Origin: Lenzites betulinus
Taxonomy: Eukaryota; Basidiomycota; Agaricomycetes; Polyporales; Polyporaceae
Direction of reading: 5' to 3'
DNA: 64,000 nucleotides
NCBI GenBank assembly: GCA_022264855.1
Contig: JABYQU010000021.1
Location: 1 to 64,000, forward strand
The notes under the pieces are model-generated. The model saw only the letters and a program-made list of their open reading frames with translations. It was not told where the DNA came from and ran no database searches. The position numbers were made by a program, and so were the translations under genes. Positions 1 through 64,000 of this stretch are shown here, piece after piece. The stretch's first letter is position 1. Each line of letters begins with the position of its first letter.

Positions 1-2
1 CG

Positions 3-1920
3 GAGAACGCACGCGAGGGAGTAACGAGAACGAACACCTTCCTGCAACACTGGACGCCGAAGGCCACCGCTCTACCGCGCGACCTCAGAACAATGCTGGC
101 GGTGGCGAGGAAGTATGGACTGCGACAAGAGGGGCTGGCCTTCGAAAGAAGCATACTCAGGGACATGCCAATGTGGGGGCACGCCCAGACGAACGAGAGG
201 GATATGAGGAAACTCACGAGGAGGGCAGGGGCGACGAGGTGCCTGATAAAACACCACGGAGCCAGGACAGTGGGCGATTTCGAGGCCCTGGCAAGCCGAC
301 TGGGAGGACCAGAGCATAAACCAAACGCGAGATGCACGTGCCGAGGCTGCGAGCACGCCATCGCAGAACAGGCCTGTAGCAACCCCCACAGATGCTGGAC
401 GAAAGCAAAGCAGATGATGGACCTACTCCCGAAGAAGTGGGACCCGAGAGGCGAGCACCCAGAGGACTACGAGGACAAAGAAATGAGGGATGCGGTGGAG
501 GAGACGAAGCACCTGGACAGCGCCATACTTTTCGACAAAAGAATAACCACGCGGGAGCCCTAGCGGACACGTTCAGGATCTTCACGGAAGGCGAGGAGGC
601 GTGCAACGAGAAACTGGAAACAAGAACGAAAGAGGGTAGACGCACGATCAAAGCTTTCACAGACGGAGCGTGCGAGAAGAATGGGTTCGGCGACGCAAGA
701 GCAGGAGCAGGCGTCCATCTGGAGGGCGAAGAAGCAGGGGCAAGGTCAGTTAGAGTACCAGAGAACCTCGAGCAGACGAACCAAGTAGGGGAAGCAGTAG
801 CGATGCTACTGGCGACAAGAGCAGTAGGAGAAAGCGATAACCTAGTACAAGTGACAGACTCGAAAACAACGATGGACGCGCTGACGAAGAACGTCAAAAC
901 ACAGGAAGATGAGGGTACCTGCGATGCAAGAACAGAGAAGTCCTGAAGGCGACCGTGGCGGAGATGCGAGCAAGGCGAGCGTGGACGGCAATAGAATGGG
1001 TGAAAGGGCACTCAGGGGTCGAAGGCAACGAGGAAGCCGACAGGCTGGCAGGCATGGGAGCAGCAAAAGAACACGGTGACCCGATAGAGCTCGAGGTACC
1101 GAGGGAACTGCGGATAACAGGAGCGAAACTCCAGGCACTTACCCAGAAGCTGGCCTACAAAGCGATCAGAGAAATCAAAAATAGGAAAACAAAACCGAGG
1201 AGAGCAACGAACGAGGCAATGGAGAGGATAATTGGGGACGTGGAGACGGAATACGGTGTCAAACTCAAGCCGCAGTCAGTGTGGGAAGCGATAGAGGGGA
1301 AACACATCACCAAGGAATGCAGGCAGTTCTGGTGGAAAGTGATGAACGACGCCTTCATGGTAGGGAAGCACTGGCTGAGAGCGAAGATGCCAGACCAACT
1401 CAAGGAAAGAGCAACCTGTGCGAAGTGTGGAGTGCTGGAATCGATGGAGCACATCCTTCTCAACTGCGAAGCGACAGGCAGAAGTGAGATCTGGAGGCTG
1501 GTCGAAAGCACATGGAGAAGGACAGGAAACGAGTGGCCGGAACTTACGTGGGGTGTAATAATGGGCGCGCCGGCAGTAGTGATTAGAGACAACGATAGCG
1601 CCAGGAGACAGGAAGCGGAGAACCTGTGGAAGGCAATGGTGACCGAAGCAGCGTATGAGATATGGAAATTGAGATGTGAGCGGGTAATACAAAGAGAGGG
1701 TAGGGAGTTTAGCCAAAGCGAAGTAGCAAACAGGTGGTACGCGATGATGGACAGGAGGATCGCGCTAGACAGGAACATGACGGCGAAGTACCTGGGGAAA
1801 AGAAGCCTGAAGAAAGAACAAGTAAGAGCGATGTGGACGCCTGCCCTCTCGAAGGGAACACAAATAAACTGGGTAGAACAATACGGGGTTTTAGTGGGTA
1901 TTGAGCGAGTAACGGATTGA
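3..1920 (+). pseudogene. LINE ORF2 C-terminus with RNase H domain, frameshifted
   Basis: Three overlapping frames together spell one protein. Frame 3 (3 to about 560) carries a Cys-rich stretch (CTCRGC, then C..PHRC) followed by LPKKWDPR. Frame 2 (about 556 to 905) carries the first part of RNase H, with TDGAC, the Glu of VGEAVA and VTDSK. Frame 1 (about 910-1920) finishes it with WVKGHSG and EEADRLAG. The D-E-D-D catalytic residues and the active-site His are therefore all still recognisable. Downstream CAKCGVLESMEHILLNC matches the zinc knuckle common in fungal LINE and RNase H proteins. Two single frameshifts, near 556-561 and 905-912, make it a pseudogene. Preserved motifs suggest fairly recent decay. 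Confidence 0.88.
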
Positions 1921-2095
1921 AGAACTTACCGACTCCGAGTCCCACACAACGTGCGTAAAAGCATTTCCTCGTGGTGAAGAGACTAACACACGGAGGGGAC
2001 CGGGGAAAACCCTGGAAACCAACGTCAGATGTGCACAACGAGAGTTCATGACAAGCCTGAAGAGGACCATTGAACCTGTGTGTAAACGTCCCACC

Positions 2096-2118
2096 AAAAA
2101 AAAAAAAAAAAAAAAAAA
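2096..2118 (+). repeat. Poly(A) tail of the LINE copy
   Basis: An uninterrupted run of 23 A residues follows the RNase H-coding region and a 175-base 3' UTR. This is the expected mark of target-primed reverse transcription and sets the 3' boundary of the element. Confidence 0.9.
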
Positions 2119-4424
2119 TAGTACTATTAAGTAAGCCATGTACAAACAGCACCAGCGTCTACTACAACTACTATGAACCTTCAAGTTACTCAACCAACGC
2201 GCCATGTATTAGAGTGCCCCAGCTCGAGCTCCCCATAGTCCCGTCGTCGAACCCTAGCTGATCATGCTCCCCACGCAATTTTAGGCTGAGAACTATTGCC
2301 AGGAGCAAGCACGAGGCACAGTACTTGAGTCACGACATCATAACGATGGGCCAACGCTCCCGGAACTTTGCTCAAGTACCAAGTCCTCTAGACCAGCCAA
2401 GCCTTCTTCAAAGCTGCTTCGAAGGCGAAGGCCGCTTCCCACATTGACCCTTGCACGTAATGGACGTCGCACGCCGGACAAATAATAATCTACCGATGCC
2501 TGGCCGTGCCACCCCTGGTGGCCATTCATGTGATGTGAGTTCGCAGAGGTACGCCGTACACTCGCTACTCGCACGGCATCTATCTATCGCTACTGTCATT
2601 TTAGACTCATACTGAATGGATGCACGCGCGACCCTCTTCACTGGCAGGGCACAGTTGGAACGTCAGCTGAGTGTTGGGGACGCTCGAAGATATGCCCGTG
2701 TAAAAGCACTCTGCTTTCTCGAAGCTCCTGATCAGGAATGCGTCATGTACGACATCCGGAGAGAGCGTTCGCGAGCGTACCGCCGCTCACTGCGCGAATG
2801 GTCTTTCCTATTGGCAGCTACGCGGATATTGTGCGGTCGGTCGCTGTCACGGTGGACGTTTGCGTCGACCACGATCGCGCACGGCGCACAGTCCACACAC
2901 CCGCGTTGCGAATTGCATCCAAAACAAGCACCCCGCTTTCAGCTGCATGCCAGAAGCCTGTGCCGCGACAGGTGTGTGTCTCCCATCCACGCCGACGGGC
3001 GCTAGGCTAGCGTGCATCCCAGACACGAGCACGCAGTATGCACAGTCTATCGGACACTGCGACTGGGCTCTTCAGGCCGCGTCCGGACCGCGTCGGAAGC
3101 TCAGGCTGTCTACATACGCTCGATACGCCGCCGCGCCCCGCATCATCTCCTTGGCTCGCCACTTACAAACACAGGATTCTCCGAGCACCGATACCAGCAA
3201 CGAAACGCTGCTGCTCTTGCCCGAGGCATCCACGCCAGGCGTCCTACCCCCGCAGACCACCCAGCCGCCGCGCCCTATCCACCGCGAACTGTATTGGCTC
3301 CCCAATCTCCCTTGACAGTACGTACCATCTTACGTACCTCCTCCGAAGCCCACGCGTGCGCTCCCGTGCATTGAGTACTAGATACAGGGCCCACACACCG
3401 GTACACATTCGCAATCTGCACGCCGTCTACGCGTCGGGCGCGGCATCTGATCGCGCTCCCGAAGCCTCTCGCGCTGCATTCAATGCGCATCGCAGAACGC
3501 GCTCCCGGGCGCGCGTAGGGCGTTCGGTAGCTGTTCACGACATGCGACAGGCACCCTGTCGCGTCGGACGCGCTGGCACACGCGACCTGCAAGTTGCAAC
3601 TCACCCGGCCCGGGTCGACGGACGCCGTGCGGGTGCAGGTGTGAGCCCCGGGCGTGCATCTGCGTCGTGCGATCGGAGAGTTGGCCCCGGGAGTGGCGCT
3701 GCATAGTACATACTATATTCCAGCAGTTCTTCCCAGGGGGGCAACGGTACGCGTACCTCCGACGAGCAGTGAGACAACAGCTGACCTGCAGCGGCCACCC
3801 GTTCAACATTCCACATAGAGAAGGGGGTATGTATAGACACCCGTACCCAAGGCCCTGGAACCTGGCGTCACACGCCCCACACGCTGAAGACTCAAGACTC
3901 AATTGCGTCGAGAGAGCATCACGGGCACACGCCTCGTCGGGGATGGAGCAGGCGTCCCCGCACGCCAACTCAATTGCGCACATCTTTCCACCCAGGCACG
4001 CGATCGAGCAGCAGGCAGCGAGCAGCACGACTGAGATGCAGGGATGTATTGTAGGACTACGCTGAGCGCGGCGGCTAGCAGCAAGGTAGTAAAGTTTGGG
4101 ATCGTGCGTCCGCGGGCGACGACGCGCCGGTAGGTATGCGTATGCAGTGCGTGTGTGTGATGTACATCCCTCGCGCCGGCCCGGCGGAGGGTCTGGGGTA
4201 ACCAGAGGAGAGAGAGCAGCAGCAGGGAAACCAAAAGAGGAACAGCGAAGGGGAGGGCGTAATATACATGTCTCGCAGCGTGTCTGCGGCGGGCGTGAGA
4301 GCGTGAGGGGGACGTACAATGTGAATGGGGGGCAGAGGAGAGGGGGGAGGGGGCGCCCACGCGCGATAGCAAGAACGTCAAGAGGGGTGAGAGGCTCGGA
4401 AGCGCACAGGGCGAGGCGGGGCCC
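2119..4424. other. Intergenic, no gene recognised
   Basis: About 2.3 kb lies between the LINE tail and the stop codon of the sugar transporter. Several open frames exist, the longest being 279 codons at 3480-4319 on the minus strand. None has a recognisable domain, a convincing splice pattern or sensible composition, and they overlap one another on both strands. I see no gene or RNA here. Confidence 0.6.
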
Positions 4425-6524
4425 TTAGACCTTCACGCCGGGATCCGAGCTCTTCTCGTCGTAGTCTTCATGGCGGACATCTGTGATGCGTTGGGTCACC
4501 TGCGCGAGGTTCGCCGCCTCGTCGCCGTCGAAGAGCGCCGCAGTCTCCTCGAGCGTGCGGTTCCGCGTCTCGACGACGAAGAAGTACAGGAATACGACCT
4601 CGAACGCAAGGAACGCGCAGTAGACGATCTGCAGAGGGAAGGCGCACACGCGTCAGCCCGTGGGTACGGAAGCATGTTATAGGGTAGAGGGGGACGCACG
4701 TAGTACTTCCATGCGATGTTTGCGAGCGCGATGGGGTTCACGTATTGGTTGAAGATGAGCGCGACGGAGATCGTCAGGTTGAAGATGTTGAAGCCCTTCG
4801 CACGGAGCGAGTACGGCAGGATCTCGAGCGTGTACGACACGATGAGCGGCGTGAACGCCAGACTGTGAAGAAACGGTCTTGTCAGCGCGCTGATTGCAAG
4901 TCGGGACAGGCACAGGGACGTACTCGTAGAACGCATAGAAGAGGAAGATGAACGCGATGACGGCGTGCGCGGCGGACGCCGACTGGTGCAGAGCGTACTG
5001 TGCAGAGCAAATTGTCTGGAGCGTGAAGAACAAGAGCATGCCCGCGGCGGAGGTGAGGAACAGGAAGCGACGACCCCAGCGGTCGACCTGGAAGGACGCG
5101 AACACGGCCCAGAACAGATTCCAGATGGCGAGAATACCGGTGATGAGCAGCTGGATGGTGGGGTCGGTGATGCCGATGGTGTCGAACACCTTGTTGAGGT
5201 AGTACGAGACAAGGCCGTTTCCGGACCACTGCGAGAACCAGGCGATGGCAATGATGATGACCATGCGCTTGCGGTTGCCCTTGGTGGCCACGAGAGCCTT
5301 CCAGCCGACATTCTTCGAGACTGCAGAAGGCATGACGTCAGATGACGCTGCGCGTACATGTATAACCAATACGTACACTCGCGGTCGAGGTTGATCGCAG
5401 CCTTGATTTCCTCAAACTCGTACTGGACGAGCGGATCTTGCTCGTCGCCGTCTGCGTGGTAGTAGGCGAGCGTGTGCAACGCTTGGCTGTCCTTGCCCTT
5501 GCTGATGAGGTAACGAGGCGACTCGGGCACGAACCAGATGAGGAAGAACTGGAAGACGGAGGGGATTGCCTGGAGGAGAGAGGGAATACGCCATGACCAG
5601 TTGCTCGCGATGTTCTGAGTGCCGAACGCGGTCCATGAAGCGCTGGAGGAAAGAATCAGCGAACTGCGTGCTTGACAGCAAATATCGAAACTGACATGAT
5701 GTTACCAGAGTACCAGAGGGTGTTGTAGAGGGAGGTCAGCTGAGGGCGGTAGGTAGGGTACGAGACCTCCGTAACCAGCATGGGCGCAGCGTTCGCTATT
5801 GATAGAATGACCGCGTGAGAAACAGACAGGAGGTGTCATGAGGAGATGCTGAACTTACAGGCAATGCTCAGACCAAAACCGAGGAGGAAACTGTCGGGCG
5901 CATCAGACAGAGTGTCTTCCCGGTATCAATCTCGGCTCACCGTGCACCAATAAACTGGTTGATGTTTTGGCAGGCAGTCTGGAGGCCGGCACCTGCAAGC
6001 ATGCAGATAGCACCGAGCCAAATACTGGGGCGACGACCGATGCCATCGGAGAGGTAGGGGGCGAAGGGGTAGCCGGCCAAGGAACCAATGTTCTACAACG
6101 CAGCATGAATACACAAGACCTGATGGAATGCAGAAGGGAGATGGCGAACATACCTGGATGGCGTTCAAGAGACCGAGCTTGCCACCTTGGGGGTTGTTGA
6201 AGAAATCCTTCCACTGATGCATAGACTGCAGACTGTTCATCAAACTGCCATCGTAACCGTTTGTTGAGGAGGTGATGAGCCTGGGAAGGAGAAGTGAGTA
6301 AATCTCCGACGCCAAGAGAAGCGGGGGAAGGGGTGACTGACAGAAGGACCATCCATGCGTGGAGGGTGATGAGTCTTGGAGAAACATCGCGGAATGAGCT
6401 CGGTGTCTGTGTGTAACATGAGAGGGACGGCGTACCTCCGGTTGTTGTACCACTTCCTGTTGGGGTCCACAACGTGCATGAAGCCATCTCCGGAGGAGGC
6501 ATGAGCTACAGCGCCGACGGCCAT
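4425..6524 (-). CDS. MFS sugar transporter (lactose-permease-like sugar porter)
   Basis: A twelve-helix plasma-membrane sugar porter, probably a proton-coupled importer of hexose or disaccharide. About ten exons splice into one frame from ATG at 6524 (MAVGAVAHASSGDG). Family marks in order: NGYDGSLMNSLQ in TM1; GYPFAPYLSDGIGRRPSI, the loop-2 motif of sugar porters; the PESPRYL signature after TM6; QWSGNGLVSYYLN in TM7; VDRWGRRFLF; and the closing ETRNRTLEETAALFDG. Introns are 50-70 nt with GT-AG ends, for example 5330-5385 and 4882-4940. The spliced length of about 530 residues matches the family. Similarity to fungal lactose-permease-like porters is clear, but the substrate cannot be read from sequence. 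Confidence 0.93.
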
Positions 6525-6610
6525 GGTGAGCTGGCTTGGAGAGGAGGGCTAGGTGTCGGGAGCAGGAACGAGCTGGGAGAAGCTGGAGAGGAGAGAAGGA
6601 GCGTGGAGGC

Positions 6611-6616
6611 TTTATA
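6611..6616 (-). promoter_or_regulatory. TATA box of the sugar transporter
   Basis: TATAAA on the minus strand lies 87 bases upstream of the ATG at 6524 and is followed by a pyrimidine-rich stretch typical of fungal transcription start regions. Confidence 0.6.
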
Positions 6617-8485
6617 GACCAGAGAGCGGGAGCGGGCCAGGTGACTGACAATGGACGAAAGAGGACGGTTTCTCCATGGATTCCCCAGTTTCCCCGTCCG
6701 TTTGATTGCCCCGCACTCGATCCACGCCGCCCATTGGTCCCCGACGACCAGCCTCTCGAGCCAGGCACGCTTCCCCACACCACCGACCCTCGCCAGCGAT
6801 CGTCTGCTCGTCTACGCGACGCCCACCGCGCTCACAACAAACATAGGCACGCGTTCTCCGTTTGATAGAAATTTAGGCGTCCCGAATCTGGTCGGTTCTC
6901 TTCTCAGCGCGACACCGAGTCCAAGCTCGAAACATTGCGCGCCCCGAGCCCGTGATTCGGCCAGACCCAGCCGCCGTCGAGGTCCGAAGCGTCGCATGCA
7001 GTTGTGTCGCCAGGCTGTGTCGCCAGCGTGTCCGCCTCTGGTTTCTGAGCAGCGCCGCTCCATTCCGCGCAGTATTCGTCAAGACCCGCGCCGTCGGAAC
7101 ACGGCGGGGGCCGCGGTGGTTGAGGGAGGAGGAGAAAGTGTGACCTCGGTGCGTGTGGTCGGGCGCCTGGGCCTGATCTGATCGCGGTGTCCGAATTAGG
7201 TTAATAAGAATGATCCCAGCGCGCACTCCGCACAAATGTTTACCACCCCAGTGACCCCACGGGGCGCGGGCGGGCCTGGGGTAGTGGGCGGTGGTTCGCG
7301 AAGGCTCACAACCACCTCCCCGTCGTCCGCACAGGTCCGCGCGGCGGCCGGTAGCACCGCGTCATGTTCAGTCCAAAATAGCAGACATACGGACGGGATC
7401 ACACGTCCAGGGCGGACCGGCTAGAGGAGCGTTGTTGTGTTCGTCGGCCTCGGTCACCTGGGCCTGCCTGTCGTGTACCAACCTCCCTTCCCACGCACCC
7501 GCTAGTCCTCCGCACAAGTTCCGCGCGCCGGCGCGGTGCGGTATACCGTACATGCAGGAACGTCCCCCGACTCGCCAAGCCCCTCGGCACCTTTCCAGCC
7601 CGCCGCCGCGCCCGCCACCGTTCGTATCTGTTGTGCCAGGAGCCGCTGCGGGCCGCCCACAGGGGCGGCTGAATGTTCGCGCCCCCGCCCCCGCCCCGGG
7701 GCCGCCGCAGAGCGTCCCCGCCCCCGCGCAGAAATCCTGGAGAAACCCCGCAGCGCCCTGCGCCACCACTGTGCTGCTCGCGAGACGCCAGATGGCGCGA
7801 CGCTTGAATGTGCGGGGTCGGGCGGGCCAGGACTGTGCCATCTCGACAAACATTTCGCCGGAGCTGGGAGCGTATGTTGCCTTCAAGTTTCGTGGGCTTT
7901 GGTATCCGAGTCGCGACGAGGACCACGCACTGTGAGTTCTTCCGACGCTTTCTCTGATTCGGACTCAGGCTGCACACCGTGGCGTAAACACGACCTAACG
8001 CCCTGGTGAAGACCCGATCCTCCATGGGATGCACATGGGTAGATTGCGGGATAGCGGGCATCTAGATTGTCAGGGGTCCGGGCGACCTTCGGGACTTTTA
8101 TCCCTCTGGTGGTGAAATTCGCACGGAGAAACTGCACGGAGGGGGACGTAATACTGCTGGCGCTGCCTGCCAACAAACCGCAGTATGATTGTGGAGAGGC
8201 GTTCAAGTTAGGCTTTCGGATCGTCTTGGAGAGTTCAAGTGGAGAAGACGGAATAGGTGGGAGTGGGATTCGATTAGGCAGGAGATGATCCACGTGTGTA
8301 CGTAGCAGCTAGTGTTCTATGTACAGTTCCGGATCCAAAAGCACGATCAGCAGAGGGGAAAACAGGAAGAAGGAGAGTAAGGCACCATGGCAAACGGTAA
8401 ATTCAAGCAGCAAGGAGCGAAGCGCAACACACCGTAAACAAATAAACGATCGTCCAGCCCCACACCTCCGCGGAGCCCACGCAAA
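6617..8485. other. Intergenic, sugar-transporter upstream region and ATG11 3' flank
   Basis: About 1.9 kb. The part near 6617-7200 is presumably the upstream control region of the sugar transporter. The stretch 7240-7940 is C/G-rich and carries overlapping long frames on both strands, which I treat as composition artefacts. No domain, RNA or repeat was recognised. Confidence 0.5.
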
Positions 8486-11400
8486 CTACTCCGCGCCGTC
8501 CGCCGTCGACGGCTCCGCCTCTGGTATCGGACTCGAGTTTCCAGCCCCGCGCGCGACGGGCGACGTCGCCGCAGACGGGGGCGACCGCTCCACGCCCTCC
8601 TCCTCCTCAAACTCAAGCTTCCGCCTCCGCCCAAACCCGATCCCCCAGCTCCCGGCAAAACTCGCCAGCCGGCTCGTCGCGGACGGCCCGGCGCTCGCCC
8701 CGGCCCCGAGCCCGAGCCCCGCGAGCGCGCTCGACGACGTCGTCGCCGCCGCAGACGGCAGCCCGCTGATGGAGCTGCGCTTCTGCGCGAGGATCGAGTG
8801 CGACGTCGTCCGCCGACGCGTCTGCGCGAGCAGGCTCGCCATCCCGCCCGTCGGCGAGTCTTCTGGGGACGGGATGCGCGAGCCCGCGAGCGCCCCGGGC
8901 ATGCCGATCGTGTCTGAGCCCCCCGAGCCCGAGCCTGAGGAGGGGGTGGACGCGAGTGCAGGGGATGCCTGTTCCGAAATAGCGGTCGTCGGCATCGCCT
9001 TCGCGGCTGCCCCTGCGGTGGAGACGCCAAACGGGATCCTGCCCACTGAGAAGCGGGAGGAGGTCGAGCCACGGGACGCACGCGATCCAGGGCGGAGCGG
9101 CGACGGCTGGGTGGGAAGGTGGCTATTTTGAGGCGGCGCCCCGGCGCTGGGCCGTGTCGGAGAGGCAGGCGGAGGTGGCGGGGAAGCCGTGGGAGACGCG
9201 TCTGGGGATGGCTTCGCGCTCTCAGACGGGGTCGCAGGACGCGGCAGCGACAGGTCGTCCGTCTCTGATGCCGACGCGGCAGCCTGCTCGGCAGGCCCAG
9301 CTTGTGCGAGGAGACGCGAGAGCGACGACGGCCCTGCGGTGGGAGAGGAGCTGGGGCGCGCGCGCGGGAAGAGGCGCGACGTCGGGGGACGTGTCACACT
9401 GAACGATTCTTCCACCTCCGGCTCCGGCGGACCTATGGGTATGGGCGCCGAGGCCTCAGCCACTGGGGCGGGCTGGGGTGGCGTATCTGACAGGCATTCG
9501 GCCGCTGGAAGCTTCTTGGTCGATTCCCGCCGCTTCGAGGTATATGCAGGCTGGGTCCAGTCCTCCACCTCGAGCATGTAGTATTTTACCCCGTCGCCTA
9601 GCCCGTATGGATTCGAGCTCGGGTCCTGCGAAATTCCGTCCGAAAGCAGCCGTGGTCAGCTCTAGACGACTCTCCCGAGACAGCCAGTCCACACAGGCGC
9701 CATGATACGCACCTTGGAGTCCACTACCCGCTCGGTGATAGACGTGATCCGTGCAACAATCCACTCGCGCGTCTTCAGCTGCTCCGCAAGGTGTCCGGTA
9801 GCTTGCAGGAAATAGTGTGGGAAAGATACTGGACGCAGGGGATGATTATCACCACCGGGGAGAATTGTCGGACGTCAGGGCCTGGGTAAATTACCGATCA
9901 TCACCGCACCCAGACTCACCGTTAAACGCGGCCCACGGCTTCGAGACGGAGTTGCGAGTGGGGAGGAACAGGGCGAGATCGTTCTTGGCGAAGTTCCTGA
10001 ACGAAATCTTACCCTTTGCGCGTTCGCGGTAGTCCTTGCACTGCTTCTGCCACTTGCGAATCGTCGACCCAGCTTTGCCGATAGCTTCGAGGAAATGGTC
10101 GTGGTCGAACGCCCGCAAAGCCTCGAGCGCACCAACTGGGTCTGACGGGTCGATAGGCAGCGGCTCGCCCGAGAGCGGGACAATGGCGTGACGCCCGTTG
10201 CTGTGAATCGAGTCGGCCAGGTTTGTAGCGGTGGCATTCTTGTTGGCGGGGTGCGTTATCATGGTCTGCACCGCCGTGAGTGCCTTCACATGTGCGTTGC
10301 GGAACGCGAGCGCGACGTCCAGCAACTGCGCGACGAGCCTTTCGCTCTCCTCCAGCCGATGCTCGTACTCTGACTGAGACGCCCGTCCGGCGCGAAGATC
10401 CTCCCGGACGGCCCGCTCATCGCGCCGAGCGTCCCGCAGTTCGTGCTCGACGCGTTGTAACTCCTCCCGGAGGCCGACAGCGTCTGCGTTTGCCATCTCC
10501 GCCTGCGCGCGCGCGTCCTTGAGTTGGCGTTCCGTGTTCTCCAACGCCGCCCGCAGCTCTGAGAACTGATGCTCCAGCACCGCACGATCGCCGTCGGCCT
10601 CCGCGATGTGGTCGCGCAGAAGCCGATCGTGCTCGGACGCCTGAGCGCGAAGGAGGCGGTCCTTCTCCTTGCTTGCCTCGACGAGTGCCTGTCTCACCAC
10701 ATCGCTTTCCGAGCGAGCTGTCTGGATTTGCGCCTCCAGATCCTCGCCGCGCGACCTGGCTTCTTCTAGACGGCGCAGAGTGTTCGTCTGCTCCTCCAGG
10801 AGTGTGGCGACTTTCTCCGCGTTGCGTGCCTCTAGCGACTTAACGGCCTCGAACTCCTCCTGGACCTGGGACAACTTCTGCCGCAAATGATCAGCGATGC
10901 GTGCCTGCTCGGTAGCCTCCGCCAGTGCGTCTGCGAGTTTTTCGCCCTTCGAGCCCGCTTCGGCCGTCATCTCCGTGTTGCGTTCGTCGAGGATCCGCCG
11001 CGCGTTCGCCTCGCTTTCAAGCTGTGCACGAGCAGAGTGCAGGTCACGCTCCAGTTGGCCACGGGCTGTTTCGGCGACCCGCAGTGAGTCGCGCAACTGG
11101 TGTATCTCCGCCTCGAGCGCGGCACGGCCGTGTTCGTGCTGGGCGTCTGCGTCCGTCTTCTGCTGCCGCAGTTCCTGCAATTGAGCGGTCACCTCTGCAT
11201 ACACCTGATCGTCCTCTGTAGCTTAGAAGTCAATACAGAATCAGCCTCATGATACACTGCACGAAGTCAATAGAGGGAAACTTACCTCTGCGTCGGTGAC
11301 TGAGCAGTCGAGAAGACGAGAGCACTTCAAGGCGATCAGCGCCGACGGACATTCAGTGGGCGAGTACACTCACGGGATCGTTCAGCAATCCTATCGAACC

Positions 11401-13440
11401 CAGACTCCAGGGTATCCATCTTGCCGATCAATTTAATCAATTTTGAACGGGCTTCCGCAATTGAGTCGAGCGCAGCAGTGTCCTGAGACTGCTGGGAGAA
11501 GTGTTCCAGATCATTGAGAGTATGTAGGAAGTCTTGAGAGCCATGGCGTTAATGTGACGAGTAGACGGGTGCAGGAAGCATTGCGGATACTGACCATCGA
11601 TGTCCATGCGCTCCAGGGAATATGGCGAATCCGAGCTCCCGTGTGGAGAAAAGTCAATGTTCGGCACGAGGTCATCCAGGGACTTGACATCGAAGGGAAG
11701 TTCCCCTTGGACATCATTTCTGTGCGCTTGACGGCGCTTGCGTTCGTTCGACCTGATACAAGGCATTCAGTAATTGTACTGGGCAATGGTACCTCGACTC
11801 ACGAAAGCTTCGCCATGACCTCCAGGACGCTCTGTGCCCTCTGGTAGAAGAATCGCGCTACGTACCTTTAAGCAGGATTCGCGCATATTTCTATCATGAC
11901 ACTTACCAAACTCTTTCCGTCGGACGATTTCCACGACTGTGGCGCCATACGCATACAACATGTTGTGCAATCGTGCTATGTGCGAAAAACTTGTCTTGGC
12001 CCTGAAGCTTGACTGTAGCGTTGACATCGAGGAAGGGATTGTCACTATCTCGGTGTTCAGCTCGCTGATCCGCTGAATCGTGTACACGCATTGCTCGGTA
12101 GACGCATTCTATATGTCCATTATGAGATAGAGTATAAGTCGTATACCTTCGCAAGACATTGTGGCACATACCTTGACATCCGCCATATATTGCACCTCCG
12201 TCCGAAGATCCGCGTCGAGTTGCCGCAAGTCTGGCGAGATGTGAGTCTACCATTCACACCGTCTCTTTAAACCTTACCATGCAACGCTATCTCTGCTGAT
12301 GTCCCTAAGCCCAGTAAGTATCAGTAAGAAAGTAACAGTGTAGTATCAGCGGTCTTACGGTCAGGGGCAGCGTTAATAGACGAGATTTTCTCCCAAATCT
12401 CGCGAGCTCTCCGTGCACTAGCCTCGGCCTCTTCTGTTGGACTGCCATCCATTCACTTACCGCATAGTCTCAAAGTAGAAACCCTCTTACCTGTGGTTGG
12501 CCACCGCGTGCCTTACCTCGTCCCCTCCGCGACGGAGCCCAGCCATGGCCTCCTGAACTTGGTTGAAACGGGCGCGCAAGTCTTCGTGCGTGTTCATGCA
12601 GCTATTTGCGACCTGTTCCATCTTGATTTTACTCACATAGTCGCCAAGCGTACGTCCCCGGTCGCCCGCCTCCATAGCCTTCCGCACCGACGCGCTGAGG
12701 AATTCCTTGTGTACCTTCACACGGCTGACAATCTCCAAGTCGGCATTTAGACCACCAAGCAGCTTCGCTTGCCTGTCGAGCTCTCGTTGCGCGACTGTGG
12801 AAAGCGCCTCAAACCCTTCGGAGATGGCGAGAATGTGAAGGTCGAGTGCGCCAGAGGATATTCGAAGGGCATTCTGTTGGTAGTGGAGACACTCGAGTGC
12901 ACGGTTGATTTGCTCTAGGTGTACGGAAGCGACTTGTAGATAGCTGTTGGCAAGCTGAGATATTCGAAATGGTGGTGTTGACGCAATAGCATCTGATACG
13001 AAGTCAGCATGGATACTAGGATCGCTTAAGAAGGCGCCTCGCCTTCTACTGGAGGCTGCAGTTCCGCTTCGTAGTGGAGATCATGCAGGACTTGTTCTAT
13101 TTCCATGCTCAGATACGCTTTGTTGAACACGTATATTGTCTACTCATTCGTCAGCTTGGAACGAAGACACGAGAGGATCGCACCCGACCTGGTCTTCAAC
13201 TCCGGCCAAGTCGCGGATGTTGTCGTGGCGCAGAGGTCTCCCGTCGGAGAGATACGCCCATATTGCCTCTTGAGGCACACCAGTCTTTTCAGAGATGAAT
13301 CGGTCAAGATCATCCAGCCTAAGGATAATTACAGCAGCGGATCCCAAAGCTCCTAGTAGGGGTACGTACCTCTCTAGATCCCATAGTGAAACGTCGAGCT
13401 GGACAACCGTCCCGTCTTCCGCCCTACATAGCTGTATCAT
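8486..13440 (-). CDS. ATG11: Autophagy-related protein 11 (selective autophagy scaffold)
   Basis: Scaffold at the pre-autophagosomal site that links cargo receptors to the Atg1 kinase. The N-terminus from ATG 13440 (MIQLCRAEDG, then LWDLERLDDLDRF) is the ubiquitin-like start of Atg11. The long middle (about 9900-13080) is charged coiled coil. The C-terminal Atg11 domain is diagnostic: KISFRNFAKNDLALFLP and KPWAAFN, an intron, then FPHYFLQATGHLAEQL, WIVARI and LGDGVKYYMLEVEDW. A low-complexity Ser/Pro/Ala tail follows to the stop at 8486-8488. Many small exons with 45-80 nt introns, so exact borders in 11205-12490 are uncertain. The donor after the third coding exon (near 13040) could be GT or GC. 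It is head to head with STN1. Confidence 0.93.
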
Positions 13441-13931
13441 CTTGAGATCCCAGAACTCAAACGGTGCATATTCCAGATAACGTAGTGGAAAGAAGAACGA
13501 GATAGTCGACAGTTCCGCGACCGCAGCGGCGTTGTGGCCAGTCGGCGACTTGGTGCTTGTCGCGAAGCGCCTATACGCGAGGCTATCAGGTGACCGGATA
13601 ATGACCCCCACGTGATTAGACGCGACCACGCGTCACGCGTGAGGTTTCGTTCCCCGCCTCGGCGCCAGTACTGGCCCTCGTTTCCTTCTTGTCTTCTTGC
13701 GGCGACCTCAGGCAGCCCCCTTGGTTTTATTATCGTGCTCTACTCTTCCAACCTTCAATCCGACGCACCGTCTCTGCTGCCAGTATACATCGAGCAGTTG
13801 TCAATCCTACGACCTAACCAGCACCGGGACCTGGCTTGAAGAGCGGATATACACAAAAGAGATCTTTTGGAGGGTACATACCAACGGAAGATATCAAGCT
13901 GAAGCGCAGATATCAAGAGGAGAGGGATTTA
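13441..13931. promoter_or_regulatory. Shared divergent promoter of ATG11 and STN1
   Basis: The two start codons are 491 bases apart and point away from each other, so both upstream regions must fit here. No clear TATA box is visible for either gene, as is common for weakly and constitutively expressed fungal genes. Confidence 0.6.
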
Positions 13932-16326
13932 ATGAGCAAGACTAGCACAACGACAACCGTCAGGGCAACAATCTCACGTTCGACTTCGTCCATTCTGCTG
14001 TCACCATCCAAGCGGCGCAGGGTGGATGGCGTCCAGCCACACGACAATGCATCACTGAGTAGCGTGAAAACAGTCGAAGAGAAACACGATACAGCCTCGC
14101 ATACTGCAGAGTCGTACAACACTACTCCTGCTGAGATCCACCGGTGGACCTTCACCAAAGCTGCGATTGCCCCATGCTTCGTCCGGGATGTGTTTGAAAT
14201 GCGCTGTAGTGGCTCGAGAGGTGAATAGTGTACTGATGTGAATTTAAACATGGCTGAAAGTACCCCCGCTTTTTTAGATATGGAATACTTTTGGCTGGGT
14301 CGTATACCATGCCGAACCGTCCGTCTTGCGGGAATTGTCGTCGGAGTCCAAGTCTGGGAGAAGCGAACGGTTTACACCATTGACGACGGAACAGCAGTCG
14401 TTGATTGTGCTTACGCACATCCTCAAGCGGCCCCAGTTAGTCCGACAAAACCCAAGACCAAGGAGACATCGACCATCGCAGCGGTGGCGAAGAGTGCAAA
14501 CCCATCGTTTGCCGACTATCTACCTCGGACGAAAACATCCGCTTCCAAGACGAATACTACAGTCAACAGAGCGATTATTCAACCTCCTCCGCCACAGAGG
14601 CCTGTCGCTCGTGTTGGCCAATCCGTCCGAATCGTCGGACGCGTAGTTGTCAGATATGAGACCCGCCTGCTCCTTATTGACGAGATATGTAGGTATCGAC
14701 GCCAGTGCTGCGACACACGCTGACCATCGTCTGTCACTAGCTCGTGCTTCATATAACGACGAATCTGCCCATTGGCTGAATGTATCTGACTTGCATCGTT
14801 CGGCCTACTATCCTAAAGACACCCTACCACCTTTCGTACCACCTACTCTTCATAGCACGTCCGCCTATGCGTCACAATTCTACTCCGCCGGCTACCCTGG
14901 CTCTCCCTCTAAGCGCAGAACCGAGCAACATACTCAAGAACCTGGAACGCCGGGATCGGTCCATTCGTCGGTGCCATCGACAAATACCTCCCCAAGCACC
15001 GTCGCGTCCACATCATCGCCCGCCTCTGAGGCCGGCGACAAGCCACCCGTAAGTGGTATCGTTTTTTAGGTCATCGGTATGCTCATATGTTTGTAGTCTC
15101 CAGTCCGTCTACGACACCCTGGTCGACTGCATACGCGCGACCTCACCGTCCATACACTACGCATCTACATCAAACACTATATGGACAATGCACCGCCGCC
15201 CACCCATCGCCGACGGCCTAGTATAAACGGGCGTTCCGTGTCTCCCACACCCTCTCCCCGGTCGTCGCAGGCCTCTCGCCGAGACGCCCTCCAGACGCCT
15301 ACCAAATACAGCCGAGGACGGTCCAGTCTGAAAGCCGATGAGACGCCTCGCGCATCTCGCCTGTTGTCCTTCAAGGTTTCATCTGAGGTGGTAGCTTCTG
15401 ACACGGATACCGAGGACGAGGACGAACCTGCCGAAGAAGACGATCAAGTCTACGGCTACACGCTCTCTCATCTGCGTCGTGTTCCCGAACTATCTCTACT
15501 CGCCAAGCGCGTCGTACACGCCGACGCGCATCGCCGGGCGAAAGAAGAGCGAAAGAAGGCGAAGGAGGCAGCAGACCGTAGTCAACCCCGAGATAAGGCA
15601 AACTCTAGCACTGCTGCCTCGTCTGCCGCCACATCCACATCCGCATCATCGAGACACACCGATCCTGCAGACCCCAAGGCGACAGCATCCGCCGCGAAGA
15701 AGCTCTTCCGCCAAGCCATCCGCACCCTCTTCCAAGACGGCAGCATCGTGCTCTGGGAGGGACCCACCCGACCGCTGCCCACCCCTGCGCTCGATCCGCT
15801 CATACCTTCGTCATTTTCCTCTGCTCTCTGGAAGGCCAACAACAGCACCTCCTCGTCTGTTTCTCTCTCCAGCTCTGCGGGCACATCTAAGTCGTCCCGT
15901 AACTTCCCGGCGTATGAAGATTGGGACGAGGACGCGCCGCTGAGTGACCCCGACCCGGGCGAGGAGGCTTACGTCCCGCTTACGCCCGTATACTTCTCAC
16001 GCGTCCTCGAACAAGCGATAAGCAGCATCATCACCGAGGCCTCCGCTGCCCCGACGTCGGCATCCGGGGACGCAACGCCCAAGGCCAAACCTGCGCGGCC
16101 AAAGTCAACGTCGCTCATTGAGCGCCTGCGCGCACAGGAGGCCGCCGCAGACGGCGGGGGTGCCGTAGCAGGACCGACCGCTGCGGAGCTGCTGGCGTGG
16201 CTGAGGAGCAGCGACGAGCGGTGGGACCGGGTGGGTCTGTGGTCTGTCGAGGAGGCTCTCGAGTGGGGTCGGCGCGAGGGACGGCTTTGGTGCGTGGGGA
16301 TGGGCCGCTGGGAGGTGTGTGGATGA
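13932..16326 (+). CDS. STN1: CST complex subunit Stn1 (telomere capping, OB-fold)
   Basis: Component of the Cdc13/Ctc1-Stn1-Ten1 complex that binds telomeric single-stranded DNA and recruits polymerase alpha-primase. Four exons (13932-14220, 14278-14688, 14741-15048, 15097-16326) give 745 residues. The N-terminal OB fold is clear: WTFTKAAIAPCFVRDVFEM, then FWLGRIPCRTVRLAGIVVGVQ, VYTIDDGTAVVDC, VGQSVRIVGRV, and after the last intron RLRHPGRLHTRDLTVHTLRIY. A Ser-rich insert follows OB strand 3, and the C-terminal half is acidic and low complexity before a helical region (KKLFRQAIRTLFQDGSIVLW) consistent with a winged-helix tail. ATG 13932 was chosen because the longer in-frame start upstream is TTG. 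It shares its promoter with ATG11. Confidence 0.92.
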
Positions 16327-17967
16327 GCCGGAGGGATCGTTGGTCGGGATGGACAAGGCGGGGACAGCCAGTGCTTTGAGTTCTAGTAGCGAGAGCTTCG
16401 AATTACATAGCCCTGACTGTGGAGCCGAGCGACTGGGGTCATCGGGGCTTGCAAGTAGGCGTTACGCCAACGATATATCTCTACCCAAATAGATACCGGT
16501 CTCCTAAATCCTTCCTTTGACCTCCCCGAGGTTTTAGCGTGAGGGTTTGGAGCATAAACTCTGGGATCATGGCATCGTGATACTGGTATCATACTGGCGG
16601 CCGGGGATAACTTCAATTGGTTCAGTGTGATGTACTAGGACACCGAGGCACACGCACGGAACGCCCGGTGTCGGTCTCATTGCCTCTTCAACACGGTGTT
16701 CGGCATGACGCGCGACTCACCGCCATGCTTCGGGTATGTTTTGTACGCCGGATGTCATGAGGTACGAGCCGTAACGTACGCCCCCCTCCGTACCTTTCGC
16801 AAACATACTTTACCAATTGAAGGCCTCGAGCCGTGATGATCAAGTACAAGGTCCATCCGGCCTCGGGTCTAAACCATACTACGGTGTGTTGGAAAGCTCA
16901 ACATCGCTCCGACAAAGTGCCAGTTACAGGACACCGAACCGTATCGCCCGCACGCGATAGTATCAACGTCCGTGGCACCCCGCCCAGCGCGCTCGACCCC
17001 GTCGCGTATAGAATTTCCCGGACGACATCTGTACGTCACGCGAAGGTGTTGGGAACAGCCCTGCCGATAGGGGCCTGTCAAGAAGGCCCCGGTATTCCTG
17101 TGCCGTAGGCTGCAAAGCCAAAAGATGATGAGCCATCCCATCGTGCCAGATGCGGCGCGCAATCGCCCCCCGCCGGCGAGGACGGATGGATGGAACGCGT
17201 AACGCTTCCCCATCTGTGCACACTGCAGACATATCAGTCAAGCACGGAGCGGAGTGACACCTGCCTGCGCGCTGTCGCGGGAGATGGTGTCGCGGCCCAA
17301 GTACGCTGCTACAGTCTGTAATACCGGTGCTGCGAACGCAGGCGAACAGCATTCTGAAGGCAGTCATGAGTGAGGGAACCGGGGGAAGATCTCTGCGCTG
17401 GCTACCCTACCGCACCCGTCTGCGTCCATTAACGGTCCATCGTGTTCCCGTACTTGGAAGAATCGAGTTCCTGTGCATCCTCGGTCGGTGAAGTCAGGCT
17501 CCGGGCCCGAGGGTGCTCAACCTGTCTCACTCTGTCAATGCGTGTTCGGGGTGGCATGTGAGTACACTGGTATGCGTATACACCTTGTTTGCAAGTCATC
17601 CGCCCCCCTTGACATATGCGGCTGTTCCATGCGGGCGAGCCATTTGTATTCTGCGCGCATGTCAGCATTGTGGTGGGCCCGGCAAACGGTAGCGAGTCGC
17701 AATCAATGCCGCAGGGAGAAAGAAGCGTCGTGTGGCTGTGACCCGTGGTACCGGAATTCGCGCGTAGAGTTGCGAAGCGCTGAGTGTCGACGGCTCTGTT
17801 CCCAACTTTGTTCATGGCGCAGTGCGAACGACTGCGAGATCAGAGCCCTTTCATATATAGATGGCCTTGCCTTAATTAACCCGCGCCTCGCGAATGGGAT
17901 TCCTCGCTCCCCTCATACTACCGCCAGCCTGCACTTAACTCCTCATCCTCACCCTGTCGAGACAGCT
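16327..17967. other. Intergenic upstream of the Ras gene
   Basis: About 1.6 kb between the STN1 stop and the Ras start. It holds the Ras promoter at its right end. No gene, repeat or RNA was recognised in the rest. Confidence 0.5.
17854..17859 (+). promoter_or_regulatory. TATA-like element of the Ras gene
   Basis: The string CATATATAG around 17852-17860 lies about 110 bases upstream of the Ras ATG and is the only clear TATA-like site in the proximal region. A pyrimidine-rich leader (17900-17960) separates it from the start codon. Confidence 0.45.
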
Positions 17968-19028
17968 ATGGCTAGCGTACGTAAACCTAGCGTCTGTCTC
18001 ACGCTCCCGACATACGAGGCTCACACGCGGACAGGCCCAGTTCCTGAGGGAATACAAGCTCGTGGTCGTCGGAGGCGGTGGTGAGCCCTCCAGCCCTCTC
18101 TAGACCGATTTTGCGGGTGGAAACTCACGCGCACCCCTCGCAGGCGTCGGCAAGTCCGCGCTCACCATCCAGTACTTCCAAAGTCACTTCGTGACCGAGT
18201 ACGACCCCACCATAGAAGGTGCATACACCCCCACCTCTGCGCGCGCGACGGACGACGTCGACCCATCCGGCGCCGCTGACTCTCGTCCCCCCTGTGCCAG
18301 ACTCGTACCGCAAGCAGTGCGTGATTGATGACGAGGTCGCGCTGCTCGACGTGCTCGACACCGCTGGCCAGGAAGAATACAGGTCCGCACCGCCCCCTGT
18401 CTCGTCCCTTTTCAAATACGCTTACCACGGACGTATTTCCCCCGCACAGCCCGATGCGCGCGCACTACATGGGCACGGGCGAGGGCTTCCTGCTCGTGTA
18501 CTCGATCAGCTCACGCCCGTCGTTCGACGAAGTGAGCCAGTTTCACCAGCAGATCCTGCGCGTGAAGGACGAGGAGCGCGTCCCCGTCGTGCTCGTCGGG
18601 AACAAGTGCGACCTCGAGTACGAGCGCCAGGTCGGGTCGAACGGTGCGTTCCCCTCCTCGCCCCCCCTTCCCCACCTCCGCCTTTCCCCCCGGCTCTGCG
18701 GGTGGCGCTGACAACGCGATCGCAGAGGGGCGCGACCTCGCGCGGCACTTCGGGTGCCGGTTCATCGAGACGTCCGCGAAGACGCACATCAACGTCGACG
18801 AGGCGTTCAGCGAGATCGTCCGCGAGATTCGGCGATACAACAAGGTGCGCCTCCTCACACTCGCTTTCGCCGTCGCGCCGTGCCTCATGCGCACGTGGGC
18901 CCCCGCAGAGCCAACAAACCGGCCGCCCGGTCACACAGGTGGGCCCTCCGGGGGCGTATCAGTACGGCGACACTGCGCATGTGAACGACGACATGGCAGG
19001 GTGTTGCGGGGGCTGCGTTGTCTTGTGA
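17968..19028 (+). CDS. ras: Ras family small GTPase
   Basis: Membrane-anchored molecular switch acting upstream of cAMP and MAP-kinase signalling. Seven exons, the first only 9 nt (MAS), splice to about 204 residues. G1 GGGGVGKS, effector loop EYDPTIED, G3 [10 protein letters not shown]4 NKCD, G5 ETSAK and a CAAX end CVVL preceded by a palmitoylatable GCCGGC are all present. The catalytic Gln of DTAGQ is intact. Odd residues relative to typical fungal Ras: [14 protein letters not shown] where TIQFIQSHFVDEYD is usual, and [16 protein letters not shown] in switch II where EEYSAMREQYMRTGEG is usual. The hypervariable region is short. It could be a diverged second Ras paralogue rather than the main Ras1. 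All introns are GT-AG. Confidence 0.93.
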
Positions 19029-19614
19029 TGACGAAGGCAGCACCGGCGCATGGACGGACCACGGCGTAGGGGATCGGACAATGGACCATGCTTGTGCGGT
19101 GGGTACACACACAATGTAGATGTAGCGAGCCTAGAGATGTATGTACAACAGTGCTGCGATGCTCGCATCGAGCAGCTAACGGAGCGATATCCTTGACAAG
19201 TTCATGACGGGGATGGGAGAGAGATAACAGTGATGAAGGAGTGTGGGGCGTGCGCGAAGAGCCCGCGTCGGGCGCGGGATGATAACAGAGAGCGAGAGGG
19301 TGCAAGATGGAGAGCATAGAAGAGAAGAGCATGTGCGAGTGCGGGGCGGAGAGCAGACAGAGGTACATCCAAACAAACGAGGGTATGACAAAGGGCACGA
19401 CGGGAACAAGCAAGATGGACGAGAGTTGGAGAAAATCAGGCCTGTTTGGTAGGGAAGAGAGAGAGGGGAGGGGGGTTGGCGGAGAGCAACCGGCTGCGCA
19501 TGATTCTTCGCGCTGTCAATGACCGTGTCAGTGGTAAGGGAGTCATGCTCGTCGACGGAGAAGCTCACAGCTAGAACGCGCTGATTTCCTTACGTGCGAG
19601 CAAGTTACTGCCCG

Positions 19615-19656
19615 CACTCCTTGCCCTTGCCCTTGCTCTTGCTCTTGCCCTTGCCT
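19615..19656 (+). repeat. Hexanucleotide microsatellite (TTGCCC/TTGCTC)n
   Basis: About seven head-to-tail copies of a six-base unit varying between TTGCCC and TTGCTC lie in the space between the Ras gene and the coiled-coil gene. In one frame it would encode Leu-Pro/Leu-Leu, and on the other strand Gln-Gly/Gln-Glu. I regard it as a simple repeat. Confidence 0.75.
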
Positions 19657-19769
19657 TTCGACGTGGTTGGGCTCTGGGGCCCCGGAAGGTCCTCGGAGTC
19701 CGGCTCGGACGCCCTGGTGCGTTCGCCCCGGCTTACGGCTCGCTTCACAGCGTCCACTCCAAGTGAGAT

Positions 19770-19845
19770 GGCGGATCTCGTGCGGCGTATAGAATGAGAA
19801 CCCGAAGGGCCGGGTTCTCATTTTATACGCCGCACGAGATCCGCC
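19770..19845. repeat. Near-perfect 35-bp inverted repeat with 6-base spacer
   Basis: Arms 19770-19804 and 19811-19845 are reverse complements except for one position (G/A near the middle). The spacer is AAGGGC. The right arm contains the last eight codons and TGA stop of the minus-strand coiled-coil gene (ADLVRRIK-stop). The left arm reads the same in the plus direction as ADLVRRIE-stop. Transcribed from either strand it would form a very stable hairpin, so it may act in 3'-end formation or give double-stranded RNA. It may equally be a fold-back mutation scar. Confidence 0.9.
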
Positions 19846-20785
19846 GTGGGGGAGAGGTACGTGTCCGAGCCGGAAGTGTCGAGGCTGAGAGGTAATTGGG
19901 TGTGCAAGGGTGAAAGGGTAGTGGGAGAAGGAAGCGTTGGGGCGGGAGCTGGAACAGAACTACCGTTGGATAGCAGCGTGTGGAGCGCAAGCACACTCTC
20001 GATGAGGGTGTTCACCTTCTCGTCGAGGATGTCCACCTTCTTGTCGACAGCGGCTATATTTGCGGTGGTCTGGCGGTGGTTTTCTGACACGGTGGCTTCG
20101 AGCGCTGTCACCCTGGCTTCGAGCCCCGTTACCCTGGCTTCGAGCCCCGTTACCCTTTGGTTCAAACCCTTCAATCTGTTATCCGTAGACTGCGCCAATG
20201 CACCTATAGTCTCCATCGTGCTGTTCATAGCGGCGACCGTTGTGTTCAGAGTTCCCACCTGTTCGCTCAGGCGTTTGTCGAGATCGTTTACTTTCTTTTC
20301 GACCCTGCCCACTTCTAACTTCAAGAGAGTGTTGAGCCCCGCGACTTTCGTGTTCACGTTGTCGTTGATCTTGGATACTTCTTCATCGATCTTCTTGTCG
20401 ACCTCGCCGATGCGCCTCTCTAAGTTGCCGACGGTCTTCTCCAGGGACCCCATTGTCGCCTTGACTTCCGTAATCCCTTTGTTGGCACTTTCGGCTAGCA
20501 CTTCGACAGCGTCTATGGAATCTTGGTGTTTCATTGAAGAGTCCATCAATCGGTTGATGTGACCCTGAACGTCTTCGGCAGAGTAGAGGGTTGGCCCGAA
20601 CGTGTCGGTACTGCGCGGGCGCGCGGCGGCGTTCACAGCTAGGGATGTATGTGAGCGGGAGGAACACGAGGACGCAAGAGCTTGAGAAAGAGACGTGGAA
20701 TGCGAGGACGCAAGGAAAGGGCGCGAAGCGCGAATGCAAGGGAAAGATGCGGATACGCACCGTTCTCGGCGGCGACGGCAGCCAT
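19818..20785 (-). CDS. Predicted coiled-coil protein, function unknown
   Basis: Two exons: a 25-nt first exon (20761-20785, MAAVAAEN plus one base) and 19818-20638, giving 281 residues. The splice sites (donor GTGCGT, acceptor CCTAG) keep the frame. From about residue 30 to 220 the sequence is a nearly continuous heptad-patterned coiled coil (LEKTVGNLERRIGEVDKKID; VDKKVDILDEKVNTLIE) with a locally repeated VTGLEAR unit. A Pro/Ser/Thr tail ends in ADLVRRIK. There is no signal peptide or membrane segment. I do not recognise a family. Long coiled coils of this kind resemble t-SNARE-like or tropomyosin-like filaments only in general pattern. Its stop codon lies inside the inverted repeat at 19770-19845. 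Confidence 0.72.
20064..20162 (-). repeat. Internal 21-bp direct repeats coding VTGLEAR heptads
   Basis: Within the coiled-coil gene, the unit GTAACGGGGCTCGAAGCCAG (minus strand) is repeated in tandem, giving VTGLEAR-VTGLEAR-VTALEAT. The two best units, near 20117-20158, are almost identical at DNA level, which indicates recent heptad expansion. Confidence 0.7.
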
Positions 20786-23193
20786 CTTGGTACGGGCAGG
20801 GTTAGTACGAGCAGGGGGCGTCTGGTAGGCGAACTGGATGCGGATGGAGTGCGTGGGGGTGCTGAACGAGGACGCGGGGAGGGTGTGGAGGATTATATGC
20901 GGGGGCGCCCTCCGCCGCCGGTCGGGCTTATCGATCGCGTCCTCGGACGGTTTGTGCACTGGGGCCATCTTGGGCGGACAAAAGCGCGCTGCGAACCACT
21001 GTGGACGAAACGGGCAAGAAGAATGACTCGAGGGGAACACGCGGTAGACGCGAGGAGGTGAGTAGCACGGCCAGATCAGGCGCGCGCGCACTCCAGGCTC
21101 TGTTGCGCCGTGTTTGGCGCGCGCTCCGTCCCTCAACGTTCAACACGCCCCCGTCCTCTCACGGGGGTAGAATCCTGGATCCCGCGGAGTTCAATATGTT
21201 ATCATGTGTGGGTCGCAAGGACAATCAACACGTCGGAGGGAGTCTCTGGAACATCCCAGAGCTCGCGAGGCAAGCACCCCAGTTTCCGCTGTTATTCTAC
21301 GGCAGGTTGCCAAGGACGTGCTCCTACCTTCTCATAATTATTCGTTGCTGATTCCGCTCGACACCAGAGCGAGCTTCATTCTAATGACAAATGGTTGCTG
21401 TTTGGCACCTCACAAGAGGGACAACGATTCGGGTGTGACCTCTGAAAGAATCGATAGCCCCGCCGGCAGGGCCGCCACGCCTCCACGCCCATCTGTGAGC
21501 GGATCTTGCGTACGTGCACCCGGCTGTCCGCTCAAGTGGTTCTAAATGATGCTAGCTGTCTCAGGGCGCGTTCCGGGGAGGCGGAGTGCCCCTCAACGTG
21601 ATGCGTTCGAAGGGGCGAAGGGTTCTTTTGCCTCAAGGCTCCGGTTCTAGGCTACGCGGAAACCGGCGGTAGTTGCCAGCGGGACCGACACTTGAAACGT
21701 GTGGTCCATTTGTCCTCCGTGCCGTGAGCGTGGGACATATATACTGGCACCGTAACGTGGGGGACCGTGGTCGGTGAAATACGACTCTTGACGAGCTCAC
21801 TCTAGCGCATCGACTCGGCCACGTTCGAAGTCGATAGACGACCGATGATACGGGGTGATCTACGGAAAGGGGAGCACACTGTGAGTCGGTTGTGCCCAGT
21901 ACTAACGTCCAGCGCGCCACGTACTCCGTGGTGACCTGTGCTTTCCTGGCTCCGAAGCGAGACGCAATGCAGCATTGGGCTTTCTCCGTATGATCGAAAG
22001 CAGGATCAGAGGTTTGAGCCTTGCAGACTACCGAACTGGGGATCCTCGCCTGTAAGCACAGAGTCGGCCTCCCTTCCGAGCATTGAGATAATTTACTGAA
22101 TGTCTGTAGCAGAGAGGAGCGTCCTATCAAGTCAGAAGAACGGACAGCTATCAGCGATGCGTGTCAGTTCTCGACGCAAGATCGCTCTGCTTAACTTTAC
22201 GCATCGCAACTTGAGAGGGGGGTCGAATCCAGAAGTTTCGGAGATATAGGAAAATACAGCGTCATAGTTTGTGGCGTGTATATCTCACGAGCGCTCCAGT
22301 GCTCGTGACCGCGCCTCCCTGTTGGATCTGGTCCTTGCATCCATGTTCGCGCTCGGAGATCGCCCGCTGTTGATCAGTTATGCTGAACCAACTCCTTTGG
22401 CGCATGATCTACGTCAATGGACATCGCGAGTGACTCAGAGGCAGAGAACATGGTGAATACACGACGGGCGTACCACACACCGGCGGAAAGTCGAAACAAG
22501 AGGGAACCTGCCGGCCGACTTATCGCTTTCTGAGTGAGTTGTAACTTAAACAATTTTGTCCAGGGTTCACATTTTATTTCTGTTTTTGAAAAGGTCTTGG
22601 TCGGTCGACAACGGGCCACTGCCTGGCGTGCTATGCGCCAGATGAGCCTTCCGCCGATGCCGTCAACTTTGAAAGCCGGGAAGGCATCTGGTAGCAAGTT
22701 ACCTACCCAGCTAGTGGGTATATGGCATACGTACCAAACCGCGCCAATTCAAGTTGAATCACAAACGTACATGATGATCATGACGCCAAGGTGTGTGCCT
22801 GGGTACAAGGATTCGTAGTACGTAGTACGTCGTACGAACAAATCGGCGTCTAAAAAGCACCACGATGACGATCCACAGCACCTTCCTTATGCGGATGTAT
22901 ATTGTCATTATTGATGGCGCTCCTCCGCACTCCACCTCCTCCCGCCCGCAGCCTCGCCGAGCTCTGCGTCTCCTGATCACTGACGCCGCGCTTGCCCTGT
23001 TCAACAGGATAGATGCGGTGCAAGATACACCCGCCCGGGCGCAGTCCAGGCGCACCGAACACAGGATGACGCTTGCCATGCTCCCGCGGACCCGCGCGTG
23101 TTCATGCGGGACTCGGGACCCGCAGGCACGTCATCCTGGGGCGGTGGATATCCGCCCCTCGAGCGCTGCGCCCGCAGGTGCCACTCTGAAGTG
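20786..23193. other. Intergenic, no gene recognised
   Basis: About 2.4 kb between two divergently oriented genes: the coiled-coil gene (minus) and the CsbD-like gene (plus). I found no protein domain, structural RNA or mobile element. The right end contains promoter elements of the CsbD-like gene. Confidence 0.5.
23138..23158. promoter_or_regulatory. GGGGCGG-N7-CCGCCCC palindrome with a CCCCT core
   Basis: A perfect 7+7 inverted repeat separated by seven bases lies about 35 bases upstream of the TATA box of the CsbD-like gene. Its right arm runs into CCCCT at 23155-23159, the core of the fungal stress response element. It is a candidate binding site for a dimeric zinc-finger or Msn2-like factor, by inference only. 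Confidence 0.4.
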
Positions 23194-23200
23194 TATATAA
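23193..23200 (+). promoter_or_regulatory. TATA box of the CsbD-like gene
   Basis: TGTATATAAG lies 125 bases upstream of the ATG at 23325 and is followed by a CA/T-rich leader with many ACC and CTC runs, typical of highly expressed fungal genes. Confidence 0.65.
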
Positions 23201-23324
23201 GAAAGGGGAGGATTTCGGTCTCTGCACAACAATTCACACCTCGACGTTTTACGATCTCACGAACTTACCACCACACCCACTCGATTCACCTCAACTTTCG
23301 ATACTCATATTCCCTCTAATCACC

Positions 23325-24103
23325 ATGCCTCTCTTTGGAAAGCACAACAAGGTTCGTCAACATCTCCCCACGTAGCGATCGTCTTAATTAACGAACCTTC
23401 TCACAGAAGTCCGACCACCATGACGCGAAGCACGACGCCCGTCATGCGGACCGCGACGCCGACACGAACATGAACACCATGAACAACCAGAACGCCGGCC
23501 AGCAGGGCTTCGCCCCCGGCCCCCAAGCCGGCGGCCCCAACCACCACCAACAACCCGGCTTCAACAACAACGTACGCCCCCTTCCCCCTCCCCCTTCCCC
23601 GCATTCCCAGCTCACTCACATTCCTTACAGCCCACCGGCAACCCTACTATGGCCGGCGGCGACCCGTACAGTGGCGAGCCCGGCCTCCCGCCCGTGAACC
23701 ACATCGACGCGAACAACAACCGCTCGGGTGGCGCTGGGGGGCGGCTCGCGGGCAAGGCGGAGCGCGCGGCGGGCGCGCTCGTCGGCAGCCAGGCCCTCAA
23801 GGAGAAGGGCTACCAGAAGCAGCAGGAGGCGGGTGCGTTCAAGATGCAGAGCGCGGAGATCGCGGAGGCGGAGCGCCTCGAGAAGGAGGCGCTCATGCGC
23901 CGTGAGCGGGCGGTCGCGCATGGTGAGCCTCTCGTGAATATGGAAGTGAAAGGGCAGAGTATTGACGAGGATTGTTTTTTGCAGGCGCGCACCCGGGTAA
24001 CCGCCATCTTGGTGGTCTGCAGAACGCGAACACCCTGTCGGACGTGACGGGTGGTCAGGCTGGTCAGCCCTCGATGGGTCCCGCAGGAGGTCCGGGCTAC
24101 TGA
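23325..24103 (+). CDS. Small hydrophilic CsbD-like protein, putative stress protein
   Basis: Four exons (23325-23351, 23407-23571, 23631-23922, 23985-24103) give a 200-residue protein, very polar and rich in His, Asn, Gly and Gln. The middle, GRLAGKAERAAGALVGSQALKEKGYQKQ, resembles the CsbD/UPF0337 pattern of small bacterial and fungal stress proteins. A charged helix follows (AEIAEAERLEKEALMRRERAVAHG). The ends are low complexity: MPLFGKHNK, a run of DH/HD residues, an NQ-rich part and a Gly-rich tail. There is no membrane segment or signal peptide. A strong TATA box and a CCCCT-containing palindrome upstream fit stress-induced expression. The similarity to CsbD is suggestive, not proven. 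Confidence 0.8.
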
Positions 24104-24728
24104 TGTGGCACCCCCACAGCGTGCTGGGCCTTTGTATAACGTTGTAGCATAGTGCGCGAAGCGAACCACAACTGTATCATATATTTTTGGACATAATGCC
24201 TTTCTCCTTTGATTTTGCGCGTGAGGCAACTATGGCGATGACCACAACACCATGGCCAGATCCCTGCATCTTTGAACTTATCTAGGCTGGTGACGTCAAG
24301 TCATATCCACGAACCCTTATGTAGGATTAGTATATTGTTGCGTCTTGTACACCTTTCCTTGGACTTGTGAGTCTATGCCAGGTCCACAATCGCTCAAACC
24401 CATTCACACCCTACATTCGGCCGAGGAGCATACCCACCACATCCCACCGCGCACAACAGCGAACCAAAAGCTAAATGTACCATCTATTAATGAGAGTCGT
24501 CGTCTGTGCCTATCTGGGGTTGTCCATGCATGTCGCGCCGCCCCGCAGGGCAGCGTAAAAAGAGTCCGTTCTGCTGCGATCGTCCGTGCGTTTGTTTTTC
24601 CTACATCTGCCGCCGCCGCTCGTACATCCTTCCTCTGCCCTCCCGCGGCCGTCCTGTGTTCCGTTCCTGCTACTCCTACCAGCTCAGGTGTGCGTGATGT
24701 GCATCGAATCCACGCATATAGTGCGCGT
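24104..24728. other. Convergent 3' region between the CsbD-like gene and GFA1
   Basis: About 625 bases hold the two 3' ends. Open frames here are only extensions of frames antisense to GFA1. No separate gene is supported. Confidence 0.55.
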
Positions 24729-27530
<2,802 letters not shown>

Positions 27531-29519
27531 GATCAATTACGATGCCTGGTGGATGTAGCAGGCGTTTCTGGGCGTTGCAGGGCGTGTACGAGTGCGTCAG
27601 AGGGCGATGGAGGGCGTAAAGGTGAACGGGTGAGGCAGAGGCGGAAAACGGGGGACGAGGGGGAGGGAGGAGGATGTGTGTGGACGATAACAAGACGGAG
27701 GAGTTTATATTCGCCTCGGACGCGTCGCAATTGAGACCATACATGGAAGCTTACGTAATTCCACGCTAGAGTGATGCTGTGCGCCAAAAGGGATTCTCGC
27801 CGGCGCTTTCCGCCTCTCTCCCTCCTCCCATGCGCCCACCAGGTTCTCGCAACACTGCCTACGCGAGGACGTGCACTGCTCCCCGCAAAACAAGCGGCAA
27901 ACCCCCACCCGACGCTGTCCACATATCGTGCCTGCAAACCGTGCCGAATGATCGCTGCCGATGGTCGAAGGACGGAGGCAGAGCGGCCCTTGCATACTCG
28001 ACTCTCCATTGCGCGTTAGGCTCACCATGCTTCCAGCAGGTGTCCCCCTGACCGGCTCTGCACAACCCCCAAACGTGCGCAATTATAGCTGTTCTGCTCG
28101 TGTTGTTCTGGGCGGCCGGCGCATCACCAAGGCAGAGCTATGATGTTCGAAGAACATCCCGCAAACGCCAGCATGCGCAGGACAGCACGGCTTCTCTTCC
28201 TGTGATCAATCTCGCGTCCTCCGGCCATTTTGGCCACACCGGCGTGCGGCCGACCGTCCTCCTCCCGATTTAGTCTCACATGGAGACGTGTGCCCGCTCG
28301 CCGTAGCGTTCCTGGCTATTCGGGTTTCAAACGCCGTGGCTCTGGCTTCTCGCGCGCGCCGTTCAACATGACGAGATTTCCAACCACAGGCATGCCAATC
28401 ACAATGCACGACAGATGCTCCCTCCGTATCGTGCTCCTCCGGCTTCGGTGGACGGTGTCGGTGAGACTCTTGCGTTCGCCTCCGATGTTCTGATTCTTTA
28501 CAGGTCATTCTACGCCGCTAACTCCATGGATGCATTGCAATATTCGCGTAAGGACGTATCTTGGCACTGCTTCCTACTGCGCCTCTCTTTCTCTCTACCT
28601 GGATTCTCGAGCTTTGCTCTGGCTGGGGTTCTCGCACGTTCGTTCGTTCTGCAACCGCACCAACCTAACGCGGCTGGCGACGATCTATCTGTTCAGCTCG
28701 CGGTATCCCTCACGCGCGTTCTCCAGCCTGGACATTCGGTGCTTTTGGATCGTCCGACCGCTCAGAGTCACCTGTCCTGGAGTCCGCCGTGCGATCCTGC
28801 ACGACAAGACACTTCCCGGGCACACTGGCGGTGTGATCACCCCCCGGCTACGCCATCCTCCGACCGCGCTGGAAAGGCGTGGTCGTCTTGTACGTATGAT
28901 GGACGCTCTGCCTGTCGGCTGTAACTCTGCGCCCGCCGGCATGTCTTTCGGACACAGCCACGAGTCAGTGCACGAGCGCACCCTCTTTCTGCGCCCACGA
29001 GCAGGATGCGCACGCGATTTCGTATTAGCGAAGGTTGTAGCCACTGCGCCCGTGTATATCATGACTGCAGTCTGCGCAATGATGCATGTACCCCAGGGTG
29101 TGAGCTATCCCCATCGCACCAGGCTTGGCACACTAAAGAGTACTCAACTTTGCGGCTTCCCTCACATTGCCCGCGCCGCAGATGAATATTGCATCTCGAT
29201 GGCAGAATATTCGTTCGTTCGGAGGCATTAAATAACGATCTTTCGGAGGCATTACCACATTCAGACTATTTATGATTGTTGTCCAAAGGCCTTGACGCTG
29301 GTGAGCACGGGCGCCTAGACGAGGACGTTGGCTCCGACTCGTCCGCGACACTCACCGACGTCCGGATTCTCACTTTGCGTCTCTGTGGTAACTTGAGCTT
29401 GAGGTGCTGCAGGAAGTAGCGCTTTGATAGCGTTTCGGAGCATCTCGGAGCATCTTTAGGTTCTTTGTTCACATCATTATCCCGCCCCTTCTGGCCTCGC
29501 ATCCTGAGACTTGGGACCA
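27531..29519. promoter_or_regulatory. Divergent intergenic region between GFA1 and SEC2
   Basis: About 2 kb upstream of both genes. A TATA-like ATATAAAC on the minus strand at 27703-27710 could serve GFA1. The region 28415-29231 has overlapping long frames on the plus strand (up to 233 codons) rich in Leu, Arg, Ser and Cys. I could not splice them into a recognisable protein, though a degraded gene remains possible. Confidence 0.45.
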
Positions 29520-32500
29520 ATGTCGCACGCACAGAAACCCTCCGTCGACAGCGAGATGCACGAGCTCAACGAGGAGGCCGACCTGTTCGAGCAGAAGACG
29601 ATCATCGTCCCCGGCGGCGCGAATGGCGAGGACACCAAGCTGCAGGCACACAACACCGACCCCGACGCGCAGGCGATGGTCATCGAGTCCCTGCGCGCGC
29701 AGGTGCAGGACCTGTTCTCGCAGGTCTCGCAGCTGAACAACAAGCTCGTGCGCTCGTACGACCGCATCTCGGACCTCGAGGACGAGCTGCACGTCAGCGC
29801 GTCGAACCACCGCCGCGCGACGCTCCGGATCTCGCAGCTCGAGCTCGAGCGCACGCAGCACCTCTCCGCGCTCAGCACGGGGCTGCTCGTCGAGAAGTCG
29901 CATGTGACGACGGAGCTGAACCGGCTCATGGAGAAGGCGACGGAGGAGGCGGCGCGGCGCGGGCAGGCGGAGACGGCGCGCCAGGAGATCGAGCAGGAGC
30001 TGGACGACCTCAGTGCGGGGCTGTTCAACCAGGCGAACATTATGGTCGCTGAGGCGCGGATGTCAGAGGCACGCAGCGCACGCAAGCTTGAGGAGACCGA
30101 GACCGCCCTCCGGGGCGCCGAGGAAATCGTCGGGGTGCTGCAGGCGCAGATGCAGGCGCTGCAAGCGGAGAAGGAGCAGGCGGACCGGCGGGTCGAGGAC
30201 ATGCGGGCGAGGATGGGCAAAGGCAAGTGGGTGGATCGTTCGCCGGAGAGCGGTCGTCCGCATCGGCCACGCCTCATCTCGAGCCACGTCCCGTACCATG
30301 AGTTCCTCGTCTTCATCTCCCACCTCCGTGCCATCCGACCAGCGTCGCCGCAGCCACCCGCCATGTCCACCCTTCTTCCGCTGCCGCTCCTAGCGCGCCT
30401 TGTCTCCGAGGACTCGTACGTTGCCGCATATTCGCTTTGATCAGTACGAACACTAACGCGGTGCATGTAGAGACCCGACCGTTCGGCTAGATCTGGCACC
30501 TTCACTGAATTGGCTGTCGCGTCGGTCTGTCCTCGCCGCGATTCACAGCGGTCAGCTTACGGTCGAACCTATGCACTTCGCAAATCTCCTCGAGGAGCTG
30601 GCACCACCAAATATACCCGCCAGCTCCCATCATACCCACATCGTGTGTGCCCTCTGCGGCATGCCCATCTACAGCACCCACTCCGACTCCCCCGCGACGA
30701 CCCCCACCACCCCCAACGCTCTGCGCTCCGGCTCGCAAAGCGCCTCCTGGTCGACCACCCTTTTCAAGAACGTGCGTGCGGGAGACATCACGCTGCCCAC
30801 CGCGTTCACCGGGAGCAACCGAAGCTCCGTCCAATTCGGCGCAGCGAGCAGCGAGCCCCCCTCGCAGGTCTACATCTTCCGCCTCGAAGCGACGAGCTCC
30901 GGCCTCCCCGTCTCCCTCCCGCTGTCCTCCCAGGGCCCTGGCACGCCCACGCGGCAGTCAACCATCTACCCGCTCTGCACGTCCGGGTGGTGTCTCGGCC
31001 GCCTGCGCACGACGTGCTCCCTCTGGGCGTTCGTCCGCACGAGCATCGTCGAGAAGGTGTGGGACGAGCCGCCGTTCACCGAGCGCCCGAGCGCGAACGG
31101 CGCCGCCGCCACGAAGGCTGTCACGCTCAACGGATCGGCGGAGAAGAAGCCCGAAGGCGCCCCGAACGGCGTGTCCCCTGCGCGCGACGGCAAGCCCGCG
31201 ATCCCCCCGCGCCGCTCGAAGATCGGGCTCGGCTCGATCTGGGGCTCGATGCAGCGCAGCCTCAGCGGGACGCGCGAGCCGGAGACGACGGCGACGGCAA
31301 ATGGGAGACCGCGGGACACGTCGCGGGAGGACGCTCGGCCGAAGCTCCCCCCGCGGGACCCGTCGCGCAAGAGTCTGCCGCCGCCGCCCCCGGTGCACCC
31401 GTCCATCGCTTCGCACGCGCCGACGAAGTCCGTCGGGCAGGTGCACGCTGTGCCGCCGCCGCTCCCGAAGCGGAGTCGCGGGCGCGAGGCCACTGCTACC
31501 CCGGAGCCCGAGCCTAAAGCGCTCACGTTGGAGGTGCCGCCCAGCGAGACGCAGCCCAGCGAGGACGCACCCGCACCCGCACCCGCACCTGCAGACCAGC
31601 CTCAGCCAACGCACAAAGAGGAGCAGAAGGCACCGACGGAGGAAACACCAGTGGAGGAGACACCAGCGGAGGAGACACCAGCAGCAGCAGAGGCCCCAGC
31701 CGCAGCGAAGCCCGACCTCCTCGTCGCCCCGCCCCCCGACTTCTCCCGCAGCGAGTCGCAGGACTCGTTCGCGACGCCGACCGAGGAGCTCGCGCCCGCG
31801 TTCACCGCCTCGCCCGCGCCCACCGCCGTGCCCCTCCCGCGCTCGCAGGCGCCCACGCCCGTACCCGTGCCCGCGCCGCAGGAGGCCGATGCGGATGCCG
31901 ACAAGGGCAAGGAGACGGCGGCGGCCCCAACGGACGACAGTGCGAATGAGGCTGCGCCGGTGATAGCCCCCACGCCGATTGCGGCTGTGCCGTCCACACT
32001 ACTGGACGAGAAGCCGCCGTCGCGCGCCGCGTCGCCCGTCCCGCCTCCGCTTCCGCGCCGCGCGGCTGCGCGCGCACGTCCGTCGTCTGTCAGTGTCCCC
32101 CAGGCTGTGGACGCCCCCAAGGAGACCGCACCGCAGGAGACCGCCCCCGCCTCGACCGCGCCGGTGGACGGTGCCGCGCCGGCGCCTGTCGTGGAGGAAC
32201 CCGAGCCTATCGTGCCCGAGGGCGAGAAGACGGATGTCGTTGCTCCCACCGAAGATGCGGCACATGCAGAGGTTACTCCCGATGAGCAGGAGAAGGCGCA
32301 CGAGTCGTGGGTCAACGTAGACAACGCTTCTCTCGAGTCGCAGTCCGAATCCGAGGCCCATCCCTCACCAGAAAAATACGAGGAGGACGTGAAGGTCGAG
32401 CCCGAGGTGCCGGAGGTGTCGGAGGAGAAGGCGGACGACGGGCAGTACGTGGGCGAGGCGACGTGGGAGGAGCGCACGTACCGCGAGCTTGTGCGTCTCC

Positions 32501-32544
32501 GCGAGGAGATGTTCTGGGCGCGCGTCGGGGCGGTTGTGCACTGA
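29520..32544 (+). CDS. SEC2: Sec2-type Rab guanine nucleotide exchange factor
   Basis: Exchange factor for the exocytic Rab Sec4 on post-Golgi vesicles. Two exons (29520-30415 and 30471-32544; branch-point-like CACTAAC in the 55-nt intron) give 989 residues. Residues about 55-235 form a long coiled coil ending in the Sec2p/Rabin8 GEF signature LDDLSAGLFNQANIMVAEAR (residues 161-180). A second conserved block after the intron (RLDLAPSLNWLSRRSVL; HIVCALCGMPIY; CTSGWCLGRLRTTCSLWAFVRTSI) belongs to fungal Sec2. The remaining 450 residues are disordered and rich in Pro, Ala, Glu and Thr, with repeats such as EETPAEETPA. The conserved tail is TWEERTYRELVRLREEMFWARVG. ATG 29520 was chosen over an upstream TTG. 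A broken copy of its 3' end lies at 36001-36375. Confidence 0.93.
31624..31700 (+). repeat. Short Glu/Thr/Pro coding repeat in SEC2
   Basis: Tandem units GAGGA(A/G)ACACCAG(C/T)G code for EETPVEETPAEETPA within the disordered region of Sec2. This is a minor low-complexity expansion. Confidence 0.65.
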
Positions 32545-32810
32545 CGGTGATGGGTATCTATGTGGATTATGACTAGGCTACTTAGACAGCACTTGTTGTA
32601 CGGCGTCCGGCAGCTTGGGTATAATCTAGACGGGCTGTTATATGCATTTTATGCGGTATCTTGAGTGAGTGAGTTGGCTGTGATTCCTCAAACCGTGACC
32701 CTACATTGAGTTGGATTTTACACCCACCGTTCACTGTGGAATAGCGAGCGAAGTAAATATACACAGGTCATGGCGACATGCTCGGGCTCGATGTATGGTT
32801 TATAGATGCC
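32449..32810 (+). repeat. Direct repeat copy A: SEC2 3' coding end and downstream flank
   Basis: The last 31 or so codons of SEC2 plus about 265 bases beyond the stop match 36001-36375 in the same orientation. Landmarks shared by both copies are GCGACGTGGGAGGAGC, ATCTATGTGGATTATGACTA, CGGCGTCCGGCAGCTTGGGTAT, CCGTTCACTG, and ATGGCGACA..TTCGAGCTCGAT/CTCGGGCTCGAT. This copy is the functional 3' end. Confidence 0.9.
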
Positions 32811-32929
32811 AAGTGGGGGAAAGCGGCACGTTCAAATAGTGATGGGAATACAGTGTGGCAGAGAACAATGGTCGTACGATAGGAGCTGGGGGGAATGACC
32901 GTCTCCGAAACGATTCAACGTTCAAACGT

Positions 32930-35388
32930 TCACGGGCGGAGTCGCGAAACCTTCAGCGGCAACGCGGGAATGCCGCTCTCCCTCCCGACAGTAGGGTATA
33001 CCACCGACGCGGCGTTCCACACGATAGAAGCACCCGTCGGCTCGAACCTGAAGTACTGTAGCATGATGAGGAGGACCGTTTCTGTAGAGACAGGATGAGT
33101 ACACGAGAACAACCAGCTTTGTGGACATTGGATCTCACTGATCTCCACTTGCGCGAAGTTGAAGCCGCTGTATATAGAGGTAAGCACGCGGGCGCACCAT
33201 CCTAAGCTCTATGCACTTACATACACGCCCGGCTGCCGGCGAGGAACGTCATCCTGTGTATCGACACGACCAGTCAGCGAACCCGCTCCTGCAGTGTACA
33301 GCAAGAACACCACTCGCATGTGTGAGAACACCCCCGGTATGCGCGCCTCCTCCACCTCTTTGGGCACTGACCCCGCCAACCAGCGCTCTGGCTTCCACTC
33401 TGACGCGTCAGGACCCCAGAGCGCGGGGTCGAGGTTACATGATTCCGTGTCGATGATGACACGCGTGTTTTTAGGGAGCGGGACGGCGGTGATGAGCTCG
33501 CCGTCCAGACCGCGCACGGGTGTGGCGAGCGGTAGGACGGTGTCTCGGGTGGCCCTGTATTACGGGTGGTGAGTTAGGGTGCTGCGCCCGGGCTGGACTA
33601 GGTCACAGGTAAGGCGTACTCTCGGAAGACCATGAAAACGCCAGGATATCTTGGATATCAGGTCAGTACGAGGCGCACACATAGCGTGAGATGCGGGTAC
33701 CTCCGAAGTGTTTCGCGACATACGGCGTCCATGTACGGCAACGCCATGAGCCGCTCATATGTAAGCGTGTCATTGATCCCTTCTGCCTCGACCGCGGCGA
33801 TTATCTCTGCACGCAGACGCTCCTGTACGTCAGGGTGCTCGGAGAGCAGCTGAAGTATGCGTGCGAGTGTGTTCGCCGTCGTGTCCATGCCGGCGAGGAT
33901 CATCGTCCTGCAACACGGTACTTTCGAGTGAGAGCCGAAGGAAGAAGAGCATACGGGGTGACGTACGACACTTGGCCGAGCAGCTCGTCGTCGGGGAGCT
34001 TATCTTCCGCGGAGGCGAGCATGTTGTTCTTTACTACACGAGTCGCTTCAGCGCTGCAATCACGGAAAGCGTCCTCGCCCGGTCAGAACTTACGGAGAAT
34101 ACTCATGACGTCCCGGCCCTCGCCAACCTGGTGCTTCACTGCATCATCACCACGTGCAAGCGCCGCTTTCTTCTCGTTGAAGATGAGCACCGAACGTGCG
34201 TGCATGCTGTCGGATATCTCCTTCATGCGGCGTATGTTTGCGTTCGGGAGGTGCTCCATCACTCGGCGACGGAACGCGGCCGAGCCGATGTGCACGAAGT
34301 AGGGAAGGAGGACCCGCGGGACTGCTGACTTCTGCATCTGCGGACTGTGGAAAAATCGTGAGAAGAGATGAAACAAATGTTCTAATACAAAGGCTAGCAA
34401 AGAGACACGCACAAGAACGCCTTGACGGTCTTCGCGAACTCATCCGGGGCGTCCTCGACAAGCGGGTCGAATGAGTATCCAAGCACCCCCTGTCCGAGCA
34501 CTTCGAGCGTCGTGCGACCCATCCAGGAGAGCATGTCGAGCTCCACGTCCGTCGCGGAGCCCGTCTCAGCACCGGCCGGGAGGCGCGCCATCATCGCATC
34601 GCGGGTCTGTGGAGATTGATGATTAGTGTGGACTTCCAGTGAAAACCAGTGATGCCATGTGCGAGAAACATGAGAACCAACCTTGTGAATGATCTCATAG
34701 AACAGCGGCGTTAGGTTGCGCAAGTGCTTTGTCGAGAAGACCGGATTGAGCATCTTGCGCTGCCGGCGATGTTGTTCGCCTATCGAGCAACGTGAGACAC
34801 TGATATATTCGCGATGCGCATGCGCACGACGAACCTATGGTTCCGAGGAGACCAGGACCCAGCATGATGCGTAAGCTCCTGTAAGGCAACTTCTCAGCTC
34901 GCGGGACGTGACACATCCACAGTCGACATCGTACAGATTGGGCTCTTCGAACGACTCCTGGTCCTTGCTGAATATTTGTTGAAGCGCCTTCGGGTCGTGG
35001 GTGACTATCCATTGTTCCTATAATCAGAATGGGTAACAAACCGTCAGCATGCGCTCAAAGCAAAGCAATGGGCGAGAGACAGCGCACGTTGAATAGGCCG
35101 CGAATGGTGGACGTGCGCCCATACTTCGTCTTGAGTTCATGGCGCCAGTCCCAACTGTGGCGACCCATGAACTGGTTGACATTTCCTGCACTCCGCAGGC
35201 TGCGCTCAGCACTGCATGTATCCCGGGCAAGATGCATGCATACCGGTGAGAAAAGACGGAGACGGCGGCCCCGCGATATTCTTGATTGTGCTCTTGATTA
35301 CGAGTGGGCGGACCAGTCTCCACGCGACGTACAGGCCCACTGCCACGAGCGTTGCCTGCGACAAGGTGAGGTTATCCAGAAATGCCAT
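32930..35388 (-). CDS. Cytochrome P450 monooxygenase
   Basis: Membrane-anchored haem-thiolate oxygenase. ATG 35388 opens an N-terminal anchor helix (LSQATLVAVGLYVAWRLV) followed by the Pro hinge AGPPSPSFLTG. About a dozen exons keep one frame. Motifs in order: GRHSWDWRHELKTKYG; GEQHRRQRKMLNPVFS (C helix); I-helix AGMDTTANTLARIL; K-helix ETLRR; PERW; and haem loop FLAGSRACIGFNFAQVE, whose Ile codon right after the ligand Cys is split by an intron (33180-33235 region). The end is at 32930-32932. The sequence resembles the large Agaricomycete P450 groups with the same C-helix motif, but the CYP family and substrate are not assignable. It is bracketed by direct repeats of the SEC2 3' end. Confidence 0.93.
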
Positions 35389-35435
35389 GGCGAGGGCGAG
35401 TTGGGCTGGTCGCGCTGGCACTACATCGATGAGGT

Positions 35436-35443
35436 TATATATT
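35436..35443 (-). promoter_or_regulatory. TATA box of the P450 gene
   Basis: On the minus strand ATATATAA lies about 50 bases upstream of the ATG at 35388, the usual spacing for TATA-driven inducible P450 genes. Confidence 0.55.
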
Positions 35444-36000
35444 GTATGGGAGAAGGGCCATAAGGGTCCGGGAAGCGCGGGCAGTGTGCGATCTCACATT
35501 ACTACGAGCGGCCGTCAGGGACGGAGTTGCACGATGCAAGGGGTAAGTATCGAGGATCCACCAAGCATTGCACGATGGCAGAATCATAACGGGCCTGGAA
35601 AAATTGACACACGCACGATACCACAGGCCGTAGCCTCCAGAGTCTCGTATTAGTTCAAGTTGCACAACACAACCGTAGCTCTTCAAGCTTCAGGCCTTCC
35701 ATGCATGTGCATTATGCTGTTTAGAGTGTGTCTTCGACCTTAGCCATGTGAGTAACGTCACCCTGAACACGTATGGGAGCAACTACATCTCTCCGGATAG
35801 TTTTTTGGTTCGCGTGCGGACAACATGTTCTTGTTTGGTTGCTTGATGTCACCTAGAGAGATGCTCGCTTCGCTCGCAATGTCTTACGCAACGGCACACA
35901 TTGGAGCGGAACGCTTACCGCAGCGCAGTGCCCTGAGGTCTGAGATCTGAGACGGCGGGAGCTTCACTGATTACCGGGATTGGTGTCAGGCCGCGTGGTG
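35444..36000. other. Upstream region of the P450 gene
   Basis: About 560 bases between the P450 TATA box and repeat copy B. No gene or repeat was recognised. It belongs to the segment enclosed by the two direct repeats. Confidence 0.5.
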
Positions 36001-36375
36001 AGTGGCGAAGCGACGTGGGAGGAGCACACGTACGTACCGGGAGCTCGTGCGTCTCCGCGAGCAGATGTTCTAAGCCCGCGTCGGTGCGGTCGCGCACTGA
36101 CGAGTACCGGTAGGGAGGTCTAGGAAGCGCATCTATGTGGATTATGACTAGGCTACCTGAGCAACACTTGTACGGCGTCCGGCAGCTTGGGTATGTTCTA
36201 GACGGACTGTTGTATACATTTGGGGCCTCGGTGGTGGAAGTACCTGAAAGATATTCATGCAAGGTGACCTTACAGTGACTTGCTTGTACACCCGCCGTTC
36301 ACTGCGGAACAGCGAACAATTGAATATGCGCAGGTAATGGCGACACGTTCGAGCTCGATATATGGATTGCCGATG
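36001..36375 (+). pseudogene. Direct repeat copy B: degenerate SEC2 3' end
   Basis: This copy matches the last codons and downstream flank of SEC2 (32449-32810). The coding part is broken: a four-base insertion (TACG) at about 36031-36034 shifts the frame in TYREL, and the conserved Trp codon of EEMFWARVG is TAA here (near 36070). Downstream there is an extra stretch of about 19 bases, then the shared landmarks through the CTCGAT box. It lies 85 bases beyond the stop of the convergent SPP2 gene. It encodes nothing useful and marks a past duplication. Confidence 0.88.
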
Positions 36376-36459
36376 TCCGTATATTCTATTGTTACAAACA
36401 TAAAGCGCGGAGAACCCTGGTGATAACATCGTGAACATCCGTACCTCATTATTCAGCGC

Positions 36460-37864
36460 TCAGTACCGATCCTTTCTGCGGGAAGAGTCGTACTTGTCCG
36501 CCGAGCGGTCCCTCCGCCTGTCTCGATCGCCGCCACGATCCTTGTCCCGACGCGACGAGTCGTAGTCGCGGTCGCGTTCTCTGCGCGAAGAGCCATCGTC
36601 GTCCCGACGCCGGTCGCGATCGCGGTACCGGTCGCTCTCCCTGTCCTTCTCGCGGTCGCTAGTCTTGTAGCGGTCGCGGTCGTCACGTGCGCTGTCTCTG
36701 TCCTTCCTACGGTCGGGCGAAGGGGACCTCGATGCCCTCCGTGATCCATGTCTTGACGAGTGCGCGGGCGAACGTGGCCTGGAGGAGCCCTCTCGCCCAC
36801 TCCCCCCGCCGTCCTCGCGCTCTTTCTTGATCACGGGCACATACCGCCTCTCCGGTCGCGCCTTTCCGCCCTTTTTCTTGCTCCCATCATCGAACACCTC
36901 CTTCTCCTTCGCCCCAATCCCCAGTAGCGCCGGGCGCGCCTGAGGGAGCCACGGTTCGATCATGCCCTTCCCGCGTTTGCTCGCCGCCATGCCCTCCTTC
37001 CATCCCATGCCGCGCAAGAGTGCCGCGCCGAACTGCGAGATCGGCACCCGCTCATAGTCATCGAGGGTCGCAGACTCGGGCAGCTCCTCCACGTCCTGTT
37101 TGTACGCCTCGTCCTCGCTTGGTGCGGGGATGATGTCGATCTGTGGGCCGTCCAGCCCGTCGTCCCCGCCTGAGGCGGCAGCCGCGAGGATCGCGCGCAG
37201 TGCACGCTGGTCGTCCGTGTCCTCTTCTTTCTTCACGTCGTCTGTGACGGGGGTCTCGGCCGCGGCTTCGGGCATGGGGATGTCCCCTGCAGCGTCTTCC
37301 TCGACCTTGGCGCGTTTCTTCATCTGCAGGCCCGTGAGCTGTGGGCCGGAGTTGATGCTGTCGCGGGTGCCGAGGCCGCCGACGGAGCCATCCGCCCCTG
37401 TGGGCGCCGCGGCGCTGGGCGGGACATAAAGCTGCTTGCGTTTCCGCGCGAGCTCCCGCCAGTCCTTGTTCTTGAGTGCGGGAATCACGAGCGGACCCTG
37501 AGGCTTCGGTTTCTCGTGTAGCCTGCGGAGGAGAGAGAGAGGGACGGGCTGCTGTGAGTTGAGGACCCGCGCGGGGAAGGTAAGAGAAAAGCACACACCG
37601 CTGGACGCCGAACTGGTCAAACCCGGTCACAAGTTCATCCTCGGGCCCAGAGCCTTCATCTGAGCTGTCGCGTTCGGTGTACGTCCTGGAGCGATGCTTG
37701 GGCGAGGGTGGGGTGCTGCGAGCAAGAGGGCTGTTTGGAGTGCTAGTACCGGACAGGTGACGGGGGAGAGTGGGGACTTTGAAAGACGAGTCTGAGTCCG
37801 ACACAGGCGTGGGTCTCCGCACTGTAAATGAGACTTTAGCTGGCGCGGATGAGGAGGAGGACAT
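36460..37864 (-). CDS. SPP2: Pre-mRNA-splicing factor Spp2 (G-patch, GPKOW/MOS2 family)
   Basis: Nuclear activator of the Prp2 DEAH helicase in spliceosome activation. Two exons (37599-37864 and 36460-37522; 76-nt intron) give 442 residues. The Spp2/GPKOW-type G-patch is YERVPISQFGAALLRGMGWKEG, located about residues 240-262, followed by MIEPWLPQARPALLGIGAKEKE, which is also conserved in the family. Upstream, GFDQFGVQR and PLVIPALKNKDWRELARKRK match the N-terminal conserved block. The C-terminal 120 residues are RD/RS/RE-rich (DRDRRRDDDGSSRRERDRD), longer than in yeast and similar to metazoan GPKOW. The acidic middle is low complexity. Stop codon 36460-36462. It is convergent with the relocated SEC2 repeat and divergent from the zinc-finger gene. 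Confidence 0.92.
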
Positions 37865-39076
37865 AGTGGGGGAGGAAGATGAGGTTCATTTGGTTCACCA
37901 GTGGCCCCAACTTAGGTAGTTTCGCGTAAGCGCCGATTCTGTCACGGGCCATGTCACGCCGTGTATATTAGCGCTCGCCTTGTATCTCTGACATCGACTT
38001 TGCACGATCAGTACTTGCTCCTCAAAATTCAACATATGCATGACTTACTCTCGCACTCACTCGTGTCTTGTGCGCCGACATACTTGGAAACCCTGTCGGA
38101 CGGAGAGTTCGAGTGCCGACTAGTTGCTAGTAATGAAAACCGCGTGTTCCGTTGTGCTGCAGCGGCCGGTCGAGTCAGATTGAATGGCTCTCGGATTCGC
38201 CCGATATTCGTGAGTCGCCTTGTTGAAACGGTGCAGTAATGCAGCGAGCAGCTGCACGAGAACGTCCTGTGCTGCGGGCGTGTATTAGGGCAGGTATTGA
38301 GTCCGCTGTACGCCGAGAACCTAAAAGCGCGACTGATGGTAACGGTGTCGGTCTCGAGCTCGACGTTCGTTCTCCACTCCTGTCCCTCCCTCCGTACCGT
38401 ATGATAGACTAAGTTCGAAGAAGGACAGCATAGCTGACAGCATTGCTTGCCGCATTACAGTTGATACCGTGGCCCCCCGAGGGGGAAACTGTTCTCGAGC
38501 GCCTGCAGGCCTCGGACGCACGTCTCTTCGTTCTCGACCACGAACTTGGCCGGCGGTATAAACAACTTCCTGCTAGATGAATGTATACGCTGCCTCTCTC
38601 GCATCCCACGATACTGCGTTATCTTTCGATGATCATTGAACTGCAAGGCTTCCCGACCAGTTAAGGTAACTCGAGTCGTCTGCAGCATGATCTCGCAGTT
38701 GTCTTCTTTGGCCGCTCTCCGAGTCATTGCTATCGTCGCACTCGCATGCGATGCTGGCATGGCATATCTTTCTTTTTTAGGCAATCAATCACGGTCGTAA
38801 CGGACGCGAAACCATAAGAAGTGCGGGTGAGTGCTTCCGCCGCAGCTGCGCTGTAGCAAACGCTGGTTCGCTGCAGCAGGGCACATAGGCGGTCGATGGG
38901 CCTTCCACAGCTGCGGTGTCCCCTGCAGGACACTGCAAACCTTTCTTACTGCAGTCCCATATGTACCCGAGTGCACATAATCTGCGCGCGAGGCCACCCA
39001 CCATGCTCAACCCTCGCTCTCCCGACCTCTTGCCCTGGAAGATACCGCCGCACTGCCGCCTTCGACACCCACTACT
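37865..39076. other. Divergent intergenic region between SPP2 and the zinc-finger gene
   Basis: About 1.2 kb. Small frames on both strands have no recognisable content. A short inverted repeat CCCCCGAGGGGG occurs near 38474. Nothing else was recognised. Confidence 0.5.
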
Positions 39077-40328
39077 ATGTACAACTCTACGGGCTACCCG
39101 CAGTTCTTTGACCGTGACTTTACGTTGTATCAGGGGCTGCAGATACCACCAGAAGAGCATTCATTGGCGAATATTCCAAGCCACTTGGGCTTGGAAACCG
39201 AACGAGTGAGTGTGACCTCGAGATCGACACTGCATTTACCGCCGAGACTCATGATGTGTCTCGCGGTAGTTCGAAAGACTGGCCTTCGAAGGTCAGGAAG
39301 AGCCCCATGGTGGGGCTTTACCTCAGCAGATACCTGCTGGGGGAAACCTGGTGTCCCACGACACCTTGTTGTTTAATGAACAACATCCAAGTGAGTACAA
39401 CATTTATGCTAGTATATGCCCTTGGTGTTGTCACCTAGTATACTCATTGCATATACCTTGTAGACTCTGACAATGGAGTGTCCTACTGGCCTCCCTCAGG
39501 CACTCCATCACTCTCTCAACCTCCCTACTCAGCCCTCTCTCCACCTCCCTACTCAGCCCTCTCTCAACCTCCCTACTCAGCCCTCTCTCAACCTCCCTAC
39601 TTAGCCTCAGCCTTCTCTCAACCCCACTACTCCTCTCATCTCCCCGGTCCCCTCTCTCAACCCCCCTACTCCTCTCATCTCCCCGGTCTCCTCTCTCAAC
39701 CCCCCTACTCCTCTCATCTCCCCGGTCCCCCAACATCCCCCTCCCAACTGGGCTACTTCAACAGTCAGCCCCCCTCTGGAAACTATGCTTCCCATAATGA
39801 AGCCGATTTGGTGAGTATCACATAGAAAGCTCTTTCACACCTCTGAGCAATGGGCTCCTACAGGAGATATATTCTCCTACACAGGTTCCCCTACAAACTA
39901 GGGGAACCTCATTCCAGGGCCCAAACAATGGCCCAGGAACATATACATGTCACTTGTGTGACCAAAGTGTGTGGACATTCTGCCTGTGTACAATGTCTCT
40001 GCAGACCAGCTGAGACAATGGTGTGGATGTATCTAGATTTTACAAGGGCCTATAATAGGGATCAGCACATCCAAACTGTGCACTATCTCTGCAGGCCCCA
40101 TCAATGCCCTGCTACAGGGTGTTCAAAGATTTACTCCAGGAAGGATGACCTCTGGAGGCACTGGGAAAGCACTAGGCATGGGCCTTCTAGGCCTTATGGG
40201 TGTGACCTCTGTAAAAAGAGGTACCTCAGTGAAGTGAAACTCCAAAACCACCGCTGTGTGCCCAAGGTGTGTATTTCTTGTGTCTTGTGTAGCTGATTAT
40301 GCTGACCCATCTTGTTCACCAGAGTTAG
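39077..40328 (+). CDS. C2H2 zinc-finger protein with N-terminal tandem repeats
   Basis: Probable DNA-binding regulator. Six exons (39077-39205, 39270-39390, 39464-39810, 39885-39966, 40037-40266, 40323-40328) join in one frame to 304 residues. The 43-residue start MYNSTGYPQFFDRD is followed by a Gln/Pro-rich region with four SQPPYSAL-type and three SQPPYSSHLPG-type units. The C-terminus has three fingers: CHLCDQNFTRAYNRDQHIQTVH (C-x2-C-x12-H-x4-H, created by splicing exon 4 to 5), CPATGC..H-x5-H with SRKDDLWRH, and CDLCKKRYLSEVKLQNHRC (ending H-x-C). Codon use is richer in A/T-ending codons than in flanking genes. The last exon codes only Ser and the stop. No orthologue is recognised. Confidence 0.82.
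39514..39609 (+). repeat. Four 24-bp coding repeats (SQPPYSAL)
   Basis: Four contiguous units code SQPPYSAL, SPPPYSAL, SQPPYSAL and SQPPYLAS. DNA identity between units is very high, with one C/A change in unit 2 and a few changes in unit 4. Confidence 0.92.
39616..39732 (+). repeat. Three 39-bp coding repeats (SQPPYSSHLPGPL)
   Basis: Three contiguous units code SQPHYSSHLPGPL, SQPPYSSHLPGLL and SQPPYSSHLPGPP. They share the SQPPYS core with the adjacent 24-bp repeats, so one array probably arose from the other by adding SHLPG. Confidence 0.92.
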
Positions 40329-40495
40329 TTGTTTGTTGTCTTGAAACGATATCCTGCTATGTCCTTTGTTTGATGCTTTTCTTGTGTATACCTGTCCATG
40401 TGTTGTGTTGCTCTCAATGTACATTTGCTATCTCAAGGACACAATCTATGTGAACTTTGACAAAGAGTATATATGCCATCAATTCTCCCAGGATA

Positions 40496-41367
40496 CTATG
40501 AAAGGACAGCCAACTCCTCTCCACCAACTGGCCAGAAAGCCTCCTCAAGCTCAATTACTCTAGCCCAGATCCCCTCTGCACGCACATATGCAGGGCTCCC
40601 AGGGGAGATATCCAGCCTGCAACCACCACACAATCAGTAAGTAAATTACAGAGTGTGTTTGCATAGACTCACCCATTGACCAGATCAGCCAGCCCATCCA
40701 CAAATTCGACAAACTCAGGGCTGGTCCAATTATCCACAAGCTTCCGGACCGCAATGAGTGCAGGCCCCTCGTCTGCCGTCTGGCCGGGCAGGAGCGACTT
40801 CACATAACTCCACGCGTCAAGGTACACCTGCACGCACAGGGGTCACGCCCGTCAGCACCTATCCTAGGACAACTGCACGCCAATAACTAGCAGCGCGAAC
40901 GACCCATCGAGACATACACGCTCCATCGCCCACAGAAACACGAGCCCGTCCTCGAACGTCCCCAGCGCGCCCACGCGCGCCATCTCCGCCGTATAATCAC
41001 GCGTCGCCTTGCGTTCGCGCCAACTCATGAACGGCGGGAGCGCGTGCGCCTCCTCGCGCTCGACCGCGCCGAACAGCGCGACCTCGCGCCGCACGTTCTG
41101 CAGCGCGTCCGCGAGGACGCCGACGAGGCGCTCCGCGGGGGAGTCGGGCGCGTCGGTGGAGGCGACGGGGACGCGCGCGAGGAGCTGCCCGAGGAAGCGC
41201 GGGTACGCGTGCGCGGCGTAGATCCGGTCTTGCGAGAGGTAGAGCGAGAGGAGCGCGGGCGGGAGCGTGCCGGTGCCGGCGGCCGTGAGGAAGGGGTGTT
41301 GGGTCGCGGCGGAGTAGGGCCGTGGGGTGGAGAGGGAGGCGAGGTGCGCGGTGAGCGGAACGGACAT
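40496..41367 (-). CDS. TENA/THI-4 family protein (haem-oxygenase-like fold)
   Basis: Likely related to TenA enzymes that hydrolyse thiamine degradation products. Three exons (40918-41367, 40673-40827, 40496-40616) give 241 residues, the usual size. The N-terminus HPFLTAAGTGTLPPALLSLYLSQDRIYAAHAYPRFLG is the hallmark TenA helix with the Asp-x-x-Tyr pair. The middle FEDGLVFLWAMERVYLDAWSYVK and the end YVRAEGIWARVIELEEAFWP match the fungal subgroup. The active-site Cys of the TenA_C class is not seen, so it fits the TenA_E type, whose activity differs or is unknown. The donor GTATGT after CGT was chosen because it keeps the frame. It is tail to tail with the zinc-finger gene, 167 bases apart. 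Confidence 0.88.
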
Positions 41368-41775
41368 TTTGGGCTGGGTGGCGGGGTCAGCGGGACGTCG
41401 TGGTACGAGCGAGAAGAGAAAATAGGGAGCTGCAGGTTGTGATCAGTACATCTCATCTAGGTCCTGCGCGATCCCGAGATAGCAGCAATGAAGTCATAGA
41501 TCCAAGACCGAGTCACACTCATAGCGCCTGCTAAGAGCCAGTAACAAGCCAACCTTATACCGACCCATACAGGCGGACGTTGCAGCGCCGCACGCGATGA
41601 CCGAACGACCACCCGGTCGCGCCTCCCGAATCTAGTATAGATAGCAAAACGTTCTCGGCCAGACACAAGGTGATCATACGTTACGTATACTCGACACAAC
41701 GGAAAGAAACCGCTCCGGTCCAATTCTTGCGATTCCGCCCCCCTCCTGGCCGCCGACGGCCCCGCACCAGTCCAT
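41368..41775. other. Spacer between the TENA/THI-4 gene and SEC24
   Basis: About 400 bases hold the promoter of the TENA/THI-4 gene and the 3' flank of SEC24. No clear TATA box. Open frames across it are antisense shadows or intron read-through. Confidence 0.5.
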
Positions 41776-44700
41776 TTAATAGCTCGAACCATTGACCTGC
41801 ATCGCATCCGTCAGCACACCGCCCCGACGCAATGATAACGTGTAGGCGAGGGGAACGCACCTTGTCGCGCAGCTGCGAGATAAACTGCTGGTAGCTCGGG
41901 AGGACGTCCGCGCGGTCCTGGATGAGGCAGCTGAGGGCCCAGAGCCGGAGCGGCGGCTCGCCATCCTCCTTGACGACGTACAGGTGCGGGTAGTACACGC
42001 CCCGCCGCATCTCGCGCGTCTTCTGGATCACCGCGTTCAGCCGCTGCGAGAACGGGTTGTCGAGCACGGGCAGCGTCGTCTGTATCATGTATAATGCGTA
42101 ATGAGATTTGCATCGCAGACAGTTAGCGGGGGGACGTAGCGCGCATGCAGAGCGCACGCACCTTTCCGCCGCGCAGAACCTCGTAGTTCGGCAGGTTGAA
42201 GACGTCCATGATGAGCTGCGGCACCGCGTCGCGGCCGACCCACAGGAAGATCGTCTGGCCGTCCTCGATGAGGAACAGGCCGTGGCGCTCGAGGCGCTCG
42301 GACGTAAGCGGGAGCGGCTGGGGCATGATGATCCCGTGCTCGCCGACGGTGCCGCACTCCGGGGGCATGTTGTGCAGCGAGTAGAACGTCGGGTAGATGT
42401 ACGGGATGAGCAGCTGCGACGGGAGCGCCGTGAGCAGGCACTGCGCGTACGCCCGCAGGTCCGGGGGGATCTGCGCGCTCTGCCTGATGCCGACCTGCAC
42501 AAAGAACATACATAATGTTAGCTACCCAGGTGCATACGCCCACGACGCGACAGATACGCACGTTCTTCAAAAGACCGAGGAGGAGAACCGGGAGCATCTT
42601 CAGGTTCTCTGAAATCGCAAGCTGCGCGCTCGCGCCAGCGCCCGCGGCAGTCATGCTAGCCTTGTACGCGGAAAGGATCTCGACCATCTTGTTGAAGACC
42701 GCGTCGCGGGCGTCCTCGAGCTTGTGCGTGAGCGAGCGTTCGACGGCCTTGTTCGAGAGCAGCGTGGCGATCGCAACCTGGTCCGCGGACGCGAACACCT
42801 CCGAGAGGTTGCTCGTCGTCGGCAGCGCGGTGGTAATCACGCGAATCCGGCGCTCGCCTGCGGAGATGATCGCCAGTCAGCTCACTAAGACGCTGATATT
42901 GACGATAAAGAAATGGACGAACCGTAGCAAGTGGTGTGCAGGACGGCAGTCTGCAGCACGACGAAGGGCGCGGTGAGGTTGTCCTCGATCTGGATCTCGA
43001 TGGCGTACGAAAGATCCTGCGGCACCGAGGGCATAGCGAGCAGATCCGTGGAGCGCACGAAGAAGTTTCCGTGGAACGCGGACATACGCAGGTCTGCATA
43101 TGATCGTCAACATGTGATAACACAACGACCACGGTGAGGGTAGAGTGCGTACTCTTCGAAGCACGGACACGCATGACGGCCTCCAGCATGATGGGCATCG
43201 CGAGGATCTCGCCGAACTCGTGCGCGAACTTGATCGCGTCTTCTGTGCGGGAGGCGTTGAAGGCGGGGTAGAAGTACGTGTGTCCAGCAGTGTAGTGGGG
43301 GAGGCAAGCTAGGGTACGGAAGGTTAGGTATGAAAAAGAAGCCGGCTAGCGGCCTACTCACCTAGAGTGGCGACATCCTGGTAGCCAGAACTGAACAAGA
43401 ACATGTCAACCGAGACCTGCGCGCGAGAACACTCGATCGCGAAAGTCTTGTAGAACGGCGAAGCTGCTTGAAGAAGGGCAGACTCCTACAGCGACAGTGA
43501 ACAAAGTTAAATCTGTCCAGGTAACACAGAATGCACAACGCACCTTCGACGTCCCCAAAACCTTGGGATCTTCCCTATTCTTGAGAGCACCCGCACCGAC
43601 CGACGGCAAACTAGCAGACAGGACCTGAATTTTGCCTCCTATATGCGACTATACGGGCGGTTAGCAATGCTAATACTGCGTGCTGCGCATTCTATAACAT
43701 ACCATCAGCTTAAACCCAGCCTGAAGCGCAGGGCCCATAGCGCTTCCGATAGTGTGGTTGTCCTGGAACATGTCGTTCAGCCTGCCAAGTAGACTCTCAA
43801 TCGCCGTGCGGCTCTCAGTCAGGTTAACGAGCAAATCCGTAGGCTTCGGCAGGAAGACGTCGTCGATGTCCGAGACCACGAGCATGCTCGTGTCTGGGCT
43901 ACCCGCCTACTTGCGTGGTCAGCAAAGCACAGCGTAGCACGTCCCGCAGACATACCGGCAACGAAAAGAAGTACAGGGACACGTCGAACGCGATGAACGC
44001 GACCTTCGTCCTGTTGTCCTCGTTCGGGATGCGGTCGAGGTTCTCGAGGATCGTGCGCGTAGCAGTAGCAACCATGCCCGACTGGATCGCGTTGTGGCTG
44101 ACGTCGATGAGGAAGACATACACCGCAGGCTGTGGGGGCCGGACCATGTACTCCGTGGGCGCGACGAACTCCACGACGCCGTGGTTGAGCTCGGCGCGGG
44201 CCCAACGGTCTCCAGGCTGGTTCCGGACCTGGTCCCAGTCGAAGAGCTGAGGGACCTCGTTCGACATGGAGCACATGCAGCATCGCCAGCTGCATACAGT
44301 CAAACACCGGATGGCGTACGTGGGATAGTATGGACTCACCGGTTACCACCGTCGATAAACTGCACATACGGGTTGATGTACGTCCGACATCTCCTGCATC
44401 GTGCAATGACGGTATCAGTCACGAGAGGGACGGGCTCATCGCCCTCCTTGACCGTGCGGTACGGCGTGATGACGAGACCCAGGGGAAGCTTAGACTTCTG
44501 AAGAAGAGAATGGGAGGTCGGGATAGCGTTGACCGTGCAGCGCTGGTACGAAGAGTCCGCGTTCGCGAGAGGGGAATTCGATAGGCATGAGTTTGGAGGC
44601 AAGACAATGTCCGGAGGCGGGCGGTGCAGCTCCAGCGGATCCGGAGGTGCAGCGAGGAGGTTAGTGGTGAACAGCCGGAGACCCTTCTGGCCCACGTTCA

Positions 44701-45286
44701 TCTGCGAGAACTGGTCTGTCAACGTGTTCACCCCGGGTTGCTGGTAGGGGGCACCCTGGCCAAAACCGGGGGCGTTTATGTATTCAGGCTCAGGTTGCGT
44801 GGGTGCATAGTAAGGTGCTTGTCCGGGTGGTGCGCCAACTTGTTGCTGTGAGAACTGGCCCTCCCCCGAGAGGCCCGGAGTGAAGAGCTGAGGTTGCTGC
44901 TGACCAGGCTGGGCAGGAGGTGCGCCATACCCAGGACCTGGAGGCGCGATTGTCTCCGCCCCGTAGTACGCCTGCGTCTGGCCTGCTGCGTACTGGCGCC
45001 GTTTTCCGTGGTGAGCAGCGGGTGGGGGAGATCCGCTTGGAGCAGGGTTGATGCCTTCGGGGTCGGCGAAAGGAGGCTCCCACTGCGTTCTGCCCGTCGC
45101 AGTTTCTGCAGGTTGCCAGTTGGCAGGGGGGTGAGAGTATGCAGGGGAAATACTCACCGATGAAGAGGTAGCGTTGGGCGTTTTGGTCCCTGTTCTGCCG
45201 TCAATCACTGCCGCATCTGGCCGCTGGAGGAGCACTGACCATTCCGCCGCCCACCCGGGGGGCAGCTGCTGAGCCGGGGATGCCAT
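41776..45286 (-). CDS. SEC24: COPII coat cargo-binding subunit Sec24, with N-terminal WW domain
   Basis: Inner-layer COPII subunit that selects cargo at ER exit sites with Sec23. Three first exons (45240-45286, 45158-45189, then from 45105) splice to a WW domain: [18 protein letters not shown] then [14 protein letters not shown], about residues 8-40. A Pro/Gln-rich linker follows, then the Sec24 core: [18 protein letters not shown], zinc finger CRRC..FIDGGNRWRCCMC, trunk [21 protein letters not shown] region, beta-sandwich, helical domain, and gelsolin repeat ([27 protein letters not shown]). The tail QLRDKVNGSSY ends at 41776-41778. Many exons with 50-75 nt introns. The WW domain is in frame with the Sec24 part within one continuous exon, so it is not a neighbouring gene. 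Confidence 0.94.
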
Positions 45287-45697
45287 GTACGCGCTAGGGA
45301 GTGGTGAGGGAGAGGGCTAGAATAGCGGAAGATGGGAGAGGCGGAGGAGTACTTGAGTGCTTCGGCGACACGCGACACGTCGTGGGCGCTCCCGCCAGCG
45401 ACTCTCACTCTCGTCTTGCATCACATCACCTGCGGCCACGGCTCCGACCTCAAAATCCACCCGCGTACGTGGAGCAATATTATATCGAGCTCGCTGTGCG
45501 TTTCGTATGGCTTGGCAGTAAAATCGCAATACAATACGGTCTGCACAGACCGCAGCGTTCGGGCAGAGGCTCGGTCAGAACACCACAAGAATACGACGCC
45601 CACGCTTCTTGAGCGTCGGATAAACCTCGGCTTTACGTTTCCTGAGAGTCGAGGACCACCGCCTGCTCCTTGTGGACGCCCATTCGCCAATAAAACC
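45287..45697. promoter_or_regulatory. Shared divergent promoter of SEC24 and the first MFS gene
   Basis: Start codons are 411 bases apart and divergent. No convincing TATA box for SEC24. A TTATATCGAG string near 45480 is the only TATA-like site on the plus strand. Confidence 0.5.
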
Positions 45698-47878
45698 ATG
45701 TCGTCGACGTGAGTGGGACTAGCTCTACACGCTCTCTCTCGCCCGCTCACCCCACGATTTTACAGCATGGAGGTAGAGTTGACCGCGACGAACGTCCTCC
45801 ACAGCCATCCTCCAGGCGAATCAGCAACACCGCCGGCCACTGACGATGAGAAGAAGCTCGAATCAGTCGAGGGCAGCCCCGTGGTAGACAGCTCCAAGTC
45901 GAGCCGCGCACCGTCGGCCGTGTTTGCGGCAACGACACCCGCAATGCGGCGGAAGGCGAACATCCAGTTCGCGACCCTCTGCTGGTCCCTGTTTATGGCG
46001 GGATGGAACGACGGCACGACTGGGCCTCTGCTTCCTCGCATACAGTCTGTGTACCATGTACGGCCCCGGTCTGGATCTCTTCTGGTCGTTATTGATCGCA
46101 GCTCGCGGTGTAGGTCGGATTCGCCATCGTATCCCTGATTTTCGTCTTCAACTGTGTTGTGCGTCTCCATCTCGATTCCCTGACCGTACGATTCATTCAA
46201 ACAGATGTCTAGGGGTTTGTGACCGGAGCAGCCGCTAATGTGTGGCTAACCGAACGCTTTGGTTTTGGCGTTGTAAGTCTAGTTTTGCGAGGCTAAGCCG
46301 TGCGAGGCTCGGGGCTTACAACTGCATCTAGGTTATGGTCATTGGTATGTTGCGGTCTGAACGCACGGGCAACAAAATTGAACAGTGGTCCAATCGCCGC
46401 AGGTTCAATGGCACAGGTAATCGGCTACGCAATAGAAGCTCCCGCACCTCCCTTCCCCGCACTAGTCCTCGGATATGCCATCAACGGCTTCGGTCTCTCT
46501 CTTCAGGTCAATTCCTCATATTATTCACATGGACCGCCATTAAAAATCAATACAGGACGCAGGTGCGAATGGATTTGTCGCCTCGCTCACCGACAACGCT
46601 ACTACGAAGATGGGCATATTGCACGCCGTGTACGGTACGTTGGTCGGCTACAGAAGGGCCCCCACTTGTAGCTTATAGCGGATGTTCCGTAAAACATAGG
46701 CGTCGGCGCGTTATCCTCCCCGCTCGTCGCCACGCAGTTCGCCCAGCTACCCCGCTGGTCGTTCCACTACCTCGTATCGCTCGGCGTCGCCCTATCCAAC
46801 GTCATCCTGCTAACCGCCGTCTTCCGCTTCAAAGACCAAGACAGTACGTCTCCTATTTCTTGTCCCGCACGACTCTACGGTCTCATCGATGCCGTCAGCG
46901 TGTCTCGCCGAGATCGGGCAGACGCCAACGCACGAGGACGAGAGCAGCGCGAACGACAAGTACGGCCAGATGTTCAAGTTGCGCGAGCTCCACCTCTTGG
47001 CAGTCTTCATCCTCATCTACGTTGGTATTGAGGTTACACTCGGAGGTACGTTTACTAGCCATGATTCGCTGCGTAACGCTGACATGTGCGCCCCGGGTCA
47101 GGATGGATCGTTACGTATGTCATCCAGCTGCGCGGCGGTGGCCCGTCGTCCGGATACATCTCCTCTGGATTCTTCGGCGGTGCGTAGGGTGCACTCGGAA
47201 TAACACAGCGGGAGCTAGCGTGCTGACGACACCTCCCACTTTCATAGGACTGACTCTCGGCCGCGTCGGCCTGCTATGGGTGAACAAGAAGGTGCGTCAA
47301 CCCCGATCCTCATCCTCATCCCAGTGCGATCCTCAAGCCTCAGCCTCCGATGCCAGGTTGGCGAACGACGCGCGATCTTCCTCTACAGCATCCTCGCAAT
47401 CGCGTACGTCCCCCCTCCCTCCCCCCTCTCCTCCCTCCCCTCTCCCTCCCCTCCCACACTAACCCCCACCCAGCCTCGAACTAGTGATCTGGCTGGTCCC
47501 CTCGCTCATCGGCGGCGGCATCGCCGTCTCCTTCGTCGGCGTGCTCCTCGGGCCCATCTACCCGATCGTCATGAACCACGCCGCGCGCGTGCTGCCCCCC
47601 TGGCTGCTCACCGGCTGCATCGGCTGGATCGCGGGCTTCGGCCAGGCGGGCAGCGCGCTCATCCCGTTCGTCACGGGCGCGCTCGCGTCGCGCGTGGGCA
47701 TTAAGAGTCTGCAGCCGCTGTGCGTCGTCTCTTTCCTTCTTCTTTCCCCCCCTTTTGTCAGGCGGAATGGCGGAATGACGGAGGCTGACCGCGCTATGGA
47801 TCTAGGTTGGTCTCGATGATGGGCTTCATGGTCTTCCTCTGGGCGCTCGTCCCGAGCAGCCCGCGCCGGGTCGACTGA
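45698..47878 (+). CDS. MFS transporter, paralogue 1 of 3
   Basis: Predicted twelve-helix membrane transporter of unknown substrate, similar to fungal MFS proteins annotated as bypass-of-stop-codon-6-like. A first exon of 11 nt (ATG TCG TCG AC, 45698-45708) joins at 45766 to give MSSTMEVELTATN. The alternative is ATG 45767. Signature stretches: TPAMRRKANIQFATLCWSLFMAGWNDGTTGPLLPR (TM1), MGILHAVYG, LPRWSFHYLVSLGVALSN, KYGQMFKLRELHLLAVF, SGYISSGFFGG, LTLGRVGLLWVNKK, FVGVLLGPIYPIVMNHAARVLP. The end is VPSSPRRVD. More than ten exons; the second and third introns are the least certain. The same intron pattern is found in the two paralogues at 56238 and 59135. Confidence 0.9.
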
Positions 47879-49174
47879 TTTTGAACCACTCCCCCCTCGC
47901 GGACGCGCTGGACCCACAGCTGTATACGCGTCCACGCCCCGCGCCGCATGATATACGACTAGAACTAGAACTGCTTTATATTCACGACCCGTACGTTGTC
48001 ACATCGCTATTATGCTGTAAATTGCACCTTTCATTTCGCAGTTGGGTTTTTGTGTGGGATATACGCTCGTAGTACGGAACGTAAGCTCGCAACGCGCTGG
48101 CGCTCTGACAGTTTTGGCGGAACGTATGCCCCGGGCGCATTGTAAGTACCAAAATACTAACAGACAGCAGCACGACCACCCAGCCCGTCTACGAATGGCT
48201 TATTAGTACACGACATTTTATTCCGCCGGTCTGCCTGTCTCATAATATCTCGCGTACAATCACACTCAACCAGGAGCTCGAGGTAGGTCACACCACTTCT
48301 ACAACGACAGCTGAGTAACACCCAGAAAAGAATCTCTCAGAAGGCACGTCCGAATGCACCCTCGGTCGCAATCCATGAAACCTATACGTATCATTCATAC
48401 TACAACCTAGCATAGATATCCGGAACCATCCACCACAAGTCCCGGCCCCCATCATACACGCATCCCCCAGCCGCTATCATCCTGCTCTTACAAATTACAA
48501 TACTCCCGCACCCACTCACCCACCAACCGCACCCGCCCCCCGCGCGCAAACGGAAATGAAGACGGTGGAAACCACCCTACCCACACCTTCTCATCTCCCG
48601 CCATATGGGCGCCACGTCCTCGCACGTTCTCCCCGCGCGCGAAACAAAAGCCAAGTCGATAGGCTTCGATAGGTCGGGGGCAGAAGGCACGAAGCCGCGT
48701 GCACCGAGATGTGAGAACTTTCCATGCACGAGTATAATGAACGTGTGACTTGGAGAATATAATGCGAGCCCGCGGGGAAGTCGAAGGCGCGGGAGCCGGA
48801 CGTGCCGGATTGACACCTCGGACGCTCAAAAGGAGAACCTACCACAATACTCGGGAACGGGACGCCCTTCGCATATAGGGCATGGAATACGTCGGGCTAG
48901 AGCGCGAATGATGGAGCGAGCGTACTTGGATTGATGATGCTAATGGTAATGGAAATGCGGACGGGAACGAGTGGTACAAGTCTCAAGTACTACGGTCAAC
49001 CAACGAGACGACACGAGAGCGTTTCGAGACGCAGCCTCGCAAAACCCGAAAAAGAGCGTGAGAGATTCGGAAGGGACGGGGTTTCGACGGGCGGCGAGAT
49101 AGTGCGGAAAACGAGAGCGAGCGGAGAGCTACGGTCACGGAACGAGAGAAAAGAGAGTGGATGTCCGAGATGCA
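47879..49174. other. Convergent intergenic region
   Basis: About 1.3 kb between the 3' ends of the first MFS gene and the seven-helix protein gene. No gene, RNA or repeat was recognised. Confidence 0.5.
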
Positions 49175-50875
49175 CTATTGCAAGTCCGGACGTTTGAACT
49201 CGACGGGCGAGTTGGCCTCGACGTCAAAGGCGTCGACCGACTTGATGATGTTGCCGGCGGCGTCGTACCGGATGTACGAGAGGTCAGAAGGGGACACCTC
49301 CCCGGGGACCGCAGCAAACGTCTCCATCTGCAATCAATGTCTGTCTCGTGTCAACGTCCCAGTCAGACAAGCATGAAACACGCACCTGGACGTGGACGCC
49401 GTCTGGCTTTTTCTCACTCATCGACAGCATGCCGCCGCGACTGAAGCGTGCGCTTTTGTGGAATGCCAAAGTAGATGCCTCGGTCGTGCTGGGGGAGCTG
49501 ATATAGGTGAATATATGCAGCGATACATGACAGTGGTGCACGTACCCGAACATCTCGGCACCCTCCGTGGTGTAGTTGGTCAGTCTCCGGACAGCTCTGC
49601 ACGCCACAATCTGGTAAGACCGTGTCAGTCAACCTCATGCCGGGCCGGATTTGAGCACAACTGACCGTTGACGCGATTGCGGCGGGCACGTTCGCGATGA
49701 TCGACATCACTGGGTTCAGGTTCAACAACATGAAAATCTGCGCGAGCGTAAGTACCGGGTAAGGGCAGGACAGGGGCGAAGACGTACTGTGGCGATCATG
49801 TTTGCCACAAAACTGTCAAAATACATCAGTGTTGTGGATCGTTCGGAGCAAGGGCAAACACTTACGCCACGATGAAGAAGATTAGGCCATCATCGAAGAT
49901 CAGCTTCACGATTTTTGACCGATCCCGTCGGGGGACTGATATGATTCCCAACTTGACCGCAGTCAACGTAAGGACGGTGAAGTCGAAGCACATGGTGTAA
50001 ATGAACGTGGCTGCGAGGATGGTGTTCGATGTGTTTGTGATCGCACAGCCCTGTCCCGGAACCCAAGCCGCCTTTAGAAGGATGCCTACAGCGGTGTGTA
50101 AGTCATGCGAGACGTAGGAGTGTTAGAAGGGGCCTACCGTGTAGCAGCAAGATCCAGTGACCAAGGATGAAGCCGATGAGCAGTGTGACGATGTACCAAG
50201 CCTGTGACCACACAGCCATCCTGAAGAAGAGTCAGTTCTAGCGCAAACGCAGCAAACCCATATACTCACGTGCGAAGGGAGAAGTTGATGCTGGCGAGGC
50301 CGATGGACGCATTACCGAAAATCTGGTTGTACGTGTACAGCGCCTGGCAATTGACGGGTCTATTGCCCCACGTTCAATGTCCGAAATGAATGCATTAGGG
50401 GATGCACATACCGCGTGACGTTCAAGGCAATGGCACTGTGGCGCATATAGTCAGCTAAGCGTCCATGTATGCACTCCCCGGATGGACTCACATGCCGATG
50501 AGGGCAAACAGGAGGAAGTAACGACCGGCGAAGTAAAAAGTCTGTCACGAGGGCGAATCAACAGCTAGTTCCGAACTATTGAAGGAGCGTCTTAAACCTA
50601 CCAGAGGCCACTTGAACCTCCTCTTACCGCTTATGAACTGCCAGTCAAACGGAAGGGAGGTAACGAACTCCCAACTGTGGATACGGGCGTCAGGCGACGG
50701 GCAGGTCGGGGGCCGTCCATTCCACGCACATGTAGAGACCGAGCAAGACATGCATGAACTTGTCAAACGCGGCTGAAAGCAAGCCCGTCAGACGCGCGCA
50801 CGAGCGAGGAGAAGAGGGCAGCAAGTACGTACCGCCGTCGTTGGCGATTTCCTGGGGGGACTGCCAGTTAACCAT
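49175..50875 (-). CDS. Seven-helix integral membrane protein, conserved in Agaricomycetes
   Basis: Multi-exon gene from ATG 50875 (MVNWQSPQEIANDG) to stop 49175-49177. Membrane segments and conserved phrases: KFMHVLLGLYIWEFVTSLPFDWQFISGKRRFKWPL, YFAGRYFLLFALIGM, PVNCQALYTYNQIFGNASIGLASINFSLRT, MAVWSQAWYIVTLLIGFILGHWILLL, CAITNTSNTILAATFIYTMCFDFTVLTLTAVKL, GLIFFIVAFVANMIATIFMLLNLNP, then a cytosolic tail with SARFSRGG. I recognise this as a widespread Agaricomycete membrane-protein family without assigned function; a receptor-like role has not been shown here. The C-terminal exon codes VPGEVSPSDLSYIRYDAAGN. Upstream in-frame starts are GTG only, so ATG 50875 is preferred. Confidence 0.88.
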
Positions 50876-53800
50876 TCTGGCTGCGGCGTCGGGGGAGGAG
50901 ATGATGGAGAGGACGAGGGGGGCGGCGGGGGTCGGAGGGTGCGGCGGCACGTCGTGGGCGGTGATGGAGAGGCCAAGGGGCGAGACAGGGTCAGGCAGGA
51001 CGATATATGAGGCCTCTGGCGCAGGGCAGACGTGCTTCTCCCTGAGAACGCTCCGAGACCAAGCTTCTCTCTCTTTGGGGTATCACATTCTAGCATATAG
51101 GACGACGCGCGACCGAACAAACTGAACGGGCCAGGCGCCGGCCGCGTGCGCCCCCTCATGCCCGCCCCGCGCGTTCCTCTCCCAGAGCAGCGCACGCAAC
51201 GATGCCCCGAGTGCGCGTCGCGCGCACCAAACTGGGGCACGGATGGCACGAAGGGGGCACGGGCGGGGGCATGGCGAGAGAGAGCGGGATGGAACACGCT
51301 GGACTCGGAGCTGGGAGGGCGCAGGGGCGTGTCAGCGAGTGCTTATTTCGGGACGACGTGGATGTCGCTCGTCTGGAACCCACCCTCTTCGCGTTCATGT
51401 CCTCTTCATCTCCCCGCAGAACCGTCCTTTCCGCCCCTCTCCCCGACCTTCTAGCTTTCTGACGTCGCCCGGCGCATCACAAGGTTCAATTAACCCCGCC
51501 CTGCGCGCACGTACTCCCGCAAAAACGGCGTCTTCCGCTCCCAGCCCAGCCTGTCTTCGGCGGGGGCTGCGATGGCCGCTCTACGGGAGTCCCAAGGAGC
51601 AAGCCCGGGCAAATCCCGGCCTCGCCGTCGTCACCCTTCTTTCTTGCTTCAGACCGGATCCAGGCGATCAAGGCGTCGAGAGAGTTTCGTAGGCGCCGAT
51701 CTACGATCGATCTCGGGTGCACAGATAAGTCCCAATACGGGAACTCGGCAGTTCCAGCTTTCTGGTGCGCACTCGTCCCTGCGAATATTCACACTCATTT
51801 TGTTCCGTCTCATCATGACCTTGTGGCGCACCGGGCTGCGTGCTTTGTTCCTACCCCTCCACGAGGCAGAACTTTTTCACGGAACTGAGACCGAACATCG
51901 CGAAACATCAATATTTCCTCGGAGGTTGTACACCAGTCTGACGAGAATCGCACGGGTTTCACTTGCAAGAGACGTCTTGATTTCTCCTTTGAGAACAACG
52001 ACCCGTTCGCCCGTGCGTTCCTGCGTCCATGCGGACTGGGGCATCACTTTCCCCTGACTCTGGTCAGTGTCCTGCGCTCTGCGTCACTTCAGCATCATAT
52101 GTCTATTCTGGAGAAGGGAGTACACTCTACCGGCCGACGCTGGCAGCTCCATCACGGCCTTCACACACAGTTCATACCAAACTGTACACCCACGCGCTTT
52201 GCTGACCATCTGCCTAACAAGACTTTCCTGCGACTGATACAAGTCTATCGCCTCCTCCAGCACGCATGCACCCCGAAAACAATTTTACACGATTGGCCAA
52301 AACTCGGATTCAATATCTAACTTGGGCGTAACCGAGCTCCCCGCCGCGACACAAGGTTCACATTCACAAGACGAGGGGGCTCAGGAATTCCCTTTTCGCC
52401 CACATCCTGGAAGTTCTCGAGCTCTCCTCCTTGCAGGCTGACGCGGACGTGCGCACCCCGCCTGCTCTTTTCCCAGCTTTCCCCACGTCTCTGCGGTGCC
52501 TGTGGGGTGACATCGACATCCCGCGCGTGAAGACGCCGTTCACGAACTGCACGGCGCAACTCGGCTCTTTCTGGCTCTCCTGAAGTTGGAACTGCACCGA
52601 TCGCGTGGGCCAGCGCGGGTCCGTGCACTGTGGGGCCGCTCTGAGTCTCAGGTAGGTTTCGCGCCCTGGTTGCGCATGCGCCGCCCGTCGGCCCTCGGCA
52701 TGTTGGCGTCGGGAGCGAGAGAGCGCGGAGCACACGTCGCAGCGCGAGGCACACGGTGGCAAGTCAGCGCGATCGCGCCAACGGGCGTTGACCGGGATGC
52801 CCGCACGTTGTGGGCGCTGGTGTGCTTCGGGGCGGGAAAGGCGGGACGGTCGCGGCGCACGCGCGCGGCCCGGTGCCACGAGGCGGGGCGGGGGGGCGCG
52901 GCCAGTCTGCAAGTGCTTCCTCCCCGTCGGTTCGCCGCTTGTCGACATCATGGTTTCGAGTCGCACGCGCCCCGCCGACACTTCGAAGTTCGCGCTGGCC
53001 AGAAGCCCTGTGCGATCACCTTCGCCGCCCGTCGAAGCTTCGTGGGCGGTTTATGATTGGCTTTCATGCTCATGGAATACGGCTTGCTCCAGGTGCGCCG
53101 TCCCGCGGAGGAAGAGGAGTTCAACGTTAACGTTCAGCATAGATTATTCCTCTCGGACGATATGACAGTCTACGCGGGGCGCCTTGGGGACGCCCGCGCG
53201 ACGTCGTAAGATGCAAGCACGCGCTCTGTCGGCGCGACCGTGTCGCAGTTCGTCACACAGGGTCGCCGACGCGGGGACGTCCAGGGTCGGGTGCGCCGAT
53301 GGCGACAGTCGACTGTGGGCTCGCCGCGTCGCGCAACGGTGAATATTTAGGCATCACCTCGAGGCGGACACAATGCGTGATGACGTGGATAGGACGATGC
53401 CACGGGCTCGCGCAGCTTGCCATCCGAGTTTGCAGCAGAGCAATCTTCTCGCGACACGCGCAGCCTCCCGACTCCCGCCCACCGAACTCCGAGCTCCGCC
53501 TCTCGTCCCGGTAGGTCTCCCCGTCACGCACACCGGGGAGCGGACCCGCCGCGGTGGAGACTCAGAATATTAATGAGAGACACGCTACGATATCGATCTT
53601 CGCACCCCAATACACGGGCACCTACGGAGCGCGCGCACCCAATGGACCGGGTGCAGTTCATCAGATCCACCGGCGTGTCCGCAAGTGCTTATTCGAGTTT
53701 TTGGTACGCGCAATATAGACAGGTACGCGCTGCGCGGTCTGCGAATGGGAGAACGTCGCGCCTTGCGCGCGGTCTGGAGGCTGGACTGGACAGGCTTGGC

Positions 53801-56237
53801 CATGTGGCCCATGTCCGACTGCGAACTTCCGACTTTGAACTTCGGGGTGCGTGTTCTTACGTGACGGCGCTCGGGGGCTTCTAATGGGCGTGATGCTGAT
53901 GCACGCGCAGATTTTTCTGGACTTCGGTCGTGCCAGAGAAGCTCACTTCCAGCGTGGTACTGGGCACATCGTTCGGGGAGCGCAACTGGTGAGCATGAAT
54001 ATCGAATGTCGGACGCTTACAGTTACTTATCGGATTGGCGCGTACTCAGTGTCCTCGGAGCGCGGATTTCGATGCGCACACATACCCGCCCATGAAGCCG
54101 TTCTCCAGCCAGAAGACCGGCCTTGCGCGGGACCACAGAACGCCAGCCTCCAGGCGCGCTCCAGCAGATATCATGATCAAGCCCCGCACAGACCACGGTG
54201 TCATGTCAAGTACAAGCGAACAGCCCGTTTGAGCAGGAGGGCAGGCGCGGTAAGTGCTCGCGCGAAGGCGGGAAGCACCACCACCGCTCCCGCTGCTGGA
54301 AGATTGCACTCGGGGGTGCTTCGACTTCGGCTTCGGTGCGGAGGTAGGTTGTGTCTGCTGTTTCAACTTTCAATGCGGTTCTGCTTCTCCTCGGGGGCTG
54401 CAGCGCGCGGTTCGACTTTGGTGCTATAGTAGCGTCGCGATGAGTGCTCCCGTAACGTACTTACCAGCGGGGGCGCGCTGGAACCCCTCACCTCTGAGTC
54501 TTCTAGCGCACTACCGTGGTTCGAACTCTACAACCTTCGCGTCGTCGTGTCAGTCTCCGCGCGAACGCGCCCCGAAGCGCGAGATTCCTAGAACGGCGCT
54601 CGCGCAGCTTCTTCATTGAGGTGAGTTTAATATGGCGTTAGATCTTTCGGGGAGGACCAGCTGACCTCGGCCTTGTTCGCAGTTAGGCCGGCGTAGCGCG
54701 CGTGGCAGGCGCAGCTCCCCGACATGGGCACTGTGCGCGCGAAGGGCAGTCGAGCGTTCGGAGGCTGAGAAGCACTTCTGTACCACCTCCGCCATCCGGA
54801 ACAGCAGCTTTCCAATGCAGCGCGATTATCGCAGCCTGATCAAGAGCTCGGGGATAGTTGTGAGTGACTGCCAGTGGTAAAGCCGAATGAAGCTCAAGCC
54901 TATGCAAGGCTGTGCACGCCGCTCAACGTGGACCGCGAAACAAGCCCACACAAAATGTTGCGCGAGAGTCAAAGTGAGTCCCGTGGTGACATCTCCAAAG
55001 TTGTGTCGCTGACCGATGGCGACTTCTAGTGGGCCTAAGTGAACTCTTCCAAAAGATCTGCACTTGCCGTCGGCTCAGGTATGTCGTATGCGCCCGCATG
55101 CACTATGCTGCGCGAAGAAGCTGGACATCCGGGGATATATGTGTTTGCTCTCACACTATGCTGGTCAAGCAAACTTGCGCTAATGTCCCGGGTTCCCTAG
55201 TAGCAGCCTACGTGACATAGACCCTATGTTCTAACTGTCGCTTAGTCTTAGGCTCACTGGCAGGCTCGTACACTTCTGTCGACATCCGAACGCTGGCACT
55301 TGCTTGAACGACGCTGCTCGGGCTCCAGCATACTTCCGGCTAGGCCATGGGACTCTTCTTGTCGGTTCGCTATTGGAAGGCAACTGCGCCTTCTCCCGTT
55401 AGCTGATGGAGTACACAAGTTACTCCTTTTATTCCACCTTGCGACTCGGAGGCTGCCAGCTGCGCCGGCGCGACCAAACGTTGGAATTACTAGTATTCCT
55501 TGCTACTTCGGAGTCTTGCTTGCACCAATGACTTATCTACTAGCTAGGACGTTGCGAGCCAAACAACCCTGCAGATCGTGACGTACACTCGGCGGTATGG
55601 CTCCGCCGGAGCCGTGGGCTCTCATGGACGTAAAGTCGTGGTTCTTCTATTCCTTGAGGTGAGTTTTCTTATTATCACGGACATGCCATACCTTTGTATT
55701 CTGTTGTTCTCGTTGACGTTAAGGTGAAGATCTTACGACACTCGAAAATCCCCACCATGGTAGATACTTGTGCTACACCCGGATTATACGTATGAGCGTG
55801 AAGATTGAGGCTTTTAAACGTCAGCTGGCATCTTATTGACACCTCTTAAGTAGCGTGTTTGTCGGCGCGCATCCAGGAAAGACGATCTAGACTTGTGAGT
55901 ACCCGGCCACGTGGTCGAAGTAGAAGCCGATAACACAATCTGCCTAACTCTTACCGATCGGCCCTTACGTTCCGACGGCGATCCTCCAACTTTCCAGACA
56001 GCCTGCATCATCTCCTGGTACGCAGCTTGAGTCCCGCCAGCGACTCCTGACCAGCCCTATCGTAAGTACGCAACTTCGCGCGCGCGCGTGTTGTGTAAAA
56101 TGACTAGTGTCTGTGTCATGGCGCACTCACACCGGTCCACAGTTCCGTACGCCGTGCGCGCGGCACCGGTGTGCGACTCCGCACATCATAAAAGCCCTGA
56201 ACTCGTGCGCGCTGACTCTTCCACGGCCCCAGCCAGG
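50876..56237. other. 5.4-kb gene-poor region
   Basis: No protein family, RNA or intact mobile element was recognised on either strand. The left 700 bases are likely the promoter of the seven-helix gene. The region 51500-55900 has shorter frames, mixed GC content and no splice-supported model. It may contain unrecognisable transposon remains. A CATAAAAG TATA-like site at 56187-56194 serves the MFS gene that follows. Confidence 0.5.
56187..56194 (+). promoter_or_regulatory. TATA-like element of the second MFS gene
   Basis: CATAAAAG lies 51 bases upstream of ATG 56238. Its position argues against the longer in-frame start at 56100, which would place the start codon upstream of the core promoter. 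Confidence 0.45.
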
Positions 56238-58323
56238 ATGCCCTCCCTCCCCTCGCTCACGATGGAGAAGGTCGTCGCGGACGCAGACGAAAAGGCGCAA
56301 ACGCCCACCAGCGCCACCTCCGAGTCCGACCACAAGGACTCGGGCTCCTCCAGCTCTGTCCGCGCTGCTAGCGTGGACGTGCCGGAACTTCAAAATCAGC
56401 CCGGGGTGCTGACGCCTGCGATGCGCCGGAAGGCGACGATGCAGTTCGTCACGCTCTGCTGCTCCATGTTTGTGGCCGGGTGGAACGACGGCACGTTAGG
56501 TCCGTTGTTGCCCCGCGTTCAGGCGGAATATCATGTGAGCTTCTGTTATTCATCTCTACCTTCTGGCAATTACTGATCAACCTAAACATAGGTCGGTTAT
56601 GCTGTTGTGTCGCTCATTTTTGTCGTGAGCTGCGTCGTAAGTCGACTCGTATCCCTCTTTGAATGGTCTCGAGTATGGCTCTGACTCCATGTACATTTTC
56701 TCAGGGCGCGATCCTGGGATCGTGTACATTCTTATATCTGTTCGATCGCCTCGGATATGGCTTGGTACGCCAATATGACTATCTGCCGCTCACCTTACAT
56801 CTTTGCTAACGTACCTCTTGTTTTTTCAGGTGGTGGTAACGGGTATGCCGCCACAGGTAAGCGTACTTGGAACATGCTAATGACCCACGACTGCCGTAGC
56901 CTCTGTTGTGATGATGGTAGCGTACTCGCTGCTAGCAGCCGCAGTACCGTTCCCGGTGTTCGTGGTCGCATATTTCTTCATCGGCTTGGGAAATTCTTTC
57001 CTGGTCAGTCAGGTCTATACCGTGCCCCATAGAGGAGTACCGCCTCACACCCCAGGTATCACAGAATTCGGGATCCAATGTCTTCCTCGCGAGTGTCAGC
57101 GTAGGCAAAGCCGCGACAAGATTCGGTATCCTGCACGGCGTATACGGTAAGCGCAATTCTCTGTCGAACATCTCCTAACATCTCAAGGACTGGCGGACAG
57201 GGCTCGGGGCTATGACGTCCCCCCTCGTTTCGACCCAGCTCGCTCAACAGAAGCACTGGTCGTTCGTCTACCTCTCACATATCGGCCTCCTGGTGATCAC
57301 TGTCACGATGCAAATCATCACCTTCAGATTCCGGAGCATGGAAGGTAACCTTCGGTCTGTTGTCTGTGCACTGCGCCATACTCACTACGCCTCCAGCATG
57401 CGCATTGGAGATCGGATTGCCTCCACCCGAAAAGGAGCCGGACTCGCTGTTGGACCGGTACAAGCGGGTTTTCCGTCTGCGGGTTGTCCATCTCATGGCG
57501 TTCTTTGCGTTTGTCTATGTCGGCGTTGAGGTGTCCACCGGGAGTACGTTTGTCTGACTATGGAGCCCGGGCCTTCAGTTCACTGACATCTTCTATCAGG
57601 TTGGATCGTCACCTACATCATTAACCTGCGTCACGGTGGCCCGAGCTCGGGATACATATCGTCAGGTCTCTTCGGAGGTGCGCATGGATGACGTATTGCC
57701 ACGGCGTTCGTTACTCAACGTATCCTTAGGTATTATGGTCGGGCGTGTGGCGTTGCTTCCACTGAGCAAATGGGTATGAATTCTGTTTCCTGCATCGACA
57801 GCGGTGACAGCAGTGACGAACAACTCTCCCAGATCGGCGACCGCCGCGCCATCTTCGTCTACATCCTCGCTGCGCTAGGGTACGTGCCTGTCCTCGTGTC
57901 ATGTCACTCACTTACCTACTCAACACGCTCGTCTCCAGCCTGGAACTCGTCGTATGGCTCGTGCCCTCACTCATCGCAGACGCCATCTGCGTCTCCTTCG
58001 TCGGCGTGTTCCTCGGGCCCCTCTTCCCGATCATGACGAACCACGCGGGGCGCATCCTCCCGCCTGACCTCATCTCCGGGGGTGTCGGCTGGATCGCCAG
58101 CTGGGGCGCCGCCGGTGCGGCGGTCTTCCCCTTCGTCACTGGGGCAATCGCCTCCAAAACGGGCATCAGTGCATTACAGCCACTGTGAGTACTGTCTTTC
58201 CGCGTCCAAGTTGGCATAGATCTAACAGCCCGGTGTGTGCACTGTAGGGTGGTTTCTCTGCTCGGCGTGCTAATTTTCACATGGGCGTGCGTGCCCCGCA
58301 GCCGAAAGCAGATCCAGGGATAG
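56238..58323 (+). CDS. MFS transporter, paralogue 2 of 3
   Basis: Same family as the genes at 45698 and 59135. From ATG 56238 (MPSLPSLTMEKVVADADEK) the cytosolic N-terminus is Ser/acid-rich, then TPAMRRKATMQFVTLCCSMFVAGWNDGTLGPLLPR opens TM1. Further marks: GYAVVSLIFVV, FDRLGYGL, VFVVAYFFIGLGNSFLV, RFGILHGVYG, HWSFVYLSHIGLL, RYKRVFRLRVVHLMAFFAFVYVGVEV, WIVTYIINLRHGGPSSGYISSGLFGG, MVGRVALLPLSKW, FVGVFLGPLFPIMTNHAGRILPP. The stop at 58321-58323 follows VPRSRKQIQG. About twelve exons with short introns. A deviation from its sisters is LPLSKW where they have LWLNK. The substrate is unknown. Confidence 0.9.
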
Positions 58324-59134
58324 TAGTGTGTCGAGTACTGGGGTTGTCGGTGATATATGGTGGGGTTTATAGGTGCGGGTGCACACCGGTGATGCTACGT
58401 ATTAGATGAGATCATGTCCTTGACGTCCTACTAACGAAATAGATGCCAATTCGCGACGTTTGTGTAGACGCGGACTGTGCTGATCGGGGAGTGGCCTTCT
58501 TGTCCGAGCCCCGTCCATCCGACTACAAGGCCTAAGTGCAAGATCTGCGCTGTCTGCTAGTTGAATGCGTGGAAGCAGACTAGCTATATACTCAGGTAGA
58601 TCTGTCTGCCGCGTCGGACGGTCGAATTGCTCTCGAGTTAATGCGGAGTCTTGCGTATAGGCGCCCGCCGCTCACTTCGTTGTGTCTATTTTTCCGACGT
58701 TTTCCCGCATCTCACATCGAGCCAGCAATGTGACCACCCGCCTTTTTTCTGCCCGCGTATCACCGCCTCGACGTTGTCTCTGCGCCGAGTCGTTCTCTCT
58801 GTCGACTCTGGCACGATAGGTGTGGTATCCATCCGCTTATAAGACGGATACACCTCAACTAGTGTCACCTCTCAAGAGATGCTAGAAACCCATCGAAACC
58901 GTTTTGCGACAACGTATAACTTGTGTAGCATTCTAACTGCTTCTTTCGTCATGTGGGGTCATGCTGACTAGCTACGCGCCATCTAGAGTTCGAAGGTTCA
59001 CATGCGCACCTAGTATTGTTGACAGACTGACTCACTGCATCTGCTCGGCGTGTGATTCGAGCTTGCATCCCGACCGACCACAAACGCGCCTCTATATAAG
59101 CACGCAATCCTGCTGATACTAACCGCGAGCCTCC
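58324..59134. other. Spacer between tandem MFS genes
   Basis: About 0.8 kb holds the 3' flank of paralogue 2 and the promoter of paralogue 3. No further gene was seen. Confidence 0.5.
59093..59099 (+). promoter_or_regulatory. TATA box of the third MFS gene
   Basis: CTATATAAG at 59092-59100 lies about 36 bases upstream of ATG 59135, a very short leader. Confidence 0.65.
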
Positions 59135-61170
59135 ATGGATTCCCCCTCCAAGTGTGTGTCTACAGCATGCCCTGCTGAGGCGCCGTCTCGTGAAGATCCC
59201 GTCTCGCCCACGGTCAACCATAGCAGTCGCGAGAAATCTAAGAAATCCGTCAGTGGCGATGTACTCTCATCGCCGCTGTGCGACGAGCTGCCCAGTGCGG
59301 ACGTGACGCCCGCCATGCGTCGCAAGGGGTGGATGCAGTTTGCTACTCTTTGCTGGTCCATCTACGTCGCAGGATGGAATGACGGTACTCTTGGGCCCCT
59401 CTTGCCGCGTTTGCAGGAGGTTTATCATGTAAGGAGTTCTTGCACCTCCGCTGCGCTCATCGCCAACTCATCTACGATGCACAGGTTGGATATGCCGTCG
59501 TCTCTTTGATTTTCATTGTTAACTGCCTGGTCCGTATTTCACCTCCCTACGAGTATTTTTGACCAACATAGCAACCTCCCCGATGGACGTAGGGCTTCTT
59601 GACTGGTGCGACGACATATATGTATCTAACAGATCGCTTTGGGTTTGGGAAGGTACGCGTAGAGTTTTCTAGCGACATTGGCATCTGCTTATATTCGATC
59701 ACCGCTAACAGATGGTCGTATTCGGTACGGTTCGAGCTATGACCCTTTCGCCTGCTTGTGCTGACTCGGAGAGCAGCATCCCTAGTGGCCATAGTCGGCT
59801 TCTCACTGGAGGCGTCGGCCCCTCCCTTTCCTGTGTATGTCATCGGCTATTATTTCAGCGGCTTTGGCATGTCTTTTCTGGTAAGTGTGCGCCACATTAC
59901 GTGACATATCATGCCTGGATTAATACTCTGTGTAGGACGCTGGGTCGAATGCGTTCCTCGCAAGTCTCTCAGGCGACACTTCCACCAAGATGGGCATCAT
60001 GCACGCTCTCTACGGCGTCGGAGCCATGTGTTCTCCGCTCGTATCCACGCAGTTTGCGCGTATTCATCGATGGTCCTTCGTGTACCTGGCACATATCGGG
60101 CTTACGCTTTTCAACGCTTTGCTGGAATCTTTTGTGTTCCGATTCCAGAGTCAAGAGGGTGCGTTCTTGGCTATATACGCTCACACACTGGGGTGCTGCT
60201 TACGATAACGTGATGCGCCTCTGCAGATTGCCTCCAGGAAACTGGACAATCGCCGCCTGAGAAGACGAAGGAGTCCGAGGCAGGCGTGAACAAGTACAAG
60301 CAGATCTTCCGACTTCGCGCCGTTCACCTCATGGCGTTCTTCATTTTCACATACGTCGGAGTCGAAGTCACCATCGGCGGTGCGTTTTTTTGTGTATATC
60401 ATCTCACTCACTCGCTAACTTACTTCGATACTTCTGTGACCTCCTGGTACGCCGTAGGTTGGATCGTTACCTACGTCATTAACGAACGCCATGGAGGCCC
60501 TAACTCCGGGTATATCTCGTCTGGATTCTTTGGTGGTACGTATTCCCGCTGAGGTCGATGCACCAAACTCCCTGGACGTTACCGTTTACTTCCAGGTCTG
60601 ACTCTCGGACGCGTCGCACTCCTATGGCTGAACAAGAGGGTGCGTGCAGTATCTTGAACACCGCCACGGCTGCATCTGATACCTGTATAGATCGGCGAAT
60701 GGCGCGTGATCTTCCTGTACATTTTAATATGTCTTGGGTTCGCATCTCCTGCTTTCAGCCCACTACCTGGTAGCTAACTGATCGACAAACAGCCTCGAGC
60801 TCGTGGTCTGGCTCGTTCCGAACCTATTCTCAGGCGCAGTCTGCGTATCCTTCGTCGGATTCTTCCTCGGGCCTATCTACCCGATCGTCATGAACCACGC
60901 CGGTGCCGTTCTTCCGCCCGAGCTCATCTCTGGGGGAGTTAGCTGGATTGCGAGCTTCGGCGCGGCGGGCGCTGCCGTGTTCCCATTTATCACTGGCGCG
61001 ATCGCGGCGAGGACAAGTATTGCGAGCCTTCAACCTCTGTGCGTGTTGTATTCATGAGTGTCGTCGGGAATTGGTCACTGACGTATTGAATATTCAGTTT
61101 GATAGCTATGATGGGTCTTCTGTTGGTCATTTGGGCTTTCGTGCCGCGCGCTCGTGTGGTTATACAGTGA
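59135..61170 (+). CDS. MFS transporter, paralogue 3 of 3
   Basis: Closest in arrangement to paralogue 2, which precedes it in tandem. ATG 59135 starts MDSPSKCVSTACPAEAPS; TM1 is TPAMRRKGWMQFATLCWSIYVAGWNDGTLGPLLPR. Then GYAVVSLIFIVNCL, YLTDRFGFGK, VYVIGYYFSGFGMSFL, MGIMHALYGVGAMCSPLVSTQFARIHRWSFVYLAHIGL, KYKQIFRLRAVHLMAFFIFTYVGVEVTIGG, WIVTYVINERHGGPNSGYISSGFFGG, LTLGRVALLWLNKR, FVGFFLGPIYPIVMNHAGAVLPPELISGG. The end VPRARVVIQ stops at 61168-61170. All core motifs are intact. The TATA box is 36 bases upstream. Intron positions match the other two copies. Confidence 0.9.
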
Positions 61171-62589
61171 TACATGTTCCAATTCTCAGACTGGGTCTTA
61201 CTGATACAGCAGGTGTGTCCGAACCCTCTCATTCTCATGCTAGCTATACTGATGTTGACAGATGGGCGGATAGACGTACAGGTGTCGGGTTATAGAGTTC
61301 CGGTTTACAGTTCAATACGATGACAATGCTTCAACCAAAGACTCGACGGGGACTGAAGAGACTGCCGAACGGCTCGCCATCCTCTATGCAGGACGTCAGG
61401 CCCCACCGTAAACCGGTAAGACCAGATGAAGTGGATCTCGAAGACATGGACAGAAGAAGATGCATATACGCCATGCTACGTGCGTCATATCGGATTCTCA
61501 CCTACCTCACGACCAGCGCCGCACCCATACCTCTAGACGCAGATTCATTGGCCTTCGCGCGTGTGTGCGACGGGCAGGAGGCGGGTGCCGTCACTCGTTC
61601 TGGTGAGCTCGTTCGTTCGCTCGTTGTAGGCTTCGTGAATTCGACGTCGCGAAGGGCTCCGGGGCGGAGGCAATGCGACCATCGGCGTGCGTAGCGGGGG
61701 ACTCCCCAGCGTTGGATACACAACTCAATGCGAAGGGCTGGCCTTCTGGGACCGTGTCTGCCCAGAGCGCGCGCTCGCGGTGCAGATCTTCCGGTGCGCA
61801 AGTACATCTGTGAATAAGCAAAATCATTCCTTCAATATGCCCTCCAATCTTCGCGACAGGGCACCTGTCAAGTAACTCGCCGCGGGTTGCGACTGCAACT
61901 TAATGGACGTGATCGCAGTCCCCCCGACCAGCGTATACGTACCACGCAACGCACGCACTATATCTAAGGAGGTTAGCACCACTTCCCCTCGGCTGTTGTT
62001 ACGCGCTGAACAGTCTTATGGACGAGGCTCGGTGGACAGATGACGCTCCAGGACCATGGGGCCTGGCCCGCATGTGGACGCGCGCGTACGAGCCGACGTC
62101 GCCCTTGCGCCCATCTCCCATCTCCCATCACTGTGCACAAGTATTATTGCAAGACCGGCCTCGACGTTCGCGCCAATAGTCAATATTGTGCATCAAGTGG
62201 ACGCAGATGCGTTCTCCGGACCAGACGAATTAACGCGTGACGGGAAAGGTCAAGTTAGGCACCCCTGGTCAGTGATCCCCGTTTCCGTTCCCGCGCGCGG
62301 TGAGTATGCAGCAGTCTCGACCCTCGGACCCGCGACAATGGTAAGTAGGGGAGCCTGGATCAGGAGTGTCTGGGCATTTTCGACGACTCGAAAAAGTCGA
62401 CATTAATTCGAGGTCAAAGATAGGTCAAAGAGCGCGGTTCTTAGTGCCCACATTCAAAATGGGCCAATTTAAAATTCCAGCCCGTTCACCAGATCCACCC
62501 GCCCTCGAATCCGACGCACCGGAACCCCCGCAAAGCGCAATCTCGCCGTATGTCTCAGATCTCACTCTAGCCTCCAGCTGCCCTCAGTC
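61171..62589. other. Intergenic, no gene recognised
   Basis: About 1.4 kb downstream of the third MFS gene. One plus-strand frame (61320-61694) lacks any recognised domain. Nothing else is supported. Confidence 0.5.
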
Positions 62590-62741
62590 GAGTCTCGACT
62601 CACTACATGTTAGCGGGGCCATTTAGAAAACCCGCCTAGTCCTACCCACTTTAGACGGCCGTATAGGCACTACTCGTAGTGTAGCAGCAGTAGCTAATAC
62701 ATTACAATCAGAACAAAACAAAAAAAGAGTCTCGACTCACT
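62590..62741 (+). mobile_element. Short retro-insertion (SINE or 5'-truncated LINE) with 15-bp target-site duplication
   Basis: A 15-base sequence, GAGTCTCGACTCACT, occurs at 62590-62604 and again at 62727-62741. Between them lie 122 bases (62605-62726) ending in an A-rich tail, AAAACAAAAAA. A perfect flanking duplication plus 3' A-tail is the standard signature of target-primed reverse transcription. The body contains TAGCAGCAGTAGCTAATACATTAC before the tail and no coding sequence. It may be a dead-on-arrival LINE end or a SINE. It shows no obvious relation to the LINE end at 1921-2118. Confidence 0.85.
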
Positions 62742-63532
62742 CACCCCGGACCACCCGCACGAGCGCAAGCCGAAACCTCAAACCTCAAACTTGTTTGGCG
62801 AGCGAGCGTGCCTGAGTCCGCGCGACGTCATGCACGCCAAGCGTATGAAGCTTTAAGCTTCGGAGACACTATGCACGACCGCGGGCCCTGTGCATGTGCA
62901 CGCGCCGAGACCGGCGTAATTGCGTCGCTGAGTCGCTGAGGTTCGAGCGCCACAGGGCATGGGCGTCGTCACCAGGGTACTGAATACTGAGTCACTTCCT
63001 TCAGCTTCAAACACAGTTGTGAACTCGAACCTCGTCTGACAAGTGAACCCTCGAACCCCCGAATCCCGAACCGATCCAGGAGAAAGCGCACGCTTCATTA
63101 ATCAGGCTGCCGCAGCCCGTGCCGAATGTAAGATGGCTACTTCTGGTAGCGCCTCTAGCTAGCTAGCTACTATGCTACTGGTACGTAGCGGCGTGCATCT
63201 GCACCGAGAGCCCCCCGCAGGCTCCACAGGATGAGGAGTGCGGGGGGAGAGGAGAGGAGAGGGGAGAGGGCAAGGGGGACAGGACGAGCCTTATCGTATG
63301 ATACACTAGGAGCGTCCAGGCTTCATGTTGTCGGGCGGAGCGGGACCGTACTGCAAGATGTGCATGTAAGCGAAGGAGATATGAGCGGGAGACGATCCGC
63401 TAGAGCGAGAGAGCCGACGAGGGAGTGTGAACGGGTGGATGGGAACGAGTGTGCTGCTTCGGGCGCGCCTGCTCGGAGGCGCCAGCCCGTCATATACATA
63501 CGCGCACCACCACCGCACGCACACGCACACGC
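62742..63532. other. 3' flank of the right-end P450
   Basis: About 0.8 kb. A CTAGCTAGCTAGCTA run occurs at 63156-63170 and a G/A-rich purine tract at 63240-63285. No gene was recognised. Confidence 0.5.
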
Positions 63533-64000
63533 TCACTGCGCGAGGGTGACATGCAGCGGGAGGAGCCCGCCACGGCCGTCCACGACCGGCTGCAGCGTCG
63601 GCGAGATCTTCTCCTGCACAACCGCCGTCGTCTCGTGGAACTCCAGACTCCTCACGAGCGTCGCGAGGATGACCTTGAACTCGAAGACCGCGAGCCGGTA
63701 CCCGATGCAGTTGCGCGGGCCGTCGCAGAACGTGACGAGCCCGCTCCAGCCGTGCGGGAGCTCCGCGGGGGGCGGGACGCGCCCGGGCGTGAGCCACCGC
63801 GCGGGGTCGAAGCGCGCGGCGTCGGGGCCCCAGACGGCCGGGTTCACGTGCATCGTCGTGAACGGGATGTGGAAGACCTGCCCGGCGGAGATGTTCACGG
63901 CGGTGAGCGTCTCGCCCGCGGCGGTGCGGATCGGCTTGCTCAGCGGGATAACGTCGTCGTGCAGCGCGACGCGCTCGGTCTGCGGCGAGGCGGGGTGCAG
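63533..64000 (-). CDS. Cytochrome P450, C-terminal part (cut by window edge)
   Basis: Only the last 150 or so codons are present; the rest lies beyond base 64000. PERF-type motif FDPARWLTPG is preceded by AVWGPDAARF, and the haem-binding loop is FCDGPRNCIGYRLAVFEFKVIL with the ligand Cys in place. It ends GGLLPLHVTLAQ at a TGA (63533-63535). An alternative model could splice at the GTGAGC that overlaps this stop to an acceptor near 63353, giving a slightly different tail. Its haem loop (GPRNCIG) and PERF region differ clearly from the P450 at 32930-35388 (AGSRACIG), so the two are not recent duplicates. Confidence 0.9.
   Translation of the reverse strand: MHPASPQTERVALHDDVIPLSKPIRTAAGETLTAVNISAGQVFHIPFTTMHVNPAVWGPDAARFDPARWLTPGRVPPPAELPHGWSGLVTFCDGPRNCIGYRLAVFEFKVILATLVRSLEFHETTAVVQEKISPTLQPVVDGRGGLLPLHVTLAQ

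Follow-up and report, generated by a model that had tools for sequence, protein, structure and literature searches.

Probable Insertion of a Copied Cytochrome P450 Segment between the Convergent Genes SEC2 and SPP2 of Lenzites betulinus

Introduction

How did a cytochrome P450 gene of the wood-decaying fungus Lenzites betulinus come to lie between SEC2 and SPP2, with a copy of the SEC2 3′ end on either side of it? The question is raised by a window of 64,000 nucleotides (positions 1 to 64,000 of contig JABYQU010000021.1, which has 558,866 bases), in which SEC2 on the plus strand and SPP2 on the minus strand are convergent and a minus-strand P450 gene and two direct repeats are found in between. 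An earlier note, made from the sequence alone, had proposed that SEC2 and SPP2 were once direct convergent neighbors and that a P450-bearing segment entered at the SEC2 3′ end with duplication of the target. This proposal is supported by the borders of the homology to other members of the P450 family, by sequence divergences, by gene linkage in related species, and by phylogenetic trees.

Results

The two genes that frame the locus are readily identified. SEC2 encodes the Rab GEF Sec2p (coding region 29520..32544, plus strand, in a spliced model with an intron at 30416-30470); its product is a 100% match to the deposited L. betulinus protein (C2E23DRAFT_903704), and Pfam domain PF06428 was found on the first exon. 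SPP2, a G-patch splicing factor (36460..37864, minus strand), was assigned from its open reading frames and Pfam PF12656, and its product likewise matches a deposited L. betulinus protein at 100%. Between them, as the earlier note had described, lies a complete P450 gene on the opposite strand to SEC2 (32930..35388, minus strand), which carries Pfam PF00067, corresponds to a deposited protein, and has 14 exons encoding 555 amino acids. This 555-residue model contains no internal stops, and 12 of its 13 introns are of the GT-AG type, while intron 11 has a GC donor (GC-AG). A 559-residue model differs in the acceptor of intron 7, for which the 555-residue model follows the deposited protein with an intron end at 34034; the longer model matches the deposited protein at 99% and gave a PF00067 hit with an E value of 3.1e-60 over residues 41-524. 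Cytochromes P450 are marked by the motif AGxDT in the I helix and by FxxGxRxCxG in the heme region, and the translation contains both AGMDTT and FLAGSRACIG. Among solved structures, the best sequence matches are CYP3A enzymes (E value of about 1e-23).

The repeats on both sides of this gene are copies of the SEC2 3′ end, in the same orientation and 3552 bases apart from start to start. Copy A (32452..32809, plus strand) comprises the last 30 codons of SEC2, the stop codon, and about 265 bases of downstream flank, and copy B (36004..36376, plus strand) is an orphaned SEC2 3′ end. Positions 32452-32801 of copy A align with 36004-36368 of copy B, with 279 of 375 columns identical (74%; E value of 1e-64), and conserved bases continue beyond the aligned part to 32809 and 36376. 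The earlier note had put the duplicated length at about 330 bases; the duplication stands, and the alignment raises the figure to about 360. Its description of the damage in copy B was exact: a four-base insertion, which is a tandem GTAC, shifts the frame, and TAA replaces the TGG of a tryptophan codon. The C-terminal core of SEC2, WEERTY(K/R)ELVRLREEMFWAR, is strongly conserved in the proteins of 29 relatives chosen from the best 120 listed, and copy A is therefore the ancestral SEC2 end. At first and second codon positions, copies A and B differ by 3 changes in 62, which is fewer than we would expect for neutral decay of copy B, albeit with small numbers. A search with copy A through the whole assembly (37,416,240 bases in 108 contigs), by a method that skips simple repeats and very common words, found the repeat at these two places only. 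The possibility that the copies belong to a dispersed-repeat family was rejected on this basis, and the direct copies that flank the insert are thus copies of a target sequence that is otherwise unique in the assembly.

The P450 segment, in contrast to the repeats, has relatives elsewhere in the genome. When 32800-35400 was searched against the assembly, five other places were matched over most of its length, on the L. betulinus contigs here called C30 (82% identity), C1 (83%), and C18 (79, 70, and 69%), the last with three family copies, C18a, C18b, and C18c; 13 further matches were all short stretches elsewhere. Homology between the window and C30 covers 32800-35530 and 35753-35928, including exons, introns, and flanks, and that with C1 covers 32925-35490 and 35931-35957, the latter a stretch of 27 bases with 88.9% identity. 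On the basis of these two comparisons the inserted segment spans about 3.2 kb (32797..36003). Its left end lies in a junction zone (32797..32809) where copy B-like and C30-like sequence overlap, and the left end of the C30 homology at 32800 coincides with the end of copy A. On the right, the 46 bases before copy B (35958-36003) gave no significant alignment, with 72 of 500 shuffles reaching the score obtained against C1 and 439 of 500 that obtained against C18a; they could represent filler or a decayed part of the donor. The border of the insert is thus the border of the repeats, within about 12 bases on the left and within 46 bases on the right. At both junctions short resemblances between donor and target are visible, at a divergence of 20-30% that hides the original state.

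Under closer inspection, the flanks of the other family members indicate which copy is derived. Left of the position of the window border, C30 and C1 align with a score of 39, which none of 500 mononucleotide shuffles reaches, while for the window's own left flank the score is reached by 29 of 500 shuffles against C30, a marginal value, and by 194 of 500 against C1. On the right, sequence common to C1 and C18a extends more than 400 bases past the point at which the window joins copy B (score of 274 versus a shuffle mean of 44), and the 100 bases of the window from 36004 onward show no match to C1 above shuffles (264 of 500). Since the family flanks continue where the window turns to SEC2 sequence, the insert is the copy in the window, which is therefore derived.

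The relationships within the family were examined with the tree of the P450 against its paralogues for which the earlier note had called. In the DNA tree of the segment, with the topology (C18b,C18c),(C18a,(C1,(window,C30))), the fork of C1, window, and C30 and the fork of window and C30 each have a support of 100/99. The protein tree, built from 30 entries of the best 120 listed and containing all but one of the C18 copies, also groups window and C30 (98/92), although C1 and a C18 protein branch in another order than they do in the DNA tree. The sister copy on C30 has become a pseudogene: it has exon deletions of 1, 16, 1, and 6 bases and a 3-base insertion, lacks one splice acceptor, and is frameshifted. 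In the C18a copy one base is deleted and an acceptor is damaged, and in the same exon comparison the C1, C18b, and C18c copies have 3-base indels only. On the branch leading to the window P450, dN is 0.027-0.031 and dS is 0.13-0.19, with C1 or C18a as the outgroup, and the window copy has therefore been constrained. Given that the window P450 was under purifying selection while C30 decayed, the gene has in effect moved.

If insertion and target duplication were one event, the two repeats should be as old as the split of the insert from its donor lineage. The neutral-site divergence (K) of the repeats is 0.326 (95% interval of 0.254-0.412; 288 sites), or 0.224 (0.159-0.301) when the poorly aligned stretch 32651-32712 is left out. 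The corresponding values for the insert are 0.252 (0.221-0.285) for window/C30, 0.306 (0.270-0.345) for window/C1, 0.421 (0.374-0.470) for window/C18a, and 0.760 (0.676-0.851) for window/C18b. The divergence of the repeats therefore agrees with that of the window/C30 split, as it must if there was one event; the window/C1 split agrees just as well, and the upper end of the interval for the repeats reaches that of window/C18a. The same numbers bear on a history in two steps, in which ordinary slippage or unequal exchange initially gave a tandem pair of the 360-base SEC2 end and the P450 segment was inserted at the junction of this pair at a later time. The point estimate for the repeats does exceed that for window/C30, as an older duplication would give, with intervals that overlap. 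However, such a history requires that the segment hit the sole junction between the copies to within tens of bases, and we regard this order of events as improbable.

We then turned to related species, which were compared through protein searches with SEC2, SPP2, and the P450 (best 120 matches each), with equal contig size taken to indicate the same contig. A relative was counted when a SEC2 match and a P450 match of at least 55% identity carried the same species name and, where shown, the same strain name. This left 18 relatives: T. gibbosa, T. polyzona, T. cingulata, T. versicolor (VTO73), C. menziesii, Cubamyces BRFM 1775, T. meyenii, T. maxima, T. sanguinea (ACG7TL), D. nitida, T. punicea, C. 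squamosus, T. cinnabarina, P. arcularius, D. squalens, G. adspersum, G. leucocontextum, and E. typhae. D. squalens was kept on the strength of its species name, with the strain unchecked, and Lentinus tigrinus was excluded because its matches came from two strains. Among the matches listed, the P450 and SEC2 lie on contigs of different size in all 18. In contrast, SEC2 and SPP2 lie on equal-sized contigs in 13 of the 14 relatives with a listed SPP2 match, G. adspersum being the exception. Gene numbers give a finer view for some species. They are consecutive for SEC2 and SPP2 in T. cinnabarina (g15/g16), Taiwanofungus (009492/009493), and Gelatoporia (75130/75131), the last of which carries less weight because numbers of the same style are not consecutive for the two genes in T. 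cingulata and Obba. One number lies between them in T. sanguinea (009125/009127) and F. radiculosa (01593/01595), the numbers are seven apart in Wolfiporia, and they are far apart, on contigs of different size, in T. cubensis and G. adspersum. Thus, contig sizes and a few gene numbers agree with an arrangement in which SEC2 and SPP2 would be adjacent in relatives, with no related P450 between them. Less similar P450s (47-49% identity) do occur, among the matches listed, somewhere on SEC2-sized contigs of T. gibbosa, T. polyzona, T. cingulata, T. versicolor FP-101664, and D. nitida, and L. betulinus itself has a P450 of this class on the SEC2 contig (C23:293611-296644).

These comparisons speak against the possibility that the P450 is ancestral at SEC2 and that SEC2, or a unit of SEC2 and P450, was duplicated in tandem and later lost its extra parts, leaving copy B as a remnant. 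Such a history would produce the same gene order, and the few first- and second-position changes in copy B would agree with a copy that remained coding for some time. However, P450-family sequence occupies the region between the repeats as far as 46 bases short of copy B, and the five family proteins of L. betulinus included in the tree group together (100/99), adjoining two T. gibbosa proteins. Together with the placement of the related P450 off the SEC2-sized contig in 18 of 18 relatives listed, this makes such a history very improbable.

The insert contains a decayed short dispersed element (35509..35879, plus strand), located upstream of the P450 and also present in C30; its ends were not found in the upstream stretches of C1 and C18a that were tested. 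It is the sole dispersed element found, and no element ends were found at the borders of the insert. Direct repeats were also sought around the other five family copies, and none was found at an E value of 0.1 or better in the flank stretches compared. A transposon that brought the P450 as cargo, with the repeats as its ends or its target site, would account for an element within the insert and for a dispersed P450 family, but it is the least probable history of all, given that the repeats encode the SEC2 end and were found nowhere else in the assembly, that the element is internal, that the other five copies have no such direct repeats in the stretches compared, and that we know of no element type that makes a 360-base target duplication.

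Discussion

Our preferred reading, to which we give a probability of roughly 0.85, is that a P450 segment was copied into the shared 3′ flank of SEC2 and SPP2 in the L. betulinus lineage by break repair or template switching, with duplication of about 360 bases. Confidence is slightly lowered by the fact that the divergence of the repeats cannot separate C30 from C1 and that the left-flank control against C30 is marginal. The process would have begun with a break or a stalled fork in the common 3′ flank of the two convergent genes and continued with a repair for which a member of the C30/C1 P450 family supplied about 3.2 kb of copied sequence, the ancestor of C30 being the likely donor. In the same event the target stretch of about 360 bases would have been doubled, giving the order SEC2-copy A-P450-copy B-SPP2. 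Of the two mechanisms offered by the earlier note, repair of staggered breaks remains a candidate, and unequal tandem duplication is not needed. Its description of the capture as datable is valid in a relative sense only: the insertion postdates the divergence from the Trametes proteins sampled, and its age is close to that of the window/C30 (or window/C1) split.

Two routes could lead to this product, namely synthesis-dependent repair of staggered breaks and template switching. In the first, the break would have widely spaced nicks on opposite strands, fill-in synthesis would take place from both sides, and copied DNA would join the two; in the second, a fork would switch template and return upstream of its point of departure, with the same result. 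In work on plants, repair of distant nicks on opposite strands duplicates the intervening stretch, sometimes with filler. The L. betulinus locus resembles such tandem duplications in that the stretch between opposite nicks would have been doubled, and it differs from them in its insert of 3.2 kb related to other contigs. As it is the common 3′ flank that was duplicated, both coding regions were left unbroken. SEC2 would have retained its last codons and downstream region in copy A, and SPP2 its downstream region in copy B, so that both convergent genes probably kept complete 3′ ends. It is tempting to speculate further that a long duplication makes such insertions viable, by leaving each of two convergent essential genes its own terminator and giving room to an accessory gene, and that convergent 3′ flanks are a recurrent landing place of metabolic genes in compact fungal genomes, although we consider this whole reading improbable.

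The event type is already known. PMC2671141 describes repair-mediated duplication in primates, by DNA capture at double-strand breaks; by our sum over the rows of its Table 1, 7 of 12 interchromosomal cases without a poly(A/T) tail have a target site duplication. Target site duplications there measure 4-21 nt, filler of 1-68 nt also occurs, and the authors treat only the proximal class as confidently repair mediated. As in those cases, sequence from one other place would have been copied into a break in L. betulinus, and the 46 bases at 35958-36003 would fit the range of filler; in contrast to them, the duplication here is about 360 bases long and a whole 14-exon gene was copied and kept. PMC3445842 reports noncollinear gene insertion in grasses via filler-DNA repair, in which gene-bearing fragments serve as filler. 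The P450 segment is similar in that a gene-bearing fragment would have served as filler at a noncollinear site, and it differs from the wheat case given there, which involves a transposable-element insertion, in that no element was found at its borders and the host is a basidiomycete. Among the matches listed in literature searches on Trametes P450 duplication and on filler, nick, and patch repair, no title concerned the SEC2/P450 locus; one paper mentions Lenzites betulinus, cytochrome P450, and genome, and its title and abstract concern seryl-tRNA synthetase.

The L. betulinus locus is thus a new, well-preserved example that leaves the list of known mechanisms unchanged. Its value lies in being an unusually complete fossil of a gene relocation, for which a single genome preserves the target duplication, the borders, the sister copy, the relative age, and the later fate, and in illustrating a route by which an accessory P450 can enter a housekeeping neighborhood with the coding regions unbroken. 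The insertion between SEC2 and SPP2 also offers a marker for PCR or synteny surveys of Lenzites and Trametes.

A minor observation concerns the surroundings of the other family members. On C1, an inverted pair (77% identity over 887 columns) spans two flanking open reading frames, one of which matches the metallo-beta-lactamase family (PF00753) above the cutoff and the other just below it. Beside C30 lies DNA that has no Pfam match and is similar to one of these metallo-beta-lactamase-like frames (75% over 359 columns), which suggests an older neighborhood common to C1 and C30.

Additional features of the P450 copies and their surroundings

The region upstream of the window P450 holds a decayed relative of a 445-base element, which is present in three identical copies on other contigs of the assembly (G000:C27:59442-59886, C49:169913-170357 and C55:38204-38648) and has further relatives on C65, C40, C47, C28 and C22. 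No obvious terminal inverted repeats were found in the 445-base element, which, judged from these copies, looks to have been mobile in recent time.

Within the P450 itself, intron 11 (window 33317-33254) has a GC donor, as it does in the copies on C30 and C18a (loci L031 and L033); the donor is GT in the C1, C18b and C18c copies. The deposited proteins of the window gene (P0001) and of the C30 copy (P0003) contain three additional residues immediately ahead of the heme region (RVV, QVV), which would fit the choice of a GT farther downstream as the donor. Despite its deposited protein of 540 aa, the C30 copy (G000:C30:192759-195349) has exons with frame-breaking deletions, which the P0003 gene model appears to skirt.

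Immediately to the left of the C30 segment lies a tRNA-Ile (AAT) gene (L031 4050-4125, minus strand). The C1 P450 is flanked by two metallo-beta-lactamase-like ORFs, inverted relative to each other (L032 2214-3125, plus strand; 8515-9480, minus strand, the latter slightly below the Pfam cut-off), and a stretch resembling one of them lies beside the C30 copy too. This arrangement possibly represents an old two-gene cluster.

In the window, adjoining minisatellite-like arrays, whose repeat units measure 24 and 39 bases, occupy 39511-39730, and matches to another P450 span the right edge (G000:C23:63536-64613).
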